Part shown: in pieces, positions 1 through 64,000 of the stretch
Layout: each line of letters begins with the position of its first letter
How positions within the stretch are numbered: position 1 is the stretch's first letter
Assembly: GCF_036997485.1 (NCBI RefSeq)
Contig: NZ_JAWLPU010000001.1
Coordinates: 868,001-932,000, forward strand
DNA from: Brachyspira pilosicoli
GTDB taxonomy: Bacteria; Spirochaetota; Brachyspiria; Brachyspirales; Brachyspiraceae
DNA length: 64,000 nt
Reading direction: 5' to 3'
Notes under the pieces: generated by a model
What the model was told of the DNA's origin: nothing
Seen by the model: only the letters and a program-made list of their open reading frames with translations
Databases searched by the model: none
Position numbers and translations under genes: made by a program

Positions 1-1
1 C

Positions 2-601
2 CCTAATATGTTTATAGTATTATTTACTTTTCTTTTTGTAGATATGTTTGATACAGTTGGCACATTGGTGGGTGTTTGTACTAAGGCTAATATGCTTACT
101 AAAGGCGGAGAAGTTCCTCGCTGTAAACAGGCTTTGTTTGCAGATGCTGTTGGAACTATATTTGGTGCTTGTATGGGTACTTCTACTGTTACTACTTATG
201 TTGAGAGTGCTTCTGGTGTTGCTGAGGGCGGAAAGACTGGGCTTACTGCTGTTGTAGTTGCTATATTGTTTACTATATCATTGTTCCTATCACATATATT
301 CTTATCAATCCCTAGTGCTGCCACTGCTCCTGCTCTTATAATAGTTGGTTTGTTTATGATGACTCCTATATTAGAAATTAACCTTACAGATTATACAGAA
401 GCTATACCTTCTTTTGTTTGTATTATATTTATGCCTTTCGCTTATAGTATTGCTGAGGGTATCACTTTTGGTATATTGGCTTTCACTTTATTAAAATTAT
501 TAACAGGAAGAACAAAAGAGATTACATTATTTACTTGGATATTGTCTGCTCTTTTATTAATAAAGATTTTAATGCCTGTTATTTCTAAGATGTTATCATA
601 A
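2..601 (+). CDS. NCS2/AzgA-type purine permease, C-terminal part
   Basis: This is the C-terminal ~200 residues of a nucleobase:cation symporter-2 protein of the AzgA-like branch (guanine/hypoxanthine or adenine uptake across the inner membrane). The frame is open to the window edge, so the N-terminus lies outside; the Met at position 8 is internal. Visible signatures are the segment FVDMFDTVGTLVG, the family motif GTSTVTTYVESASGVAEGG, and several hydrophobic segments after it. The motif is the substrate-site region in known AzgA proteins. Which purine is carried cannot be decided here. A hairpin terminator follows directly, so the gene ends its transcription unit. Confidence 0.9.
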   Translation, partial: PNMFIVLFTFLFVDMFDTVGTLVGVCTKANMLTKGGEVPRCKQALFADAVGTIFGACMGTSTVTTYVESASGVAEGGKTGLTAVVVAILFTISLFLSHIFLSIPSAATAPALIIVGLFMMTPILEINLTDYTEAIPSFVCIIFMPFAYSIAEGITFGILAFTLLKLLTGRTKEITLFTWILSALLLIKILMPVISKMLS

Positions 602-622
602 AATATATTATTAATTTAAATA

Positions 623-657
623 AAAAGCCTTGAATTAATTTTCAGGGCTTTTATTTT
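623..657 (+). terminator. Rho-independent terminator of the purine permease
   Basis: A 12-bp stem (AAAAGCCTTGAA at 623-634 with TTCAGGGCTTTT at 641-652, one G-U pair) with a 6-nt loop is followed by a T-rich run. It lies 22 bp after the permease stop codon. Confidence 0.85.
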
Positions 658-684
658 TTAACGGATTAATAAATGAATTTTTAT

Positions 685-908
685 CAACTTTTTCCCGCCT
701 TACGCGGTGCGGACTTCGTCAAAGTTGCAAAAAGTGCAAGTGTTTTAGTTTTATAAATGTCATATATTTATATATAAGGAATATGTATTAAATATATAAT
801 GTAATACCTAAATCTGAGCTAAAAAATGCAGCCTTTTTGGTTCTTTGTGGCGACAAAAGAACTGGGGGTGCGTACCCTAAGGGCACGCTTCGCAGGGGGC
901 TAGCCCCC
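685..908 (-). repeat. Structured intergenic repeat, copy 1 (inverted relative to copies 2 and 3)
   Basis: This comparatively GC-rich block lies between two convergent genes. Its reverse complement matches the elements at 39847-40100 and 42967-43166. Shared parts are the CCCCCTGCGAAGCGTGCCC core near 880-905, a GTGC..CCC..GGG..GCAC hairpin, a hairpin GTTCTTT (840-846)/AAAGAAC (856-862), an AT-rich unconserved middle, and a second hairpin CAACTTT (685-691)/AAAGTTG (721-727) enclosing CCGC..GCGG. The arms of the last two hairpins differ from the other copies by compensating changes. The outer end is a GGGGGCTAGCCCCC palindrome. Nothing else was seen in 602-1033 besides the terminator. Confidence 0.85.
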
Positions 909-1033
909 GATAACAATAAAAAAATAAAAACTAAATTTTGACAAACTTAAAAATTTTCATCTTAATTATAAATAATATATTTGTAAAATAAAAACTGATA
1001 AAAGTTATTTGTTTTTAGTATATTTTAAAAATA

Positions 1034-1996
1034 TTATAATCTGCTCAAAAAATCTAACTTCTTTTCTGTATGATAATTATCTCCTCCATCATGACCATTA
1101 AAAGTATAAACTTCAATAGATTTATCTCCAGCATAATTATTGTATGCGGCAAATACTGTAGAAGGAGGCACTATTATATCCATAAGCCCTACAGAAAACA
1201 ATGCTTTTGCTTTAGCTCTTTTAGCAAAAAATACTCCGTCAAAATATGAAAGCGTATTAAAAACAATATCTTCTTTATCTCTATTTGTTTTGCAGTATCT
1301 TGCTATTTCATTATATGGTAAAGTATCTGTAATTGTAGAAGCTCTTTTATAATCGCATAAAAAAGGAACATCTGCCATCATAGCTTCTATTTTTATATTT
1401 GAAAGCTCACTCAAAGCACAAGCAGCTAATGCTATCCCTCCGCCTTGGCTGCCTCCATTTATAACAATTTTGTCTGTTAGTGTATGTTCTTTGGACGCTT
1501 CTATGGCTTTTAGAGCATCTATAAAAACTCTTCTATAATAATAGTCATTTTTATCTAATATGCCCTTTGTGAGAAAACCATCAGCATGCACGCCATAACC
1601 TTCAGGGTCAATTGTTGAAGCTCCATTTCCAGACTCAGCTCCTTGTCCTCTTGTCTCCATTACAAATACACTATAGCCTGCAGATGGAAAAACTATATGA
1701 TTAATAGGCAAATCTTTTCCAGTACCATAACCTAAATAATGAACTATACAAGTTAACTTGCTGCTGTTTTTTGGTGCTATATACCAGCCGTTTATAGTAT
1801 GCTTTTTGTAACCTAAAAAACTTACTTCATAAACATCAAAAAATTTTAAATGCGTTTGTATTAAATTATATTTTGCTTCCGGTTTATGATTATTTTCTTT
1901 TATAGTGCTAAGCCAAAAACTATCAAAATCGCTTGGTTCTTCAGAGCTTCCTTTATATTTATAAAGTTCATCTATAGATAAATCAAAAAAAGCCAT
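1034..1996 (-). CDS. Acetyl xylan esterase / cephalosporin-C deacetylase family hydrolase
   Basis: This is a 320-residue alpha/beta hydrolase of the AXE1 family, which removes acetyl groups from xylo-oligosaccharides and related acetylated substrates. The nucleophile elbow GGSQGGG places the catalytic Ser at 183; Asp273 (LMDIIVPP) and His302 (FNGHDGG) complete a plausible triad. Length matches the family (~320). No signal peptide is present, so it is likely cytoplasmic and acts on imported oligosaccharides. It is the last gene of a leftward group, 15 bp after the TPR gene and downstream of the GH35 gene, which fits a glycan-use role. The natural substrate is an inference. Confidence 0.9.
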   Translation of the reverse strand: MAFFDLSIDELYKYKGSSEEPSDFDSFWLSTIKENNHKPEAKYNLIQTHLKFFDVYEVSFLGYKKHTINGWYIAPKNSSKLTCIVHYLGYGTGKDLPINHIVFPSAGYSVFVMETRGQGAESGNGASTIDPEGYGVHADGFLTKGILDKNDYYYRRVFIDALKAIEASKEHTLTDKIVINGGSQGGGIALAACALSELSNIKIEAMMADVPFLCDYKRASTITDTLPYNEIARYCKTNRDKEDIVFNTLSYFDGVFFAKRAKAKALFSVGLMDIIVPPSTVFAAYNNYAGDKSIEVYTFNGHDGGDNYHTEKKLDFLSRL

Positions 1997-2011
1997 TATT
2001 ATTTCCTATTT

Positions 2012-2806
2012 TTAATATATTTTTTTAGGTATTTTCACATTTTTAAGCTGTTCTAATCTGTTTATAATAATTTTTTCAACTTCAAAATTGGAAGGCTCTT
2101 CATTTTCAAAACTATATCCGCTTGCAAGCATAAGAGTCTCTTTCTCTTGTACATAATTACGCATCTTTCTATAAATTATAGATATTCTAAATAAAGATAA
2201 TTTTTGTCTGTAGCCATTTAAATATGATTGTCTATAATAATCAATTGCTGAAGTTCTTCTGTTTCTTGCATCATAATGCTCTGCTAATTTAAAATAGATT
2301 CTTCCCTTTTCCACTTTATTATAGCTTCTTTCAGCCATATTAATAATTTCTTGTTCTGTTTGGGCATAATTAGTTTGGTCTATAAGCTTTTCATATATAT
2401 CAAGCAAATTAAAATAAGCATCATATTTATATGAAGGTATAGTTAAGTTATTTGCATATTGTATTGATTTTTTATATTCTTCTACGGCCAAACGGTATGT
2501 AGCAATTCCTCCTTGTTCTGCAGGGCTTCCAGCTTCACTTTCATATATAACACCCAAAAAATAATGAGCATCAGCATTCTCTGGATAATATAATAGAGTT
2601 TTATTCATAACAAATAAAGCATAAGAAGTATTGCCTTCATTTATAGCTCTTTTAGCCTCTCCTATATAAACCCAAGCAGGCTGTAATTTTCCGTTAAAAG
2701 AAGACATAAAAAAGTTAGTATCTATTCTTAAACTTGTAGTAGCTGTATTTGTTTGAGAATATAAAGATAAACAAAAAAATAAAAATATAAATACAAAATG
2801 TTTCAT
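2012..2806 (-). CDS. Secreted TPR-repeat protein
   Basis: This is a 264-residue protein with an N-terminal signal peptide (hydrophobic residues 3-16, likely cleavage after LYSQ), so it should be periplasmic or outer-membrane facing. TPR-like helix pairs are visible, for example ADAHYFLGVIYESEA near residue 80 and GRIYFKLAEHYDARN near 170. TPR arrays mediate protein-protein contacts; no enzymatic motif is visible. It sits between the GH35 gene (80 bp upstream) and the esterase gene (15 bp downstream) on the same strand and may be co-transcribed, but a functional link is unproven. The exact role is unknown. Confidence 0.8.
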   Translation of the reverse strand: MKHFVFIFLFFCLSLYSQTNTATTSLRIDTNFFMSSFNGKLQPAWVYIGEAKRAINEGNTSYALFVMNKTLLYYPENADAHYFLGVIYESEAGSPAEQGGIATYRLAVEEYKKSIQYANNLTIPSYKYDAYFNLLDIYEKLIDQTNYAQTEQEIINMAERSYNKVEKGRIYFKLAEHYDARNRRTSAIDYYRQSYLNGYRQKLSLFRISIIYRKMRNYVQEKETLMLASGYSFENEEPSNFEVEKIIINRLEQLKNVKIPKKIY

Positions 2807-2886
2807 AGATATTTCACTGCAAATAATAGTTTTATAAATTAAAATTCTTATTATTTAATATCGGTATAATAAATTTTTACCTTATA

Positions 2887-4665
2887 TTATTTTTTTACTT
2901 CTTTATAAGTAGGTTTATCTTTAAGTGCTAAGCTATCAGATAATATATTTTCTGTTTCAAATACTATAATTTCATTTAAACCAGTTTTTAAAAGAGGAGC
3001 AGGTATATATAAATAACATGCAGGTCCTTCACTCCAATACCTTCCTAAATTAAACCCATTTATAAATGCTACGCCTTTTCCAAGTTTAGAACAATCAAGG
3101 AAAGTATCGGCTGCTTCTTTAACCTCAAATTCATAACGGTAGAATGAAGGAGTATTTTCTATCCATTCAGAGCTGAAATCTACATCTTTTATATTATCAA
3201 GTGGTAATGCATATTGCTCCCATCCTGTTTCAAAATGTATATCAGCCATAACTCCTATACGAATGCCCTTAACTTGACTGCATTCCTGAAGTTTATAACC
3301 GTAATTAACACGTCCTACATTTTCAACCAATAATTCTAATATGTTATCTCCATTATTAAAATGCATTTCAATAGGCTCTATAAGCTCATCTTGATATTTT
3401 ACGCCTTTATATTCGCCATTCAAATAAAAATGAACTCTGTCTGAAGCACCTACTGCTCGCACATTTATATTATTATCAAAGCCTTTTACTGTAGTTCTAT
3501 AGAGCATATAACCATATCCGCTTCCTGCTTTTTCCATAGTGATAGGGGCATCGCTTTTCTGACATTTTGATATTTTATCTATAACTGAAAATAATGAGGT
3601 TTTATCTTTAAGTTTTGCCTCTCCAAAATCTGCTCTCTTATGGTCTCTTGGCTCAAAAGTTTTTATTTCAGGAAATAATTCATTAATAAGTTTTTGAAGT
3701 TTATAAAATTTTTCTGTAGGCTCGCCCCATTCTGTAAGAACAGCATCATAATCATAAGATGTAATTTGAGGGAAATCAGTATAACCTGTTACAGAAGTAC
3801 CATTATAAAAGCCAAAATTTGTTCCGCCTATAAACATATATAAATTTATACTGCCTCTTTTTAAAATCTCTTTTACTTCCATTATAAAATCATCAGCATC
3901 TCTTTTTATTATAGGTTCTTTCCATAAATTAAACCAACCGTCCCAAAACTCCATACACATTAATGGATTTTTTATACCTTTTCTTTCAAAGAATTTTTCT
4001 GTTGCATCAAAACTTTCTTTAGCCTGAGAACCAAAATTAACAGTAGCTAATATTCCATCATCTGCCAATGTTCCAGCTTCTAAAACAGCATCCCAAGCAC
4101 CATCTGATGTAAATAAAGGCACTTCTGCACCATGTTTTTGCATAAGATTTTTTAAAGCTCTAAGATAGCCTTTATCATTACCAAATGAACCATACTCATT
4201 TTCAATCTGCATCATAATTACAGGACCGTTTCTTGTAATTTGTAAATCTGCAATCTGCTTAAATAATTCTTTATAGTAAGCATCAACTTTACTTAAAAAT
4301 AATTCTGTATTAGTACGAACTTTTATATTATCATATCTTAAAAGCCATGCAGGAAGTCCTCCAAATTCCCACTCAGCACATATATAAGGAGTAGGTCTTA
4401 ATATGACCAATAAATCCATTTTCTGAGCAAGCTTAATAAAAGCTGCTATATCCTTATTTCCAGAAAAGTCAAAAACTCCTTCATCTATTTCGTGTATATT
4501 CCAAGGTATATATGTTTCAACAGTATTAAATCCAGCCGCCTTTAAATTATATAAACAATCTTCCCAATATTCTTTTACAAATCTAAAATAATGAATAGCA
4601 CCAGATAAAATCTTTACAGGTTTTCCATCTAATATGAATTCTTCTTTAACTTCAAAAATGCTCAT
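2887..4665 (-). CDS. Glycoside hydrolase family 35 beta-galactosidase
   Basis: This is a 592-residue GH35 enzyme that releases terminal beta-galactose from oligosaccharides. The N-terminal TIM barrel starts at once (SGAIHYFRF near residue 21, TYIPWNIHE near 51). The acid/base is Glu157 in QIENEYG and the nucleophile Glu239 in MCMEFWDGW, matching the family pattern. C-terminal beta-sandwich segments follow, including the conserved FINGFNLGRYW. There is no signal peptide, so it should be cytoplasmic, as for streptococcal BgaC. The EIIA-Man-like gene lies 35 bp upstream; in streptococci the comparable gene sits in a mannose-family PTS operon. Galactose-beta-1,3 specificity is possible but not shown. 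Confidence 0.93.
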   Translation of the reverse strand: MSIFEVKEEFILDGKPVKILSGAIHYFRFVKEYWEDCLYNLKAAGFNTVETYIPWNIHEIDEGVFDFSGNKDIAAFIKLAQKMDLLVILRPTPYICAEWEFGGLPAWLLRYDNIKVRTNTELFLSKVDAYYKELFKQIADLQITRNGPVIMMQIENEYGSFGNDKGYLRALKNLMQKHGAEVPLFTSDGAWDAVLEAGTLADDGILATVNFGSQAKESFDATEKFFERKGIKNPLMCMEFWDGWFNLWKEPIIKRDADDFIMEVKEILKRGSINLYMFIGGTNFGFYNGTSVTGYTDFPQITSYDYDAVLTEWGEPTEKFYKLQKLINELFPEIKTFEPRDHKRADFGEAKLKDKTSLFSVIDKISKCQKSDAPITMEKAGSGYGYMLYRTTVKGFDNNINVRAVGASDRVHFYLNGEYKGVKYQDELIEPIEMHFNNGDNILELLVENVGRVNYGYKLQECSQVKGIRIGVMADIHFETGWEQYALPLDNIKDVDFSSEWIENTPSFYRYEFEVKEAADTFLDCSKLGKGVAFINGFNLGRYWSEGPACYLYIPAPLLKTGLNEIIVFETENILSDSLALKDKPTYKEVKK

Positions 4666-4700
4666 TTTAATACTCCTCTTTTAATTTTTGTATATATAAT

Positions 4701-5129
4701 TTATTTATTATCACTTGTATTAGAATCTAAATCCATACATAATATTGCTTCTTTTCCTGCCTTCATAATCTCATGTATTTCATCTAAATTATTTACATCA
4801 ATGTCTTTAAATAAGGCATCTATAATAATAGCAAGATTCATACCTGAAATAACTTTAACTCTGCTTTTTAAATTATGTTTTTGCAAAATACCCTCAATTT
4901 GATTATAAGGAGCACCTCCATTAAGATCAGCAAATATAATGCCTTTTTTGTTTTCGTCTGAAAGCCAATTGGTTATACATTCTTCTAAATTTTTAGAAAA
5001 TATATCTATTCCATCTTCTTCTGTAAGTTCTAATATTTTAAGCTCTTGAGACTCTTCTCCAATTATCATCTTCATTGCAGATTTCATGCCTGAAGCAATG
5101 CCTTTGTGAGAAACTAATAATATTTCCAT
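4701..5129 (-). CDS. Mannose-family PTS EIIA-like protein (orphan)
   Basis: This 142-residue protein has the EIIA-Man fold signatures: an N-terminal strand leading to the phosphorylatable His8 (LLVSHKGIASG) and ADLNGGAPYNQ at residues 67-78, matching the family D-x-x-GG-S/A-P-x-N motif. In complete systems it passes phosphate from HPr to EIIB. No EIIB, EIIC or EIID gene is next to it: 460 bp of non-coding sequence lie upstream and the GH35 gene 35 bp downstream. It may serve permease parts encoded elsewhere, act as a phosphorylation-dependent regulator, or be a remnant of a sugar PTS operon. Family assignment is firm, role open. The start is preceded by AGGAG. Confidence 0.85.
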   Translation of the reverse strand: MEILLVSHKGIASGMKSAMKMIIGEESQELKILELTEEDGIDIFSKNLEECITNWLSDENKKGIIFADLNGGAPYNQIEGILQKHNLKSRVKVISGMNLAIIIDALFKDIDVNNLDEIHEIMKAGKEAILCMDLDSNTSDNK

Positions 5130-5592
5130 AATAATTATTACTCCTTTATTATGAATTTTAAAGCAAATATTGATTTTAAATGATTAAAAATAATTTTATT
5201 TGAAAGTACTTGAAAACTTACAATGCGGACTAATAAAAAATAATATTTTAATTTTAACAAATTAATCATTTTTTCTATCAATTTAATGATAACATAAAGT
5301 ACAAAAATGGCAAGATATTTACAAAAAATGTTATGAAAATTAAATTAAAACAAGATTAAAATATAATTATTAAATATAATTATTAAATATTTATATATTT
5401 CTATATAATATAAAAGTATTATATAAATGAACTATTTAAAAAAATATTTATTTACGTTTTTTAATAAATATTATTTATATGATATAAGTTATTTTTTTTG
5501 GGATATTTTTTTAAATACATATTTACACCGCATAAAAAATATAGTTTATGCGATATAAAATATTTTTTAATATATTTTATTATTTTGTAAAT
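5130..5592. other. AT-rich intergenic region with a small hairpin
   Basis: No gene is visible in these 463 bp. The stretch holds short AT-rich direct repeats around 5360-5392. A perfect 8-bp inverted repeat, CGCATAAA/TTTATGCG with an 8-nt loop (5529-5552), lies about 40 bp beyond the map stop on the minus strand. It lacks a convincing U-tract, so it is at best a weak terminator or a protein site. No clear promoter for the EIIA/GH35 operon was identified. Confidence 0.4.
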
Positions 5593-6384
5593 TTAAGAAA
5601 AATATTTTTTTACTATTTCATCATCTTCCAAGGCAGTAAGTATCTCTACTCCATCTTCTTTAACAGCAACAGTATGTTCATAATGAGCAGATAAAGAACC
5701 GTCTCTTGTAACAACAGTCCAATCATCATCTTCAATATATATAGCATGATGTCCCATATTAACCATAGGTTCTATTGCTATTACCATATTAGTTTTAAGT
5801 ACAGGACCAAAACCTTTTTTACCTCTGTTAGGCACAGCAGGCTCTTCATGCAAATTAGCCCCAACCCCATGACCGTTAAACTCTCTCACTAAAGAATACC
5901 CTGCATCTTCTGCAGTTTTTTGTATGGCATAAGAAACATCTCCCAAATGAACACCGTCTCTTATTTGTTTTATTCCATTAAAAAACGATTCCATAGTTGT
6001 ATCTACAAGTCTTGAAGCCTCTTCAGATACATTTCCGACCTTAAAAGTAAATGCTCTGTCTGAATGATATCCTTTATAATAAACACCTATATCAAGACCT
6101 ATTATATCGCCGTCTTTTAATATTCTTTTTTTACTTGGTATTCCATGTATTATTTCTTCATTTATAGAAGCACATATTGAAGCAGGAAAAGGCGGATTGC
6201 CGTAACCCTTAAAAGAAGGCTTTGCATTTTGCTTTCTTATATAATCATACACAAACTTATCAAGCTCTTTTGTAGATATGCCAGGCTCAACAAGTTTAGA
6301 AACTTCTTTAAATACATTTGCTAATATATGTCCGCTTTCACGCATCAAATTTATTTCTGATTGTGTTTTTATTTTAATAGCCAT
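5593..6384 (-). CDS. map: Type I methionine aminopeptidase
   Basis: This 263-residue enzyme removes the initiator Met from nascent proteins in the cytoplasm using a dinuclear metal site. All five metal ligands are visible: Asp98 (GLDIG), Asp109 (HSDRAF), His172 (NGHGVG), Glu205 (AIEPMV) and Glu236 (HYEHTV); His80 and His179 are the usual active-site histidines. Length and motif spacing match bacterial type I enzymes. It follows the bactofilin gene by 22 bp on the same strand and is likely co-transcribed with it from the promoter near 6900. Nothing in the sequence suggests loss of activity. Confidence 0.97.
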   Translation of the reverse strand: MAIKIKTQSEINLMRESGHILANVFKEVSKLVEPGISTKELDKFVYDYIRKQNAKPSFKGYGNPPFPASICASINEEIIHGIPSKKRILKDGDIIGLDIGVYYKGYHSDRAFTFKVGNVSEEASRLVDTTMESFFNGIKQIRDGVHLGDVSYAIQKTAEDAGYSLVREFNGHGVGANLHEEPAVPNRGKKGFGPVLKTNMVIAIEPMVNMGHHAIYIEDDDWTVVTRDGSLSAHYEHTVAVKEDGVEILTALEDDEIVKKYFS

Positions 6385-6406
6385 TTTTAATGCTTTCCTT
6401 TATTTA

Positions 6407-6844
6407 TCAATTTGATTGATTCTCTGTATTATTTGGATTCTCAAAAGTATTTTCTGCCTCAACCTTATCACTAAAAGAATCTTCTACTATCTTTGTAATA
6501 TTCTTTTTCTGTCCGCCTGTAATAGTCATTTCTCCCTGTATAACAGCACCCTCTCCGACATCTATCTTAGGAGCTTCTATATTTCCTAAAACTCTTCCTG
6601 TTTCTATTAATACTACTTCATTTGAAGCTGATATATTGCCTATTAAAGTACCAGCTATTGTTATGCTGTCTGTAATAATAGTGCTTGTCTTTACCTTGCC
6701 GTTAGTACCTATTATTAAATGCCCGTCTATTTTTAAGTCTCCTTCAAATTTGCCGTCTATTTGAAATGAGCCTTTTACTATATAAGTTCCTTTGAAATAT
6801 GAACCTTCCCCTATTATACTATTAATCATCTCTCTTTTTGACAT
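6407..6844 (-). CDS. Bactofilin family cytoskeletal protein
   Basis: This ~145-residue protein has a bactofilin (DUF583/CcmA-like) core: short repeats of the beta-helix type such as GSFQIDGKFEGDLKIDGHLIIG and IAGTLIGNISASNEVV, with conserved Gly and hydrophobic spacing, flanked by a polar C-terminal tail. Bactofilins polymerise into filaments without nucleotides and often act in cell shape or wall remodelling. I chose the ATG at 6844, which has GGAG 10 nt upstream, over the in-frame GTG at 6853, which would leave only 1 nt after GGAG. It heads the bactofilin-map pair. A role in spirochaete morphology is inference. Confidence 0.88.
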   Translation of the reverse strand: MSKREMINSIIGEGSYFKGTYIVKGSFQIDGKFEGDLKIDGHLIIGTNGKVKTSTIITDSITIAGTLIGNISASNEVVLIETGRVLGNIEAPKIDVGEGAVIQGEMTITGGQKKNITKIVEDSFSDKVEAENTFENPNNTENQSN

Positions 6845-6877
6845 AATAATCACACTCCAAATTTATACTTCATTTTG

Positions 6878-6906
6878 ATTTTATAAGTATAAAACTAAAA
6901 TGTCAA
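6878..6906 (-). promoter_or_regulatory. Sigma-70-type promoter for the bactofilin-map operon
   Basis: On the minus strand TTGACA (6901-6906) is followed after 17 bp by TAAAAT (6878-6883), about 35 bp before the bactofilin start. No operator was recognised. Confidence 0.6.
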
Positions 6907-7138
6907 GTTTATAGATTTTCAATAACTTATATATTTTAACCATTATTTAATAAAATAATTTTTTATATATAATTAAATTATGAAAACCAAAGTTTTATCA
7001 ATACGATAATTTTATGTGAATACAAAAAAATATAAATTATAAAAAATAATTAATTAAAAATATCTTTAAAAGTTTTTTATTATTGTTATAATATTCTGAA
7101 GTGATTCAAATTATTATACAGCAATTAGAAGGAAATAT

Positions 7139-8974
7139 ATGGTCAATTTTTTTAAAAGCCAGTCTACAGAGGCAAGAAGAGATTTAATACTTCATGGTTC
7201 TATAACAAATACGTTAATAATGCTTTCTATTCCAACTCTTATGATGGGTTTGGTGCAATCAATGATGCCTCTTATGGATGGGCTTTTTTTGAATAATGTT
7301 ACAGGTACAATTATAGCGAGCAGTGTAAACTTTTCAGAGCCTATTATTAATATGATGACTGCTTTATCGCAAGGTTTGGGTGTTGCCGCTATGGCGATAG
7401 TTGGGCAATATAATGGTATCGGAGACTTTAAAAATGCTAAAAGAATTTCAACACAGATAGTTGTTGCCGGTGTATTATTTGGTATAGCCATGGGGCCGAC
7501 TTTATATGTTGTAAGCATACTTGTTTCTATGAATTTACAGCCGGGTGTTAAAGAGAATGTTTTTCAATATTTATCATTATATAGTTTTGTTATGCCTATG
7601 ACTTTCATGGCTGCTATATATAATGGTCTTAAAAATGCAAGCGGTAAACCAGAGGCTACTTTTATAAGAATGGTTTTACTCCTTATATTAAAAATTATAT
7701 TTAATTTTATTTATGTTTATTTCTTGCATCTTAAAATTGTTGGAAGTGTATTATCTTCTTTTTCCACTTATGCTATAGTTAGCGTTTGGATGTATTATGA
7801 TTTATTTATAAAAGAAAGCGATGACAAATTAAGTCTTAAAGATTTCAAGTTTGATTTTTCTATATTAAAGGAACTTATGATTATAGGGGTTCCTTCTATG
7901 CTTACTACTTTTCTAAGCAATTTAGGTTTTTTCCTAATAAATAGCGAAGTAGAAAAATATGGGCCTGCTATATTAAATGGGCAGGGTATAGCTAACAATA
8001 TAACAGCTGTTTGTTATAATTTGCCTGCTGCTTTCGGTTCTGCAGTTACAACTATGGTAAGTATGAACATTGGGGCTAAATACGCTGATAAGGCTAGAAA
8101 GTCTTGCTACATGGGTATATTGATGAGCGCTATTACAGCTATTTTACTTATGGTTATTATAATACCATTGTCTCCGCATATTACTATACTTTTTACAAGG
8201 GAAGTAGAGGATTTATATGTGGCTAATAGGTCTTTGCCTATATATGCTTTATCGGTTTTGGGTTTTGGTGTTACTATGGTTGTGCAGGGTGCTTTGATTG
8301 GGCTTGGAAGAACGAGGATACCGCTTCTAATCAGCATACTTAGAATATGGCTTCTTAGATATATTTTTATTTTAATTACTTCAAGGTATATTCAATACTG
8401 GGCAGTATTTTGGGGTAACTTATTCTCTAACACAATGTCTGGTGTTATAGCCCTTGCTATTTTATCAAGAGTGCCTTGGGTATCTGTTATTAATATGCAG
8501 ACGCAAAATATATTCATGCTTAGAGCAAAATTATTTGTAGATGAACTTGGTGCAAAGTTTTTCCCTAAAAATATTGGAAAAAGAAAAGATTATTCATTAA
8601 AATTGAAGAATAAAATTAAAAATATTACGGACCCTATCAAATTATCAAAGTTTGAAAAAAGAGAAGAAGAAAAATTAAAAAGAATGGAAGAGCGTGAAGA
8701 GAGAATAAGAGAGAGAGAAGAAAAGAGGGCAAAAGAGGTTGCTGAGTGGAAAAGGCAGATTGAAGAGATAAAACAAAATAGAGAGAAAATGAATGAGGAA
8801 CATAGAAGATATAATGAGGATAGAAAAAAAGAAAAAGAAGCTAAAAGACAGCAAATATCAGAAAATGTGAGATTAAGAAGAGAGGCAAGGCATAAACTTA
8901 GAGAAGAGAGAAAAATTGAAAAAGAAAAACAAATTGAAGAGAGAAAAAATTTAAAGAATAAGAAAAATGAATAA
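7139..8974 (+). CDS. MATE family transporter with long charged C-terminal tail
   Basis: Residues 1 to ~475 form a MATE-type multidrug/cation antiporter with about 12 membrane segments in two homologous halves (for example NTLIMLSIPTLMMGLVQSMM near residue 18, LKELMIIGVPSMLTTFLSN near 240). Typical MATE proteins are 440-480 residues; this one runs to 611. The extra ~130 residues are almost entirely Glu, Lys and Arg and read as a long coiled coil or single alpha-helix in the cytoplasm. The substrate is unknown. The start has AGAAGG upstream, and a TATAAT at 7087-7092 is a plausible -10. The last 8 bp overlap ispD, suggesting translational coupling. Confidence 0.88.
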   Translation: MVNFFKSQSTEARRDLILHGSITNTLIMLSIPTLMMGLVQSMMPLMDGLFLNNVTGTIIASSVNFSEPIINMMTALSQGLGVAAMAIVGQYNGIGDFKNAKRISTQIVVAGVLFGIAMGPTLYVVSILVSMNLQPGVKENVFQYLSLYSFVMPMTFMAAIYNGLKNASGKPEATFIRMVLLLILKIIFNFIYVYFLHLKIVGSVLSSFSTYAIVSVWMYYDLFIKESDDKLSLKDFKFDFSILKELMIIGVPSMLTTFLSNLGFFLINSEVEKYGPAILNGQGIANNITAVCYNLPAAFGSAVTTMVSMNIGAKYADKARKSCYMGILMSAITAILLMVIIIPLSPHITILFTREVEDLYVANRSLPIYALSVLGFGVTMVVQGALIGLGRTRIPLLISILRIWLLRYIFILITSRYIQYWAVFWGNLFSNTMSGVIALAILSRVPWVSVINMQTQNIFMLRAKLFVDELGAKFFPKNIGKRKDYSLKLKNKIKNITDPIKLSKFEKREEEKLKRMEEREERIREREEKRAKEVAEWKRQIEEIKQNREKMNEEHRRYNEDRKKEKEAKRQQISENVRLRREARHKLREERKIEKEKQIEERKNLKNKKNE

Positions 8975-9680
8975 TTATAATACTTTAATTTTACTTATAG
9001 CAGGACAATCAAAAAGATTTGGCGGAAAAATAAAAAAGCAATTTATTAAAGTTGATAATAAGCCTATATTCATACATACTTTAATTAATGTTTTAAAGTT
9101 TAAATTTGATAATATTGTTTTAGTAAGTTCAAAATATGAGATAAATAATATAAAAAAGTATATAGAAAAAGAAGATGCTATAAAAGATAATATTAAAAAA
9201 ATTATGCATTATATAGAAGGCGGAAGCGAGAGGGTTTATTCTGTTTATAATGCTATTAAATATTTAAATGAAAATAATATAAAAACTGATTATGTGTTTA
9301 TTCATGATGGAGTAAGACCATTAGTAACAAAAAAAGAAATATTAAGCCTTTATAATTATGTATTAAAAAATGATGCTGCTATACTTGCTTCTAAAGTAAC
9401 AGATACTATAAAAAAAGTTGATGATAATAAAAATATTAAAGAGACAATAGATAGAACATATTTATATAGAGCTGCTACTCCTCAGGCATTCAATTTTAAT
9501 AAATACTTGGAAGCTATCAGTAAATATATGAATGCTAAAAATAAAAAATTAGCAACAGATGATGCGGAAATATATAGTAAATATTCAGGGAAAGTTGGTA
9601 TTATAGAATGCTCTTCAAATAATATAAAAATAACAAATAAAGAAGATTTATCTATTTTTAAAAAACTAAAAGGCATATAA
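8967..9680 (+). CDS. ispD: 2-C-methyl-D-erythritol 4-phosphate cytidylyltransferase
   Basis: This 237-residue enzyme adds CMP to methylerythritol phosphate in the non-mevalonate isoprenoid pathway. Family features are the N-terminal nucleotide loop LLIAGQSKRFGGKIKKQF, the VFIHDGVRPLV segment near residue 108, RAATPQAF near 169 and the acidic metal site TDDAEIY near 192. The loop reads AGQSKRFGG, a mild variant of the usual AAGxGxRxG. The start overlaps the MATE stop by 8 bp and has no strong ribosome-binding site, so translation probably depends on the upstream gene. The substrate link between the two genes is not obvious. Confidence 0.92.
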   Translation: MNNYNTLILLIAGQSKRFGGKIKKQFIKVDNKPIFIHTLINVLKFKFDNIVLVSSKYEINNIKKYIEKEDAIKDNIKKIMHYIEGGSERVYSVYNAIKYLNENNIKTDYVFIHDGVRPLVTKKEILSLYNYVLKNDAAILASKVTDTIKKVDDNKNIKETIDRTYLYRAATPQAFNFNKYLEAISKYMNAKNKKLATDDAEIYSKYSGKVGIIECSSNNIKITNKEDLSIFKKLKGI

Positions 9681-9821
9681 TTTTGTATATTTAATATATA
9701 TATGCTTTTTGTATTGTAATAAGATATATTTTAATAAGTATATATCCGAAAATTTTATATAACAATTTTTATTGAAATAGGTTATTATATTAGTTGCTTA
9801 TAGGCTTATGGAGGTATATGA

Positions 9822-12800
9822 GTGCGTAGTAAAAAGCACTCACGTTTTAAACTTTATTTAGCTACTACCTTGATAGCTTTCTTAATACCTAGTTTGTTTA
9901 GCATTTCTTTTGTATTTTCAAATAAACAGAAGTATTTAGATAATATTATATCTTATGTAAATAAAGTATCTCCTATTAATATTTATATAGAGGATATAAG
10001 CTTATCATTTAGGTTAGAAATTATTCTTGATAATGTAAAACTTTATTCTAAAGGTAATGATAAGGAATTTCTTAGTATGGAAAGAGCTCTTTTGAGTTTT
10101 AACCCACTAAGGCTTTTTATAAAGAAAGATATATTTTATATGCTTAGTGATGTTGATGTTACTAAGGGTGATTTTTATCCTGAGTTTTTGGATACATCTA
10201 TTTTTCAGTCGAATAGTAATGCAGATACAGATTACAAAGAGATTATAAAAAATATAACAGATATATTATTAGATAAAAGTATTCTTGTAAGAGATTTTAA
10301 TACAAAAATAGAAGATAAGGATGGAAATATATCTCAGGTTTCTATAACATCTCTTAATGGAAACTTTAGGTCATACAAATATTTTCTTACTTATAATTTA
10401 AATCTTCCGGACGAGACTATATTAAATTTTTCTACAGAAGTTAATCCTGATTTATCTTTTTTAACATGTATAATAAGTGCTAAAGACAGCGAAAGAGATT
10501 TATTTAAATACGATATAAATGCTACAAATAATAATGATTTTTTAGAATTAAATTTAAAAAATACAGAAAAAGATGATCTATTAAATATTAATTATAACTA
10601 TAATAATAAAAAACTTAATTTCAAACTTTTAGATGCCAATATAGATAAAAATACAGTTTATAAGTTTGTGAGCATAGCATTAGATACCCCTATAATATAC
10701 AATGCTATAAAGCCTAATGATGATAACATAAAAATGATTAGTAATGCTATTGACCGTTTTGATTATGTGAATATTAATGCTTATGGTAATTATGAGATTG
10801 ATAAAGACATATATATAGATTTTGATATTAGAGCAAAAGACGAATTATTTAATTTATATGCTGATGCAAAAATTACTAATAATAATTTAATATTATCTAA
10901 TGTTAATATCAATGCTTTAGACGGCAATATAGTATTGAGCGGCATAGTTCCTTTGAATGATCCTGTTTCCAGTGTATTGAGTTTGAATGTTAATGACTTA
11001 TCTGCTGGTGCTAATAGGCTATCTGCTGCTTTATCATTAAAACCTATAAAAGTTAATGATGAAGAGTTGTCTTCCAGTTTTATAATATCAGAATTGTCTT
11101 ATGAAAATGCCTTAAAATATCCATTAACATGGGTTGTAAGGTACATGAAAAAAGAAAAATATATAAAAATGAATTTAAGCGGAAATAAATATATAGACCC
11201 TTTTAATGTTGATATATCATTAGATAATACTAAAGCTGTATTGGTAGAGGCTGATGGTATTATACCGCAAGAATTATTTGTTGTATTTTTGGGCGGCAAT
11301 CCTATTGATAATTTATCTTCTCTAAATGTTAAATATAGTTTAAGCAATGCTTCGTATACAGATGGAAAGGGAAATGTTCATGTATTAAATGTGTCTTCTA
11401 GAAAGATTTATACAGAGGAATATTTAATTAGAGTAGGGGCTTTAGCTTACAGTAATAAAATAGAGATTAACGATATATTTTATAGGCTTTCAGAAGGCGG
11501 CGGTATTAATGCTAATGCTGTTATAGAATACGATAAGAATTTCAACATAAAAGCTAATGGAAGCGTAAAGACACCTATTGGTGATTATAATTTAAATGGC
11601 TTCACACTTACAGCTACTAATGGAAGCAGGATATTATATGCTTCTACAGAGCATTCGGAAATAGTTGCTAATGGCTTTATTGCAACCAATGGAGATTTTG
11701 AATTAAATATAGCAACACCTAATGAATTAAAAGTTAATGATATATCTTTTAATGCAGATGTATCTATAGACAATTACAGAAATAAGCCAATATATTTATA
11801 TGGGGACATTAAATTTAATAAAAACATATCCCCTATTGTTGCATTAAATACTCAATTTGAACTTTCTAATACAAGCATAGTATTTACAAACATAGTAGTT
11901 GATTATGGCGACAATAGAGTGTTTGGCGAGGGTGTACTTTCTTCTTCTGATGGGGTTAATAAGTTTACGGCTTTACTTAAAGACCCTAATAATAATGGAA
12001 TGATAGCTTTAGATACATCTATTAACCAAAATAATTTATTTGGAAATCTTACTATATCCGATTTGCCTTTTAACCTTGATATGGCTGGCGGAATGTATGG
12101 CATAATTACTGCTAATGCAACTGTAATAGGGCTTCTCAATGACCCTGTTATATATTTAGACAAGTTTAATATAAAAGATTTTGAAATTCTAGGAGACAGG
12201 TATGATGTTTCTTTAACAGGCTATTATAAAACAGATGAAGTAGAGATAAAAAATGTACTTATGAGCAAAACTGGTTCTATTGGTATTGTAAAGTCGAGAA
12301 CATTTAAAAAAACAGGTGAGCAATTAAAAATACCTTATGCATATTTTTCAAAAGATTTGCATAATATGACTATAGAAGTTGATAAATTATTTTATTTGAG
12401 TACTTATTCCGGCACCATTGATTATAATATGCGCTCTTTAGCAGATGGAAGCAAAGAGTTTAGACTACAGACAACACCTATAACAATTAATAAAAGAAAG
12501 CTTCCTGAGTTTGGTACTATAATACGATATAATAATGATTATATTACATTTGAAAACAATAAAAGTCATGGTATATATGGAAGCATTTCTAATAAAGATG
12601 GAGTTAGTGCAACTTCGTTAAGATATGTTTATGATAATTATGATATTCTTAATATTGATGGTACTATAAAAGATACAGGTAAAGAGCAAGTAGATTTGCT
12701 TCTTACATCCGATAGGCTTAATGTTGAGATATTTGAGATATTTAATGTATTATTTACAGAGATACAGTCATCGCCTACTAATTTTATGGTTGATAATAAG

Positions 12801-14267
12801 CCTTATACTTTATATGCCAAGGTTCACGGACCTAAAGACGATATTGCAATTAATGGAAGATTTTTAGGTCATGGCAAGAAAGTAAAAATAGCATATTTCT
12901 CTGATATATTTGACAGTACAGTTGTAGATTTTAATTTTGACGGCAATATGTTTAATGTAAACAATCTTACATTTACTTATAAGGGTAAGAAAAATTTATC
13001 TATTACAGGGGAAGCCGAAATATTTAAAAATAATATAAATTATATGGCTTTTGATTTACTTTCATCAGACGAGCAATTAGGACTTTTAAATGGTTCATTA
13101 GACCTTAATATTGTAAAAATAAAGGGACCTTTACACGTAGATTTACAAGTTGGCGGAAATATAGCAGAGCCGAGAATAGGCGGAACATTAACTCTTATGA
13201 AAAGTGATGTTCAATTATCTATTAACCCTCAAAATACATATAAAGAGCATGTTTATGGTATGGCTAGTAAGATTTATTGGGATTTTGTTATAGAAGCTTG
13301 GCAGCAAGTTAGAGTTGCGCATAATTTGGTTGGCGATGTTTATCTTGAAGACGGCTCTAAAATGAGTGTATACAGCACATTGAGAGACGGATTAGAGTTA
13401 GAGGGTACTATTAATTTTGATAGGGGAAGCATTTATTATTTACAGAATGTATATCAAGTAGAAAATGGTACTTTAACATTCCCAGATGTTAATAGTTATG
13501 ACCCTATAATAGAAGCAACTGCTTTCACATATAAAAAATATTATCCGGCAAATGTCAGTGTTTCTGCAGATTCTTTGGAATATCAAAATGCAGGTGAAAG
13601 CGTTACACTTTATATGGAAATGAATGCCCGAGTTTCTCAATTATTGACAGACAGCACAGGCGGCATATCTCCTGTAAGATTCTACACTATCCCTTCGCTT
13701 GGACAGTATCAGGTTAATCAATTAGCTGGAATACCTCAGGGTACTTTTGGTAATAGAGAAAATCAAGTTTATGCCGAAAATTTCAACAGTATAAACTCTG
13801 CTAACAATATGAATAATGCCCAACTACAGCAGCTTACTATGAATTATAGTGATTTGATATTGAGAAGTACGGTTTTAAGACCAGTAGAGCGTTGGGTAAG
13901 GCAGTTTTTGGGTATAGATTATATTAACTTAAGCCCTACGGTGGTGAATAACTTATTGTTTGTTACAAATAACAATAATCTTAGTGCTTCTTCTGTTTGG
14001 GATAATACGAGCGTAGGTATAGGTAAATATATTTCTAAATATCTATATTTGAAATATGATGTTACTTATAGAGTTAATGATGCTTCAAGGCCGAGCGAAT
14101 TAGGAAGACCGGTTGATGCTTACTATTTTGACCATCAATTTGGCTTTGAAGTGTCTTTACTAAAAAATTATAGACTTGCAAATTTTGTATTTGAGTATAA
14201 AATAAACCCTTTCAATATAAAAGGAACAGGTCAAGACTTTAATATAGTTACACGGTGGAGATTTTAG
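9822..14267 (+). CDS. tamB: TamB-like translocation and assembly module protein (DUF490)
   Basis: This is a 1481-residue inner-membrane-anchored, periplasm-spanning protein. An N-terminal anchor helix (about residues 12-30) is followed by a very long beta-rich region of the AsmA/TamB type and a C-terminal DUF490 domain ending in a barrel-like aromatic strand (FNIVTRWRF). TamB-like proteins form grooved bridges that assist outer-membrane protein insertion and/or phospholipid transport. The start is GTG at 9822 with GGAGG 7 nt upstream; the nearby ATG at 9818 runs into a stop after three codons. Its stop shares one base with the bamA start (TAGTG), so the two are tightly coupled. Confidence 0.92.
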   Translation: MRSKKHSRFKLYLATTLIAFLIPSLFSISFVFSNKQKYLDNIISYVNKVSPINIYIEDISLSFRLEIILDNVKLYSKGNDKEFLSMERALLSFNPLRLFIKKDIFYMLSDVDVTKGDFYPEFLDTSIFQSNSNADTDYKEIIKNITDILLDKSILVRDFNTKIEDKDGNISQVSITSLNGNFRSYKYFLTYNLNLPDETILNFSTEVNPDLSFLTCIISAKDSERDLFKYDINATNNNDFLELNLKNTEKDDLLNINYNYNNKKLNFKLLDANIDKNTVYKFVSIALDTPIIYNAIKPNDDNIKMISNAIDRFDYVNINAYGNYEIDKDIYIDFDIRAKDELFNLYADAKITNNNLILSNVNINALDGNIVLSGIVPLNDPVSSVLSLNVNDLSAGANRLSAALSLKPIKVNDEELSSSFIISELSYENALKYPLTWVVRYMKKEKYIKMNLSGNKYIDPFNVDISLDNTKAVLVEADGIIPQELFVVFLGGNPIDNLSSLNVKYSLSNASYTDGKGNVHVLNVSSRKIYTEEYLIRVGALAYSNKIEINDIFYRLSEGGGINANAVIEYDKNFNIKANGSVKTPIGDYNLNGFTLTATNGSRILYASTEHSEIVANGFIATNGDFELNIATPNELKVNDISFNADVSIDNYRNKPIYLYGDIKFNKNISPIVALNTQFELSNTSIVFTNIVVDYGDNRVFGEGVLSSSDGVNKFTALLKDPNNNGMIALDTSINQNNLFGNLTISDLPFNLDMAGGMYGIITANATVIGLLNDPVIYLDKFNIKDFEILGDRYDVSLTGYYKTDEVEIKNVLMSKTGSIGIVKSRTFKKTGEQLKIPYAYFSKDLHNMTIEVDKLFYLSTYSGTIDYNMRSLADGSKEFRLQTTPITINKRKLPEFGTIIRYNNDYITFENNKSHGIYGSISNKDGVSATSLRYVYDNYDILNIDGTIKDTGKEQVDLLLTSDRLNVEIFEIFNVLFTEIQSSPTNFMVDNKPYTLYAKVHGPKDDIAINGRFLGHGKKVKIAYFSDIFDSTVVDFNFDGNMFNVNNLTFTYKGKKNLSITGEAEIFKNNINYMAFDLLSSDEQLGLLNGSLDLNIVKIKGPLHVDLQVGGNIAEPRIGGTLTLMKSDVQLSINPQNTYKEHVYGMASKIYWDFVIEAWQQVRVAHNLVGDVYLEDGSKMSVYSTLRDGLELEGTINFDRGSIYYLQNVYQVENGTLTFPDVNSYDPIIEATAFTYKKYYPANVSVSADSLEYQNAGESVTLYMEMNARVSQLLTDSTGGISPVRFYTIPSLGQYQVNQLAGIPQGTFGNRENQVYAENFNSINSANNMNNAQLQQLTMNYSDLILRSTVLRPVERWVRQFLGIDYINLSPTVVNNLLFVTNNNNLSASSVWDNTSVGIGKYISKYLYLKYDVTYRVNDASRPSELGRPVDAYYFDHQFGFEVSLLKNYRLANFVFEYKINPFNIKGTGQDFNIVTRWRF

Positions 14268-16885
14268 TGAAATTTAGAATAAATCTTATTATTATTATTG
14301 TTATTACTCTTTTTGCTGCCTTTTTATTTTTGAAGGCGGCTGAAAGTGATTTTGAAAATTTACAAACTTCACAAAATATTGCAGTCTATGAAGGTCTTAC
14401 TATTAAAGACATAATAGTTACAGGGGAAGTAAGGCTTAGCGAGGAGCAAGTAAAAAATAATTTCCCTATTAAAAAAGGAAGTAAATTTTCTAGAACAGAA
14501 GTTAATAATGCTATAAAAAGTCTATTTAACACAGAATCTTTCGACAGAGTTGCTATAGATGTTACAAGAGAAGATGACGGCATTATACTTAATATAGTAG
14601 TGGCAGAGAGATTTATTATTAAAGATATTATATATAACGGAAATAAGCGTTTAAGCAGAACAGCATTAAATGATGCCATAAAACCTATAATGCGTGTGGG
14701 AGACCCTTATATACCTCAGAAGTTAAATGATGCTGTTAATGCTATTATCACTAACTATCAAGATAAAGGATATTTAAAGGCTTATGTTGAGCCAAAGGTT
14801 ACTGAAGATAAAGCAGCTTCTGATGTTGTAATAGAGATGAATATTGTAGAGGGTAATGAGGTTAAGGTATCGAGCATTCGTTTTCACGGAAACACCCACT
14901 TTTCTCCTAATGAATTAAAAAGACAGATGTCTACAAAGGAAAATGGTTTCTTATCTTTGGGTAAGTTTAATGAGTTTAAGTTTGAAGAGGATAAGTCTAA
15001 AATAGTAAAGTATTATGCTGATAGAGGTTATTACAAGGCTAAAGTAAATAATGTTCGATATACTTATCAATGGAGAGACCCTCAGGTAAAAAATGAGCAG
15101 GATTTGATTATAGATATTTACATCACAGAAGGTGATAAATACTATTTTGGAGATATTGGATTTAAGGGTAATTTTGTTATACCTTCAGATGTTATACAGG
15201 CGGATATAAAATCTAAGAAGGGCGCTTTGTATAATTATACTTATCACATGGCTGATTATCAGGGTATACAAAATAAATATTCTGAGAAGGGTTATATATT
15301 TAGACAAGTTATTCCTGTTATATCGGTTAATGAAGAAAACAAGATAGTTAATATAATGTATGATATAGTTGAAAACGATAAGGCGCATATAGAAAACATC
15401 ACAATAGCAGGAAACACTAAAACTAAAGATTTTGTTATACAAAGATATATTGATATAAAACCTGGTGAGGTATTTAACTCTGCTAAAATACAGCGTGTAC
15501 AAGAGAGATTATATAATACGCAATTCTTTGACAATATTAATATTAATGTAAAGCCTGGGTCTGCTGAAGGACTTATGGAGCTTGGTCTTAATGTTACTGA
15601 TGGTAAGTCTGCTATGGTATCTGGAGGAGGCGGTTTTTCTACTGGTTCTGGATTTAAAGTTTTTGCTTCTATTAGAGAAAACAACTTTTTAGGAAGAGGC
15701 TTGCAATTAGGTTTAAGCGGTGAGTTTGGTCAGACTCAAAAGAGAATAGCAGTTAATTTTGCAGAGCCTTATTTGCTTAATTTGCCTATATATTTGGGAT
15801 TTGATTTATCTTACTTTAATGAAAGTGTTAATACAGGATATCAAATAGGAAGTGACCAGTTTGGGCTTCCTAAATACTCTTATTATACAAGACATGGTTT
15901 TGAAGGTATTGCGAGGGTTGGTTATTATTTCTTTGACTATTACTCAACTTTCTTAACATTTGACACCATTGTACAGCAGTATCAGCAGTGGTATGATCAA
16001 GGTGCAACAGCTGAAACCCCAAATTATGTTTTGAATGATATTAAAAAATATTTAGTTCATAGAATAGACAAAAAAGACGGAAGTTTCCAAAGATGGCAAA
16101 GTGATTGGTTTACTACTTTTATAGTATCTTATTCACTTCTTAGAGACAGCAGAAATGATTATCTTAACCCTACAAGGGGAAGTTTCTTAAGAGGTACAGT
16201 GGATTTCTACTTTAACCATACACAATTAATGAGATTAAATGCTACAGGTTTCTTAGCTGTGCCTGCTACTAAATGGCTTTCATTTGCATTCTATGGTGAG
16301 ATTGGTCAAATTATAGCCATTCCTGGACTTCCTATTCAGAATGATGCTGATGTGCTTTATTATCTTAACCCATTTGAAGATGTTAGAGGTTGGGATACTT
16401 CTAAATATACTATATTTAAATATAATAGAGGTTTAAGCACTTATGATTTGCCTAATGAAAATGGTCAAAAAGATTCTTGGAGTTATGGTAGAGCTAAAGT
16501 GAGGTTCTTTGCAGAGCTTCGTATACCTATTATACCAAAAACTTTAGGATTTGTTGGTTTTCTTGATGCAGGTCAGTTATGGCTTCCTTATTCTACAGGT
16601 CTTAATTCTTATGGAGATGCTTATGATTATCCTTCTCAGTTTATGGATATTAAGGATATATTTGACCCTTCACAGTATATGTATTCTGTAGGTTTTGGTT
16701 TGAGACTTACTATACCAATATTTAATATTAGATTCTATTTTGCTAAGAGGTTTGTTTACAATAAAGATGATGTTGGTTTTGGTAAAGGATTTCAGGATTT
16801 TGAGGGCGATACTTATTCTCCTCTTGGTAAGTGGCTTGGCAGAGGCTGGGGAATTGCATTTACAATGAACCACCCATTCTATTAA
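14267..16885 (+). CDS. bamA: BamA/Omp85 outer-membrane assembly factor
   Basis: This 872-residue protein inserts beta-barrel proteins into the outer membrane. A signal peptide (IINLIIIIVITLF region) precedes five POTRA repeats, beginning near IKDIIVTGEVRL, IIKDIIYNGNKRL, VKVSSIRFHGNTHF, FGDIGFKGNFV and IENITIAGNTKT. The C-terminal half is the Omp85 barrel. I prefer the GTG at 14267, which overlaps the TamB stop as TAGTG and has GGAG 6 nt upstream, to the GTG at 14255. The tamB-bamA order is also known from other diderm phyla. An OmpH/Skp-like gene follows, making a compact biogenesis locus. Confidence 0.95.
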   Translation: MKFRINLIIIIVITLFAAFLFLKAAESDFENLQTSQNIAVYEGLTIKDIIVTGEVRLSEEQVKNNFPIKKGSKFSRTEVNNAIKSLFNTESFDRVAIDVTREDDGIILNIVVAERFIIKDIIYNGNKRLSRTALNDAIKPIMRVGDPYIPQKLNDAVNAIITNYQDKGYLKAYVEPKVTEDKAASDVVIEMNIVEGNEVKVSSIRFHGNTHFSPNELKRQMSTKENGFLSLGKFNEFKFEEDKSKIVKYYADRGYYKAKVNNVRYTYQWRDPQVKNEQDLIIDIYITEGDKYYFGDIGFKGNFVIPSDVIQADIKSKKGALYNYTYHMADYQGIQNKYSEKGYIFRQVIPVISVNEENKIVNIMYDIVENDKAHIENITIAGNTKTKDFVIQRYIDIKPGEVFNSAKIQRVQERLYNTQFFDNININVKPGSAEGLMELGLNVTDGKSAMVSGGGGFSTGSGFKVFASIRENNFLGRGLQLGLSGEFGQTQKRIAVNFAEPYLLNLPIYLGFDLSYFNESVNTGYQIGSDQFGLPKYSYYTRHGFEGIARVGYYFFDYYSTFLTFDTIVQQYQQWYDQGATAETPNYVLNDIKKYLVHRIDKKDGSFQRWQSDWFTTFIVSYSLLRDSRNDYLNPTRGSFLRGTVDFYFNHTQLMRLNATGFLAVPATKWLSFAFYGEIGQIIAIPGLPIQNDADVLYYLNPFEDVRGWDTSKYTIFKYNRGLSTYDLPNENGQKDSWSYGRAKVRFFAELRIPIIPKTLGFVGFLDAGQLWLPYSTGLNSYGDAYDYPSQFMDIKDIFDPSQYMYSVGFGLRLTIPIFNIRFYFAKRFVYNKDDVGFGKGFQDFEGDTYSPLGKWLGRGWGIAFTMNHPFY

Positions 16886-16976
16886 AATTATATATTGCTA
16901 TTTTGCAGTTTTTATTATAATTTTTATTATATTTATAAATAATTTGTCAGTAAAATATAAAAGGAGAAAATAAATT

Positions 16977-17402
16977 ATGAAAAAATATTATATTTTTGGC
17001 TTAATGTTTTTATCTTTTTTAGTTATATCTGTAATAAGTCCGAGAGTTTTTACACAATCATATAGGCTTACTAAGGTTGGTTATGTTGATTTAGATAGAG
17101 TTGTAAAAGAGGTTACGAAAGATGAAGTTTTTGTTGAGAATTTAAAATTAAAAATGGAAGAGCAAAATAATAGAGATTTAGCAGAAACTAATAATACAGA
17201 AATAAATACTAATCCGAGAGATAATTCTTTGAGAGGTCAAGTTAAAAGACAGGTTGCTTCATCACTTCTTGGTATAGTAAAAAAAGAAGGTTATACTTTA
17301 ATACTTGAGAGAACTGAATATGCTATTCTTTATGCAGATAGGAATTTTGATATTACAGATGCTGTTATTAAGGATGTGAAAGAATCTGTTATGAAAAAAT
17401 AA
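16977..17402 (+). CDS. OmpH/Skp-family periplasmic chaperone, short form
   Basis: This 141-residue protein starts with a signal peptide (to about residue 27) and the family's KVGYVDLDRVVKEV strand-helix, and ends with the conserved GYTLILERTEYAILYAD and DITDAVIKDVKESV segments. Skp-like proteins trimerise and hold unfolded outer-membrane proteins on their way to BamA. The family usually has ~160-180 residues with two long coiled-coil arms. Here the middle is shortened and holds an Asn/Glu-rich stretch, so the tentacles must be short. AAGGAG lies 8 nt before the start. Position after bamA supports the call. Confidence 0.85.
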   Translation: MKKYYIFGLMFLSFLVISVISPRVFTQSYRLTKVGYVDLDRVVKEVTKDEVFVENLKLKMEEQNNRDLAETNNTEINTNPRDNSLRGQVKRQVASSLLGIVKKEGYTLILERTEYAILYADRNFDITDAVIKDVKESVMKK

Positions 17403-17442
17403 TTATTAATAAATAGTATAATTCATTTAAAAATACATACTA

Positions 17443-17471
17443 TTGACAAATAATAAAAAAGACTTTATATT
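17443..17471 (+). promoter_or_regulatory. Promoter of the structured ncRNA
   Basis: TTGACA (17443-17448), a 17-bp spacer and TATATT (17466-17471) form a near-consensus sigma-70 promoter. Initiation would fall around 17478, exactly where the 5' arm of the RNA closing stem begins. Confidence 0.8.
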
Positions 17472-17477
17472 AATAAT

Positions 17478-17676
17478 ACTCTGCTTGGTACGTGAAGCGA
17501 TGACATTCTTGCACCAGTATAATTTAATGCTAAAGGGATCTGGATTGAAGCATCAATGATAGGCTCGCCATTATCGCGATATGGTATAGAGAAATCAAGG
17601 TCATGTTTCTGGGGAACCCACCTGACTATAAAGTTAGGTGCATTTATGTCGCATACGGCTATAGCGGAGCTTTTTT
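17478..17676 (+). ncRNA. ssrS: Structured small RNA, probable 6S RNA
   Basis: An RNA of about 190-200 nt fits between a consensus promoter and a T6 run. Its ends pair: CTCTGC near 17479 with GCGGAG at 17664-17669, then GTACGT with GCATAC (one mismatch), then GACAT with ATGTC. Inside, the 3' strand carries a 9-bp hairpin (CACCTGACT/AGTTAGGTG), and the far end closes with CCA.TAT/ATATGG around CGCG. A long rod with an internal bubble and a small hairpin on the 3' side is the 6S plan, and the size fits. Sequences typical of tmRNA, RNase P RNA or SRP RNA were not seen. The 6S name is inference from architecture; the ncRNA itself is better supported. It explains the 361-bp gap between ompH-like and the pseudouridine synthase genes. 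Confidence 0.68.
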
Positions 17677-17763
17677 ATATATTATGTGTTATAAATTATT
17701 AATTATATTCGCTATTATTAATCAAATAAAAAACCCAAATACATACAAAATTAGAGAGTAACA

Positions 17764-18822
17764 ATGGATAATAAAACAAATAAAGAAAATACTAGACTTG
17801 TTAAAGTTATATTAGAATCTGGTTTTGCAAGCAGAAGAAATTGCGAGAAAGCTATAATGTCTGGAAGGGTGAGAGTAAACAATCAGGTGATATTAGACCC
17901 TGCTTATAGAGTTAAAGAAACAGACAGTGTTTCAATAGATAGAAATATTATAGAAAGACAAACTAAAAGGTATATGGCTTTATATAAGCCTTTGGGGGTT
18001 GTGAGCACTACTAAATATTTACCTGGCAGAAGGATAATTACAGAGTTTTTTAAGGGTATAAAAGAGAGGCTTTTTTATGCTGGAAGACTTGACTCTGAAT
18101 CTCGGGGGATTATGATTATTACAAATGACGGTGAGTTTGCTAATATTATAACACACCCGTCTTATGAAATATTAAAAGTTTATGATGTTACAGTTAATGG
18201 AAAAATAGATTCTGAAGCTCTATTAAAAGCAAGCGGCGGCATTACAATAAAAAATGTTACATATTCCCCTTTTAAGTTTAAAATTCTCTCTAAAGGAAGA
18301 GTGCAAAGTAAGATTCGCCTTACTATAAACGAAGGTAAAAACAGAGAGATAAGAAAGATATTCGATTATTTGGGTTATAAGGTTATTGATTTGGAGAGAA
18401 TATCTGTAGGGTGTGTGAGCAAATATGATGATGTATCTGGTACTTTAGAGGCTGGACATATTAGAGATTTAACAAAAAAAGAGATAGAGTTTTTCTTTAA
18501 GCAAAAAGATAAAAAGCTCAAAGAGATAGAGTCTTTATTTTCTAATAACACACTTGAAACAGATGAAGAGTTTAACGAAGAAGATTTTCTAAAAGATAGT
18601 GAAAAAGAAGTAAAAAAAGAAGAGAAAAAACAGCATGATAAATCTAAATGGGCTAAGGCTAAACCTAAGAAAAAAAGATTAGCGCCTAAAAAATCTACTA
18701 TTAAAAAAATTAGTGCTAAAAAAATTGCTGCTTCTAAAGAAAAAAAATTAAAAACGGTAAAAAAATCTGTTAAAAAGTCATTAAAAAAGAATACAAAATC
18801 TTTAAATAAGAAAAGTAAATAA
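17764..18822 (+). CDS. RsuA/RluB-family rRNA pseudouridine synthase with Lys-rich tail
   Basis: This 352-residue enzyme converts uridine to pseudouridine in rRNA. An N-terminal S4 RNA-binding domain (residues ~12-60, ESGFASRRNCEKAI) is followed by the catalytic domain with Asp in AGRLDSESRGIMI (near residue 115) and the conserved EGKNREIRKIFDYLG. Family members have ~240-290 residues. Here the last ~100 are highly charged and end in a Lys-dense tail, probably an added RNA-contact region. Whether it modifies 16S or 23S rRNA cannot be told. A strong terminator follows. Confidence 0.9.
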   Translation: MDNKTNKENTRLVKVILESGFASRRNCEKAIMSGRVRVNNQVILDPAYRVKETDSVSIDRNIIERQTKRYMALYKPLGVVSTTKYLPGRRIITEFFKGIKERLFYAGRLDSESRGIMIITNDGEFANIITHPSYEILKVYDVTVNGKIDSEALLKASGGITIKNVTYSPFKFKILSKGRVQSKIRLTINEGKNREIRKIFDYLGYKVIDLERISVGCVSKYDDVSGTLEAGHIRDLTKKEIEFFFKQKDKKLKEIESLFSNNTLETDEEFNEEDFLKDSEKEVKKEEKKQHDKSKWAKAKPKKKRLAPKKSTIKKISAKKIAASKEKKLKTVKKSVKKSLKKNTKSLNKKSK

Positions 18823-18823
18823 T

Positions 18824-18858
18824 TAGCCCTATAATATTATTATAGGGCTATCACTTTA
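18824..18858 (+). terminator. Terminator after the pseudouridine synthase gene
   Basis: TAGCCCTATAATA (18824-18836) is matched by TATTATAGGGCTA (18838-18850), a near-perfect inverted repeat starting within 2 bp of the stop codon, followed by a moderately T-rich stretch. Confidence 0.75.
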
Positions 18859-19044
18859 TTAATATATTAAAATCATAGAAGTATATACATATTCTTAACG
18901 TTAATAATACACTATAGAACAAAAAAAATCAATAAAAATAATGTGTTTTTTATCTTATTTTTGTTATATTTTTTATAAAATATTTATATAAATTTGATTA
19001 CTAATTTACATTTTATAGGTTTTATATATAAACGGGAGTTTTAT

Positions 19045-20136
19045 ATGTTAAAGAGGGCATTATTTTTATTTATAATATTTATTTTTATCATATCTTGCAG
19101 AAGAGCTGTAACGCGTCCTACTTTAGATTCATTGGGAACTCCGCCTACTGAACCTGATTTTCCTACCATAGATGAAAATACAGAAGGAGATTATATCGTA
19201 AAAGCAGATGATACTGAAGAGGAAATAGCAAATAAAATTCAAAAATATTATGAACAATATCAGCAATATGCAGTTATCTTGGAAGATACAGAAGAGAATA
19301 TAAAGGCAAATGGTACTATAGAAAAAATTAATACAGTTATAAATAATGATATTTATTCTCAAGGCGTATCATTAAATTTACTTCTCACAGATATTACTGA
19401 AATAAAAGAAAATGCTTTTAAAGGTAACGTAAATTTGATATCAATAGAATTTCCTGATACTTTGACTACTATTGGTAATTATGCTTTTAATAATTGTAAG
19501 AATTTAATAAAAATTAATTTTCCTTCTGCATTAATAGATATAGGAAAAGGTGCATTTTTAAGTTGTAAAAGTTTAGAAGAAGTTAATTTGAAAGATACAA
19601 AAATAAATATATTATCTACTCAAATTTTTAGTGATTGTTCTAAATTAAGTGCAGTTACACTTCCTGATATATTATCAGGAATAGAAAATAGTGCTTTTGC
19701 TTATTGCTATTCTTTAAAAGAAATTAATTTTCCTGAATCATTAACAACGATAAATGTTTTTGCTTTTACCGGATGTAGTTTTGTAAAACTAGTATTTAAT
19801 AATGGATTGACATCTATAAATTCTATGGCATTTTATAACTGTTCATCTTTGACTCAAATAAGTTTTCCTTCTACATTAACAAAGATTGATAGTTGGGCTT
19901 TTAGTGGTTGCGGTAATCTAAATGATATAGAATATAATGGTGATAATCCAAATATACAAGCTGTTAATATATTTAAATCTTATGCTGGTTCTACAGAAAC
20001 TACACCAAAACAATTATATTTACCTAATGTAGAAGCGCCAAATGAATCTTCTCAAGACCCAAATCCTTGGGAAAATTTCTTAGATTATGATTGGGTTAAT
20101 AAAATACAATATAAAACTAATATGCCTAATAATTAA
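19045..20136 (+). CDS. BspA-like leucine-rich-repeat lipoprotein
   Basis: This 363-residue protein has a lipoprotein signal ending IFIISC, so Cys18 would be lipidated. After a polar linker come about eight LRR_5/BspA-type repeats of ~22-23 residues with the pattern L..I.FP..L..I...AF..C (near residues 125-330). Such proteins in Treponema and Bacteroidales are surface adhesins; the same role here is inference. I start at the ATG at 19045 with GGGAG 6 nt upstream; the open frame extends further 5' without a good ribosome-binding site. A terminator hairpin follows, so the gene stands alone. Confidence 0.85.
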   Translation: MLKRALFLFIIFIFIISCRRAVTRPTLDSLGTPPTEPDFPTIDENTEGDYIVKADDTEEEIANKIQKYYEQYQQYAVILEDTEENIKANGTIEKINTVINNDIYSQGVSLNLLLTDITEIKENAFKGNVNLISIEFPDTLTTIGNYAFNNCKNLIKINFPSALIDIGKGAFLSCKSLEEVNLKDTKINILSTQIFSDCSKLSAVTLPDILSGIENSAFAYCYSLKEINFPESLTTINVFAFTGCSFVKLVFNNGLTSINSMAFYNCSSLTQISFPSTLTKIDSWAFSGCGNLNDIEYNGDNPNIQAVNIFKSYAGSTETTPKQLYLPNVEAPNESSQDPNPWENFLDYDWVNKIQYKTNMPNN

Positions 20137-20161
20137 AAAATATTTTGCTAAATAGGATAAT

Positions 20162-20196
20162 AGAGAACTTATAATATTTATAGGTTCTCTTTTTTA
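20162..20196 (+). terminator. Terminator after the LRR lipoprotein gene
   Basis: AGAGAACTTATAA is matched by TATAGGTTCTCT (one G-U pair) around a short loop, followed by a T6 run. Confidence 0.85.
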
Positions 20197-20300
20197 TATA
20201 AATAATATTAGACATTTTACTTGATTATATGGTTTTTATATAATATACTTTAAACATATAATATAAAAATTAGAAAAACAATTTAGAGGTGTAATAACTT

Positions 20301-21992
20301 ATGGAAAAAAATGTACAAGATAGAATTAATTCTTGGCTTAACGGCTCTTATGATGAAGAGACAAAAAAAGAGATTAAGGCATTATTAGATTCTGGCAATG
20401 AAAAAGAATTAACAGATGCTTTTTATAGAGATTTAGAGTTTGGTACTGGCGGACTTAGAGGAATAATGGGTGTTGGTACTAACAGAATGAATAAATATAC
20501 TGTTGGTGTTGCCACTCAGGGTTTAGCTAATTATATACTTAAACAAGGCGGAAGTAATTATAAAGTTGCTATAGGGTATGATTCAAGAAATAATTCTGAT
20601 GTATTTTCTAAAGCTGCTGCTGAGATACTTTCTTCAAATGGTATAAGCGTTTATTTATACGATGATATTCACCCTATTTCACTTCTTTCTTATGCTGTTA
20701 GAAGTTTAGGCTGTATTGCTGGAATTGTTGTTACTGCAAGCCATAACCCTAAAGAATATAATGGCTATAAAGTTTATTGGACTGACGGTGCTCAAGTTAT
20801 TCCTCCTCATGATAAAAATATAATAGAAGAAGTATTGAAAGTGAAGCCTGAAGAAGTAAAAATGGGAGATGCTTCAAAAGTTACACTTATAGGAAAAGAT
20901 ATTGAAGATAAATATATGAATGATTTAATGGGCTATTTAGTTAATCCTGATATCATAAAAAAACATCATGATATAAAGATAGTTTATACACCTATTCATG
21001 GTTCTGGTTATAAAATGGTTCCTATGGCTTTAAGAAAGGCAGGATTTACTAATTTAACAACTTTAGAAGGTGCTCAGCCTCCTAATGGAAACTTCCCTAC
21101 TGTTGAATCACCTAACCCAGAAAACCCAGAAGCTTTACAAATCGCTGTTAATAAGGCTAAAGAGATTGGTGCTGAACTTGTTATGGGTACTGACCCTGAC
21201 TGCGACAGAATGGGCTGTGCTTTGCTTACTAAAGACGGTTCTTATATGTATCTTACTGGTAATCAAATAGGCTCTATTATTTCTTATTATCTTATTACAA
21301 ATAAAAAGAATGTTAAAGACCCTTATATAGTAAAAACTATAGTTACTACCGAACTTGCAAGAGCTATTGCTGATGCTAATAATGTTAAGCTTTATGATGT
21401 ACTTACTGGTTTCAAATGGATTGCTGATATTATAGAAAGAACAAAAGACGGCACATATTTATTTGGTTTTGAAGAAAGTTTCGGATATTGTATTAACTCT
21501 AATGTACGCGATAAAGACGGTGTTAGTTCTTGTTTGATGCTTGCTGAAGTGCTTGCTTATTGTAAAGACAATAACATGACATTAGCTGATTATTTAGAGA
21601 GCATTTATGAAAAATATGGATACTTCTACGAAGAGACTATATCTATCACTAAAAAAGGTGCTGACGGTGCTAAGGCTATAGCTGATTTAATGACTTATTA
21701 TAGAAACAATTTACCTAAAGAGATTTCTGGTGTTGAGGTTGTAAGCATAAGCGATTATGAGAAAAAAGAAGTTTACGACAATAGCGGCAAAAAAATAAAT
21801 GACATTACTCTTCCAAAATCTAATGTGCTTCAATACATACTTTCTGATAAAACAAAAATTACTATTAGGCCTTCTGGTACTGAACCAAAAATAAAATTCT
21901 ATTTTGAAGTTTGTGTAAAAGAAAGCAAAGATAAGAGACTCGCAGTTGCTAAAGAAAAAGTAGCTAATTTTAAAAAATTTATTAAAGAATAA
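20301..21992 (+). CDS. Phosphoglucomutase/phosphomannomutase family protein
   Basis: This 563-residue alpha-D-phosphohexomutase interconverts hexose 1- and 6-phosphates in the cytoplasm, feeding glycolysis and sugar-nucleotide synthesis. All four family loops are present: phosphoserine TASHNPKEYNGYK (Ser147), Mg site TDPDCDRMG (near 295), sugar loop FGFEESFGYC (near 390) and phosphate loop RPSGTEPKIKF (near 531). The length fits the longer PGM/PMM type found in Firmicutes and spirochaetes. Substrate preference between glucose and mannose cannot be read from sequence. The gene has AGAGG upstream and its own terminator, so it appears monocistronic. Confidence 0.93.
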   Translation: MEKNVQDRINSWLNGSYDEETKKEIKALLDSGNEKELTDAFYRDLEFGTGGLRGIMGVGTNRMNKYTVGVATQGLANYILKQGGSNYKVAIGYDSRNNSDVFSKAAAEILSSNGISVYLYDDIHPISLLSYAVRSLGCIAGIVVTASHNPKEYNGYKVYWTDGAQVIPPHDKNIIEEVLKVKPEEVKMGDASKVTLIGKDIEDKYMNDLMGYLVNPDIIKKHHDIKIVYTPIHGSGYKMVPMALRKAGFTNLTTLEGAQPPNGNFPTVESPNPENPEALQIAVNKAKEIGAELVMGTDPDCDRMGCALLTKDGSYMYLTGNQIGSIISYYLITNKKNVKDPYIVKTIVTTELARAIADANNVKLYDVLTGFKWIADIIERTKDGTYLFGFEESFGYCINSNVRDKDGVSSCLMLAEVLAYCKDNNMTLADYLESIYEKYGYFYEETISITKKGADGAKAIADLMTYYRNNLPKEISGVEVVSISDYEKKEVYDNSGKKINDITLPKSNVLQYILSDKTKITIRPSGTEPKIKFYFEVCVKESKDKRLAVAKEKVANFKKFIKE

Positions 21993-22011
21993 TATTTTAC
22001 AATTAAATATG

Positions 22012-22045
22012 AAAGCCCTCATTAATTTTAAATGGGGGCTTTTTT
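22012..22045 (+). terminator. Terminator after the phosphohexomutase gene
   Basis: AAAGCCCTCATT (22012-22023) pairs with AATGGGGGCTTT (22031-22042) with one wobble pair, then T-rich sequence. Confidence 0.85.
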
Positions 22046-22103
22046 ATATTACGTTAAAAATATAATTCATATAGCTCTATTAGGTATATTATAATTAAAT
22101 TTG

Positions 22104-22131
22104 TTGACTTTTTTACTTATTACTATAAAAT
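22104..22131 (+). promoter_or_regulatory. Promoter upstream of the DUF4241 gene
   Basis: TTGACT (22104-22109) and TAAAAT (22126-22131) are separated by 16 bp, about 75 bp before the start codon. Confidence 0.5.
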
Positions 22132-22205
22132 AATATTGAACTATATTTTAATGTACCTACCAAATCCATTTATTTTATATAGGATTATTTTTTATAGAGG
22201 ATAAT

Positions 22206-22922
22206 ATGCAAGTTTCTAAAGAGTGGCTTGAAAAATATTCTAAAATAAAATATATGCTAAAAGCACAAGATAATTTAGAAGAAGCATTTACAAAAAAAGA
22301 AATAAATAATTCAAAATTAGAAATTTTAGATTTAGGTGAAGTTAATATAGAAAGCGGAAAAATTATTGCATGTGATCCTTTAGCTTATTTAGATGAAGAA
22401 TCTTTATCCTTTATACAAGAGGTTAAACCAAATAAATATAAAGTGTTTGCTGGTGTTTTAGAAGATGAGGAGAGATATGCAATCGTAAAGCTTCAAATAT
22501 CTGACAAAATGCCTAAGTATTATGATTTGGCATTAACAGGGGTAGAAGAATTAGATGATGTAGAAGATGGAGATTTTTTTGGGTTTCCAGTTGATGCTGG
22601 TATGGCTTGTATATGCGATTATAATGCTCTTAATGATTTTATAAAATTTGAAAATAAATTAATAGAATCAAATGGAGATGATTATAATAGGTATGATGAT
22701 TTATTTGCGAAGCTTTTAGAAGACAATGCTAAAAAATATCCTAAATATCAAAGTGAATATGGTGATTGGCTTAATTTTAACATACCAGATAGTAAATATA
22801 ATATAGTTTTATTTCAAAGCGGATACGGTGATGGATTTTATCCTGCATATTTTGGCTTTGATGATAAAGACGAAATTTGTGCTTTATACATTATATTTAT
22901 AGATTTATTTGCTGAGGATTAA
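22206..22922 (+). CDS. DUF4241 domain protein
   Basis: This 238-residue cytoplasmic protein matches my memory of the DUF4241 family by the segments FGFPVDAGMACICD (near residue 126) and the C-terminal SGYGDGFYPAYFGFDDKDEI followed by a hydrophobic strand. The family has no established biochemical function; members occur near polymorphic-toxin immunity genes in some genomes, but no toxin-like gene lies beside this one. It has no signal peptide or membrane segment. The next gene starts 68 bp downstream. Family call is moderate, function unknown. Confidence 0.7.
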   Translation: MQVSKEWLEKYSKIKYMLKAQDNLEEAFTKKEINNSKLEILDLGEVNIESGKIIACDPLAYLDEESLSFIQEVKPNKYKVFAGVLEDEERYAIVKLQISDKMPKYYDLALTGVEELDDVEDGDFFGFPVDAGMACICDYNALNDFIKFENKLIESNGDDYNRYDDLFAKLLEDNAKKYPKYQSEYGDWLNFNIPDSKYNIVLFQSGYGDGFYPAYFGFDDKDEICALYIIFIDLFAED

Positions 22923-22989
22923 TGATTTTGTAAAATTTAAAACCTTATATAAATATTTTATTAAAAAAATATTGGGAGTATATAGAGTA

Positions 22990-24507
22990 ATGAATGTTTT
23001 GGATTATATAAAATACAATTTTTTTAATATAAGAACTCCAAGCTTAGTTGAAAAGGTTCGTTTACAGGAATATGCTAATAGAATATCAGGAAGTAAATAT
23101 CATTTTGTAGATTTGAAAACAGGTGCTTTAACAGATACGCTTGCTAAGTTTATTTTTGATATGTATAAGGTAATCGGTCCCTTATTGTATCCTTTAAAAG
23201 AAGAATTTATCATTAAAGATGGTAAACAATTTTCATACTATCTTATAGAAGTATCTTTTAATGAAGAGATGAAAAATCTATATCTCACGCTTAACAAGGA
23301 ATATATGACAGAAAAACTTAATAGCGGAGAAAAAGTTAATAATGTATTTAATGATGTAAAAAATAATTTTAGTAAGTTTAAAAAATTTATTAGCAGCGAT
23401 AATGGTCGGGAAATAAATTTGACATTTAATTTGCTTAAAGATTTTGCTGCTATATCAAATTTTGACTTCTTTTTATTTTTAAGAGCTTTTTGTCCTTCTT
23501 TTGTAGATGGAGCATATAATTCTAATCCTACGTTTAAAAGTACATCAAATATTCAGGTTGTAGACGATTTAATAAGATTAGATGAAGCTGTAAAGAGTAT
23601 AGTAATAAGAAAAGAATTAGCAAGTGCTTTGAAAATTTTTCAAAAGTACAGCGGTATGCCGGAGATAGATGAAAATAATTTAAAATCATTCTTAGCAAGA
23701 GTGAAATATTTACAAACACCAAATTTATTAAGTGATATCATCATTTATCTATTAAAAGATTTTACATATAAGTCTCCTACAAACTCATCTAATGTGAATA
23801 TTTTTGTGAACTATATTACAGACTGCACAAATAATTTGAAAAAAGATATGAATGAGATAGTATCTGAAATAAAATTTAATAAAATTACTACAATGAGAGA
23901 AAAGACTTTCAGCGGAATTGAAATAATGAAGATGAGCAATATTAATGATGATAAAAATGAACTTTTAGAAAAATATGAATGTAATACTTTTACTTGCGTA
24001 GAGCCGTTAGAGTATATAAAAACTTTTGTTGTAGAGATATTTGATATAAAATATAAGGCTCCTTTAAATGATATGTTTTTGGGTGTAGATTTCGCTAATA
24101 AAGAAAGAAATTCTATGGGACTTGATGCATTTTATACTTTAAATGATTCTAATACAGAGATTGTTAATTTTGATGCTCAATTAAGTCCTGAATCTGAAAA
24201 TTTTAAAAGATTTAAAGGATGGACTATTACGAAAAATAAAGCCTTAACAAGCAGAGATTTAATTGAAGCTATGGTTAAAAAATTAGATGAAGAGGGAAAT
24301 AAAATCATTATTAATGCTTATAATTCTGTATTAGATTTAACAAGCATAGTAAAAAATGTTATAGAAGACTATGATAACGGAACTAAAAATGAGATTCTTA
24401 ATGCTAATAAAATACCTACTTTAGAAAGATTTAATTTAAAAATAGCAAAAGAAATGCTTGATGATTTTGAAAATTTTATATCCCTATTAAAAAACTTTGT
24501 AAGGTAA
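22990..24507 (+). CDS. Spirochaete hypothetical protein, ~505 residues
   Basis: I do not recognise a firm family; length and composition recall spirochaete-specific hypotheticals such as DUF5312, but this is a weak recollection. The protein is soluble-looking, helix-rich and polar, without signal peptide or membrane segments. Notable stretches are FLFLRAFCPSFVDG near residue 160 and a long charged helical C-terminus. I prefer the ATG at 22990 with GGGAG 11 nt upstream to the upstream in-frame ATG at 22909, which would overlap the DUF4241 stop. The flippase-like gene follows 26 bp later, so the pair is probably co-transcribed. Confidence 0.65.
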   Translation: MNVLDYIKYNFFNIRTPSLVEKVRLQEYANRISGSKYHFVDLKTGALTDTLAKFIFDMYKVIGPLLYPLKEEFIIKDGKQFSYYLIEVSFNEEMKNLYLTLNKEYMTEKLNSGEKVNNVFNDVKNNFSKFKKFISSDNGREINLTFNLLKDFAAISNFDFFLFLRAFCPSFVDGAYNSNPTFKSTSNIQVVDDLIRLDEAVKSIVIRKELASALKIFQKYSGMPEIDENNLKSFLARVKYLQTPNLLSDIIIYLLKDFTYKSPTNSSNVNIFVNYITDCTNNLKKDMNEIVSEIKFNKITTMREKTFSGIEIMKMSNINDDKNELLEKYECNTFTCVEPLEYIKTFVVEIFDIKYKAPLNDMFLGVDFANKERNSMGLDAFYTLNDSNTEIVNFDAQLSPESENFKRFKGWTITKNKALTSRDLIEAMVKKLDEEGNKIIINAYNSVLDLTSIVKNVIEDYDNGTKNEILNANKIPTLERFNLKIAKEMLDDFENFISLLKNFVR

Positions 24508-24533
24508 TAGATATTATTTAGAGAGCAAGCATT

Positions 24534-25526
24534 ATGTATAAAAAATATAAAACAGCTATTAATATTAGTATTGGTATAATCATAAGTATTATTTGTCTAT
24601 ATTTCGCTTTTAGAGGAATTGATATAAAGGGTTCTATTGAAGTAGTAAAAAATATTAATATAGCATACTTTATCATATCTTTAATACTTAGTGTAGCTAT
24701 AATTGCATTGCGTGGTTTAAGGTGGGAATGTTTTATACCTTTAAATAAGCCTATTAAGAAGAGAACTGTTGTAATGGCTGCTTATATTGGATATATGGCT
24801 AATAATATACTTCCTGCTAAACTTGGAGAGGTGGCACGTGCTTATATACTTGGTGTTAAAGAAGATGTTAGTAAATCTGCTTTAATTGCTTCAGTTGTTA
24901 CAGAGAGATTATTTGACGTTATTATTGGGGGTGTTATACTCACTATTTCTGTGGCATTTATTCCAAATCTTCCAAAAACTATAACTTATGCTGCAATTGC
25001 TTTATTTGTTGTATCTATTGCTGGTTTTTTGGTGTTAATGTTTTTAGTGTGGCAGAAAGAGTTTGCTCATAAGGTTTTTTATAAAGTTTTTGGTATACTT
25101 CCTCAAAAAATCGGCTCTAAGCTAATAGAGTTCTCTTGCAATTTTATAGATGGTATAGGTTTTAAAAATGATGCTAAACATATATTTTTAATATTTTTAT
25201 ATACGATTCTCTATCTTATAGGACAAATACTTACTATAAGCTTTCTTTTGGAGGCTTTTAATATAAAATCTTCTCCAATTATAGCTTTATTTATATTTGC
25301 TATAGGAGGTTTCGGTTTTGCTGTACCTTCGGCTCCTTCTGGAATAGGTCCTTTTGAATGGGCTATTATTTTTGGGCTTTCTTTAATAGGTGTAGAAAAA
25401 ACTATAGCAGCTCCTTATGCTTTGGTTTATCATATAATGGGTATCGTACCTATTACAGTAGTTGGATTTATATTCCTATTTATTATGGGTATTAACTTAA
25501 AAGAAGCTACCGCACAAAAAGAATAA
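24534..25526 (+). CDS. LPG synthase transmembrane-domain family protein (UPF0104)
   Basis: This 330-residue integral membrane protein has about eight hydrophobic segments and the family signature MANNILPAKLGEVARAYILG (near residue 84), then SALIASVVTERLFD and the C-terminal PSAPSGIGPFEWAI motif. The family covers the flippase half of MprF and stand-alone proteins such as YbhN/AglD-like ones. No catalytic lysyl-transferase domain is attached, so lipid aminoacylation is unlikely and lipid flipping or a related role is inferred. It lies 26 bp after the hypothetical gene. Confidence 0.85.
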   Translation: MYKKYKTAINISIGIIISIICLYFAFRGIDIKGSIEVVKNINIAYFIISLILSVAIIALRGLRWECFIPLNKPIKKRTVVMAAYIGYMANNILPAKLGEVARAYILGVKEDVSKSALIASVVTERLFDVIIGGVILTISVAFIPNLPKTITYAAIALFVVSIAGFLVLMFLVWQKEFAHKVFYKVFGILPQKIGSKLIEFSCNFIDGIGFKNDAKHIFLIFLYTILYLIGQILTISFLLEAFNIKSSPIIALFIFAIGGFGFAVPSAPSGIGPFEWAIIFGLSLIGVEKTIAAPYALVYHIMGIVPITVVGFIFLFIMGINLKEATAQKE

Positions 25527-25723
25527 TTTGTAAGAATTAATATAAATATAGTGTGTATTTTTATGATTATAATATTGTGTAATATCATATTTTGTTGTTT
25601 ATATACGGTGAAGATAATTTTAAATTTAAAAAGTTATATATAATTTATTGATATTGTTTTGTATTTTATATATAATGTGTAAATCATGATATAAAAAGAA
25701 TTGGAAAAATTTAATTTAAATAA

Positions 25724-26240
25724 AATTGTATTTTAATAATTTTATATATTGATGGATTTGCATGCTTTTTAGGTGATTATCCAATTATTGTTATATATAA
25801 ACCAGAATCAGAAAAGTATTATAGGAGAATATTTTTTACTATAGCACATGAAATATATCATTTAATATATATATACAGAGAATGAAAAAGATGCTGATAT
25901 TTTTGCAAGTGCTATGCTTGTTACAAAAAATGATATATTTTCTATTTTAAAAGAATTTGATGATGATATTTTAAAAAGCTCTGATGTGGTAAAGATATCA
26001 ATATTTTTGAGAAATCTTAAGGATTTGAAGGAATCAATATTTGAAAGATTATATATAAAATTAAATGTTTCTATGAGAGCTATTTTAAAATCTTTAATAA
26101 ATCATAAATTTATAATTGGTACAGAAAAAGATAATGAATATCTTATAGATGATCTTACGTTTAAATTAAATAGTAAGAAAATTTTTGTTAATCAAATAAA
26201 TATTTTATCAACAAAAGAATTTTTAAATAAATCAAATTAG
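25724..26240 (+). pseudogene. Broken ImmA/IrrE-family metallopeptidase gene
   Basis: Two frames together encode an ImmA/IrrE (DUF955) core. The first, open from 25724 with no start codon, gives DGFACFLGDYPIIVIYK and the zinc motif TIAHEIYHLI, then stops at about 25884. The second frame resumes at once with NEKDADIFASAMLV, the expected downstream segment with the metal-binding Glu, and runs to 26240. The frame change sits in a TATATATATA run near 25868-25877, so dinucleotide slippage is a likely cause. The ~60 N-terminal residues seen in intact members are not recognisable upstream. The 3' part has a usable ATG at 25917 but would lack the active site. The rest of the 25527-25723 gap holds nothing recognisable. 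Confidence 0.75.
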
Positions 26241-26365
26241 GAGATATATTAATTTATCATCATAATTTTTTTAATTATTATATATTTTTTATAAATTATT
26301 ATATTTTCAAAAAAAATTTACATTAGAAATATATATAGAAATGTGTATATTCAATAATAATAATA

Positions 26366-26393
26366 TTGACAGTTTATTTATAAATGTTATAAT
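26366..26393 (+). promoter_or_regulatory. Promoter of the alcohol dehydrogenase gene
   Basis: TTGACA (26366-26371) and TATAAT (26388-26393), both perfect consensus, are separated by 16 bp. The start codon lies 36 bp beyond the -10, preceded by AGGAG. This predicts strong expression. Confidence 0.85.
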
Positions 26394-26428
26394 TTGGTAC
26401 AATAAAAATACATTTTAGGAGATTAAAA

Positions 26429-27598
26429 ATGTCAAGATTTACAATTCCTAGAGATTTATACTATGGCGATAATGCTATGGAAGAATTAAAAAACTTAAAA
26501 GGCTACAAAAAAGCTATAATCGTTACAGGCGGTTCATCTATGAAAAGAGGTGGATTCCTTGATAAATGCGAAAAGATATTAAAAGAAACTGGTTTAGAAG
26601 TTAAAATATTTGACGGTGTTGAGCCAGACCCTTCTATAGAAACAGTTTATAAAGGTGCTGAGGCTATGAGAGAATTCCAACCTGATGTAATAGTTGCATT
26701 AGGAGGCGGTTCTGCACTTGATGCTGCTAAAGCTATGTGGGTTTTCTATGAATATCCTGAGAAAAAATTCGATGATATTAAAACTCCTTTTACTATGCCT
26801 AAACTTAGACAAAAAGCTATATTTGCAGCTATACCTTCTACAAGCGGTACAGCTTCAGAAGTTACTGCTTTCTCAGTTATAACTGATTATTCTACTAACA
26901 TCAAATATCCATTAGCAGACTTTGAAATTACTCCAGACATTGCTATACTTGATTATTCAATACCTATGACAATGCCAGAAACTGTTTCTGCTGATACTGG
27001 TATGGATGCTTTAACTCACTCTATAGAAGCTTATGTTGCAGGACTTAGAACTGACATAACAGATGCTTTAGCTATGAAAGCAATTGATATGATTGTTCAT
27101 AACATAGAAAAAGCAGTTAAAGGCGATAAAGAAGGAAGAGCAAAACTACATGTTGCTCAATGTTTAGCTGGTATGGCTTTCTCTAATGCTTTACTTGGTA
27201 TAGTACATAGTTTAGCTCATAAAACAGGTGCTGAGTTCCATATAACACACGGCAGATGTAATGCTATACTTCTTCCTTATGTTATAGAGTACAATTCAAA
27301 AGTTTGTGCTAATAGATTTGCTGATATAGCTAAAATGCTTAAACTTTCTGGAAATACTGATGCAGAACTTACAGCTGCTTTAGTAAATAAAGTTAAAGAA
27401 TTAAATGTTAAATTAGGCATTAAACAAACTTATAAAGACAACGGCGTAACAGAAGACCATTTCAAACAAAAATGTGATGATATAGCTAAAAATGCAGTTG
27501 CTGACCCTTGTACAGGTTCTAACCCAAGAGAGACTGATGTTGCTAATATGAAAAAAGTATTAGAAGCAGCTTATTATGGAAATGCTGTTAACTTTTAA
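26429..27598 (+). CDS. Iron-containing alcohol dehydrogenase
   Basis: This 389-residue group III alcohol dehydrogenase reduces aldehydes to alcohols (or the reverse) with NAD(P)H in the cytoplasm, typically in fermentation. The nucleotide motif is ALGGGSALDAAKA (near residue 90). The metal site includes Asp in SADTGMDALTHSIEAY (near 187) and histidines in VHSLAHKTGAEFHITHGRCN (near 265). The sequence resembles butanol-dehydrogenase-like enzymes; substrate is not decidable. Perfect promoter hexamers, a strong ribosome-binding site and a following terminator mark it as a highly expressed single-gene unit. Codon use is notably richer in optimal codons than in neighbouring hypotheticals. Confidence 0.93.
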   Translation: MSRFTIPRDLYYGDNAMEELKNLKGYKKAIIVTGGSSMKRGGFLDKCEKILKETGLEVKIFDGVEPDPSIETVYKGAEAMREFQPDVIVALGGGSALDAAKAMWVFYEYPEKKFDDIKTPFTMPKLRQKAIFAAIPSTSGTASEVTAFSVITDYSTNIKYPLADFEITPDIAILDYSIPMTMPETVSADTGMDALTHSIEAYVAGLRTDITDALAMKAIDMIVHNIEKAVKGDKEGRAKLHVAQCLAGMAFSNALLGIVHSLAHKTGAEFHITHGRCNAILLPYVIEYNSKVCANRFADIAKMLKLSGNTDAELTAALVNKVKELNVKLGIKQTYKDNGVTEDHFKQKCDDIAKNAVADPCTGSNPRETDVANMKKVLEAAYYGNAVNF

Positions 27599-27623
27599 TT
27601 AATATATTTTAATCATAGTTTTT

Positions 27624-27660
27624 CCCCGAGTATTATTATTATATAATGCTTGGGGTTTTT
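27624..27660 (+). terminator. Terminator after the alcohol dehydrogenase gene
   Basis: CCCCGAGTATTA (27624-27635) pairs with TAATGCTTGGGG (27644-27655), with two wobble pairs, followed by T5. Confidence 0.85.
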
Positions 27661-27756
27661 ATATGATTAAAAATATGTATTGTAAATATTATTTTGAAAA
27701 TAAAATAATAATATAAAAAACTTTATATAGAATTATATGCAATTTATAAAAAAGAC

Positions 27757-27784
27757 TTGACAAAAAAAAGTATTGTATTATGAT
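27757..27784 (+). promoter_or_regulatory. Promoter of the acidic-protein gene
   Basis: TTGACA (27757-27762) and TATGAT (27779-27784) are separated by 16 bp and lie about 30 bp before the start codon. Confidence 0.7.
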
Positions 27785-27815
27785 AGCCTTAAAATTACGA
27801 TAAAATGGAGTAAAT

Positions 27816-28199
27816 ATGGAAAAATTAGAATATCTTAGTTTTTTTAATATTATAGAAATGTTAAATGGATATTTTGCTAAATTCGATGATGATTTCGATG
27901 ATGATGATTATGATGATTATGACGATGAAGAAGAAGATTATGATGATGAAGACGAGTACGATGATGATGATGATTTCGATGATGACTTTGATGATGATTT
28001 CGATGATGAATATGAAGAAGATGACGAGGATTTAGATGATGAATATTATGAAGATGATGAAGATGAGTATGATGATGAGTATGATGATGATTTAGATTTT
28101 GATGATGACTTCGATGATGATTTTGATGATGACTTTGATGATGATGATTTCGATGATGATGAAGACTATGATGAAGATGATTATGATGATGAAGATTAA
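27816..28199 (+). CDS. Extremely acidic Asp/Glu/Tyr/Phe-rich protein
   Basis: This 127-residue protein starts with ~23 ordinary residues (MEKLEYLSFFNIIEMLNGYF) and then consists almost only of Asp, Glu, Tyr and Phe, in runs such as FDDDFDDDFDDEYEEDD. The DNA is a degenerate GAT repeat. No family is recognised. Such polyacidic tails bind cations or basic proteins or mimic nucleic acid; any of these is conjecture. It has a good promoter and is followed by a 15-bp hairpin and the Zn-ribbon gene. The regular aromatic spacing argues against random repeat growth. The opposite-strand open frame is a composition shadow. Confidence 0.75.
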   Translation: MEKLEYLSFFNIIEMLNGYFAKFDDDFDDDDYDDYDDEEEDYDDEDEYDDDDDFDDDFDDDFDDEYEEDDEDLDDEYYEDDEDEYDDEYDDDLDFDDDFDDDFDDDFDDDDFDDDEDYDEDDYDDED

Positions 28200-28209
28200 T
28201 AAATATAAG

Positions 28210-28246
28210 TAAGCAATATTAATATAATAAGTATTAATATTGCTTA
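28210..28246 (+). other. Perfect 15-bp hairpin between acidic and Zn-ribbon genes
   Basis: TAAGCAATATTAATA (28210-28224) is exactly inverted at 28232-28246 with a 7-nt loop. No T-run follows directly, so it could be a leaky terminator, an mRNA stability element or a processing site that sets different levels of the two proteins. Confidence 0.7.
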
Positions 28247-28262
28247 TAGTATAGGTTTTTGA

Positions 28263-28748
28263 ATGGCTGAAAAAAATAATAATAAATTTAAAAATTATAA
28301 TAATTTTTATAATAAGAAGAAAAAAGATAACTCTTATAATAATAGAAAAAAAAATAATCATAATCAATATAGAAATAAAAAAACTATAGAGGAATATGAA
28401 AAAATATATCTTAGCAATAAGATGAAAGACAAATCAGAAAAAGCAATATGTCCTATATGTAATGAACCTATATATATACCAGAGGAAGCTATAACACATA
28501 ATGCTACAAATAAACTTGCACATTTTGAATGTATATTAAAAGAAATCAAAAATAACAATGAAGAAGAGATGGAAGAAAATGATAAAATAGTTTATTTAGG
28601 TTCTGGTACTTTCGGCATCATACAAGAGCGCAAAAATTCTAAGGGTACTAAACTCTTTGTAAGAAAGAGAATAAACTACGAAAACAGAAAAGTAAAAAAA
28701 ATAGAAGACGATTCAGATCCTGAAGAGGAGGATTTATTTAATGTATGA
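28263..28748 (+). CDS. Asn/Lys-rich protein with zinc-ribbon motif
   Basis: This 161-residue protein has a low-complexity, strongly basic N-terminus (about 45 residues of Asn, Lys and Tyr), a putative zinc site formed by CPIC and HFEC (near residues 63-66 and 87-90) and a charged C-terminus ending in an acidic patch. No named family is recognised. A basic disordered tail next to a zinc ribbon suggests nucleic-acid binding, which is inference. The gene follows the acidic-protein gene by 63 bp and overlaps argJ by 8 bp (ATGTATGA), so argJ translation is probably coupled to it. Confidence 0.72.
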   Translation: MAEKNNNKFKNYNNFYNKKKKDNSYNNRKKNNHNQYRNKKTIEEYEKIYLSNKMKDKSEKAICPICNEPIYIPEEAITHNATNKLAHFECILKEIKNNNEEEMEENDKIVYLGSGTFGIIQERKNSKGTKLFVRKRINYENRKVKKIEDDSDPEEEDLFNV

Positions 28749-29925
28749 TATGCCTAAGGGATTTTCCTCTGCGGCAATAAAAGCAGGACTAAAAAACAAT
28801 GATTATGATCTTGCTATAATAAAAAGTGAATTGCCAAGTACGGTATCGGCATTATATACGCAAAACAAATTGCAGGCTGCTCCTATACAATTTTCTAAAA
28901 ATAATGATAAAAACAAAATTGAATTATTAATAGTGAATAGTAAGTCTGCTAATTCTCTCACTGGTAAAAAAGGCTATCAAGATGTTTTGGATATAGCTAA
29001 ACATTCCAGCAGTGTTTTTAAATGCAAAAAAGATAATATAATGATGGCATCAACTGGAATAATAGGTATTCCATTAGAAGCAGAAAAAATAAAAAATGCC
29101 ATTAGTAATGCTAAACTAAATATTGGATTTGATGAAAACATTATAAAGGCTATTCAAACCAGAGATAGAATAGATAAAGTATATAAAACCCAATTACAAA
29201 TAGAAGATAAAACAGCAAACTTTTTGGCAATAGCAAAAGGAAGTTCAATAGTTCACCCTAATATGGCTACTGTATTACTATTTATATTTACAGATTTGAA
29301 TGTAGAAAAAAAGAGTTTGAACAAAGCATTTAAATATGCAGTAGAACATACATTAAACAGAATATCAATAGACGGAGAAACATCAACTAATGATATGGCC
29401 TTGATAATGGCTAATGGGGCATTAGAAAATAAAGCCATCAATGAAAAAAATAAAAAACTATTTTTAGAATTACAGCAAAAATTAGAAGAGATATGCGCTG
29501 TTATATCTAAGATGATACTATTAGACGGCGAAGGAATGAGCAAAACAATTATGGTATCTGTAAAAAAAGCAAAGACTCAAAAGGATGCCTTGGAAATAGC
29601 AAGCAAAATATCAAAGTCTAATCTTGTGAAAATTTTATTTATTTCAAATGAAATAGATTACCGTAAGCTGTTATCAACTATAGGGAATATGAATGTTAAT
29701 ATAGATAAAATGTCAATAACAGTAGATAATATTAATATTTATAAAAACGGAAAAATAAATGAAAATCAAAATGAATTAAAAATATTAAATAATAGTTTAA
29801 ATAAAGATAAAAATGAACATCATATTATATTAGATTGCGGATATAATACAAAATTTGAAGATTACTATTATTTTACAGATATAACTCAGGAATATATATC
29901 AATACATTCAAGTTATAATATTTAA
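28741..29925 (+). CDS. argJ: Bifunctional ornithine acetyltransferase / N-acetylglutamate synthase
   Basis: This 394-residue enzyme moves acetyl from N-acetylornithine to glutamate in arginine biosynthesis. The self-cleavage site is intact: HPNMAT|V with Thr177 as the new N-terminal nucleophile. ASTGIIG near residue 103 forms the oxyanion region, and DGEGMSKTI near 263 and NTKFEDYYYFTDI near the end match the family. AGGAG lies 8 nt before the start, inside the upstream gene. No other arg biosynthesis gene is adjacent. The 3' end overlaps the convergent PBP gene by 4 bp. Confidence 0.92.
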   Translation: MYDMPKGFSSAAIKAGLKNNDYDLAIIKSELPSTVSALYTQNKLQAAPIQFSKNNDKNKIELLIVNSKSANSLTGKKGYQDVLDIAKHSSSVFKCKKDNIMMASTGIIGIPLEAEKIKNAISNAKLNIGFDENIIKAIQTRDRIDKVYKTQLQIEDKTANFLAIAKGSSIVHPNMATVLLFIFTDLNVEKKSLNKAFKYAVEHTLNRISIDGETSTNDMALIMANGALENKAINEKNKKLFLELQQKLEEICAVISKMILLDGEGMSKTIMVSVKKAKTQKDALEIASKISKSNLVKILFISNEIDYRKLLSTIGNMNVNIDKMSITVDNINIYKNGKINENQNELKILNNSLNKDKNEHHIILDCGYNTKFEDYYYFTDITQEYISIHSSYNI

Positions 29926-32261
29926 CTTCTTATATTACCAACAGTAGGGTCATATATTACTTCTTCTGGAAGAGTATAAATATTATTATTCTCTGTATTA
30001 TTAGATTTTTCATTTGTATAATCATTATTTTCATCTAATGGAGCATAATAATATTCTTCTTCTTCTTCTTCCATATTAGTTAAATCATTATTATTATTTC
30101 TTCTAGTACCGCTTCTTATATGGTCAATATTACATTGAGTACTAAGGTCAATATTTCCTCCAACAGTAAGAGGAGTAGTATTAATACAAGTATGATTCCT
30201 AGGAAGTCCTGAATCCTGACAAATCTCCACAATAAATACATCTTCCGGCACTTTCCAATGAAACTCTCTTTTATCTAAAGGAGTAATAGCATCTAAATAT
30301 TGAAATGTAGCCAAAGCAGTAGTAGCTCCTCCTGTAACATTATTAGGAAGAACATCGTTTCTATCGCTTCCAATCCAAGCAACAGTTACAATCTCATCAT
30401 TATAAGCTACAAACCAGTTATCTCTATGTTCGCTTGTAGTACCTGTTTTAGCAGAATATGAAGGACTTTGAAAACCATAAGTATTAGCGCTTCTATATGC
30501 TGTGCCTCCTGGTGCTATTACTTTTTGGAGAGTAGAGTTTAAAAAATAATATGATGCTTGTGAGGTTGAACTAATTTTTTTGGGTGTTCTGTCGGCAAGA
30601 GCAGTTACGCTTAATTCATTACCGTCTATATCTATTACTTTATCTACTATATAGTTATTATATCTTACACCATTATTAGCAAGCCCTCCATAAGCAGTAG
30701 CCAAATCTAAAGGGCTCATCTCTATAGTACCCAAACCTATAGATAATGCATTTGGTATATAGGCATCATTTCCAAAAAACTCTCTTGCATGATCAATAAA
30801 ATAAGTAAGACCAATATCATTTAATAATTTCACTGCAACTGTGTTAATAGATTTTGTTAAAGCAGTTTCCAAAGTAATTTCTCCCATATATCTCCTATTG
30901 AAGTTCCTTGGAGAATATGCAGGTTTTCCAGGTCCTTGAGGATAACTGTAATTTGTATCAATCATAGTAGAAAAAGGCTGAGCACCTCCTTCAAATGCAT
31001 ACAAATATATAAAAGGCTTTATTACGCTTCCTATTTGTCTTTTTGCCTGAACTGCCCTATTAAACTGATTTTGCAATGTGTATCCGTCCCCACCTATCAT
31101 TACAAGTATACCGCCTGTTTTAGGGTCTATAGAAACCATTGCACCTTGATAGCTTCTGTTGGAAGTAGATGCTTGAAGATTTCTTATTTTTTCTTTCATT
31201 ACAGCATCTGCTACTCTGTAATATCTTTCATTGATTGTTGTGTATATTTTAAGCCCAGATAATGCAAGTTCATCTTTGTTAAAATAGTTTAATAATTCTT
31301 GTCTTACATATTCATTAGCATAGGGTGTTCTATTTACAGTCATTTTCCACTGAGCACCTTTTACTTGTTTGCTAATATTTGTGTATTTTTGGTCAAATAG
31401 TTCTAATTCTGCCTTTTTAGTTTCTTCATCTATAATTTTATTTTTTACTAACCTTGAAAGTATTTGGTCAACTTTTTTTCTGCTGTTGTCAGGATTATTT
31501 ACTATAGAATAATATGTAGGGTTAGGCAGCATACCAACCATTATGGCAAATTCTAATAATCTGCATTGCCTTAAAGGTTTCTGAAAATAATAATTAGCAG
31601 CAGCCTCAAAACCATAATTCCCATCACCCAAGTAAACAGTATTAAAATACATCGCAAGTATTTCTTTTTTTGTATATTTAGCCTCTATCTCTCTTGCAGC
31701 AAACATTTCAAACAATTTTCTCTCTATTGTTCTTTCGCTTTTTGTAAATAACAATTTAGCTAATTGCTGTGTGAGAGTTGAACCTCCGCCTACTATTTTC
31801 CTTGTTAAAATAGTTTGTATTGCTAAATATGCAGACCTAAAATAATTTATACCCTTATGTGAATAAAATTTCTGGTCTTCCATTAAAAGAAGTGTTTTTT
31901 CTAAAAGAGGGTTAATATCATCAACATTTACAACCTCATAAGCAGGAGGCATATATTCGCCTATTAGTATGTTATTTTTATCATAAATCTTTGTAGGAGG
32001 AGAATCACCGAAAGGGTTTAGGGGGTTAAAATATCTTATTCTCTTTTCATTTCCTCTTATTACTATTATATTATAGTATTCCTCAAGCATAGCCATACTT
32101 TGATCTCTCTTAGATACCCAATCTTTATATATATTTCCTACATAAAGACTAAGTATTATACCTCCAGTAGCTGAAATCAAAAGTATAATAATAAATGCAC
32201 TTATTAGAAATTTTTTAAGTTTTGATTTTTTCTTTTTTACAGTTTTATCTTTAGTAACCAT
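29922..32261 (-). CDS. Class A penicillin-binding protein (PBP1A-like)
   Basis: This 779-residue bifunctional peptidoglycan synthase has a cytoplasmic Lys-rich start, a membrane anchor (about residues 18-40), a GT51 glycosyltransferase domain with Glu128 in EDQKFYSHKG and GGGSTLTQQLAKLL near 158, and a transpeptidase domain with Ser412-x-x-Lys415 (GSVIKP), Ser471-Ile-Asn473 and Lys605-Thr-Gly-Thr608. The C-terminal ~70 residues are Asn/Glu-rich and disordered-looking. All catalytic motifs are intact, so it polymerises and crosslinks wall and is a beta-lactam target. It stands alone on the minus strand behind its own promoter. Confidence 0.95.
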   Translation of the reverse strand: MVTKDKTVKKKKSKLKKFLISAFIIILLISATGGIILSLYVGNIYKDWVSKRDQSMAMLEEYYNIIVIRGNEKRIRYFNPLNPFGDSPPTKIYDKNNILIGEYMPPAYEVVNVDDINPLLEKTLLLMEDQKFYSHKGINYFRSAYLAIQTILTRKIVGGGSTLTQQLAKLLFTKSERTIERKLFEMFAAREIEAKYTKKEILAMYFNTVYLGDGNYGFEAAANYYFQKPLRQCRLLEFAIMVGMLPNPTYYSIVNNPDNSRKKVDQILSRLVKNKIIDEETKKAELELFDQKYTNISKQVKGAQWKMTVNRTPYANEYVRQELLNYFNKDELALSGLKIYTTINERYYRVADAVMKEKIRNLQASTSNRSYQGAMVSIDPKTGGILVMIGGDGYTLQNQFNRAVQAKRQIGSVIKPFIYLYAFEGGAQPFSTMIDTNYSYPQGPGKPAYSPRNFNRRYMGEITLETALTKSINTVAVKLLNDIGLTYFIDHAREFFGNDAYIPNALSIGLGTIEMSPLDLATAYGGLANNGVRYNNYIVDKVIDIDGNELSVTALADRTPKKISSTSQASYYFLNSTLQKVIAPGGTAYRSANTYGFQSPSYSAKTGTTSEHRDNWFVAYNDEIVTVAWIGSDRNDVLPNNVTGGATTALATFQYLDAITPLDKREFHWKVPEDVFIVEICQDSGLPRNHTCINTTPLTVGGNIDLSTQCNIDHIRSGTRRNNNNDLTNMEEEEEEYYYAPLDENNDYTNEKSNNTENNNIYTLPEEVIYDPTVGNIRS

Positions 32262-32291
32262 TATACACCAATTAACATAATATTTTTTAAT

Positions 32292-32320
32292 ATAATACTA
32301 TGATATAATTAACTTTGCAA
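32292..32320 (-). promoter_or_regulatory. Promoter of the PBP gene
   Basis: On the minus strand TTGCAA (32315-32320) and TATTAT (32292-32297) are separated by 17 bp, about 30 bp before the start codon. Confidence 0.55.
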
Positions 32321-32384
32321 GTTAATATACATCAATTTTTTGTATCTTATAAAAAACAAATCTTTAATAAATATAGTAAAAAAT

Positions 32385-32422
32385 AAAAAAAGCATAATAA
32401 TTATTATTATCATGCTCTTTTT
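32385..32422 (-). terminator. Terminator after the transketolase-EIIA operon
   Basis: On the minus strand an AGCAT-ATAAT/ATTAT-ATGCT stem with one internal mismatch is followed by T7. It separates the EIIA gene from the PBP promoter. Confidence 0.75.
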
Positions 32423-32466
32423 TATATTATATATTTTATAATAAATTATAGATTATTATAAATATA

Positions 32467-32937
32467 TTAATTAGATTTTTTATTTACAATATAATTGATA
32501 ACCTCTTTTTTAGAGTTCATATTTTTTAATTCACTAGCAACAACCCCATCTTCTTCGCTTCCAAATATCTCTAATATATCAGATATAATATCTATATGTG
32601 AATCATTATCAACAGCAGCAAGCCCTATTAAACAATAAATGGGATTATTAAAATGATTCTCAAAATTAACTCCATTTTTTACTACAAGCAAAGATATACC
32701 AGTTTTAAAAACATTAAAATCTCTTTTAGCATGAGGCATAGCTAAATGTTTACCTATAATATAGTAAAAATCAAACTCTTTTGCACAATCTATAGCATTT
32801 TGTATATATTCTCTGCTAATATATTCTTTTTCTAATAAAGGCTTAAAACATTCTTCAACTGCTTCCTGCCAACTATTAATATTATCAATAACATTAACAG
32901 AATCAAGCTCTTTAAGCATATCTGCCAAGCCATACAT
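32467..32937 (-). CDS. PTS EIIA domain protein, fructose/mannitol/ascorbate type
   Basis: This 156-residue protein is an EIIA of the type-2 (fructose/mannitol/UlaC) superfamily; the phosphorylatable His69 lies in the hallmark HLAMPHAK. The following GISLLVVKNGVNF and GLAAVDNDSHI strands also fit. No EIIB or EIIC is adjacent. It is the third gene of a minus-strand unit after the two transketolase halves, 20 bp from the second. In some Firmicutes, split transketolase genes sit in ascorbate-type PTS operons. Here it may serve a permease elsewhere or regulate by phosphorylation. A terminator follows. Confidence 0.83.
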   Translation of the reverse strand: MYGLADMLKELDSVNVIDNINSWQEAVEECFKPLLEKEYISREYIQNAIDCAKEFDFYYIIGKHLAMPHAKRDFNVFKTGISLLVVKNGVNFENHFNNPIYCLIGLAAVDNDSHIDIISDILEIFGSEEDGVVASELKNMNSKKEVINYIVNKKSN

Positions 32938-32957
32938 AAAAGATAATATCCTTTAAT

Positions 32958-33905
32958 TTATTTTATTACTTCTTTTACCTTGCTTAAAACATTTTCACCA
33001 GATACGCCATATTTTGCTTTTAATTCTGTAGATTTTCCAGACTCAGTGAAAGAATCTTTACATCCTACTATTTTTAAAGGAGCAACATCTTTATGCTCAG
33101 CAAGCACCTCAGCTACAGCACTTCCCAAGCCACCTATAACACTGTGATTCTCTAAAGTAACAACGCATTTAACTTTCTTAGCATTTTCTATAATATTTTT
33201 AGTATCTAAAGGCTTTAGAGAACGAACATGTATTAAACGATAAGTAATATTGTTTTTCTCTAATAAATTAACAGCATCCACTGCCTGTTCAAAAGAAGAA
33301 CCATCAAAAAATAAAGCAACATCATCACCTGTTTTAGCTATTTCTTTATTTGTAATATCAAAATTAGCCTCTTCAGGAGTATTATAAATAATAGGTACAG
33401 CCTCTCTTGCCACTCTTACATAATAAAGACCTTTATTGTTAAGAGCATAACTAATAGCAGATTTAACATCATTTTCATCAAGAGGAAGAAGTACATTCAT
33501 ATTTGGCACACAACGCATTAAAGCCATATCCTGTGTAGCCTGATGGCTTGCTCCGTCCGGACCAGCATCTAAACCTGGGTGAGTAGCTATTATTTTTAGA
33601 TTAGCTTTAGTGTAGGCAGCTTGTCTAATTTGAGTCCACACTGTACCGCTTGCAAATATAGCAAAATTAACATATACAGGATACATTCCTTCTAACGCTA
33701 AACCGGTAGCAGCACTTAAAGAACTTTGCTCTCCAATACCCAATTCCCAATAATTCTTTGGAAAAGTTTTACTTACATCAAAAGAAGATGTTGAAGTACC
33801 TAAATCATTATCTATTACTATTATTTTATTATTTTTTTCTATTAAACTAGTTAAATGTTTTCCTATTATTGCTCTAGGAGCTGAAGTTTTTTCTATGTTT
33901 ATCAT
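32958..33905 (-). CDS. Transketolase, C-terminal subunit
   Basis: This 315-residue protein contains the pyrimidine-binding and C-terminal domains of transketolase: DNDLGTSTSSFDV near residue 32, the thiamine-activating Glu in ELGIGEQSSLSAATGLA, and VVTLENHSVIGGLGSAVAE near 245. It pairs with the upstream gene, which supplies the diphosphate-binding domain; together they transfer two-carbon units in the non-oxidative pentose phosphate pathway. Split transketolases are common in Firmicutes, archaea and some spirochaetes, so this is not a frameshift. The gene starts 21 bp after the N-terminal subunit gene. Confidence 0.93.
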   Translation of the reverse strand: MINIEKTSAPRAIIGKHLTSLIEKNNKIIVIDNDLGTSTSSFDVSKTFPKNYWELGIGEQSSLSAATGLALEGMYPVYVNFAIFASGTVWTQIRQAAYTKANLKIIATHPGLDAGPDGASHQATQDMALMRCVPNMNVLLPLDENDVKSAISYALNNKGLYYVRVAREAVPIIYNTPEEANFDITNKEIAKTGDDVALFFDGSSFEQAVDAVNLLEKNNITYRLIHVRSLKPLDTKNIIENAKKVKCVVTLENHSVIGGLGSAVAEVLAEHKDVAPLKIVGCKDSFTESGKSTELKAKYGVSGENVLSKVKEVIK

Positions 33906-33926
33906 AAATCTTATTCCCCTTTTTTA

Positions 33927-34733
33927 TTACATATCTAAATCTTTTTTTGCTTGCTCAAAATCTTTATCATTTATAGTTAAAGAATGGCAATTAGGGTTAT
34001 TTTCCAAGAAAGAAACACCTTTACCTTTTACTGTCTTCATTATAATAGCAACAGGTTTTCCGCTTAATGTATCTAATTTGTCTAATGCTTCAACAACATC
34101 TTTCATATTGTTTCCGTCTTTTACGGTTATCACATTCCAATTAAAACTTTTAAACTTATCTTCCAAAGAGCCTAAATTAATAACTTCATTAACAGGGTCA
34201 TGAGAAGATAGTCCATTATTATCTATAATTGCAACTAAATTATCCAATTTAAAATGAGCAGCCTGCTGAACAGTTTCCCAAATCTGCCCCTCATGAAGCT
34301 CAGCATCACCGCATAAAGCAAATATTTTATTAGCATTATTATTAAACTTTCTTGCATAAGCCATACCCATAGCAACCGCTAAACCCTGACCTAAAAGACC
34401 AGTATTCATCTCTGTTTCTGGTATTTTATTAACATCTGGGTGACCTTGAAGATGACTGTTAATATGCTTTAATGTCTTTAACTCTTCCATAGGTATAATT
34501 CCAAGATTAGCTAATATAGCATATTGCATAACAACAACATGTCCCTTAGATAATACAAAACGAGATCTACCGCTGTCTTTCAAATTAATATATTTGTCGT
34601 ATACAGCAACAGCCATATCCATAGCAGATAAAGATCCGCCTACATGTGCTACCCCTTTTGAATCATAAACCATTTGAAGAAGTGTTTGTCTGCATTTCTT
34701 AGCTTTTTTTTCTAATTCTTCTATAGAACTCAT
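33927..34733 (-). CDS. Transketolase, N-terminal subunit
   Basis: This 268-residue protein is the thiamine-diphosphate-binding half: VLSKGHVVMQYA near residue 60, the GDAELHEGQIWE metal/ThDP motif near 138 and IIDNNGLSSHDP near 161. I start at the ATG at 34733, which has a perfect GGAGG 8 nt upstream; the open frame continues to a TTG at 34748 without such a site. It is the first gene of the transketolase-EIIA unit behind a good promoter. Its product should form a heterotetramer with the C-terminal subunit. Confidence 0.93.
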   Translation of the reverse strand: MSSIEELEKKAKKCRQTLLQMVYDSKGVAHVGGSLSAMDMAVAVYDKYINLKDSGRSRFVLSKGHVVVMQYAILANLGIIPMEELKTLKHINSHLQGHPDVNKIPETEMNTGLLGQGLAVAMGMAYARKFNNNANKIFALCGDAELHEGQIWETVQQAAHFKLDNLVAIIDNNGLSSHDPVNEVINLGSLEDKFKSFNWNVITVKDGNNMKDVVEALDKLDTLSGKPVAIIMKTVKGKGVSFLENNPNCHSLTINDKDFEQAKKDLDM

Positions 34734-34805
34734 TAAAAAATCCTCCAATTTAATATTAAAATTGAATTATTAAAATTAAATAATTAACTTATATTTCAAA
34801 ATTTA

Positions 34806-34834
34806 ATTATATAGATTTGTAAGAAAAAATTCAA
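34806..34834 (-). promoter_or_regulatory. Promoter of the transketolase-EIIA operon
   Basis: On the minus strand TTGAAT (34829-34834) and a perfect TATAAT (34806-34811) are separated by 17 bp. This leaves a ~65-nt AT-rich leader. Confidence 0.7.
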
Positions 34835-34860
34835 TATGATATGTATTTTTATATAATAAA

Positions 34861-34897
34861 AGAATCCCTTAATAATATATATATATCAAGGGATTCT
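34861..34897 (-). terminator. Terminator of the nhaC gene
   Basis: AGAATCCCTT (34861-34870) is perfectly inverted at 34888-34897; on the minus strand a T-rich run follows, 26 bp after the nhaC stop. Confidence 0.8.
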
Positions 34898-34922
34898 AAA
34901 AATTTTTAATATTTTAAAATAG

Positions 34923-36557
34923 TTACTTTTTTACTTCATTAGCCATTTTCTTTTCATAAAATTTTGGTGCTAATATTGCCATTATACACATTATTACAAA
35001 TCCTGTTAATAAAGCCAAGAAAGGATTTAAAGTAATACCGCCAACTATAACACCTATAAATGAAGCAATAGCTACCAAACTTGCATAAGGAAGCTGTGTG
35101 CTAACATGCTCAAGTAAAGGACAGTTGCTTCCAGTAGAAGAAAGTATTGTAGTGTCAGATATAGGAGAGCAATGGTCTCCAAATACAGCACCAGACACCA
35201 AAGAACCTACACTAATAAGAAGTACATTCAAAAGCTGTTCTCCTGTATAACCATTAGCATTAGCAAGACCTGTAGCAATAGGTATTACTATAGGGATAAG
35301 TATAGCAAAAGTACCCCAGCTTGTTCCGGTAGAGAAAGCTATAACACAGCCAAGCAAATAACCAATAGCAGGAAGTATCCAAAGAGGGAAACCGCCGCCT
35401 TTAACAACTTCTGATAGGAAAGAAGCTAAACCTAAACCTCCATCTTCTGGCGATGATTTTATAACATTACCAATAGTCCAAGCCAAAGCCAACACCACCA
35501 AAGCAGGCACCATAGATTTTATACCTTCCATTATAGCATTTCCAGCAGAACGAACATTTAAAAGTTTTCTAGCAACATAATAAATATACATTATCATAAG
35601 CGAAATAACAGCTCCATAAAATAAAGCCTTAGAAGCATCTGTTTGTATAAAAGCATTTGTAACAGTAGTGCTATTGAAAGCTTGTGATAAAGTTTCTATA
35701 CCGTCAGAACCAATTAACCCCATATACGTAGTAATTGGAAACATTGCTATACAAGCTAATATTAATACTACTATCGCTATAACCATATCATACCATTTAG
35801 CACTGTCTCCCGAAATACTCTCTAAATTACCAGGACAAGCACCGTATAAATCTTCATTAAATAGTTTTCCATTAGCAGCATCATCTTCACTTCTTTTCAT
35901 AGGACCAAAATCTTTAAAAAATAAAGAAATTAATACTACAAAAGCCAAAGCTAAAAGCGGATAAACCGAATATGGTATCATCTTTATAAAGAAGATAAAC
36001 TCACTCATATTCAAAGATTCAAACCCCTCAGAATCTCTAATATAGCTCATCACAGTTACAACCCAAGTAGATATAGGTGCAAGTATACAAACAGGAGCAG
36101 CAGTAGAATCTAATATATAAGCAAGTTTAGCCCTAGAAATCTTTTTTTCGTCGAAAGCAGGACGCATTACAGTACCCACAGAAAGACTGTTAAAATAATC
36201 GTCTATAAATATAATAAGTCCAAAAAACCAAGTAAATATTAATACACTCTTTTTAGTTTTAAGGTATTTACTAGCCCATAAACCAAAAGCCTTAGTAGCA
36301 CCTGTTTTTGAAAGCATGCTGACAAACGCACCAAGCAAAGCACAAAATAAAAGTATTCTCACATTCCAAGAATCCCCAGTCATAGCAGCAACTTTATCTG
36401 TAAATATAGTAATAGCAGTAAATATGTTGCCATGTGCAAGTATTAAAGTACCAGAAAGTATACCAACCGTTAAAGAGATTATTACCTCTTTTGTAAGAAG
36501 GGCAAGTATTATAGCCAAAAGAGGCGGTATAATACCAAATAAACCGTAATGTTCCAT
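34923..36557 (-). CDS. nhaC: NhaC-family antiporter
   Basis: This 544-residue integral membrane protein has roughly 12 membrane segments and NhaC-family motifs, including FIDDYFNSLSVGTVMRP near residue 115 and SGAVFGDHCSPISDTTILSS near 450. Classical NhaC exchanges Na+ for H+, but relatives carry malate/lactate or amino acids (methionine, tyrosine, lysine), so the substrate is open. The gene is monocistronic: a promoter and ~180-nt leader with a short ORF and an internal terminator precede it, and a terminator follows. The leader suggests control by translation of the leader peptide, which would fit an amino-acid substrate better than sodium. Confidence 0.88.
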   Translation of the reverse strand: MEHYGLFGIIPPLLAIILALLTKEVIISLTVGILSGTLILAHGNIFTAITIFTDKVAAMTGDSWNVRILLFCALLGAFVSMLSKTGATKAFGLWASKYLKTKKSVLIFTWFFGLIIFIDDYFNSLSVGTVMRPAFDEKKISRAKLAYILDSTAAPVCILAPISTWVVTVMSYIRDSEGFESLNMSEFIFFIKMIPYSVYPLLALAFVVLISLFFKDFGPMKRSEDDAANGKLFNEDLYGACPGNLESISGDSAKWYDMVIAIVVLILACIAMFPITTYMGLIGSDGIETLSQAFNSTTVTNAFIQTDASKALFYGAVISLMIMYIYYVARKLLNVRSAGNAIMEGIKSMVPALVVLALAWTIGNVIKSSPEDGGLGLASFLSEVVKGGGFPLWILPAIGYLLGCVIAFSTGTSWGTFAILIPIVIPIATGLANANGYTGEQLLNVLLISVGSLVSGAVFGDHCSPISDTTILSSTGSNCPLLEHVSTQLPYASLVAIASFIGVIVGGITLNPFLALLTGFVIMCIMAILAPKFYEKKMANEVKK

Positions 36558-36596
36558 TTTTAAGCAGCTCCTATTTTTTATGTATTATATTCAAAT

Positions 36597-36627
36597 AAAA
36601 AAGCCCCCTATATTTAAGGGAGCTTTT
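36597..36627 (-). terminator. Intrinsic terminator inside the nhaC leader (attenuator)
   Basis: On the minus strand AAAAGCTCCC pairs with GGGGGCTTTT (one U-G), followed by T-rich sequence, 40 bp before the nhaC start and after the nhaC promoter. The same CTCCC arm can pair instead with GGGAG at the end of the leader ORF, making an alternative antiterminator. Confidence 0.85.
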
Positions 36628-36660
36628 AAATTGCTAAACTACAAATAATGAATAAATAAT

Positions 36661-36711
36661 TTAACACTCCCAAACGATAAGAGGTTTATTATGTTTCTTA
36701 AATTTATTCAT
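36661..36711 (-). CDS. Putative nhaC leader peptide (16 residues)
   Basis: An ATG at 36711 with AGGA 5 nt upstream opens a 16-codon frame, MNKFKKHNKPLIVWEC, ending at TAA 36661-36663. It lies about 25 nt after the predicted transcription start and before the attenuator. Its last codons (TGG GAG TGT TAA) form the 5' arm of the antiterminator: GGGAG with CTCCC and TTAAATT with AATTTAA. The ORF start region (AATAATGAATAAATTTAA) is nearly complementary to the sequence just after the stop. This is the layout of amino-acid attenuation. Lys is the commonest codon (4 of 16), but Lys is common in this genome, so the signal is undetermined. Confidence 0.6.
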   Translation of the reverse strand: MNKFKKHNKPLIVWEC

Positions 36712-36741
36712 TATTTTCCTACTTTCTTTTTATAGTAATTG

Positions 36742-36770
36742 ATTCTACTACAAAATATTAACTTTGTCAA
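36742..36770 (-). promoter_or_regulatory. Promoter of the nhaC leader
   Basis: On the minus strand TTGACA (36765-36770) and TAGAAT (36742-36747) are separated by 17 bp. Initiation near 36735 gives a leader of about 180 nt that explains most of the 36558-36884 gap. Confidence 0.8.
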
Positions 36771-36884
36771 TACAAAATAATATAATAATCAATACTTTTG
36801 CATAAAACAACTACAAAATGTATATTGATATATTAGTAAAAAATGTTATTATATATGATATTATAATATGTATATATAATTTTT

Positions 36885-38171
36885 ATGAATATTGAGTTTT
36901 TACTTAGTGCTAAATTTAATAGGGCTCTTCCTACAAAAGACAGACTATTTAAATCAATAGTATCATCTCTAAACGAAGTAAATATTAACCCTCTTGTCAT
37001 GCTTTCAGAATATTCTATCTTAGATGAAGAGAAATCAAGTACATTAATATACTCTTTTCATCCATCTGCTGACCCTGTGTATTTTGAATATAAAGAAGGT
37101 ACATTATATGTAACTATTAACAGCGGAATTTTTGGTGCTGGGTATCATAGATTTATTATTTCTGTATTAGGCAGAATTTCGACAAGATTAGATATTGTAT
37201 TTGAAGAAGATAAAACATATAAAGACCATAGCGGATATTTTAAAGAAAAAAAATTTGATAAATTAAAAAATTTTTTTGTTTTAGCATTAAATGAATATTC
37301 AGAGAGTTTGCTTGCTAATGAAGAGTTTAAAGACTTTATGATATCTATGCCTTATGATTACCCTATGATAGAAAAAGAATATTATGCACTTTCTCCTTTG
37401 GGATATTGGGGAAAATCTTGGTTTAATAATTTAGTTAATGCTCCTTTAGAAGATAAATATAATTTTGCAAGAGAGTTTTTTATTTGGAATGATGAAGAGA
37501 TTAATGCTGACTTTTGGTTTAAGAGTTTAAATAGTATTATATGGCTTTATTTCCCTTTTAGAGAGATTATAGATGACAAAGAGAGAGATGTATATAAAAA
37601 AATAATTTACTGTTTTCAAGAGGCATACAAAAAAGATAAAACACTGCCATATCCTTGGAAGATACTTTCTGATATAGCATACTATCTTGACGATGATAAT
37701 TTAGCTAAATTTATAGAAGCCAATAAACAAAATAATATTCAAATGGTTAATACTGATATTGGATTTAGAAAAGAATATGCAAGATACTCTATAGCAGGCG
37801 GATTTAATATTTCTCTTCCTATGAGCTTTAATGTTCATAGAGATGATAAGACTTTGGTAGAATTCAAAAATATACATACATACATTGCTATACAGGTATA
37901 TTCTTTTGCAAACGAAGAGACTGATGCTATAATGGAATATGTTATAAAACAAATGGACGTTGCAAAAGAAGAAAAAGGCGACCTTACAGATATAAAAATA
38001 AAAGGTATAAAATCTGCTGTATACAAAAAATCTATAGACAATGATGATTATGTATTTACTGTAGTAGCAGTTTCAAAAAAGCTGGCACTTCTTGCATGGT
38101 TTACATATAACGGCAAAGAGAATGAAGAATTATGCATAGAGGCAATAAAATCTATAAGTATAGATAATTAA
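36885..38171 (+). CDS. Hypothetical protein, 428 residues
   Basis: I do not recognise a family. The protein is cytoplasmic-looking, without signal peptide or membrane segments, and rich in aromatic and charged residues. The N-terminal half has mixed alpha/beta character (FGAGYHRFIISVLGRI near residue 85) and several Trp/Tyr-rich stretches (SPLGYWGKSWFNNL near 168). The C-terminal ~110 residues, from about 315, look like a separate alpha/beta domain ending in WFTYNGKENEELCIEAI. It is divergent from nhaC and convergent with the arylsulfotransferase gene, so no operon context informs its role. Confidence 0.65.
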   Translation: MNIEFLLSAKFNRALPTKDRLFKSIVSSLNEVNINPLVMLSEYSILDEEKSSTLIYSFHPSADPVYFEYKEGTLYVTINSGIFGAGYHRFIISVLGRISTRLDIVFEEDKTYKDHSGYFKEKKFDKLKNFFVLALNEYSESLLANEEFKDFMISMPYDYPMIEKEYYALSPLGYWGKSWFNNLVNAPLEDKYNFAREFFIWNDEEINADFWFKSLNSIIWLYFPFREIIDDKERDVYKKIIYCFQEAYKKDKTLPYPWKILSDIAYYLDDDNLAKFIEANKQNNIQMVNTDIGFRKEYARYSIAGGFNISLPMSFNVHRDDKTLVEFKNIHTYIAIQVYSFANEETDAIMEYVIKQMDVAKEEKGDLTDIKIKGIKSAVYKKSIDNDDYVFTVVAVSKKLALLAWFTYNGKENEELCIEAIKSISIDN

Positions 38172-38245
38172 TTCTTTAGACTAGAGTATTTCAATTATAT
38201 TTCTAAAAAATTAATAACCTAAAAATTTCAAATATATATCAATAA

Positions 38246-39775
38246 TCAATTCTTTATGTTAGCGTCTTCAAAGTACTCTCTTCCATCTTCGTAATATAAA
38301 GGCAATTTGTCTGCTCTGTAATATAACTCCGACTTTGGCATATCAAACTTAGCTTTAAATAAAATTTCTTTGGTTTGTTTATCTACTTCTAATACAGTTC
38401 TTATAGTACCATAAGTTAAAAGCAAATTATTTCCTTTAATGTCAGCATCTGAAGTAATTCTCGAATAAAGCGAAGCATCTCTAAACTCATCTGTTTTGAT
38501 TGCAGTATAAGAACCATGCTCTCCTGTAATATTATATTCTACATATCTTGAGCCTTTAGAGTTTCTGTTTGCATCTCCCTGATTATCAAGCATGCCTAAG
38601 TTTCCATTTTCTAAAAGTATTAATGCATGCTGATTTTTTGGTCCGTCTGTAAGTGCATCTCCTTTTACTCTGTATGCATCCAATGAAGGCAAATCTCCTA
38701 AATTATCTTTATAAGGAATCTGACCATAAGCGTTTCCTGTTCTTGTATTTAAAGTTCCATCTGCAAACCACCATATAAGTTTCCAGTCGCTGTAGTCAAT
38801 TGCAAATACTCCTAAATTCCTTGAAGAGATATAAAGTATATCAGTGTCTTTATCATAAACAAGCGAATTAGCATGAAACCAGTCTATAGATTTCTGCTTG
38901 CCGTTTTCATCTGTAAATATATTATTTTCATCAAATACTATCCTATTTAATATTCTTATTTCATTTTTATCATTATTAGGAAGCACTATATCTCTTATAA
39001 TAGAAGCAAAAGCCATTTTCCTTACTATATTTCCAGAAAAGTCAATCTCTGTAATCTCATCATCTCCGCCCCATTTACTTGCAGATAAATAAATATAATT
39101 ATCATCTTTTTTTATTGTGTCATGATGAGAATTGCTCGGATATTTTACAAGCTCCTTTCCAAGCATATTATAAATTTTTCCTTCATACATAGGATATATT
39201 AAAAACTTATTGCCCTCTATAGCGATTTTTGAAGCGGTAACTCCTTTAATAAAATATCTCACATAACCATTTTTTGATATACCTATAGTAGCAGTAGGGT
39301 ACCAGCCATTAAAATACTGAATAAAATATAACTCAGGATTATTGCCGTCGTCGTTTGTAAGTTTATTAACTTCTACAGTATATTTTGAATCAATGTACAC
39401 ATCATCATGATAAATCTTTTTTATATAATGATTTTCTATGATTTCTCTTCCTGCATCATTTATAATAATTGTATTTGTAGCTTCTGGGAAAAGACCATGT
39501 ATTTCAAACTCTTTGCCGTAATTAGCAGGATAGGTGTGAATTATATCAGGTTCATTGTATAGCCCTTTGACAGTTACAGTTATTGGGTAATTGTTTGTAT
39601 TGCTTATAACATAAGAAGCAGATAATGGAGCTATATCATAAGGGTTTAATATTATAGTGCCTAATGGTGTGAGTTTATTAGGGTCAATAGTATTTTCTTC
39701 CAACTCCTTTTCATTTGCACTACAGTTTACTATAAATAAAAAAGTAAATAAAAAGGTTAATAGAATGTTTTTCAT
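38246..39775 (-). CDS. Arylsulfotransferase (ASST) family lipoprotein
   Basis: This 509-residue protein resembles bacterial aryl-sulfate sulfotransferases, which move sulfate between phenolic compounds without PAPS. The N-terminal Ig-like domain (about 35-110) is followed by beta-propeller repeats, including WFHANSLVYDKDTDILYISSRN and the DYSDWKLIWWF blade typical of the family. The signal ends IVNC, so Cys18 is probably lipidated. I use the ATG at 39775 with AGG 8 nt upstream rather than the GTG at 39784. Donor and acceptor are unknown; gut phenolic sulfates would be a plausible substrate. No DsbA/DsbB-like partner is adjacent. Confidence 0.85.
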   Translation of the reverse strand: MKNILLTFLFTFLFIVNCSANEKELEENTIDPNKLTPLGTIILNPYDIAPLSASYVISNTNNYPITVTVKGLYNEPDIIHTYPANYGKEFEIHGLFPEATNTIIINDAGREIIENHYIKKIYHDDVYIDSKYTVEVNKLTNDDGNNPELYFIQYFNGWYPTATIGISKNGYVRYFIKGVTASKIAIEGNKFLIYPMYEGKIYNMLGKELVKYPSNSHHDTIKKDDNYIYLSASKWGGDDEITEIDFSGNIVRKMAFASIIRDIVLPNNDKNEIRILNRIVFDENNIFTDENGKQKSIDWFHANSLVYDKDTDILYISSRNLGVFAIDYSDWKLIWWFADGTLNTRTGNAYGQIPYKDNLGDLPSLDAYRVKGDALTDGPKNQHALILLENGNLGMLDNQGDANRNSKGSRYVEYNITGEHGSYTAIKTDEFRDASLYSRITSDADIKGNNLLLTYGTIRTVLEVDKQTKEILFKAKFDMPKSELYYRADKLPLYYEDGREYFEDANIKN

Positions 39776-39901
39776 AATCAGCACCTAAATATAATATATA
39801 TACTAAAAAATTTTTTATTTTCTAATAACTTAAATTTTAAATATTTGCAGGGCTTTGCCCCCTGCGAAGCGTGCCCGTAGGGTAGCACCCCACTTCTTTT
39901 G

Positions 39902-39929
39902 GCGACCGAAGGAAGTACCTATAGGTATG
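39902..39929 (+). repeat. Mini-repeat a, inside the first hairpin loop of copy 2
   Basis: The 28-bp block begins GCGACCGAAGGAAGTACCT and ends ATAGGTATG. It contains the palindrome ACCTATAGGT and matches the block at 40054-40081 at 26 of 28 positions. In copy 3 the same hairpin loop is only about 9 nt. Confidence 0.85.
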
Positions 39930-40053
39930 ACCCAAAGAAGCAAAAAGACTGCATTCTTATACCTTTATATATGTATTATATTTATTCAATACCTATACAA
40001 ATGTATAAAATTAAAATACTTGCACTTTTTCGTTCTTTGACGAAGTCCACACC

Positions 40054-40081
40054 GCGACCGAAGGAAGTACCTTTAGGTGTG
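40054..40081 (+). repeat. Mini-repeat b, inside the second hairpin loop of copy 2
   Basis: This second copy of the 28-bp block ends TTAGGTGTG and contains ACCTTTAGGT. It interrupts the CCGC..GCGG loop that is compact (CCGCGTAAGGCGG) in the reverse complement of copy 1. Confidence 0.85.
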
Positions 40082-40189
40082 TAACTGCGGGAAAAAGAAC
40101 AATAAAAAATTACTAACTTAAAATTTTTAAATATATATTTTAATTTTTAAAAATTATATTAAATATGCTTACAACTTCTTGTACAACTT

Positions 40190-41173
40190 TTAAGGCACAT
40201 TGATGTTTGAAAGAAGCTCTTCTATAATCATATCGCTGCTCACATTCTCAGCTTGTGCCTCGTAACTTACACTAATTCTATGTCTTAAAACCTCATAAGC
40301 AACTGCCCTAATATCTTCCGGTATTACAAAGCCTCTGCCGTTCATCATAGCATTAGCCTTAGCTGCCTTTGTAAGATATATACCAGCCCTCGGAGAAGCA
40401 CCATAATCAATATACTCCTCTTTAAGCTTATATTCTATTGGGTTTCTTGTAGCATCTATTATATTAACTATATAGTCTAATAATTTATCTTCTATATATA
40501 TCTGTTTAGCTAATATTCTTAATTTGTTTATTGTTTCTATTGTTGTAATAGGTTTTACTTCCTCTGGCTTTGAAGAAGACATATTTTTTATTATAGTTTT
40601 CTCTTCGCTTTTTAGAGGATATTTAACAATTACCTTTAGCATAAACCTATCAACTTGTGCCTCTGGCAAAGGATAAGTACCTTCTTGTTCTATTGGGTTT
40701 TGAGTAGCTAATACTAAAAATACTTCTGGAAGTTTATAGGTTTTATCACCTATTGTAACCTGATGTTCTTCCATAGCCTCAAGCAAAGCAGATTGCACTT
40801 TAGCAGGCGAACGGTTTATCTCGTCTGCAAGTATAATGTTTGAAAATATTGGTCCTTGCTTTGGTAAAAAAACAGAATTTTTAATATCGTATATCTCTGT
40901 ACCAATAATATCTGCAGGAAGCAAATCCGGTGTAAACTGTATTCTTTTAAAAGTTGCATCTATTGTAGAAGCTAAAGTTTTTACTGTAAGTGTTTTTGCA
41001 AGTCCCGGTACTCCTTCAAGCAACACGTGACCATCACATATTATGCCAAGCAAAAGCTTATCTATCATATTCTCTTGCCCAACTATCACTTTTTTAATCT
41101 CATCTTTTACTGCATTCACAACATCTAATGCTGCATTGGCTGCTTCTGAAATAGCCTGTAAATCCTTAGTCAT
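40190..41173 (-). CDS. MoxR-family AAA+ ATPase
   Basis: This 327-residue AAA+ ATPase has Walker A GVPGLAKT (Lys60), Walker B ILADEINRSPAKVQSALLEAM near residue 115 and the MoxR lid with YGASPRAGIYLTKAA near 264. MoxR ATPases act as chaperones for metalloproteins or surface factors, usually beside VWA-domain and Bat genes. Here a BatD-like fragment lies 12 bp upstream on the same strand, but no DUF58 or VWA gene follows; the repeat element does. The target is unknown. Confidence 0.92.
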   Translation of the reverse strand: MTKDLQAISEAANAALDVVNAVKDEIKKVIVGQENMIDKLLLGIICDGHVLLEGVPGLAKTLTVKTLASTIDATFKRIQFTPDLLPADIIGTEIYDIKNSVFLPKQGPIFSNIILADEINRSPAKVQSALLEAMEEHQVTIGDKTYKLPEVFLVLATQNPIEQEGTYPLPEAQVDRFMLKVIVKYPLKSEEKTIIKNMSSSKPEEVKPITTIETINKLRILAKQIYIEDKLLDYIVNIIDATRNPIEYKLKEEYIDYGASPRAGIYLTKAAKANAMMNGRGFVIPEDIRAVAYEVLRHRISVSYEAQAENVSSDMIIEELLSNINVP

Positions 41174-41184
41174 AAACTCTCCAT

Positions 41185-41682
41185 TTAATTTTTATGCTGT
41201 TTTTTTATAAATTTATATAATAAGTATACTATAAGAACTATAAGTACCCATTGCCCAATCATTATAATTAAAAAAGAATTGCCGAACACTCTAATATTAT
41301 ATTCACTCAAAGGCTCTTCATTGGGTATTAAATTATTTCCCCTCTCAAGTTCATAATAACGAGCCTCTAATTCTGGTATTTTTAATTTGCCTTTATTAAT
41401 TGGCTTTAATGTGTATATTATTTTGTATATAGTTTTTATATCAGAGTTTTCTTTGTCTATAGTTTCGCTTTCTATTCTTTTGTTTATTATCTCAAAATCG
41501 CTTATAGAGTTTTCATCTAACCCTTCAGCCTTAAAACTATTAGCATCTCCTGTAAAAGTTAAAGTATATTTTATATTCTGCCACTTATATATACTCTTTC
41601 TATTAACTTTACCTTCAACAGAAACCATAGAAAAAACTGCACTATTAATAATCATTACAAGCAAAATAATATAATATCTCAT
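41185..41682 (-). CDS. BatD-like membrane protein, short
   Basis: This 165-residue protein has a signal peptide (to about residue 18), a beta-rich periplasmic domain with the BatD-like SVEGKVNRKSIYKWQNIKYTLTF segment and TLKPINKGKLKIPELEARYY, and a C-terminal membrane helix (about 134-158). BatD proteins are usually 400-600 residues with repeated domains of this kind; this one keeps a single unit plus anchor. It precedes the MoxR gene by 12 bp, the usual partnership. It could be a natural short form or a reduced Bat locus; no frameshift is visible. Confidence 0.7.
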   Translation of the reverse strand: MRYYIILLVMIINSAVFSMVSVEGKVNRKSIYKWQNIKYTLTFTGDANSFKAEGLDENSISDFEIINKRIESETIDKENSDIKTIYKIIYTLKPINKGKLKIPELEARYYELERGNNLIPNEEPLSEYNIRVFGNSFLIIMIGQWVLIVLIVYLLYKFIKKQHKN

Positions 41683-41806
41683 AGCTTTTTAGATTATAAT
41701 AAAACGCAAAAAAGTCAACCTAATTAAATAGATTATATAATAAATTGAAATTAAATAAAATTAAATATATAATTAATAAATAAAATATATTTATAGGAGT
41801 ATTATA

Positions 41807-42460
41807 ATGAAATTTTTTATAGATACAGCTAATGTTGATGAGATTAGAAAAGCTAATGATATGGGAGTTATATGCGGAGTTACTACAAACCCATCATTAA
41901 TAGCAAAAGAGGGAAGAGATTTTAAAAAAACAATAGAAGAAATTACTACAATAGTTGATGGACCTATTTCTGGAGAGGTAAAAGCCACTACCGTAAAAGC
42001 AGAAGACATGATAGCTGAAGCAAGAGAGATAGCTAAAATACATAAAAATATGGTAGTAAAAATCCCTATGACTGTAGAAGGTTTAAAAGCTGTAAAAGTA
42101 TTATCTAAAGAAGGAATTAAAACTAATGTTACTTTAATATTTTCTGCTAATCAGGCATTACTTGCGGCAAGAGCAGGTGCAACTTATGTTTCTCCTTTTA
42201 TAGGAAGACTTGACGACATATCTACTGACGGACTTGAACTTATTAGAACAATATCTGATATTTTTGCTACACATGCAATAGAAACAGAAATAATTTCAGC
42301 AAGTGTTCGCCATCCTATACATGTTACAGAATGTGCTTTGGCTGGTGCTGATATTGCTACAGTGCCTTATAGTGTAATTGAACAAATGACTAAACACCCT
42401 CTTACTGACCAAGGTATAGAAAAATTCAAAAAAGATTATGAAGCTGTTTTTGGTAAATAA
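41807..42460 (+). CDS. Transaldolase, small (TalC/FSA-like) subfamily
   Basis: This 217-residue enzyme belongs to the short transaldolase/fructose-6-phosphate aldolase group. The Schiff-base Lys85 lies in [18 protein letters not shown] at the start, GVTTNPSLI near 24 and SPFIGRLDD near 130 are family motifs. It transfers dihydroxyacetone units between sugar phosphates and completes the non-oxidative pentose phosphate pathway with the split transketolase. Transaldolase versus aldolase activity is not settled by these motifs. GGAG lies upstream of the ATG and a strong terminator follows. Confidence 0.93.
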
Positions 42461-42479
42461 TTTATAATTAATATTTACA

Positions 42480-42518
42480 TTAGCTTTGCATTAATAAAAA
42501 TGTAAAGCTAATTTTTTA
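42480..42518 (+). terminator. Terminator after the transaldolase gene
   Basis: TTAGCTTTGCATT (42480-42492) pairs with AATGTAAAGCTAA (42499-42511), with one wobble pair, followed by T6. Confidence 0.88.
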
Positions 42519-42527
42519 TTATAGTCG

Positions 42528-42941
42528 ATGAAAAATAATATTAAAAAAAATATAAAAAAACTTGTTAGCCTAATACCATTATTTATAATTATCATACTGA
42601 TATTATGGTACAAAACACCAATCAACGGTATAAATTGCTACCCTCAAAGCGTAGAAAAAATTACTGTAGAATATCAAAATAAAATATTAAACATCACAAA
42701 TACAAACGATATAGACTTTATTATAAAAAGTTTAAATAGCATATCTCTAAATAAAACAATACCAATTATTAAAGCAAATACTAACAGCTATAAAATAAAT
42801 ATAATAAGCACAAACAAAAATATACCAAATGATATTATAATATATTCAAAAGACACAGCCTCAATTGGATATTTCTATTATACAGATAAAAACACAATGC
42901 TCCCTTATGATTATATAAAGAATATATTTTCTAATAAATAA
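42528..42941 (+). CDS. Small membrane-anchored hypothetical protein
   Basis: This 137-residue protein has a Lys/Asn-rich start, one hydrophobic segment (residues ~13-27, LIPLFIIIILILWY) and an extracytoplasmic domain with an Ile/Asn/Lys bias. No family is recognised. It starts 10 bp after the transaldolase terminator, has no obvious ribosome-binding site and no visible promoter, so expression may depend on readthrough. It ends just before repeat copy 3. The long, compositionally consistent frame supports a real gene, but only moderately. Confidence 0.55.
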   Translation: MKNNIKKNIKKLVSLIPLFIIIILILWYKTPINGINCYPQSVEKITVEYQNKILNITNTNDIDFIIKSLNSISLNKTIPIIKANTNSYKINIISTNKNIPNDIIIYSKDTASIGYFYYTDKNTMLPYDYIKNIFSNK

Positions 42942-42966
42942 AAGATATTTTTTAAGTTTTTTATTT

Positions 42967-43166
42967 GCAGGGCTTTGCCCCCTGCGAAGCGTGCCCGTAG
43001 GGTAGCACCCCACTTCTTTTGGTGACCCAAAGAAGCAAAAGGACTGCATTTAATGAACTATAGCTTTTTATGTATACGAAAACATAGAGATATTATTTTA
43101 TATATTCCAAATATAAAGCTAAAAACGCTCGCACTTTTTGGTTCTTTTTGCTGCGGGAAAAAGAAC
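42967..43166 (+). repeat. Structured intergenic repeat, copy 3 (compact form)
   Basis: The first 55 bp match copy 2. Hairpin CTTCTTT (43013-43019)/AAAGAAG (43029-43035) has a short loop, and the terminal hairpin is a perfect 9-bp stem, GTTCTTTTT (43141-43149)/AAAAAGAAC (43158-43166), with loop GCTGCGGG. The ~100-bp middle is AT-rich and unlike the other copies. It lies between convergent genes and lacks the mini-repeats, so it may represent the basic form. Confidence 0.88.
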
Positions 43167-43186
43167 AAGAAAAAAATCAATATAAA

Positions 43187-43816
43187 CTATTTGTCTCTTA
43201 TTATCACTAAATGTCTTTCTTTTTCCTTCGAAGCTAACTTCACTATATTAACTTCATATTTATGTATATCGTTAATCTCTTTAAGCTCTTCTTCTATTGT
43301 TTGAAGTTTTCCCTTATATGCTATTAGTGAAGCATTTTTAGTTTTTATTTTTTTAAATATTCTAATAAGAGTTTTTATATCAGAAAATGCCCTTGATGTA
43401 ATAGTCTCATATTTCTCTTTTAATTCATATACATTTTTTGATATAACATTTACATTAGTGAGATGCAATTTCTCTTTAGCTAAAATTAAAAAATCTGATT
43501 TTTTATTTTTAGACTCGCATAGTGTAAACTTTTTATCATTATACATTATAGCAAGCGGAATAGAAGGCAAACCCGCTCCGCTTCCAACATCTATAATATT
43601 ATCATAATCTCTAAATACATCTAAAGCTAAAAGCGAGTCAAGAATATGCTCATCTAAAAATGTCTGAATATCTTTAGCTCCTGTTATATTTATATTTTTA
43701 TTATAATCCATAGCTAAAGATGCATAATCTATTATCTTTCTTTTTTTTACATCATTATCATCATCTTTAAATAAAGATAATTTATCTAATTCAATACACA
43801 AATCATCATAAATCAT
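43187..43816 (-). CDS. rsmG: 16S rRNA (guanine-N7) methyltransferase RsmG
   Basis: This 209-residue SAM-dependent methyltransferase modifies G527 of 16S rRNA. The SAM-binding motif is IIDVGSGAGLPSIPLAI near residue 73; NINITGAKDIQTFLDEHILDSL near 38 is the family's substrate-side signature, and SRAFSDIKTLI near 135 the later motif. Length is typical. In many bacteria rsmG sits beside mnmG near the origin; here it is instead the last gene of a group with two secreted proteins, 1 bp after the previous stop. Loss of the gene gives low-level streptomycin resistance in other bacteria. Confidence 0.93.
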   Translation of the reverse strand: MIYDDLCIELDKLSLFKDDDNDVKKRKIIDYASLAMDYNKNINITGAKDIQTFLDEHILDSLLALDVFRDYDNIIDVGSGAGLPSIPLAIMYNDKKFTLCESKNKKSDFLILAKEKLHLTNVNVISKNVYELKEKYETITSRAFSDIKTLIRIFKKIKTKNASLIAYKGKLQTIEEELKEINDIHKYEVNIVKLASKEKERHLVIIRDK

Positions 43817-43817
43817 A

Positions 43818-44540
43818 TTACCAGCCTAATTTTTTAGCTGCATTTTTGGCATTATTGCCAGCAGAAACATTCGTAACATTATAGCGAATCTCTCTTTTAT
43901 CGGTTTTACTCTTCATAATAAATTCTTTAGGGTATGGTATATTATTAACTGTAGTATAAGAACCCAATTCAACATTAACAACATTATCCATAAATGAAGT
44001 AGAAAAACTTCTTACACGGAAAGTGGAAGCAGAAAAAACTATAGTATCAACTCTGTCGTTGTAGCCAATTTTTAAAGTATGCCAATTCTTACCTAATGTG
44101 ATATTGCTGCTTATTATTTTTTTATTTAAATCTATAAACTTATAATCTAATATATCTGCATAAAGCTTTGGAAAACGCATAATAGGAGCTTCTAATGCAA
44201 ATGTATTAAAGTTTCTTTTGATAGTCTCACCAGAATCTTGCGTGTATAATGTAAGTTCATTGTTAATAACTTTAGCATCCATTATAACACCGCCTAAAAG
44301 TCCGTCTAATGCTGTCATATATTTATTATTATTTTCATTTTTATAATAATTAACTATCATAGGCATTTGGTCTAAATCATCTCCGCTGTAAAAAGCTCCG
44401 CCAGATGAATAAATAGAAGTAAATGGAGATTTTGAAAACTTATCAAAAGCCTCTTTCATCACTTCCTGTTCATTTTGAGCAAATAATGTGCCTACAAAAA
44501 ATATAAATAAAAATATATAAAGCACTCTTTTTTTTATCAT
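43818..44540 (-). CDS. Secreted protein with LolA/LppX-like appearance
   Basis: This 240-residue protein has a signal peptide (to about residue 21, GTLFAQ) and a beta-rich body with alternating short strands of the kind found in LolA-like lipoprotein carriers, such as KVINNELTLYTQDSG and LGKNWHTLKIGYND. The resemblance is structural impression, not a motif match, so the function is open. It sits between the large TPR gene (27 bp upstream) and rsmG (1 bp downstream) on the minus strand, and is probably co-transcribed with both. Confidence 0.65.
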   Translation of the reverse strand: MIKKRVLYIFLFIFFVGTLFAQNEQEVMKEAFDKFSKSPFTSIYSSGGAFYSGDDLDQMPMIVNYYKNENNNKYMTALDGLLGGVIMDAKVINNELTLYTQDSGETIKRNFNTFALEAPIMRFPKLYADILDYKFIDLNKKIISSNITLGKNWHTLKIGYNDRVDTIVFSASTFRVRSFSTSFMDNVVNVELGSYTTVNNIPYPKEFIMKSKTDKREIRYNVTNVSAGNNAKNAAKKLGW

Positions 44541-44567
44541 TATTTCTAACCTCTCTTATTTTGTTTT

Positions 44568-46502
44568 TTATTTATTGTTTTCTATTGATGATATTCTCTC
44601 TTCTATTTTCTTTGAATCAAAACTACTATCTTTATAAATAGAAGAGATTGATTTTCTATAATATTTTAATGCACTATCAAAATCTTTTTTAGCATAATAA
44701 ACATCTGCTAAATGTGAATAAATTTCAGCCTTAGATGTTTCATCTGCATAAAATGCTGCCTTTAATAACAATTTTAAAGACTCATCATAATTGCCTTTTA
44801 AATAATATCCAAAGCCTAAAGTATCTATATAATGAGGAGATTTAGGTTCTATTTTTACAGCATCTTTAGCAAGTGATATTCCTTTATCTACATCAATATT
44901 TAAATATATCAAAGCCCAAGCTAAACTATTTAAACCTTCAGCAGAATCTTTATTTATAGAATATTTAAAATTAGCATATTCCATAATAGAGTTAGTATTA
45001 GAAACAGAAAGTGCTGTAACATAAGGTATATTTAATCTATAATCATTAGTATTAAGATTTTTATTCTTCTTGAAAAACTCTAAATCTTTATTTAAAAAGT
45101 TATTAGCATTATCAAAGTCATTATTTAAATAATATACATAAGATTTCAAATAACTATAATAATCTTTTTGTTTTTCAAACTTTTCAATATTTTTTATAGC
45201 AAAATCATATTCGCCTATATCTGCAGAAGTCATAACCAAAGATACTAATTCATTTTCTGCTATATTGCCTTTCTTTAATGAAGCATATTTATAAAGCATT
45301 TCTTTTGCAGCTTCTTTATTATTTTGCTCTTTAAACTTCAAAGCAGCTTGTAAATATAGTGTATATAGTTTTTCATTTTTGCTGTCATAATTAATAATAT
45401 TTTCTATATGTTTAGGCAAAGCGTCTATATTGCCAAGCATTAAATAAAAACTAATAATATCCATCTCTGCTTTTATTTTTTCTTCTTTGCTTCCTATTTC
45501 ATTTACAAGCTTATAGTATGTTTGAATTATATCTAAATCTATTTTGGCTCTGTCTATATCTGTTTCTATGATATTTAAAGCATTGCTGTATCCATTATTT
45601 TTAGCTTCTATAATAACAGATAATACTTGCGGAATATTAACACTATTATTTATTTGTGCAAATAATTCTTCATTATATTTATCTGCCATAAAACTTAAAT
45701 AAGCACTTAAAACAGAGGCATTATTATTTTCTAAACTTTTACTATACGCTTCATCATAGTTTTCTAATGCCTGATAGCTTTTTATTACAGCAAATGCCGC
45801 TTCTTGCTTATCTCTATCTGATAGAGAATTATAATTAACTCTGTTTAGTCTATCTATAGCATTTTGAAATCTGCTTAAATAAAAATTGCACATTCCATAA
45901 TAAAAATTATAATACTGCAAATAATTTTTACTTGCTGGTTTTGAAGTATTTACCTTATCAAAATAATAAACAGCATTTTGAAACTCTCTCTCATTAAAAT
46001 TAATAAACCCTAATAATATTAAAGTGTCATTATAATTTCTGTCTATCTCATACGCATTTTCAAGATAATACTTTGCTTTTTTTAAATCTCCTACAAAAAA
46101 TATGTTTCTCTCAGCCGCCTTAATTAATATATCTATATTTTGAGGATTGTTTAATACAAGAAAGTCATATATCTTTATACTCTCCTCAATTTCTCCTAAA
46201 GCCTCATGAGTTTCAGCAAGAGAAATATATATATCATCATCTTGTATATATTTTAAAACCTCTTTTAATATAACTTTAGCATTTTCTAAATTATTAATTG
46301 CCTCTTGATTGCGAACTCCGCTTGCTAATGCTTTTTCTTTATAGTATAGAGCAAAACTATATGCTGCCCTTGCTTCTTCTTCATTTCTAATATATCCATC
46401 TTCGCTGTAGCTATTTGTAGAAGAATAATCATTGCTTAAAGAAGTTTGTGCATTAAGAAGATTCAACCCAATTATAAATATTAGTAATATATATTTATAC
46501 AT
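44568..46502 (-). CDS. Large secreted TPR protein
   Basis: This 644-residue protein starts with a signal peptide (LIFIIGLNLLNAQ) and consists of TPR-like helix pairs over most of its length, clear at DDIYISLAETHEALGEIEESIKIYDFL near residue 85, in NYDESLKLLLKAAFYADE and in DFDSALKYYRKSI near the C-terminus. It should be periplasmic and act as a scaffold; no catalytic motif is seen. Large TPR proteins of this sort are frequent in spirochaetes. It heads the leftward three-gene group with the LolA-like gene and rsmG. Confidence 0.82.
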   Translation of the reverse strand: MYKYILLIFIIGLNLLNAQTSLSNDYSSTNSYSEDGYIRNEEEARAAYSFALYYKEKALASGVRNQEAINNLENAKVILKEVLKYIQDDDIYISLAETHEALGEIEESIKIYDFLVLNNPQNIDILIKAAERNIFFVGDLKKAKYYLENAYEIDRNYNDTLILLGFINFNEREFQNAVYYFDKVNTSKPASKNYLQYYNFYYGMCNFYLSRFQNAIDRLNRVNYNSLSDRDKQEAAFAVIKSYQALENYDEAYSKSLENNNASVLSAYLSFMADKYNEELFAQINNSVNIPQVLSVIIEAKNNGYSNALNIIETDIDRAKIDLDIIQTYYKLVNEIGSKEEKIKAEMDIISFYLMLGNIDALPKHIENIINYDSKNEKLYTLYLQAALKFKEQNNKEAAKEMLYKYASLKKGNIAENELVSLVMTSADIGEYDFAIKNIEKFEKQKDYYSYLKSYVYYLNNDFDNANNFLNKDLEFFKKNKNLNTNDYRLNIPYVTALSVSNTNSIMEYANFKYSINKDSAEGLNSLAWALIYLNIDVDKGISLAKDAVKIEPKSPHYIDTLGFGYYLKGNYDESLKLLLKAAFYADETSKAEIYSHLADVYYAKKDFDSALKYYRKSISSIYKDSSFDSKKIEERISSIENNK

Positions 46503-46719
46503 ATTTACCCCGCATAGGCTTATTAAATTTATTTATTAATTATTATATATTCGTCAATTATATAAAAAATCATAAGATAACTATTTTTGTAAAATGATTT
46601 ATTTAACTTTTTTATTAATTATATCAAAAAAACATATAAAAGTAAATTAAGCATTACTAAATATAATTACTTTAAATAATAATATAGCTATGATATACTT
46701 AAACAAGTGAGAGAGTTTT

Positions 46720-48294
46720 ATGAAAAATACTGATATATCTAAAAAAATAGAAAATATTATAAAATTACTTTCTAATGGGCTTTATGAGAGAGAAAATATT
46801 GTAGCATTAACTCTATTAAGTGCAATAGCAGGAAAACCAATATTTTTATATGGACCTCCAGGAACGGCAAAAAGCTTTATAGCAAAAAGAATATCTTATG
46901 CATTTAAAGATTCAAAATACTTTGGATATTTGATGCAAAGATTCAGCACTCCAGAAGACATATTCGGACCTATTAGTTTGGAAGAATTAAAAAACGATAG
47001 ATATATAAGAAAAATTGAAGGTTATTTGCCAGATGCTGACTTTGCTTTTTTAGATGAAATTTGGAAAAGTAGTCCCGCTATACTAAACACACTTCTTACT
47101 ATAATAAACGAAAGAATATTTAAAAATGGTGTAAATGAAATAAAAGTGCCATTAAAAGCATTAATCTCGGCAAGCAATGAAACTCCTCCGGAAGGTCAAG
47201 GTCTTGAAGCATTGTATGATAGATTTATAATGCGTTTAAATATAAAAAATATAAAAAACAAAGATAACTTTGAAAAGATACTTCAAAACACAGAACTATC
47301 TTCTTTTGTAGATATAGATGATAACTTAAAAATATCAACAGATGAATGGATGCAAATTAGAAAGAATGCTAATAATATTAAACTTTCAAAAACTGTTATT
47401 GATATTATTCATTATATAAAACTTTCTATAGATAAGTTTAATGAAGAGAATATTAATATATATGTATCAGACAGAAGATGGCAGCATATAGCATATTTAT
47501 TGAAACTCTCGGCTTATTTAAGCGGTAAAGAAGAAGTTGATATTTATGATTGCTTTATTATTTATAATTGTTTATGGAGCGTAGAAGAGCATATTGAAGC
47601 TGTAAAAAAAATTACTGAAAACGCCATTAAACGATATTATAATTTTAATGATTTAATAGATGAATGGAAAAACAATTTTGAAAATATAAAAACAAATATT
47701 GACAATGAATGTTTTTACTTAGAGAAAGTTTATGATACAGAAAATATTGATGATAGGCATTATATAGCAAAAAGCTTTGATATTGTTATGGACGAATATA
47801 ATAATAAAGCTGAAACTATTATTTACATACCAATAAAACAATTACAGAAAAACGGATATTTTTATCCATTAGACATTAGCAGAAATCAAACAAAAAAGTT
47901 TAGATGCAATTTTTTGGGAAGCGATAAATGCGTTGTTGAAATAAACTCTGCCGTAAAAACAAATGGTTTATTATCAAACAGACTTTCAAAAAATTATGAA
48001 GCATTGTTTGAGTTTGAGGCTGAATATCATATTAAAAGATTAAATCCTAAAAAAATAGAAAAAGAGAAAAAAGAGAAATATATTAATATTCTAAATGACT
48101 TATTATTAGAGATTGATAATATTATTTCCAAAATTAAAAACAATTTTGAAATATCAAGAAATATATTTATGTCTGATGAAGAGTTTAATTTTTTTAGAGA
48201 TATATTTGATGATTATATAGATAACCTTGAAAGCGAAAAATTAAATGCTGAAAAGTTAAAAAGCGAAATAGAAAACCATGAAACAATCTATTAA
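46720..48294 (+). CDS. ravA: RavA-like MoxR AAA+ ATPase
   Basis: This 524-residue ATPase has Walker A YGPPGTAKS (Lys51), the RavA signature MQRFSTPEDIFGPISL near residue 70, Walker B FAFLDEIWKSSPAILNTLL near 108 and sensor residues in LISASNETPPEGQGLEALYDRF. The C-terminal ~200 residues are charged and helical, longer and different from the E. coli LARA region. RavA with its VWA partner ViaA modulates respiratory complexes and aminoglycoside uptake in E. coli; extending this to a spirochaete is inference. Its end overlaps the viaA-like gene by 17 bp. Confidence 0.87.
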   Translation: MKNTDISKKIENIIKLLSNGLYERENIVALTLLSAIAGKPIFLYGPPGTAKSFIAKRISYAFKDSKYFGYLMQRFSTPEDIFGPISLEELKNDRYIRKIEGYLPDADFAFLDEIWKSSPAILNTLLTIINERIFKNGVNEIKVPLKALISASNETPPEGQGLEALYDRFIMRLNIKNIKNKDNFEKILQNTELSSFVDIDDNLKISTDEWMQIRKNANNIKLSKTVIDIIHYIKLSIDKFNEENINIYVSDRRWQHIAYLLKLSAYLSGKEEVDIYDCFIIYNCLWSVEEHIEAVKKITENAIKRYYNFNDLIDEWKNNFENIKTNIDNECFYLEKVYDTENIDDRHYIAKSFDIVMDEYNNKAETIIYIPIKQLQKNGYFYPLDISRNQTKKFRCNFLGSDKCVVEINSAVKTNGLLSNRLSKNYEALFEFEAEYHIKRLNPKKIEKEKKEKYINILNDLLLEIDNIISKIKNNFEISRNIFMSDEEFNFFRDIFDDYIDNLESEKLNAEKLKSEIENHETIY

Positions 48295-49675
48295 TAATAA
48301 TTCTTATAAAGAAGAAATAAAAAAAACAGAGAAAATGGCAAGGGGAGTTTTTTACAGCTCATTTAATAAAGATGAAAGAATAGAAAAAGAATTAGAAACC
48401 AAAATTGAAAAATGGAAAAAAGATTTAAATGATTATATATCTAGCAATAATCCATATATAGAAAATAAAAGAGAATTAGAAATAGCAAAAAAAGAATTAG
48501 AGAAAAAAGATATTAGCAAAAAAGATATAATAAATAATTTGAATATGTTTAACTCACTTGATGTAGACACAAAATTTTGGCTTGATAAATTAGAAAACAA
48601 TAATTTAAACGCCATAAAGAAAAATATAATATCAAATTGGAATGAAGTTTACAATAAAAAAAATAATGAATGGACTATAAACACTATTAAAGAAAAAAGA
48701 TATAAGTTTATTAATGATATAGAATCTTGGATTAAATTATTAAAAAGATTAAGATATATGTCTAATATACTTAGAATAAAAACTGCTGTGTTATGGGATT
48801 TTAGAGTTGGTGAATTAAAAGAAGAGGATATTTCTTTATTAGAGAGATGGGTTAAGTTTATAGACAATATTGATAAAAATAATTATATAGACAAAATAGC
48901 AGACTCTATAGGAAAAAAAATAGATATAGAAAAAATAACCAAAAACATAGAATTAAAAAATAATTATTCATATACAAACAAAAAGATTGATTCTAAAGAT
49001 GAGATATCGGGCATTTATTTTTCTAAAGACATAGAAAACATTATTCCAGAGGAGCTTTCACTTCTTTGCAATGAGGAAGCAGAAAAATTGTTTAAACTAA
49101 AATATATAGAAAACAGAATTATGTGCTTTGATAAAAGTTATTATGCATTTGATGAATTAGATAAAAACAAAACCGCATCAGGCTATAAAGACGGCAAAGG
49201 AGATATGATTATATGCATAGACACAAGCGGCTCTATGAAAGGAGTAAACGAATATATTGCTAAATCTATAATGTTTAAAATATTGATGAGGGCTGTAGCA
49301 GAAAATAGAAATGCTTATCTTATTAACTTCAGCACAGAAATATACACATATAAATTTAATAAAAATAGCGGCGTAGATGAACTTATAAAATTCTTAAAAC
49401 TTAGCTACTACGGAGGCTCTGATATATACAAGGCTCTCTATGAAGCAAACAGGATAATGAAAAATTATAATAATAATGATGTGCTTGTGATATCAGATTT
49501 TATAATGGAAGACATGCCTCAATATTTGGTTGATATATGTTTAAAACAGAGAAAAGAGGGAAACAATTTTTTTGCTGTGTCTATAGGCAAGTTTCCTTTT
49601 GGTTATTCTTATAAAAAAGTTTTTAATAGGCATTGGATTTTTGATATAGGAAACGGTATAAAAGAGATTTATTAA
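48278..49675 (+). CDS. viaA: ViaA-like von Willebrand factor A protein
   Basis: This 465-residue protein pairs with RavA. The N-terminal ~290 residues are helical and highly charged; the VWA domain begins near 308 with the metal-dependent adhesion site DTSGSMKG (Asp315, Ser317, Ser319), later YYGGSDIYKAL and a DVLVISDF strand. The ATG lies 17 bp inside ravA, indicating translational coupling. ViaA stimulates RavA ATPase in E. coli and binds membranes through its N-terminal part; conservation of that N-terminus here is not evident. No respiratory complex gene is adjacent. Confidence 0.87.
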   Translation: MKQSINNNSYKEEIKKTEKMARGVFYSSFNKDERIEKELETKIEKWKKDLNDYISSNNPYIENKRELEIAKKELEKKDISKKDIINNLNMFNSLDVDTKFWLDKLENNNLNAIKKNIISNWNEVYNKKNNEWTINTIKEKRYKFINDIESWIKLLKRLRYMSNILRIKTAVLWDFRVGELKEEDISLLERWVKFIDNIDKNNYIDKIADSIGKKIDIEKITKNIELKNNYSYTNKKIDSKDEISGIYFSKDIENIIPEELSLLCNEEAEKLFKLKYIENRIMCFDKSYYAFDELDKNKTASGYKDGKGDMIICIDTSGSMKGVNEYIAKSIMFKILMRAVAENRNAYLINFSTEIYTYKFNKNSGVDELIKFLKLSYYGGSDIYKALYEANRIMKNYNNNDVLVISDFIMEDMPQYLVDICLKQRKEGNNFFAVSIGKFPFGYSYKKVFNRHWIFDIGNGIKEIY

Positions 49676-49864
49676 TTTTTTAAATATTTCTAATTGCATG
49701 TATTGATATAATATTATAGTTGAGTTTATTTTTTGAGTTTGCATTCTGTATTAAAAAAGATTTAATAATTAAATATTTTTATAATAAATGCTGCAAAAAA
49801 GTCAATTTTTCTTTATATGCTTTAAAAAAATTGTATGCTCTTTTAATATATTTTTTAATTGCTT

Positions 49865-51454
49865 TTAATTATTATCATACATTCTTTCTATTTTTGTGAT
49901 GCCTATAATATCAAAACATATACCAAGAATCTTTTTAACAGCTCTTATTAAAGTAAGTCTTTCCTGTCTTATGTCATCATTTTCTTCTAATACAATATTG
50001 TCATAATAAAACTTATGCAAAGCAGAAGCAACATCATAAGTATAATTTAATAAAGTATAAACCTCTAAAGACTTAGCAGATTCATAAATCTCATCAGGGA
50101 ATCTTAATATCATCTTAGCAAGTTTCAAAGTGCTTTCATTAGATATTTTATTGATATCAAATTTTTTATTATAATCATACTTCATATTTTTCTCTTCTAA
50201 CTTGAAGAAAATATTGCAAACTCTCGCATAAGCATATTGAACATAATAAACAGGGTTATCATTATCTTTCTTTTTTGCAAGCTCCAAGTCAAAATCTAAT
50301 GAACTAGAATAGGAACGCATAAGAAGAAAATATCTTGTAGGGTCAACACCAATCTCATCAATAACCTCTTCAAGGCTAATCATGTCCCCAGTTCTCTTGC
50401 TCATTCTCACAAGCTCATTTCCTCTGTATAAGCGAACCAACTGCCCAAGTATAACTTTTAAATCAGCAGTATCATCGCTCACAGCTCTCACGGCAGCAGT
50501 AATCCTAGGCACATAACCATGATGGTCAGCACCCAATATATCTATTAAATATTTATATCCTCTGTCTATTTTGTTTTTGTGATATGTAATGTCTGGTGCA
50601 AAATAAGTGTATGAACCATTACTTTTTTTTACAACTCTGTCTTTATCATCTCCGTATTTAGTGCTTCTAAACCATGTAGCATTATCCTCTTCAAATAAAA
50701 GCCCTTTTTCATTTAAATAATCTATAGTCTTTTCTAATTCCCCGCCCTCTCTTATCTTGAGTTCAGAAGCATAATTGTCCATATATGTGCGAAATCTCTC
50801 TAATAGCTTTCTTTGCTGTTCTAATATTATATCTTTCGGCACGCCTTCCATTTTAGCAATATCTTTAATATAAGCACCATGATATCCATCTTCAGGAATC
50901 TCTCTTCCTTCTTTTACAGCATTAACACTCTCATTAAGCTTTGTTATCTGCTCTCCCGCATCATTAACATAAAACTCTTGATACACATCATGACCAACAT
51001 ATTTAAGTATATTTGATAAAGCACTTCCAATAGCAGCCCATCTTCCATGACCAATATGAAGAGGGCCTGTGGGGTTAGCACTTACGTACTCAACTAATAT
51101 TTTTTTCTTATCTTCTGCAGAGTTCTTGCCGTAATCATCATCTTCTAATAATTTGTTTACGCATTCATTTATATAATCTTTTGATAATGTTAAATTTATA
51201 AACCCAGGTCTTGCAACTTCAACATTGTCAAAATATTTTTTATCTATTAATTTTGCAATATCATTAGCTATATCAAAAGGATTTTTTTTAAGAAGTTTGG
51301 CAAGCCTCATAGCTACAGGTGAAGCATAGTCTCCAAACTTCTCATCTACAGTGTATCCTATATCTATATAAGAATCTATGTTCTCTATGTTTGTGTCTTT
51401 TAAATAATTGCATAAAGCTTCTTTTATTATATCTGATACTATTCTTTTAAGCAT
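49865..51454 (-). CDS. argS: Arginyl-tRNA synthetase
   Basis: This 529-residue class I synthetase charges tRNA-Arg. The HIGH motif is in [13 protein letters not shown] near residue 118; the KMSKS-like motif is [11 protein letters not shown] near 367; the C-terminal anticodon domain ends with [18 protein letters not shown] start at the ATG at 51454 with GGAG a few bases upstream; the frame is open further 5' but lacks a ribosome-binding site. It is a single-gene unit behind a plausible promoter. No Arg-responsive leader was seen for it, in contrast to the ABC operon at 63 kb. Confidence 0.96.
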
Positions 51455-51492
51455 ACCCTCTCCACAAAAAATATTTAGAAAATAGCTTTTAT

Positions 51493-51520
51493 AGTATATC
51501 AAAGTTTACAACTTCTGCAA
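51493..51520 (-). promoter_or_regulatory. Promoter of argS
   Basis: On the minus strand TTGCAG (51515-51520) and TATACT (51493-51498) are separated by 16 bp, about 40 bp before the chosen start. Confidence 0.55.
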
Positions 51521-51576
51521 GTATATATTTTAATGTATTTAAATAATTATATATTGTTAATATTTGTAGTATAATA

Positions 51577-51628
51577 TTGACATTTTTCTAAAAAATGTTA
51601 GAATACACTAACAATATTTAAATGTTAG
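51577..51628 (+). promoter_or_regulatory. ygbA-like operon promoter with operator-like inverted repeat
   Basis: TTGACA (51577-51582) and TAGAAT (51599-51604) are spaced 16 bp. Directly downstream, over the expected start site, lies an inverted repeat CTAACA (51608-51613)-N9-TGTTAG (51623-51628). A second one, TTCTAA (51586-51591)/TTAGAA (51598-51603), overlaps the -10. The arrangement suits repression by a dimeric regulator. Enterobacterial ygbA is controlled by the nitric-oxide sensor NsrR, but these half-sites do not match the NsrR consensus I know. Confidence 0.6.
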
Positions 51629-51721
51629 TTAATAGTCCATACAAACTAAATATTAATTATGAAATTGTTTATATAATAACTATTTTGAACTTTTATTAAA
51701 ATATTGATTTTTGGGAATAGT

Positions 51722-51752
51722 ATATTGGGTATCTAAAAAAGGTGCCCAATAT
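51722..51752 (+). other. 13-bp hairpin in the 5' leader of the ygbA-like gene
   Basis: ATATTGGGTATCT (51722-51734) pairs with AGGTGCCCAATAT (51740-51752), using two G-U pairs, around an A5 loop. It ends 17 nt before the start codon in a ~160-nt leader. A clear Shine-Dalgarno sequence is not visible, so the hairpin could influence translation. Confidence 0.65.
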
Positions 51753-51769
51753 GTAAAAAGTTTTATAAA

Positions 51770-52177
51770 ATGCAATGTAAAAACCCAAATGGCAAATTAT
51801 ATAAAAAAATAGAAAATGAAAAGAAAGTAATGTTTTATATGATTAATCTTTACTGCAAACATCATCATAAAGATTATCAAAAAATTTGCTGTAAAACATT
51901 TGGAAGTAAACCTCTATGCAAAGAGTGCGAAGAAATATACAATTACTCAATAGAGAGAACAAATAATTGCAGATTTATAAAAACAAAAACTTTCTGCAGT
52001 GCCTGCCCAAAACAATGTTATAAAAGAAATATCAAAAACAAAGTAAAACAAATTATGTCTTTTTCTGGAAAAATAATGCTAATCTATCACCCTATAATAG
52101 CATTAAAACATGTCTTTGTTATGATTAAGCATAATTTTATAAAAAGTAAAAAATTAGATTTTAAAGGCATTATATGA
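51770..52177 (+). CDS. YgbA-like nitrous-oxide-stimulated promoter family protein
   Basis: This 135-residue Cys-rich protein matches the YgbA family: MINLYCKHHH near residue 24, then LCKECEEIYNY, and CRFIKTKTFCSACPKQCYK, followed by IMSFSGKIMLIYHPIIALKH. The Cys/His pattern suggests a metal or Fe-S site. In E. coli ygbA is strongly induced by nitric oxide and linked to recovery from nitrosative stress. The start is uncertain: the ATG at 51770 keeps a family-like charged N-terminal helix but has no clear ribosome-binding site. A DUF454 gene overlaps its stop by 4 bp. Confidence 0.85.
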   Translation: MQCKNPNGKLYKKIENEKKVMFYMINLYCKHHHKDYQKICCKTFGSKPLCKECEEIYNYSIERTNNCRFIKTKTFCSACPKQCYKRNIKNKVKQIMSFSGKIMLIYHPIIALKHVFVMIKHNFIKSKKLDFKGII

Positions 52178-52536
52178 AAACATTATTAATAATTTTAGGC
52201 TTTATATGCGTGGCTATAGGAGCTGTAGGAATAGTTGTTCCGATACTTCCTACAACACCATTTTTATTATTAGCATCATTCTTTTTTGCTAAGGGTTCTA
52301 AAAAGTTTCATGATTGGTTTATGTCTACAAAACTATACAAAAAACATTTAGAGAGTTTTGTTAATTCAAGGGCTATGACATTAAAATCTAAATTAACAAT
52401 ACTTCTTCCTGTTAGCTGTATGCTTATAGCGGCATTTATATTTGTTAATAATTTGCATGCAAGAATATTATTAGTTGTATTATTTATAGGCAAATATCTA
52501 TACTTCTTCACGCAAATAAAAACAATAAAAGAATAA
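52174..52536 (+). CDS. DUF454 (YbaN-like) membrane protein
   Basis: This 120-residue inner-membrane protein has the DUF454 signature GIVVPILPTTPFLLLASFFFAKGSKKFHDWF near residue 20 and two or three hydrophobic segments, with TLKSKLTILLP near 70. Function is not established; in other bacteria it co-occurs with anaerobic or heme/NO-related genes. Its ATG overlaps the YgbA stop (ATGA), so the two are translationally coupled and share the operator-like promoter upstream. Confidence 0.88.
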   Translation: MKTLLIILGFICVAIGAVGIVVPILPTTPFLLLASFFFAKGSKKFHDWFMSTKLYKKHLESFVNSRAMTLKSKLTILLPVSCMLIAAFIFVNNLHARILLVVLFIGKYLYFFTQIKTIKE

Positions 52537-52607
52537 GCAATATAAATAAAAATAACTTTTAAATACATACACAAAAATATTTCAATTTTGTTTAGGAGAA
52601 ATAATTT

Positions 52608-53207
52608 ATGGTAAAATATACACTTGTAATAAATATGATATTTTTATCATTATTTTGTAATAAATTATACTCACAAGAAGATGAAAAAAAAGGTTTTCAG
52701 TCTGTGCTTGATAACAGATTTTTTTCTATAGGTTTATTCAGCAGTGCAGATTCAATAAAAACATCTGTTAATATAGAATTTGGTTTTAAGTTAATGAAGT
52801 ACAGTCATTTTCAGATAAAAAGTTATACTTCTGTTGTAGGCTCAAAAATATACGATGACAATCCGCAAATGTATCAATTAGGCATTATGCAAAAGTTTAT
52901 ATTTGGAGAAGATGATGAATATAAAGGAGCTATAAGCATATCAAGATACGGTTTTGCTTTTGGAAGTTTTGGATTTTTATCTTTTGATGCTGATAAAAGC
53001 GGAAAGTTTTTATTTAGTGAGCCTTACTATTTTGAAGTTGGCGGTGGGGCAGGTTTTAATATAAATGTAAGTAAACATGTAGGTATAATCTTAGAGTTTG
53101 GCGGCGGACTTCATTTGGTGTTAAATGGCAAAGAGTTAGGATATCCATCAAAAATTAATAAGGCAGGATTCGGCAGAATGAGCATTGGTGCGAGATATTA
53201 TTTTTAA
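52608..53207 (+). CDS. Predicted outer-membrane beta-barrel protein
   Basis: This 199-residue protein has a signal peptide (cleavage near LYSQ) and alternating amphipathic strands rich in Gly and aromatic residues, such as FFSIGLFSSADSIKTSVNIEFGF and VGIILEFGGGLHLVLNG. It ends in GRMSIGARYYF with a C-terminal Phe, the usual BamA recognition end of an outer-membrane barrel. It is probably an 8-strand barrel of unknown role. AGGAG precedes the start, and it lies 71 bp after the DUF454 gene. Confidence 0.75.
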   Translation: MVKYTLVINMIFLSLFCNKLYSQEDEKKGFQSVLDNRFFSIGLFSSADSIKTSVNIEFGFKLMKYSHFQIKSYTSVVGSKIYDDNPQMYQLGIMQKFIFGEDDEYKGAISISRYGFAFGSFGFLSFDADKSGKFLFSEPYYFEVGGGAGFNINVSKHVGIILEFGGGLHLVLNGKELGYPSKINKAGFGRMSIGARYYF

Positions 53208-53423
53208 TGTGTAATATTGAATTGCTGTTTATAAAAACAATTTTTTATAATAGATTTAATTATAATTAAACAATTGATTTTTACCATTACATTATAAAAA
53301 TACCTAAAACACAATTATTTTATATACATAAAAAAGTTTCTAAAAGAAGTTTTTATTTAAAGCATTTTTGTTTTTAAACGACAATAAAAAAGATAGACTA
53401 AATTAATAATTGGCGTAGAATAA

Positions 53424-54659
53424 ATGAAAAAAATAATTATAATACTTTTTATTGCTATTAATTCACTATTTGCTAATAATTTTAAGGTGATATCAAGACA
53501 GGGTGAAGCCTCTGTTATCGTTAATAAAGAGCATTCTGATATAGATATAAAAAAAAGTTTTCCTGATGATTATTTTTCTATATCTACAAAAGAATCTTCA
53601 TATATGGTTATAGATAATGGAGAGAAATCTATAATATTAATGCCTGAATCTAAATTAACATTTAAAGATAATAAATTTACTCTTGATTTTGGATATATAT
53701 ATGTAAAAAGCAAACATAATGATGAAGTAAAAATCACTATAAATAAAGATAATAAATCATACAGTTTTAAAGGAAAATCATTTGCTATAATTTCTTATGA
53801 CAATAATCTTACAATATTAAGTCATAATAATGCTGTGAGAATAGAGTTAGTTGAGTCATTAGGTATATCATATTATTTAGAGCCTTTCAATAAAACATTA
53901 ATAAACTCTTCTATGAATGGTCCTTATAATATTAATGAAAATGAGAGAAGTTTATTAGAAAATGTTTCAAGACAATTAGAAATAGAGATGAATGACCATT
54001 TAAACGAAGGAATAGAGAGATATAATTTTACCATATTAGAAGGCAGTAAAAATGAAACTACAATATATAGGATAGTTCACCCAAAAAAAGGACCTAATGT
54101 ATTTTTAATAGTTCCGCATGGCAGCGAGAGAGTTGGTACTGATGTGGCAATAGAAAGACTTAACATGCCTATAAAAAGAGGAAGTTTAACTGTAGTACCG
54201 ATAGCAGTTCCTGAGGCTTATAGACTCAATACTCGTGCAATAGAAGGACAAGATATTAATAACAGATTTTTTGACAAGAAGATTAATAGAACTGATACAG
54301 ATAAATTAGCACAAAAATATATGGATATGCTTGATGAATATAATATAGATGTTGTACTTACGCTTCATGAGGGGAATGGTTTTAAAGAGTTTTTTGGAGA
54401 TTCCATTATATATGACAGCAGAAAATTAGATGATAATGTAAAAAAGGTGCTTGATAATATAAACTCAAGAATAGAGCCTATGAGATTTAAGTTCAAACAA
54501 ATGTATTATCCAATGCCTACAACTATAACCTATTATGCAGCAGAAAAGGGAATAGAAGCTTATGGTATAGAGCTCACACGTAATTTGGACTACGACAAAA
54601 AAAGAATAATAATGCATACCATATTAAGTGAATTTTTTAAAATATATGGTTTAGAATAA
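53424..54659 (+). CDS. Secreted FecR-like / M14 carboxypeptidase-like fusion protein
   Basis: This 411-residue protein has a signal peptide (to about residue 18, NSLFA) and two domains. Residues ~19-165 form a FecR-like beta domain (VISRQGEASVIV, then LTFKDNKFTLDFGYIYVKSK). Residues ~205-411 resemble the M14/AstE-AspA zinc hydrolases: His232 and Glu235 in PHGSERVG, Arg and Asn in GQDINNRFF, His315 in LTLHEGNG and catalytic Glu383 in YGIELTRN. All zinc ligands are present, so it is likely an active periplasmic or surface carboxypeptidase/amidase; peptidoglycan peptide is one possible substrate. I do not know this domain combination as a described protein. Confidence 0.75.
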   Translation: MKKIIIILFIAINSLFANNFKVISRQGEASVIVNKEHSDIDIKKSFPDDYFSISTKESSYMVIDNGEKSIILMPESKLTFKDNKFTLDFGYIYVKSKHNDEVKITINKDNKSYSFKGKSFAIISYDNNLTILSHNNAVRIELVESLGISYYLEPFNKTLINSSMNGPYNINENERSLLENVSRQLEIEMNDHLNEGIERYNFTILEGSKNETTIYRIVHPKKGPNVFLIVPHGSERVGTDVAIERLNMPIKRGSLTVVPIAVPEAYRLNTRAIEGQDINNRFFDKKINRTDTDKLAQKYMDMLDEYNIDVVLTLHEGNGFKEFFGDSIIYDSRKLDDNVKKVLDNINSRIEPMRFKFKQMYYPMPTTITYYAAEKGIEAYGIELTRNLDYDKKRIIMHTILSEFFKIYGLE

Positions 54660-54717
54660 AAATTGTATTTAATTTTTTATAATATATAATGAAGTATTAT
54701 TTTATTTAAGGATTATT

Positions 54718-55488
54718 ATGCTCTCATTAAGAAAAGCATTAGAAAAAAAAGATTTTGAATTAGTTGATTTATTTACTTTATCATTTTCACTTTTTAGACA
54801 TAATTTTGTTAATTTTTTGTTAGTTGGTTTTCTATGTGCAATGCCTACGATAATTACAACTATATATTTTCCGCCTGCGATGTTTGACCCTGCAAAGATG
54901 CAAACTCCTAAAGATATTATTGATTGGTTTCAAAATGAGGTTAATGAAGGATTTTATATTAATTTGTTTTTATCTTGGTTTTTGGATATTATTTCAACGG
55001 CCGCTATTGCATTGTTAGTAGAAGGTTTAGTTTACGATAAAATTAGAACAGCTTCTTATGCAATAGTTAAAACCTTTCAAATGATAATTCCAATATTGAT
55101 AACTTCTATTATCACAATAATTATATATTTCTTTGGACTTTCTTTTTTTATATTTCCTGGAATAGTGCTCATGATTTTATTTATGTTCACTACAAATATA
55201 TGTGCTTTGAGGCATACTTGGGGTATAGATGCGATTAAATATTCTTTTTCTTTGGTAAAGCCTAAGTTTTTTAAATCTTTATCTATACTTGCTTTTATAG
55301 TGTTGTTTCAAAATGCATTTATAATTACTTTTCCATCTGCTCCAATAGATACAAGAGAAGGAGTATTATATTATTTTTTGTCTATGATAATACTATATTT
55401 TTTTGATACTTATTTTAAAATATTGATATCATTATATTTCTTAAATAGAGATTTTGTTACTAATGCAACATTAGACGATGATATTTAA
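54718..55488 (+). CDS. Multi-pass membrane protein of unknown function
   Basis: This 256-residue protein has about six hydrophobic segments, including FVNFLLVGFLCAMPTIITTIY near residue 33 and ILITSIITIIIYFFGLSFFIFPGIVLMIL near 125, the latter containing the F-F-PG-I pattern seen in several poorly characterised bacterial membrane families. No enzymatic motif is visible. It lies 58 bp after the FecR-M14 gene on the same strand and overlaps the convergent DUF4340 gene by 4 bp. Confidence 0.72.
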   Translation: MLSLRKALEKKDFELVDLFTLSFSLFRHNFVNFLLVGFLCAMPTIITTIYFPPAMFDPAKMQTPKDIIDWFQNEVNEGFYINLFLSWFLDIISTAAIALLVEGLVYDKIRTASYAIVKTFQMIIPILITSIITIIIYFFGLSFFIFPGIVLMILFMFTTNICALRHTWGIDAIKYSFSLVKPKFFKSLSILAFIVLFQNAFIITFPSAPIDTREGVLYYFLSMIILYFFDTYFKILISLYFLNRDFVTNATLDDDI

Positions 55489-56396
55489 TTTTTTATTATA
55501 TCATTTATTTTTTCTTCTAAGTTTTGAAAATTAGATTCTAACAAATAATATCTATTATTATCATTTACTAATTCTATCTCATAATTATTTGATTTAGAAT
55601 ATATATTATAATTTACAGTTTTGCCATCTGATAGATATATCTCTATGTTATATAATAAGTTAGATTTTTGAATATCATCTTTTATAAGTCCGTCTGCTTC
55701 AAGGTTGGCAATAGAATATAAAGAACTATATATATCATTTTGATTGGCATTTTGACTATTCCAAGTTTTTGTCCAATTAGTAGAATCAGTTTTTTCTATA
55801 GTGTATGAATTGTTATTATATGATATACTTATTTTATTTATGTCATCAATTTTTACAGATGATATAGTTTTATTTATTAAGTCATCTTCAGTTTTATCAA
55901 ATATATCTTTGGGGTTAATTGGTATATTTCCAATCAAATAAACATTTTTATCATTATTAATTTGTGCATATACTAAGTTTCCAAAATTAGCCTTCATACC
56001 AAATCTTATATTTCTAACTTCTTTAGATGAAGAATCTTTTGCTTTTACAATTAAAGCTTCATTATCTGTGAGGCTGTATTTATCTAATATTTCACTATTT
56101 CCTCTGGATAATAACTCTACAGGCTGTATATTATTAAATGCATTTGTTATAGCTTCTACTGCATTAACATTAGCATTATATTTATCATTTACTATCCATT
56201 TGTCATCGTTAAATTTTAATGTAATAGTTTCATTGCTGTTTCTTGTAATAGAGATTTCGCTTAATTGAGTATTTATAGCTTTAAATTGAGGCAGAGAATA
56301 GCCTTTATTTTTTAATGTAATTGTGAGTATTAAAATTATTGTTAGAACTACTACTATAGAAGAGAGTATTATATATTTCTTTTGAATATTCGCCAT
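55485..56396 (-). CDS. DUF4340 domain protein
   Basis: This ~303-residue protein has one N-terminal membrane helix (YIILSSIVVVLTIILILTI) and an extracytoplasmic beta-rich region with the DUF4340 features LSEISITRNSNETITLKFNDDKW and VELLSRG, and a second similar unit near SVKIDDINKISISY. I start at the ATG at 56396 with GGAG 9 nt upstream rather than at the far upstream in-frame ATG, which would add a hydrophobic stretch without a ribosome-binding site. In other bacteria DUF4340 genes follow gliding-type ABC transporter genes (GldF/GldG); none is adjacent. Function unknown. Confidence 0.82.
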   Translation of the reverse strand: MANIQKKYIILSSIVVVLTIILILTITLKNKGYSLPQFKAINTQLSEISITRNSNETITLKFNDDKWIVNDKYNANVNAVEAITNAFNNIQPVELLSRGNSEILDKYSLTDNEALIVKAKDSSSKEVRNIRFGMKANFGNLVYAQINNDKNVYLIGNIPINPKDIFDKTEDDLINKTISSVKIDDINKISISYNNNSYTIEKTDSTNWTKTWNSQNANQNDIYSSLYSIANLEADGLIKDDIQKSNLLYNIEIYLSDGKTVNYNIYSKSNNYEIELVNDNNRYYLLESNFQNLEEKINDIIKN

Positions 56397-56519
56397 CAAA
56401 TTATTCTCCATAATTTTATTTGTAATTAAAAAATTATTATATAGAAATAAAAAAAATTGTAAAGTATTAACGAATGTAATATTATGTACAACAATATCAA
56501 ACATATATAATCATTACTC

Positions 56520-56547
56520 TTTACAATAGCACTATTTATATTATAAT
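56520..56547 (+). promoter_or_regulatory. Promoter of purH
   Basis: TTTACA (56520-56525) and TATAAT (56542-56547) are separated by 16 bp, about 40 bp before the start codon. No purine riboswitch-like structure was seen. Confidence 0.6.
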
Positions 56548-56585
56548 GTTTTCATTAAAAACTATATTTTTTATGGAGATTGTTT

Positions 56586-58115
56586 ATGATTAAGAGAGCA
56601 TTGATATCTGTATTTTATAAAGACGGAATATTAGATTTTGCTAAATTTCTAACTTCTAAGAATGTGGAAATTGTTTCTACAGGCGGAACTTATAAATATT
56701 TGAAAGAAAATAATATACCTGTAATAGAGGTTGCTGAAGTTACAGGAGCTAAAGAGATGCTTGATGGAAGAGTAAAAACTTTAGACCCTAAAATACATGG
56801 AGCAATACTTGCTATAAGAGATAACCCTGCTCATATGGAAACTATTAAAGAGAGGGGAATTACTCCTATTGATATGGTTATAGTTAATCTTTATCCTTTC
56901 TTTGAAAAGGTACAAGATGATAATTTGAAATTTGAAGAAAAGATTGAATTTATAGATATAGGCGGACCTACTATGCTTCGTTCTGCTGCTAAGTCTTTCA
57001 AAGATGTTGTAGTTATAAGCGATGTTAAAGATTATGATTTAGTAAAAAGTGAAATGGAAAAAGGCGAAGTTAGTTTTGAAACAAAAAAATATTTAGCTTC
57101 TAAAGTATTTAATTTGACTTCTGCTTATGATGCTGCAGTGTCAGAGTTTATGTTTAATTCTTTAGAAAATAAAGAAGGCAAAAAACTTAATTATTTGAAT
57201 ATGTCTTATGCATTAAAAGAAGAATTAAGATATGGAGAAAATCCTCATCAAGGAGCAAGCTATTATGTTTCTACTACAGATAAAGGCTCTATGAAAGATT
57301 ATGAACAGTTAAACGGAAAAGAACTTTCATTTAACAATATTAGAGATATGGATATAGCTCTAAAAATAGTATTAGAATTTGATGAAGCTAAAAAAGAGTA
57401 TGCATGCTCTGCTATAAAACACTCTACTCCTTGCGGTGCTGCTTTAGGTTCTAATGTATTAGAGGCTTATAATAGAACTTATGAATGCGATCCTACTTCC
57501 ATATTCGGCGGAATAGTAGCTTTCAACAGCACAGTAGATGAAGCAACAGCAAAAGAACTTATTAAAATATTCTTAGAAATTGTTATAGCTAAAGATTTTA
57601 CTATAGAAGCTTTAGAAGTATTAAAAACTAAAAAGAATTTAAGGGTTATAAAATACAAAACTAATACTAACGATAAAATCAATCTTGTTAAAGTAGACGG
57701 AGGATTACTTGTACAAGATGAAGATACCACTTTAATAGAAGATTATAAGGTTGTAACAGAAAAAAAGCCTACAGAAGAAGAGATGAAAAACTTAATATTT
57801 GGTATGAAGGTTGTAAAATATGCTAAATCAAATGCTATAGTTGTTATAAAAGACTTTATGGCTAAAGGTATAGGAAGCGGACAAACTAACAGGATTTGGG
57901 CTTGTGAAGATGCTTTAGAGAGAGCAGGAGATGGGGTTGTGATGGCATCAGATGCTTTCTTCCCATTTAGAGATGTAGTGGACGCTTGTGCTAAATACAA
58001 TATTAAAGCTATAATTCAGCCCGGCGGCTCAATGAGAGACCAAGAATCAATTGATGCTTGTAACGAACATGGTATTGCTATGGTGTTTACTGGTATAAGA
58101 CATTTTAAGCATTAA
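56586..58115 (+). CDS. purH: Bifunctional AICAR formyltransferase / IMP cyclohydrolase
   Basis: This 509-residue enzyme performs the last two steps of purine synthesis. The N-terminal cyclohydrolase domain shows [31 protein letters not shown] and NLYPF; the transformylase domain shows RYGENPHQ near residue 220, [13 protein letters not shown] near 277 with the catalytic Lys-His, GSGQTNR near 433 and SDAFFPFRD near 458. I start at the ATG at 56586 with GGAG 7 nt upstream; a TTG two codons earlier is less likely. Length is typical. It stands alone, without neighbouring pur genes. Confidence 0.96.
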
Positions 58116-58163
58116 AAAATACATATTTTTTAGTAATTTTTACTAATTTGTACAGTTTTTTAC

Positions 58164-58192
58164 TTGACAAAATTTATTATTTATTGTATTGT
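58164..58192 (+). promoter_or_regulatory. Promoter of ahpC
   Basis: TTGACA (58164-58169) and TATTGT (58187-58192) are separated by 17 bp, 36 bp before the start codon, which has AGGAG upstream. No PerR-like inverted repeat was recognised. Confidence 0.75.
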
Positions 58193-58228
58193 TAGAGCAT
58201 ACAAACAAAAAATAAAAGGAGTTTTATA

Positions 58229-58792
58229 ATGAGTTTAATCAATAAAAAACTTATAGATTTCAAGGTTGATGCTTATCAAAATGGAGAGTTTAAAGAGGTT
58301 ACTACAAAAGATGTATTAGGTAAATGGAGTGTATTTTTCTTCTATCCTGCAGACTTTACTTTTGTATGTCCTACAGAATTAGAAGATTTAGGTACTGTTT
58401 ATGATGAACTTAAAAAAATTAATTGTGAAGTTTACTCAGTATCTGCAGATACACATTTTGTACACAAGGCTTGGGCTGATGCTTCAGCAACTATTAAAAA
58501 CTTAAAATATACTATGCTTGGAGACCCAACAGGATTATTAGGAAGATTCTTTGAAGTATTTGTAGAAGAAGCTGGACAAGATTTACGCGGAAGCTTTATT
58601 GTTAATCCTGAAGGTTTAATTAAAGCTTATGAAGTACATGATATGGGAATTGGTAGAGATGCTAATGAATTAGTTCGTAAAGTACAAGCTGCTCAATATG
58701 TAGCTGAACATGGCGGTGAAGTTTGTCCTGCTAAATGGAAACCAGGTGCTAAAACTTTAAAACCAGGAATTGATTTGGTTGGAAAAATCTGA
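58229..58792 (+). CDS. ahpC: AhpC-type peroxiredoxin
   Basis: This 187-residue typical 2-Cys peroxiredoxin reduces hydrogen peroxide and organic peroxides. The peroxidatic Cys47 lies in FTFVCPTE and the resolving Cys166 in GEVCPAKW; Thr44 and the conserved Arg near 120 region complete the site. The C-terminal tail after the resolving Cys has the usual length, so it is of the peroxide-sensitive AhpC class. The usual reductase gene ahpF is not adjacent. Strong promoter, ribosome-binding site and terminator suggest abundant expression, sensible for an anaerobe facing oxygen at the gut mucosa. Confidence 0.96.
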   Translation: MSLINKKLIDFKVDAYQNGEFKEVTTKDVLGKWSVFFFYPADFTFVCPTELEDLGTVYDELKKINCEVYSVSADTHFVHKAWADASATIKNLKYTMLGDPTGLLGRFFEVFVEEAGQDLRGSFIVNPEGLIKAYEVHDMGIGRDANELVRKVQAAQYVAEHGGEVCPAKWKPGAKTLKPGIDLVGKI

Positions 58793-58816
58793 TAATTTAA
58801 ACCTTTAAAATATAGT

Positions 58817-58846
58817 AAAAAGGAGGCTAAAAAGCCTCCTTTTTTA
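58817..58846 (+). terminator. Terminator after ahpC
   Basis: AAAAAGGAGGCT (58817-58828) is perfectly inverted at 58833-58844 with a 4-nt loop and flows into a T-run. It may also serve the convergent fabD gene. Confidence 0.92.
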
Positions 58847-58868
58847 TAACAAATTATTTTTTTTAGTT

Positions 58869-59777
58869 TTATTGTACTGAGTTTAGAGAATCGTTATCAA
58901 ATACGCAGATAGCCTCTATTTCTGGAGCTATTTTTTTAGACATACCAACTAAAACCTTACCAGGTCCGCATTCATATATTTTATTAACGCCTTTGCTTTG
59001 AAGATTAATCATACTATCATACCATCTTACAGTTGAGAACATTTGTTTGTAAAGGTTATCTTTTATATTATCGAAACTATGCACATCTGCCGTAACATTA
59101 GATAAAACCTTATTACCGCTATTATTAAATTGAACATTATCCAAGAATTTTTTAAGTTCATCAGCGGCAGGCTTCATAAAAGGTGAGTGGAAAGCACCAG
59201 AAACTTTTAAAGGCATAACCCTCTTAGCGCCAGCTTCTTGAAGTTTAGGAGTAACAGCTTCTATGGCGCTAAGTAAACCTGATATAACAATTTGGTCTTT
59301 TAAGTTATAGTTAGCAGCAACTACCTCTTTGCTTTCAGGCATGCATTTAGAAACAGTGTCATAATCCAAACCAAGTACAGCAGCCATACCATAAGGAGCA
59401 TCGGCACCAGCTTTTGCCATAAGAAGTCCTCTTGTTCTTGCAATCTTTACAGCATCCTCAAAAGAGATATATCCAGCAGCAGAAAGGGCTGTAATTTCTC
59501 CTAAACTGTGACCTGCAAAATAATCTCCTTTTATTCCTTTAGCTTTTAAAGCTTCATAAACAGCCATACCAACTGTAACCAACGCAGGCTGAGTATTTTC
59601 TGTTTTCTTTAAATCTTCCTCACTTCCTTCAAAACATAATGCCTTAATATCTACATCATCTAATATATTAGCAGCTTTATCAAATATAGCCTTAGACTCT
59701 GCTACATTGTCGTATAAAGATTTACCCATTCCAACTGTTTGAGAGCCTTGTCCCGGAAATAAAAATGCTATTGACAT
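58869..59777 (-). CDS. fabD: Malonyl-CoA:ACP transacylase
   Basis: This 302-residue enzyme loads malonyl groups onto acyl carrier protein for fatty-acid synthesis. The nucleophile Ser91 lies in FAGHSLGE; FPGQGSQ near residue 7, QPALVTVGMAVYEAL near 63 and the catalytic His in SGAFHSPFM near 199 are family motifs. Length is standard. AGGAG precedes the start. No other fab gene is adjacent in the window, so it is either monocistronic or at the end of its unit; no operator of the FapR or FabT kind was recognised. Confidence 0.95.
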   Translation of the reverse strand: MSIAFLFPGQGSQTVGMGKSLYDNVAESKAIFDKAANILDDVDIKALCFEGSEEDLKKTENTQPALVTVGMAVYEALKAKGIKGDYFAGHSLGEITALSAAGYISFEDAVKIARTRGLLMAKAGADAPYGMAAVLGLDYDTVSKCMPESKEVVAANYNLKDQIVISGLLSAIEAVTPKLQEAGAKRVMPLKVSGAFHSPFMKPAADELKKFLDNVQFNNSGNKVLSNVTADVHSFDNIKDNLYKQMFSTVRWYDSMINLQSKGVNKIYECGPGKVLVGMSKKIAPEIEAICVFDNDSLNSVQ

Positions 59778-60119
59778 AAGTATTATTCTCCTTTATTAAA
59801 ATTTATTTAAACTTTGTATATTCAAAAATATTAATATTTATTAATATTTATAAATTATTTAATTATATTCCAAATATTAACAATAAATTAAACTTTTATC
59901 AAGTGAGTTTTTTATTATAAGTAATATAGATTGAAAATATTAAATTAGTTATAAGATTTTTTTTTACAATACTAAAAATATTGATTAGTTTATTTATAGA
60001 AATTTATACTAAAGAAATGATTTTTAATATAAATTTTATATTTGCATTTTTACATATAATTTAGCAATGAGTTTTTAAATACAAATTTGCAAATATAAAA
60101 AGTTTAGTGAATATAAAAC
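59778..60119. other. AT-rich intergenic region without recognised features
   Basis: This 342-bp stretch lies upstream of fabD and downstream of the ABC ATPase gene. It holds short AT-rich repeats such as TATTAATATT near 59828-59851 but no open frame, strong hairpin or consensus promoter that I can support. Confidence 0.4.
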
Positions 60120-60848
60120 CTATTTGTTTAAAACCTTATATAAAAACTCTTTAGTTCTGCTGTGTTTAGGATTATTAAAAAACTCTTCAGGTGTTTCATC
60201 TTCGAGTATAATGCCGTCATTCATAAACAGTATTCTGCTTGCAACATTTTTAGCAAAACCCATCTCATGAGTAACTATAAGCATAGTCATACCCTCTTTA
60301 GCCAAATCTATCATAACGTCCAAAACTTCTTTAATCATCTCAGGGTCTAATGCAGAAGTAGGCTCATCAAATAGCATAACCTCAGGCTCCATAGCTAAAG
60401 CCCTTGCAATAGCAATTCTCTGTTTTTGCCCTCCTGAAAGTTTATTGGGGTAGGTGTCTTTTTTTTCAACAAGTCCAACTTTTTGTAATAACTCAAGTGC
60501 TTTAGTTTCTGCTTGTTCTTTAGTGTAGCCTTTTAATTTCATAGGTGCTAAGATAATGTTTTCCATTACTGTTTTATGAGGAAATAAATTAAAATGCTGA
60601 AATACCATTCCAACCTTTTCTCTTATCTTATTTATATCAGTTTTTTTGTCTAATATATTTTCACCGTCTATAAATATCTTTCCATTAGTAGGCTCTTCAA
60701 GTCTGTTTATGCATCTTAAAAAAGTAGATTTACCGCTTCCAGAAGGACCAATAATTGCAATAATCTCACCCTTCTCAACATTAACATCTATTCCTTTTAA
60801 CACTTCTAATTGATTAAACTTTTTATGTAAATTTTCTACTTTAATCAC
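60120..60848 (-). CDS. Polar amino-acid ABC transporter ATPase
   Basis: This 242-residue ATPase of the GlnQ/ArtP/HisP group powers amino-acid import. Walker A is [11 protein letters not shown] near residue 32, the Q-loop VFQHFNLFP near 83, the signature LSGGQKQR near 137, Walker [13 protein letters not shown] near 157 and the H-loop VTHEMGF near 193. Its start overlaps the permease stop by 8 bp. It is the last gene of a four-gene minus-strand operon. Substrate is not decided by the ATPase itself. Confidence 0.95.
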
Positions 60849-61554
60849 TTTCTTTAAGCCCCTTCTCTACCTTTCTCATAAACACCGCAAAGATAGAAGT
60901 TAATATCAAATATATTATACCCACAGCGATAAGAGGCTCAACCCCCCTATAAGTTTGACTAGTAATAATATTAGCAGAACGAAGCAAATCAACCCCCCCT
61001 ATAAAACCAACAATAGAAGTCTCTTTGATAAGAGTAATAAACTCGCTCACCAAAGCAGGAAGTATCTTTTTGATAGCCTGCGGTATAATAATCTCTTTCA
61101 TAGAAAGAGCATAATTAAGCCCCAAAGCCCTCGAAGCCTCCATCTGACCTTTATCAAGCCCTTCAATACCAGCCCTTATAATCTCAGCAACATAAGCAGC
61201 AGAGTTAATACCAAAAGCTATAGCAGAGATAATCAGTATAGGCGTATTTCTTAAAGCCCCCACAAATACAACATTCGCCCAAATCATAAGCTGCACAACC
61301 GCAGGTGTACCCCTTATTAAATTAACATATCCAAACGCTAATTTTGATATAGGATTAAATGTCTCAAACCCTTTAATATTTTTTAAAGGATAAATATGTG
61401 ACAATTGCATCAGAGCAATAAATATACCAAGAACTATACCAATAAGTGTAGCAAATAAAGTAGTTCCTATAGAAAATAAAAGCCCCTTAACCATATACAT
61501 ATATCTATGGTTAGCTATAAATACTTCTTTAAGCAACTCTAAATATTCTGTCAT
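60841..61554 (-). CDS. Polar amino-acid ABC transporter permease
   Basis: This 237-residue inner-membrane permease of the HisM/GlnP type has about five membrane segments and the EAA loop with [29 protein letters not shown] near residue 130. The N-terminal [18 protein letters not shown] is the usual first helix region. Only one permease gene is present, so a homodimer is expected. It lies between the binding-protein genes (42 bp upstream) and the ATPase gene (8-bp overlap). Confidence 0.94.
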
Positions 61555-61595
61555 CTGCTTTCCTTAAATTATCTCTGTGTTTTACCATTCAAATA

Positions 61596-62330
61596 TTAAA
61601 AATATTTTTTTACAAGCTCATCATATTTGCCGTTTTCTTTCAAAGTATCCAAAGCCTTGTTTACATCTTCCAAAAGCTTAGTATCTTCTTTTCTAAAACC
61701 AATACAAAGCTCTTGTATAGATAAATCTGTTTTAATAGCTTTAAGACCTTCATTGTTCTTTATATAACCAACAGCTATAGGATAATCCATTATAGCAGCA
61801 TCTATTTTACCGCTTTGTAATGCCACTACAGTATCTGCTGTTCTGTTAAATCTCTCTATTTTATCAACTTTTTTACTCTCTGTTAAAGCAACATCGCCTA
61901 CATATCCTAAAACAACACCCACTGTATAAGTATTGTTTAAGCTGTCAAAGTTAGTGATAGAGTTGTTATCTTCTTTTACAATGATAGCTTGCTGAGATTC
62001 AAAATAAGGCTTAGAAAAATTAATAACTTTCTTTCTTGACTCTGTAGCTGTAATACCAGCTATTAGTATATCTATAGTTTTAGCCTCTAAAGCAGGTATA
62101 AGTCCGTCAAAAGTCATATCTTTTATTTCTATTTTCTTTCCTATTATCTTTGATATCTCATTTATAAGCTCAACATCAAAACCAACAACATTACCATTCT
62201 CATCTAAATATTCAAAAGGAGGATATTCAGCATTAGTACCAACATATAAAACATCTTTTTCCTCTTTCTTAGAACATGATAATACTATAAGCAAAGAAAC
62301 TAACAGAAGAATTTTTAATATATTTTTCAT
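61596..62330 (-). CDS. Amino-acid ABC transporter substrate-binding lipoprotein 2
   Basis: This 244-residue periplasmic binding protein has a lipobox ending VLSC (Cys19) and the family-3 fold: YVGTNAEYPPFEYLDENGNVVG near residue 30, FDGLIPALEAKTIDILIAGIT near 80 and the ligand-contacting Arg in TESRKKVINF near 105. The pattern is that of cationic or polar amino-acid binders. It is a clear paralogue of the next upstream gene, 26 bp away, and probably arose by duplication; differences cluster in the second lobe. It feeds the single downstream permease. Confidence 0.92.
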   Translation of the reverse strand: MKNILKILLLVSLLIVLSCSKKEEKDVLYVGTNAEYPPFEYLDENGNVVGFDVELINEISKIIGKKIEIKDMTFDGLIPALEAKTIDILIAGITATESRKKVINFSKPYFESQQAIIVKEDNNSITNFDSLNNTYTVGVVLGYVGDVALTESKKVDKIERFNRTADTVVALQSGKIDAAIMDYPIAVGYIKNNEGLKAIKTDLSIQELCIGFRKEDTKLLEDVNKALDTLKENGKYDELVKKYF

Positions 62331-62356
62331 TAATTATTATCTCCCACTAAATGTTT

Positions 62357-63094
62357 TTATTTACTCTCAAAATATTTTTCTATAAGCATGTCGTAAGTGC
62401 CGTTTTCTTTTATAGTATTTAAAGCATCATTAACTTTTTTAAGTAATTCTGTATCTTCTTTTCTCATAGCAATAGCATATTCTTCATTTTGAGAATCTGT
62501 AATAACTAATTTTAAATCATCATTTTGATTAAAATATTGTTTAGCAGGTTCATAATCTAAAACTACAGCATCTACTTTTTTGCTTTTTAAAGCTAATATA
62601 GCCTCTGATGTAGCACCATATTTCTGAGCATTTACATTAGACATTTCGCTTACAATCAAATCCCCTGTAAAACCTAACACAACACCAACATTTTTGCCTT
62701 GTAAACTATCAAAGCTATAAATATCTTTATTATCACTATGAACTAATATAGATTGTTGGGTGTTATAATAAGGGTCTGTAAAATTAACAAACTTCTTTCT
62801 CTCTTCATCTGCAGTCATACCCGCAATAATTATATCTATCTTTTTTGATTGTAAAGCAGGAAGAAGTCCGTCAAAGGCCATGTCTACAACTTCAATATCT
62901 TGCTTCATAATTTTAGCTATTTCATTGATTAAATCTATATCAAAACCAACAATATTGTCCCCATCTCTATATTCAAAAGGTTCAAATTCAGCATTAGTGC
63001 CTACATAAAGTTTATTTTCTTTTTGAGAACAGCTCATAAAAGCAATTAAAGATATTAAAAGTATTGATGTAATAATTATTATTTTTTTAAACAT
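62357..63094 (-). CDS. Amino-acid ABC transporter substrate-binding lipoprotein 1
   Basis: This 245-residue binding protein has a lipobox ending AFMSC (Cys22) and the same motifs as its neighbour: YVGTNAEFEPFEYRDGDNIVG, FDGLLPALQSKKIDIIIAGMT and the Arg of EERKKFVNF. It is the first gene of the operon, with AGGAG before the ATG and a ~190-nt leader carrying a short ORF that ends in two Arg codons. Together with the binder pattern, that suggests a basic amino acid, possibly arginine, as ligand; this is inference. Confidence 0.92.
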   Translation of the reverse strand: MFKKIIIITSILLISLIAFMSCSQKENKLYVGTNAEFEPFEYRDGDNIVGFDIDLINEIAKIMKQDIEVVDMAFDGLLPALQSKKIDIIIAGMTADEERKKFVNFTDPYYNTQQSILVHSDNKDIYSFDSLQGKNVGVVLGFTGDLIVSEMSNVNAQKYGATSEAILALKSKKVDAVVLDYEPAKQYFNQNDDLKLVITDSQNEEYAIAMRKEDTELLKKVNDALNTIKENGTYDMLIEKYFESK

Positions 63095-63204
63095 TTTTTA
63101 TCTCCTAAAGTTTTTTTACATGTATTAAAGATACATAATATTAACATATATTTTTTATTAATAAAATGTGTTTTTTGATTATAATAATAGATATGCAAAT
63201 AGGC

Positions 63205-63267
63205 TTAACGCCTGATTAATACTTGAAAGAAAGAGAGTATTTTTATATCAGAAAAATAGTTAATCAT
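63205..63267 (-). CDS. Putative leader peptide ending Arg-Arg, upstream of the ABC operon
   Basis: An ATG at 63267 with GGAG 7 nt upstream opens a 20-codon frame (MINYFSDIKILSFFQVLIRR) that ends AGG CGT TAA. It starts about 20 nt after the expected transcript start. The AGG CGT TAA GCCT end forms a small AGGC/GCCT hairpin. The leader continues ~110 nt to the first binding-protein gene. No strong U-tailed terminator follows, so if it regulates, a translational or hairpin-linked mechanism is more likely than classical attenuation. The TCTCTT tract in the leader ORF is complementary to the AGGAGA ribosome-binding site of the first gene. Confidence 0.5.
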   Translation of the reverse strand: MINYFSDIKILSFFQVLIRR

Positions 63268-63292
63268 AAAATAACTCCGTAATTTAGAATCA

Positions 63293-63320
63293 ATTATAAT
63301 ACAGCAAATAAAAAAGTCAA
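63293..63320 (-). promoter_or_regulatory. Promoter of the amino-acid ABC operon
   Basis: On the minus strand TTGACT (63315-63320) and a perfect TATAAT (63293-63298) are separated by 16 bp. The -35 begins 2 bp after the stop codon of the upstream gene. Confidence 0.8.
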
Positions 63321-63321
63321 G

Positions 63322-63861
63322 TTATTTTAAAATACGAGATTTATATTTATCAAACAGAGTATTAGAAAAATCTGTATATTCTATTGCATCTTTAATGCCT
63401 TTTAAATTTACATTATATATATTTTTTGATTCTCTGTATGGTTTTATTGTCATAGTGCTGTGATTAATTAAATCTTGAAAAAAGTTAATAATCTCCTCTT
63501 CTTGAACTATACCAAATGAAGGGGAAACCGTATAAAGTATATCAAAATTATTTTTTTCTGAGCGAACTATTGGTTCTATTTCTGTTATTTGTTTATTGTC
63601 AAAATAATATGATATTACATCATCATCATTATTAATTTTATCATTATACCAAGTAATTGTGATGTTTAATTGTTCTTGTCTTGAAGCTATATATACTTCT
63701 AGCTTTTTATCAAGATTTAAAGACATTGTAACTGTTTTTTTATCTGTGCCGTCATATACAATGGTTTTTACCTTCCAATTATCATATTGCTTTGATGTAG
63801 CGATAGGGTATAGATTTAAAGCAAATAAAAATAATATAATCAACGTAATATTTTTTGTCAT
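63322..63861 (-). CDS. Secreted hypothetical protein
   Basis: This 179-residue protein has a signal peptide (LIILFLFALNLYPIATS) and a mixed alpha/beta body without recognised motif. Segments such as KWKVKTIVYDGTDKKTVTMSL-like strands and a central VSYYF-like strand suggest a beta-sheet core; the C-terminal third is helical and polar. It ends just before the ABC operon promoter, and only ~140 bp of non-coding AT-rich sequence remain to the window edge. It may be a periplasmic protein; no function can be assigned. Confidence 0.65.
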   Translation of the reverse strand: MTKNITLIILFLFALNLYPIATSKQYDNWKVKTIVYDGTDKKTVTMSLNLDKKLEVYIASRQEQLNITITWYNDKINNDDDVISYYFDNKQITEIEPIVRSEKNNFDILYTVSPSFGIVQEEEIINFFQDLINHSTMTIKPYRESKNIYNVNLKGIKDAIEYTDFSNTLFDKYKSRILK

Positions 63862-64000
63862 AATTTTTTATCCCAAAAATTAAAGTATACTATAATATAC
63901 GAAATAAATTAAAAATAGTTTAACATATTATTTAATTATTATAGATAATAAATTTGCAACACTATTTATATATTTTTTTTATATTATATTAGATATTTAC

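Follow-up and report, generated by a model that had tools for sequence, protein, structure and literature searches.

A probable lysine-responsive leader-peptide attenuator upstream of a LysW-like transporter gene in Brachyspira

The trp, his, thr, leu, ilv and pheA attenuators of enterobacteria are built alike, with a promoter, a short ORF carrying codons of the regulated amino acid, an antiterminator that overlaps the end of this ORF and is mutually exclusive with a terminator, and a third, pre-emptive pairing. For lysine genes, the known modes of control are riboswitches, T-boxes and DNA-binding repressors. Riboswitch-linked genes of the NhaC superfamily have been named lysW (COG1757; PMC5584792; PMC545781), and NhaC-family tyrosine transporters are regulated by T-boxes (PMC2494555).

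The locus studied here lies in a stretch of 64,000 nucleotides of Brachyspira pilosicoli DNA (the window; contig NZ_JAWLPU010000001.1, positions 868,001 to 932,000), where the minus strand carries, in this order, a consensus promoter, a 16-codon ORF, an intrinsic terminator and an NhaC-superfamily transporter gene. It shares with the enterobacterial attenuators the promoter and codon-bearing ORF, the antiterminator overlapping the ORF end and, in the clade of the window, a predicted pre-emptive pairing. It differs from them in its lysine codons, in its target, a transporter where theirs is a biosynthetic operon, in its spirochaete host, in the restriction of the pre-emptive pairing to certain clades and in the pairing of an ORF segment with the terminator 3' arm in several clades. 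With the lysine riboswitch (L-box, RF00168) at lysW it shares the transporter superfamily and the expected output, lysine turning the importer off, but it has no aptamer and would sense tRNA charging through translation instead of free lysine. The T-box-regulated tyrosine transporters resemble it as NhaC-family amino acid transporters under tRNA-charging control, which is proposed here, whereas in Brachyspira a leader peptide would take the place of the T-box. Our preferred reading, with a probability of about 0.7, is ribosome-mediated transcription attenuation in the gut spirochaete genus Brachyspira, with charged tRNA-Lys as the signal and a LysW-like lysine importer as the target. Its features are given below in window coordinates, W-n being the codon n places 5' of the Trp codon.

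36742-36770, minus strand: promoter TTGACA-17-TAGAAT, the top-scoring of 21 promoter-like sites of this region (11/12 matches)
36770-36765 and 36747-36742, minus strand: -35 box TTGACA and -10 box TAGAAT, with a spacer of 17 nt
36717-36720, minus strand: candidate ribosome-binding site (RBS) AGGA of the leader ORF, read from the sequence
36661-36711, minus strand: leader ORF of 16 codons, MNKFKKHNKPLIVWEC and stop, with an orthologous ORF at 23/24 other same-genus loci
36694-36699, minus strand: Lys-Lys codons AAG AAA (W-9, W-8), the proposed regulatory codons
36685-36687, minus strand: Lys codon AAA (W-5)
36667-36671, minus strand: antiterminator 5' arm GGGAG, spelled by the Trp-Glu codons and present in every leader (as GGAG in L105)
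36656-36665, minus strand: inner antiterminator arm GUUAAAUUAU, covering the Cys codon, the stop and the bases just after it, pairing in the fold with 36642-36633
36633-36642, minus strand: inner antiterminator arm GUAGUUUAGC, from the fold
36618-36622, minus strand: CUCCC, both antiterminator 3' arm and terminator 5' arm, two mutually exclusive uses (terminator call and fold)
36597-36627, minus strand: intrinsic terminator including its U tract; all leaders have one
36702-36716, minus strand: AAATAATGAATAAAT, the anti-antiterminator arm at the start of the ORF, complementary to 36657-36643 over all 15 bp
36643-36657, minus strand: anti-antiterminator arm after the stop, ATTTATTCATTATTT, perfect 15-bp complement of 36716-36702
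36568-36572, minus strand: RBS AGGAG of the transporter gene, read from the sequence
34923-36557, minus strand: NhaC-superfamily transporter (PF03553, Pfam match), apparently LysW-like, the putative regulated gene

The order of promoter, 16-codon ORF, terminator and transporter had been read in the same way in the preliminary description, and the sequence shows these parts, how far they are conserved, and that their pairings exclude one another. The terminator hairpin (36627-36599) has an 11-bp stem with a U tract behind it, is the longer of two overlapping calls where 0.7 were expected in shuffled sequence, and has a z of about -2.6 in the window by the shuffle test. The neighbouring gene at 36885-38171 on the plus strand is divergent from the transporter and points away, so the terminator is part of the transporter's 5' leader and does not close an upstream gene. 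This neighbour is an ORF of 428 aa with no Pfam or NCBIfam match, and beyond it on the minus strand (38246-39784) lies a probable arylsulfotransferase gene (ASST, PF05935, E = 3.6e-30). Just 3' of the -10 box there is also a near-palindrome, TTACTATWAAAAGTAA (36738-36723, minus strand), seen in most Brachyspira clades and retained even in L088, a genome without the attenuator; it could possibly be an operator or a 5' hairpin.

The GGGAG at the end of the ORF can pair with CUCCC of the terminator in every leader (GGAG with CUCC in L105), as had been proposed, and the fold of the window agrees. The inner helix proposed along with it, TTAAATT with AATTTAA, was replaced in the window fold by GUUAAAUUAU with GUAGUUUAGC, an inner hairpin with a z of about -3.4, and in many clades the helix extends as GUURAAU:AUUUAGC (10 sequences with clear arm alignment). 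Pairs were counted on this 10-sequence subset, since the arms misalign in the full MAFFT alignment; because of this misalignment RNAalifold on that alignment recovered the terminator alone. In the 10 relatives 97.5% of the cells of the antiterminator helix were paired, against 26.7-62.5% when the partner was slid by 1-3 columns. Among the 12 antiterminator pairs one changes on both sides (G-C to A-U), three on one side only and seven are invariant, so that covariation in this subset is weak though consistent and does not exceed the shuffle control; strand-swapping tests between species gave weak support (permutation p 0.047, 0.013 and 0.030). The antiterminator is predicted at about -13.6 kcal/mol and the terminator at about -15 kcal/mol, and when the window RNA was folded thermodynamically with Lys W-5 occupied by a ribosome, the terminator was still favoured. 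The antiterminator would therefore have to win kinetically, by forming first, as the antiterminator of the classical trp attenuator is generally held to do.

The pairing of the ORF start with the region after the stop proved stronger in the window than first described, being a perfect 15-bp complement (shuffle p = 0.007 on the tested stretch), but it is not kept across the genus. Shuffle p-values mark it as strong in the clade of the window (up to 0.007) and in L105 (0.033); other genomes of the genus show it at borderline strength or not at all. A fourth pairing, absent from the preliminary description, joins the ORF segment from about W-5 to W-2 with the terminator 3' arm (in L002, AAAAGCCUUCU with AGGGGGCUUUU). 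In most clades, that of the window excepted, the minimum-energy fold predicted for the untranslated leader combines it with GGGAG:CUCCC. Its shuffle p-values run from 0.007 to 0.74, and it is probably real in some clades only.

We infer from these parts that the leader is translated and that stalling, termination and readthrough follow the lysine supply. When lysine is plentiful the leading ribosome would reach the stop codon and cover GGGAG, leaving CUCCC free, so that the terminator would form and transcription would end before the transporter gene. When lysine is scarce the ribosome would stall on the Lys codons 8-9 codons 5' of Trp with its leading edge still 5' of GGGAG, which would pair with CUCCC once this is transcribed; no terminator would then form and the importer would be made. 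A ribosome covers roughly 12-14 nt ahead of its A site. The first base of GGGAG lies 28 nt (W-9) and 25 nt (W-8) after the first base of those codons, beyond this footprint, so a ribosome waiting there would leave GGGAG free. As far as the sequence goes, the locus has the layout, the mutually exclusive antiterminator and the conserved codons placed to free its arm that are expected of an attenuator, and lysine would be the amino acid to which the regulated gene answers.

The codons were compared by aligning the 19 distinct leader ORFs on the Trp codon. Positions W-9 and W-8 are Lys in 18/19, with AAA:AAG at 13:5 and 7:11 respectively, while the codons around them vary, W-10 taking seven residues and W-7 five; the one departure is L090, where four codons are deleted and Lys-Lys is retained at W-6/W-5. 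Lys is also found at W-6 in 16/19 leaders and at W-5 in 13/19. The Lys counts of single leaders are only mildly unusual (P 0.035-0.20) in an AT-rich genome where Lys makes up 8.7% of residues, and the evidence from the codons is thus the pattern of synonymous change across species and not the number of Lys codons in one leader. An attenuator could also sense translation in general, or another amino acid, with its A-rich codons kept by pairing with the terminator U tract. The segment W-5 to W-2 can indeed pair with the terminator 3' arm (AAAGCYUUCU with AGGGGGCUUUU) in most species, which would place part of the A-rich stretch under RNA constraint. Yet W-9 and W-8 lie mostly outside this pairing and exchange AAA for AAG without non-synonymous change, and homologues of the transporter have lysine riboswitches upstream, so we hold this alternative to be improbable. 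The conserved Lys codons and the riboswitches upstream of 19 homologues, taken together, indicate that the regulatory signal is very probably lysine, whereas the preliminary description had settled on no single amino acid.

An orthologue of the transporter was present in 24/25 same-genus genomes searched besides the source genome, and at 23/24 of these loci, with 75-99% transporter identity, a leader ORF is followed by a terminator, in a single copy per genome. The preliminary description had held that loss of the element in close relatives would speak against it; the ORF, terminator and antiterminator are instead kept across the genus, a conservation which leader-peptide attenuation fits best. 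The promoter pattern TTGACAAA...TAWAAT is retained in most orthologues, the RBS of the leader ORF is a weaker GGA or has no clear site in other clades, and the ORF of L102 has no ATG at the usual place, so that TTG or a rarer start would be needed. A core motif, TGGGAGTRYTRAATT, occurred in 22/26 genomes with 0 matches for the reversed control pattern. Six extra matches were inspected, of which five were copies within one long coding gene and one was isolated; no further copy of the element was found among them, and by this motif the attenuator is specific to the transporter gene. A looser scan of the genome for Lys codons plus GGGAG was uninformative, as its reversed control gave equally many matches, and inspection by eye of the sequences upstream of lysA and dapA in the source genome revealed no similar leader. 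At L088 (genome G021) the promoter stands directly 5' of the gene and the leader ORF and terminator are missing, which makes this genome a natural attenuator-free control. A constitutive, unregulated partial terminator in the 5' UTR, with the ORF there by chance, would be in keeping with this one leaderless genome, but conservation across the genus covers the ORF, its placement with respect to GGGAG and the two alternative structures, and we give this explanation little chance.

Outside Brachyspira, the orthologues of a sister genus (L107, G028:C17, and L108, G026:C65) are preceded by a different ORF of 40-44 codons with a promoter-like site before it. The two ORFs are unlike in their N-terminal parts and end in a common NKIK(R/P)NK; they may represent a second, unrelated-looking Lys-rich leader. 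In other spirochaetes without a leader (L003, L004, L006 and L009) the region before the orthologue holds a palindrome resembling TTGTTATNNNNATAACAA, which suggests control by a DNA-binding regulator.

At the end of the leader peptide Trp is invariant and Glu-Cys-stop nearly invariant in the 19 distinct leaders. This constancy would be compatible with a TnaC-like nascent-peptide arrest, where the peptide together with a small molecule would hold the ribosome at the stop codon. The UGG GAG codons, though, spell the antiterminator arm GGGAG; where UAU (Tyr) stands in place of UGU (Cys), in L102 and L104, the partner arm has U instead of C, which restores the pair; and the leader of L105 ends CWS-stop while GGAG is retained in a different codon register. 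The compensated change and the register shift point to a constraint at the RNA level, and Trp-Glu-Cys would be explained by the RNA arm that its codons spell, with no need for a reason at the peptide level. A ribosome held at the stop codon would moreover cover GGGAG and favour termination. As the C-terminal residues track the RNA arm, such arrest is unlikely, with only a very small chance of being the explanation.

The transporter matches PF03553 (E = 1.2e-44), and its assignment to the NhaC superfamily stands. The NhaC Na+/H+ antiporter model TIGR00931 scores 34.7 bits against a curated cut-off of 370, so the gene, called nhaC in the preliminary description, was rejected as an orthologue of that antiporter. 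A search for solved structures of the transporter gave none. In an Rfam scan of 60 homologous loci, a lysine riboswitch lay directly upstream on the same strand at 19 (79.9-104.8 bits), and no other amino acid riboswitch or T-box was found at the gene among the 60. In the tree all 19 riboswitch-linked homologues fall into one well-supported clade of 42 members, mostly Firmicutes. Next to it, set off by long branches, is a clade made up of the spirochaete proteins, at about 40% identity to the riboswitch-carrying members; none of nine spirochaete-clade members scanned had a riboswitch. The family membership and the position next to the riboswitch-carrying LysW proteins suggest that the transporter is LysW-like, and its TIGR00931 score speaks against an NhaC antiporter. 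Compared with LysW itself, the spirochaete proteins stand in a separate clade, and we infer lysine transport by them from these relatives, lysine being a good and probable assignment of substrate. The best NCBIfam match of the protein is the Tet(35) tetracycline-efflux model NF000013 (180.9 bits) and several resistance genes are under leader-peptide attenuation, but a drug-inducible attenuator of an efflux pump is a very improbable reading for a gene that scores far below the curated cut-off of 750, has homologues with lysine riboswitches and is near-universal in the genus.

Rfam gave no match on the window, hence neither a riboswitch nor a T-box, and no RF00168 lysine riboswitch was found in the source genome, a place which the attenuator could fill. 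Lysine auxotrophy was considered as a reason for the transporter switch and rejected, as lysA and dapA are present in the source genome. That a spirochaete genus uses a lysine-specific leader-peptide attenuator at a lysW-like gene to do the work of the lysine riboswitch, and that in most clades the ORF strands sequester both terminator arms so that the untranslated RNA would read through, is a tentative picture to which we give somewhat less than an even chance.

The open literature searched yielded no lysine leader-peptide attenuator, no attenuation in Brachyspira or other spirochaetes and no NhaC gene with a leader peptide, in line with the preliminary description, which knew of no such element for nhaC in spirochaetes. 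The logic of attenuation is known, the lysine specificity and the phylum are apparently new, and the target is a transporter. If the attenuator proposed here is true, the repertoire of attenuation would gain an amino acid, lysine, and a phylum, the spirochaetes. It would also point to a likely substrate of a transporter which nearly all Brachyspira have and which family models would label a sodium/proton antiporter or a drug pump.
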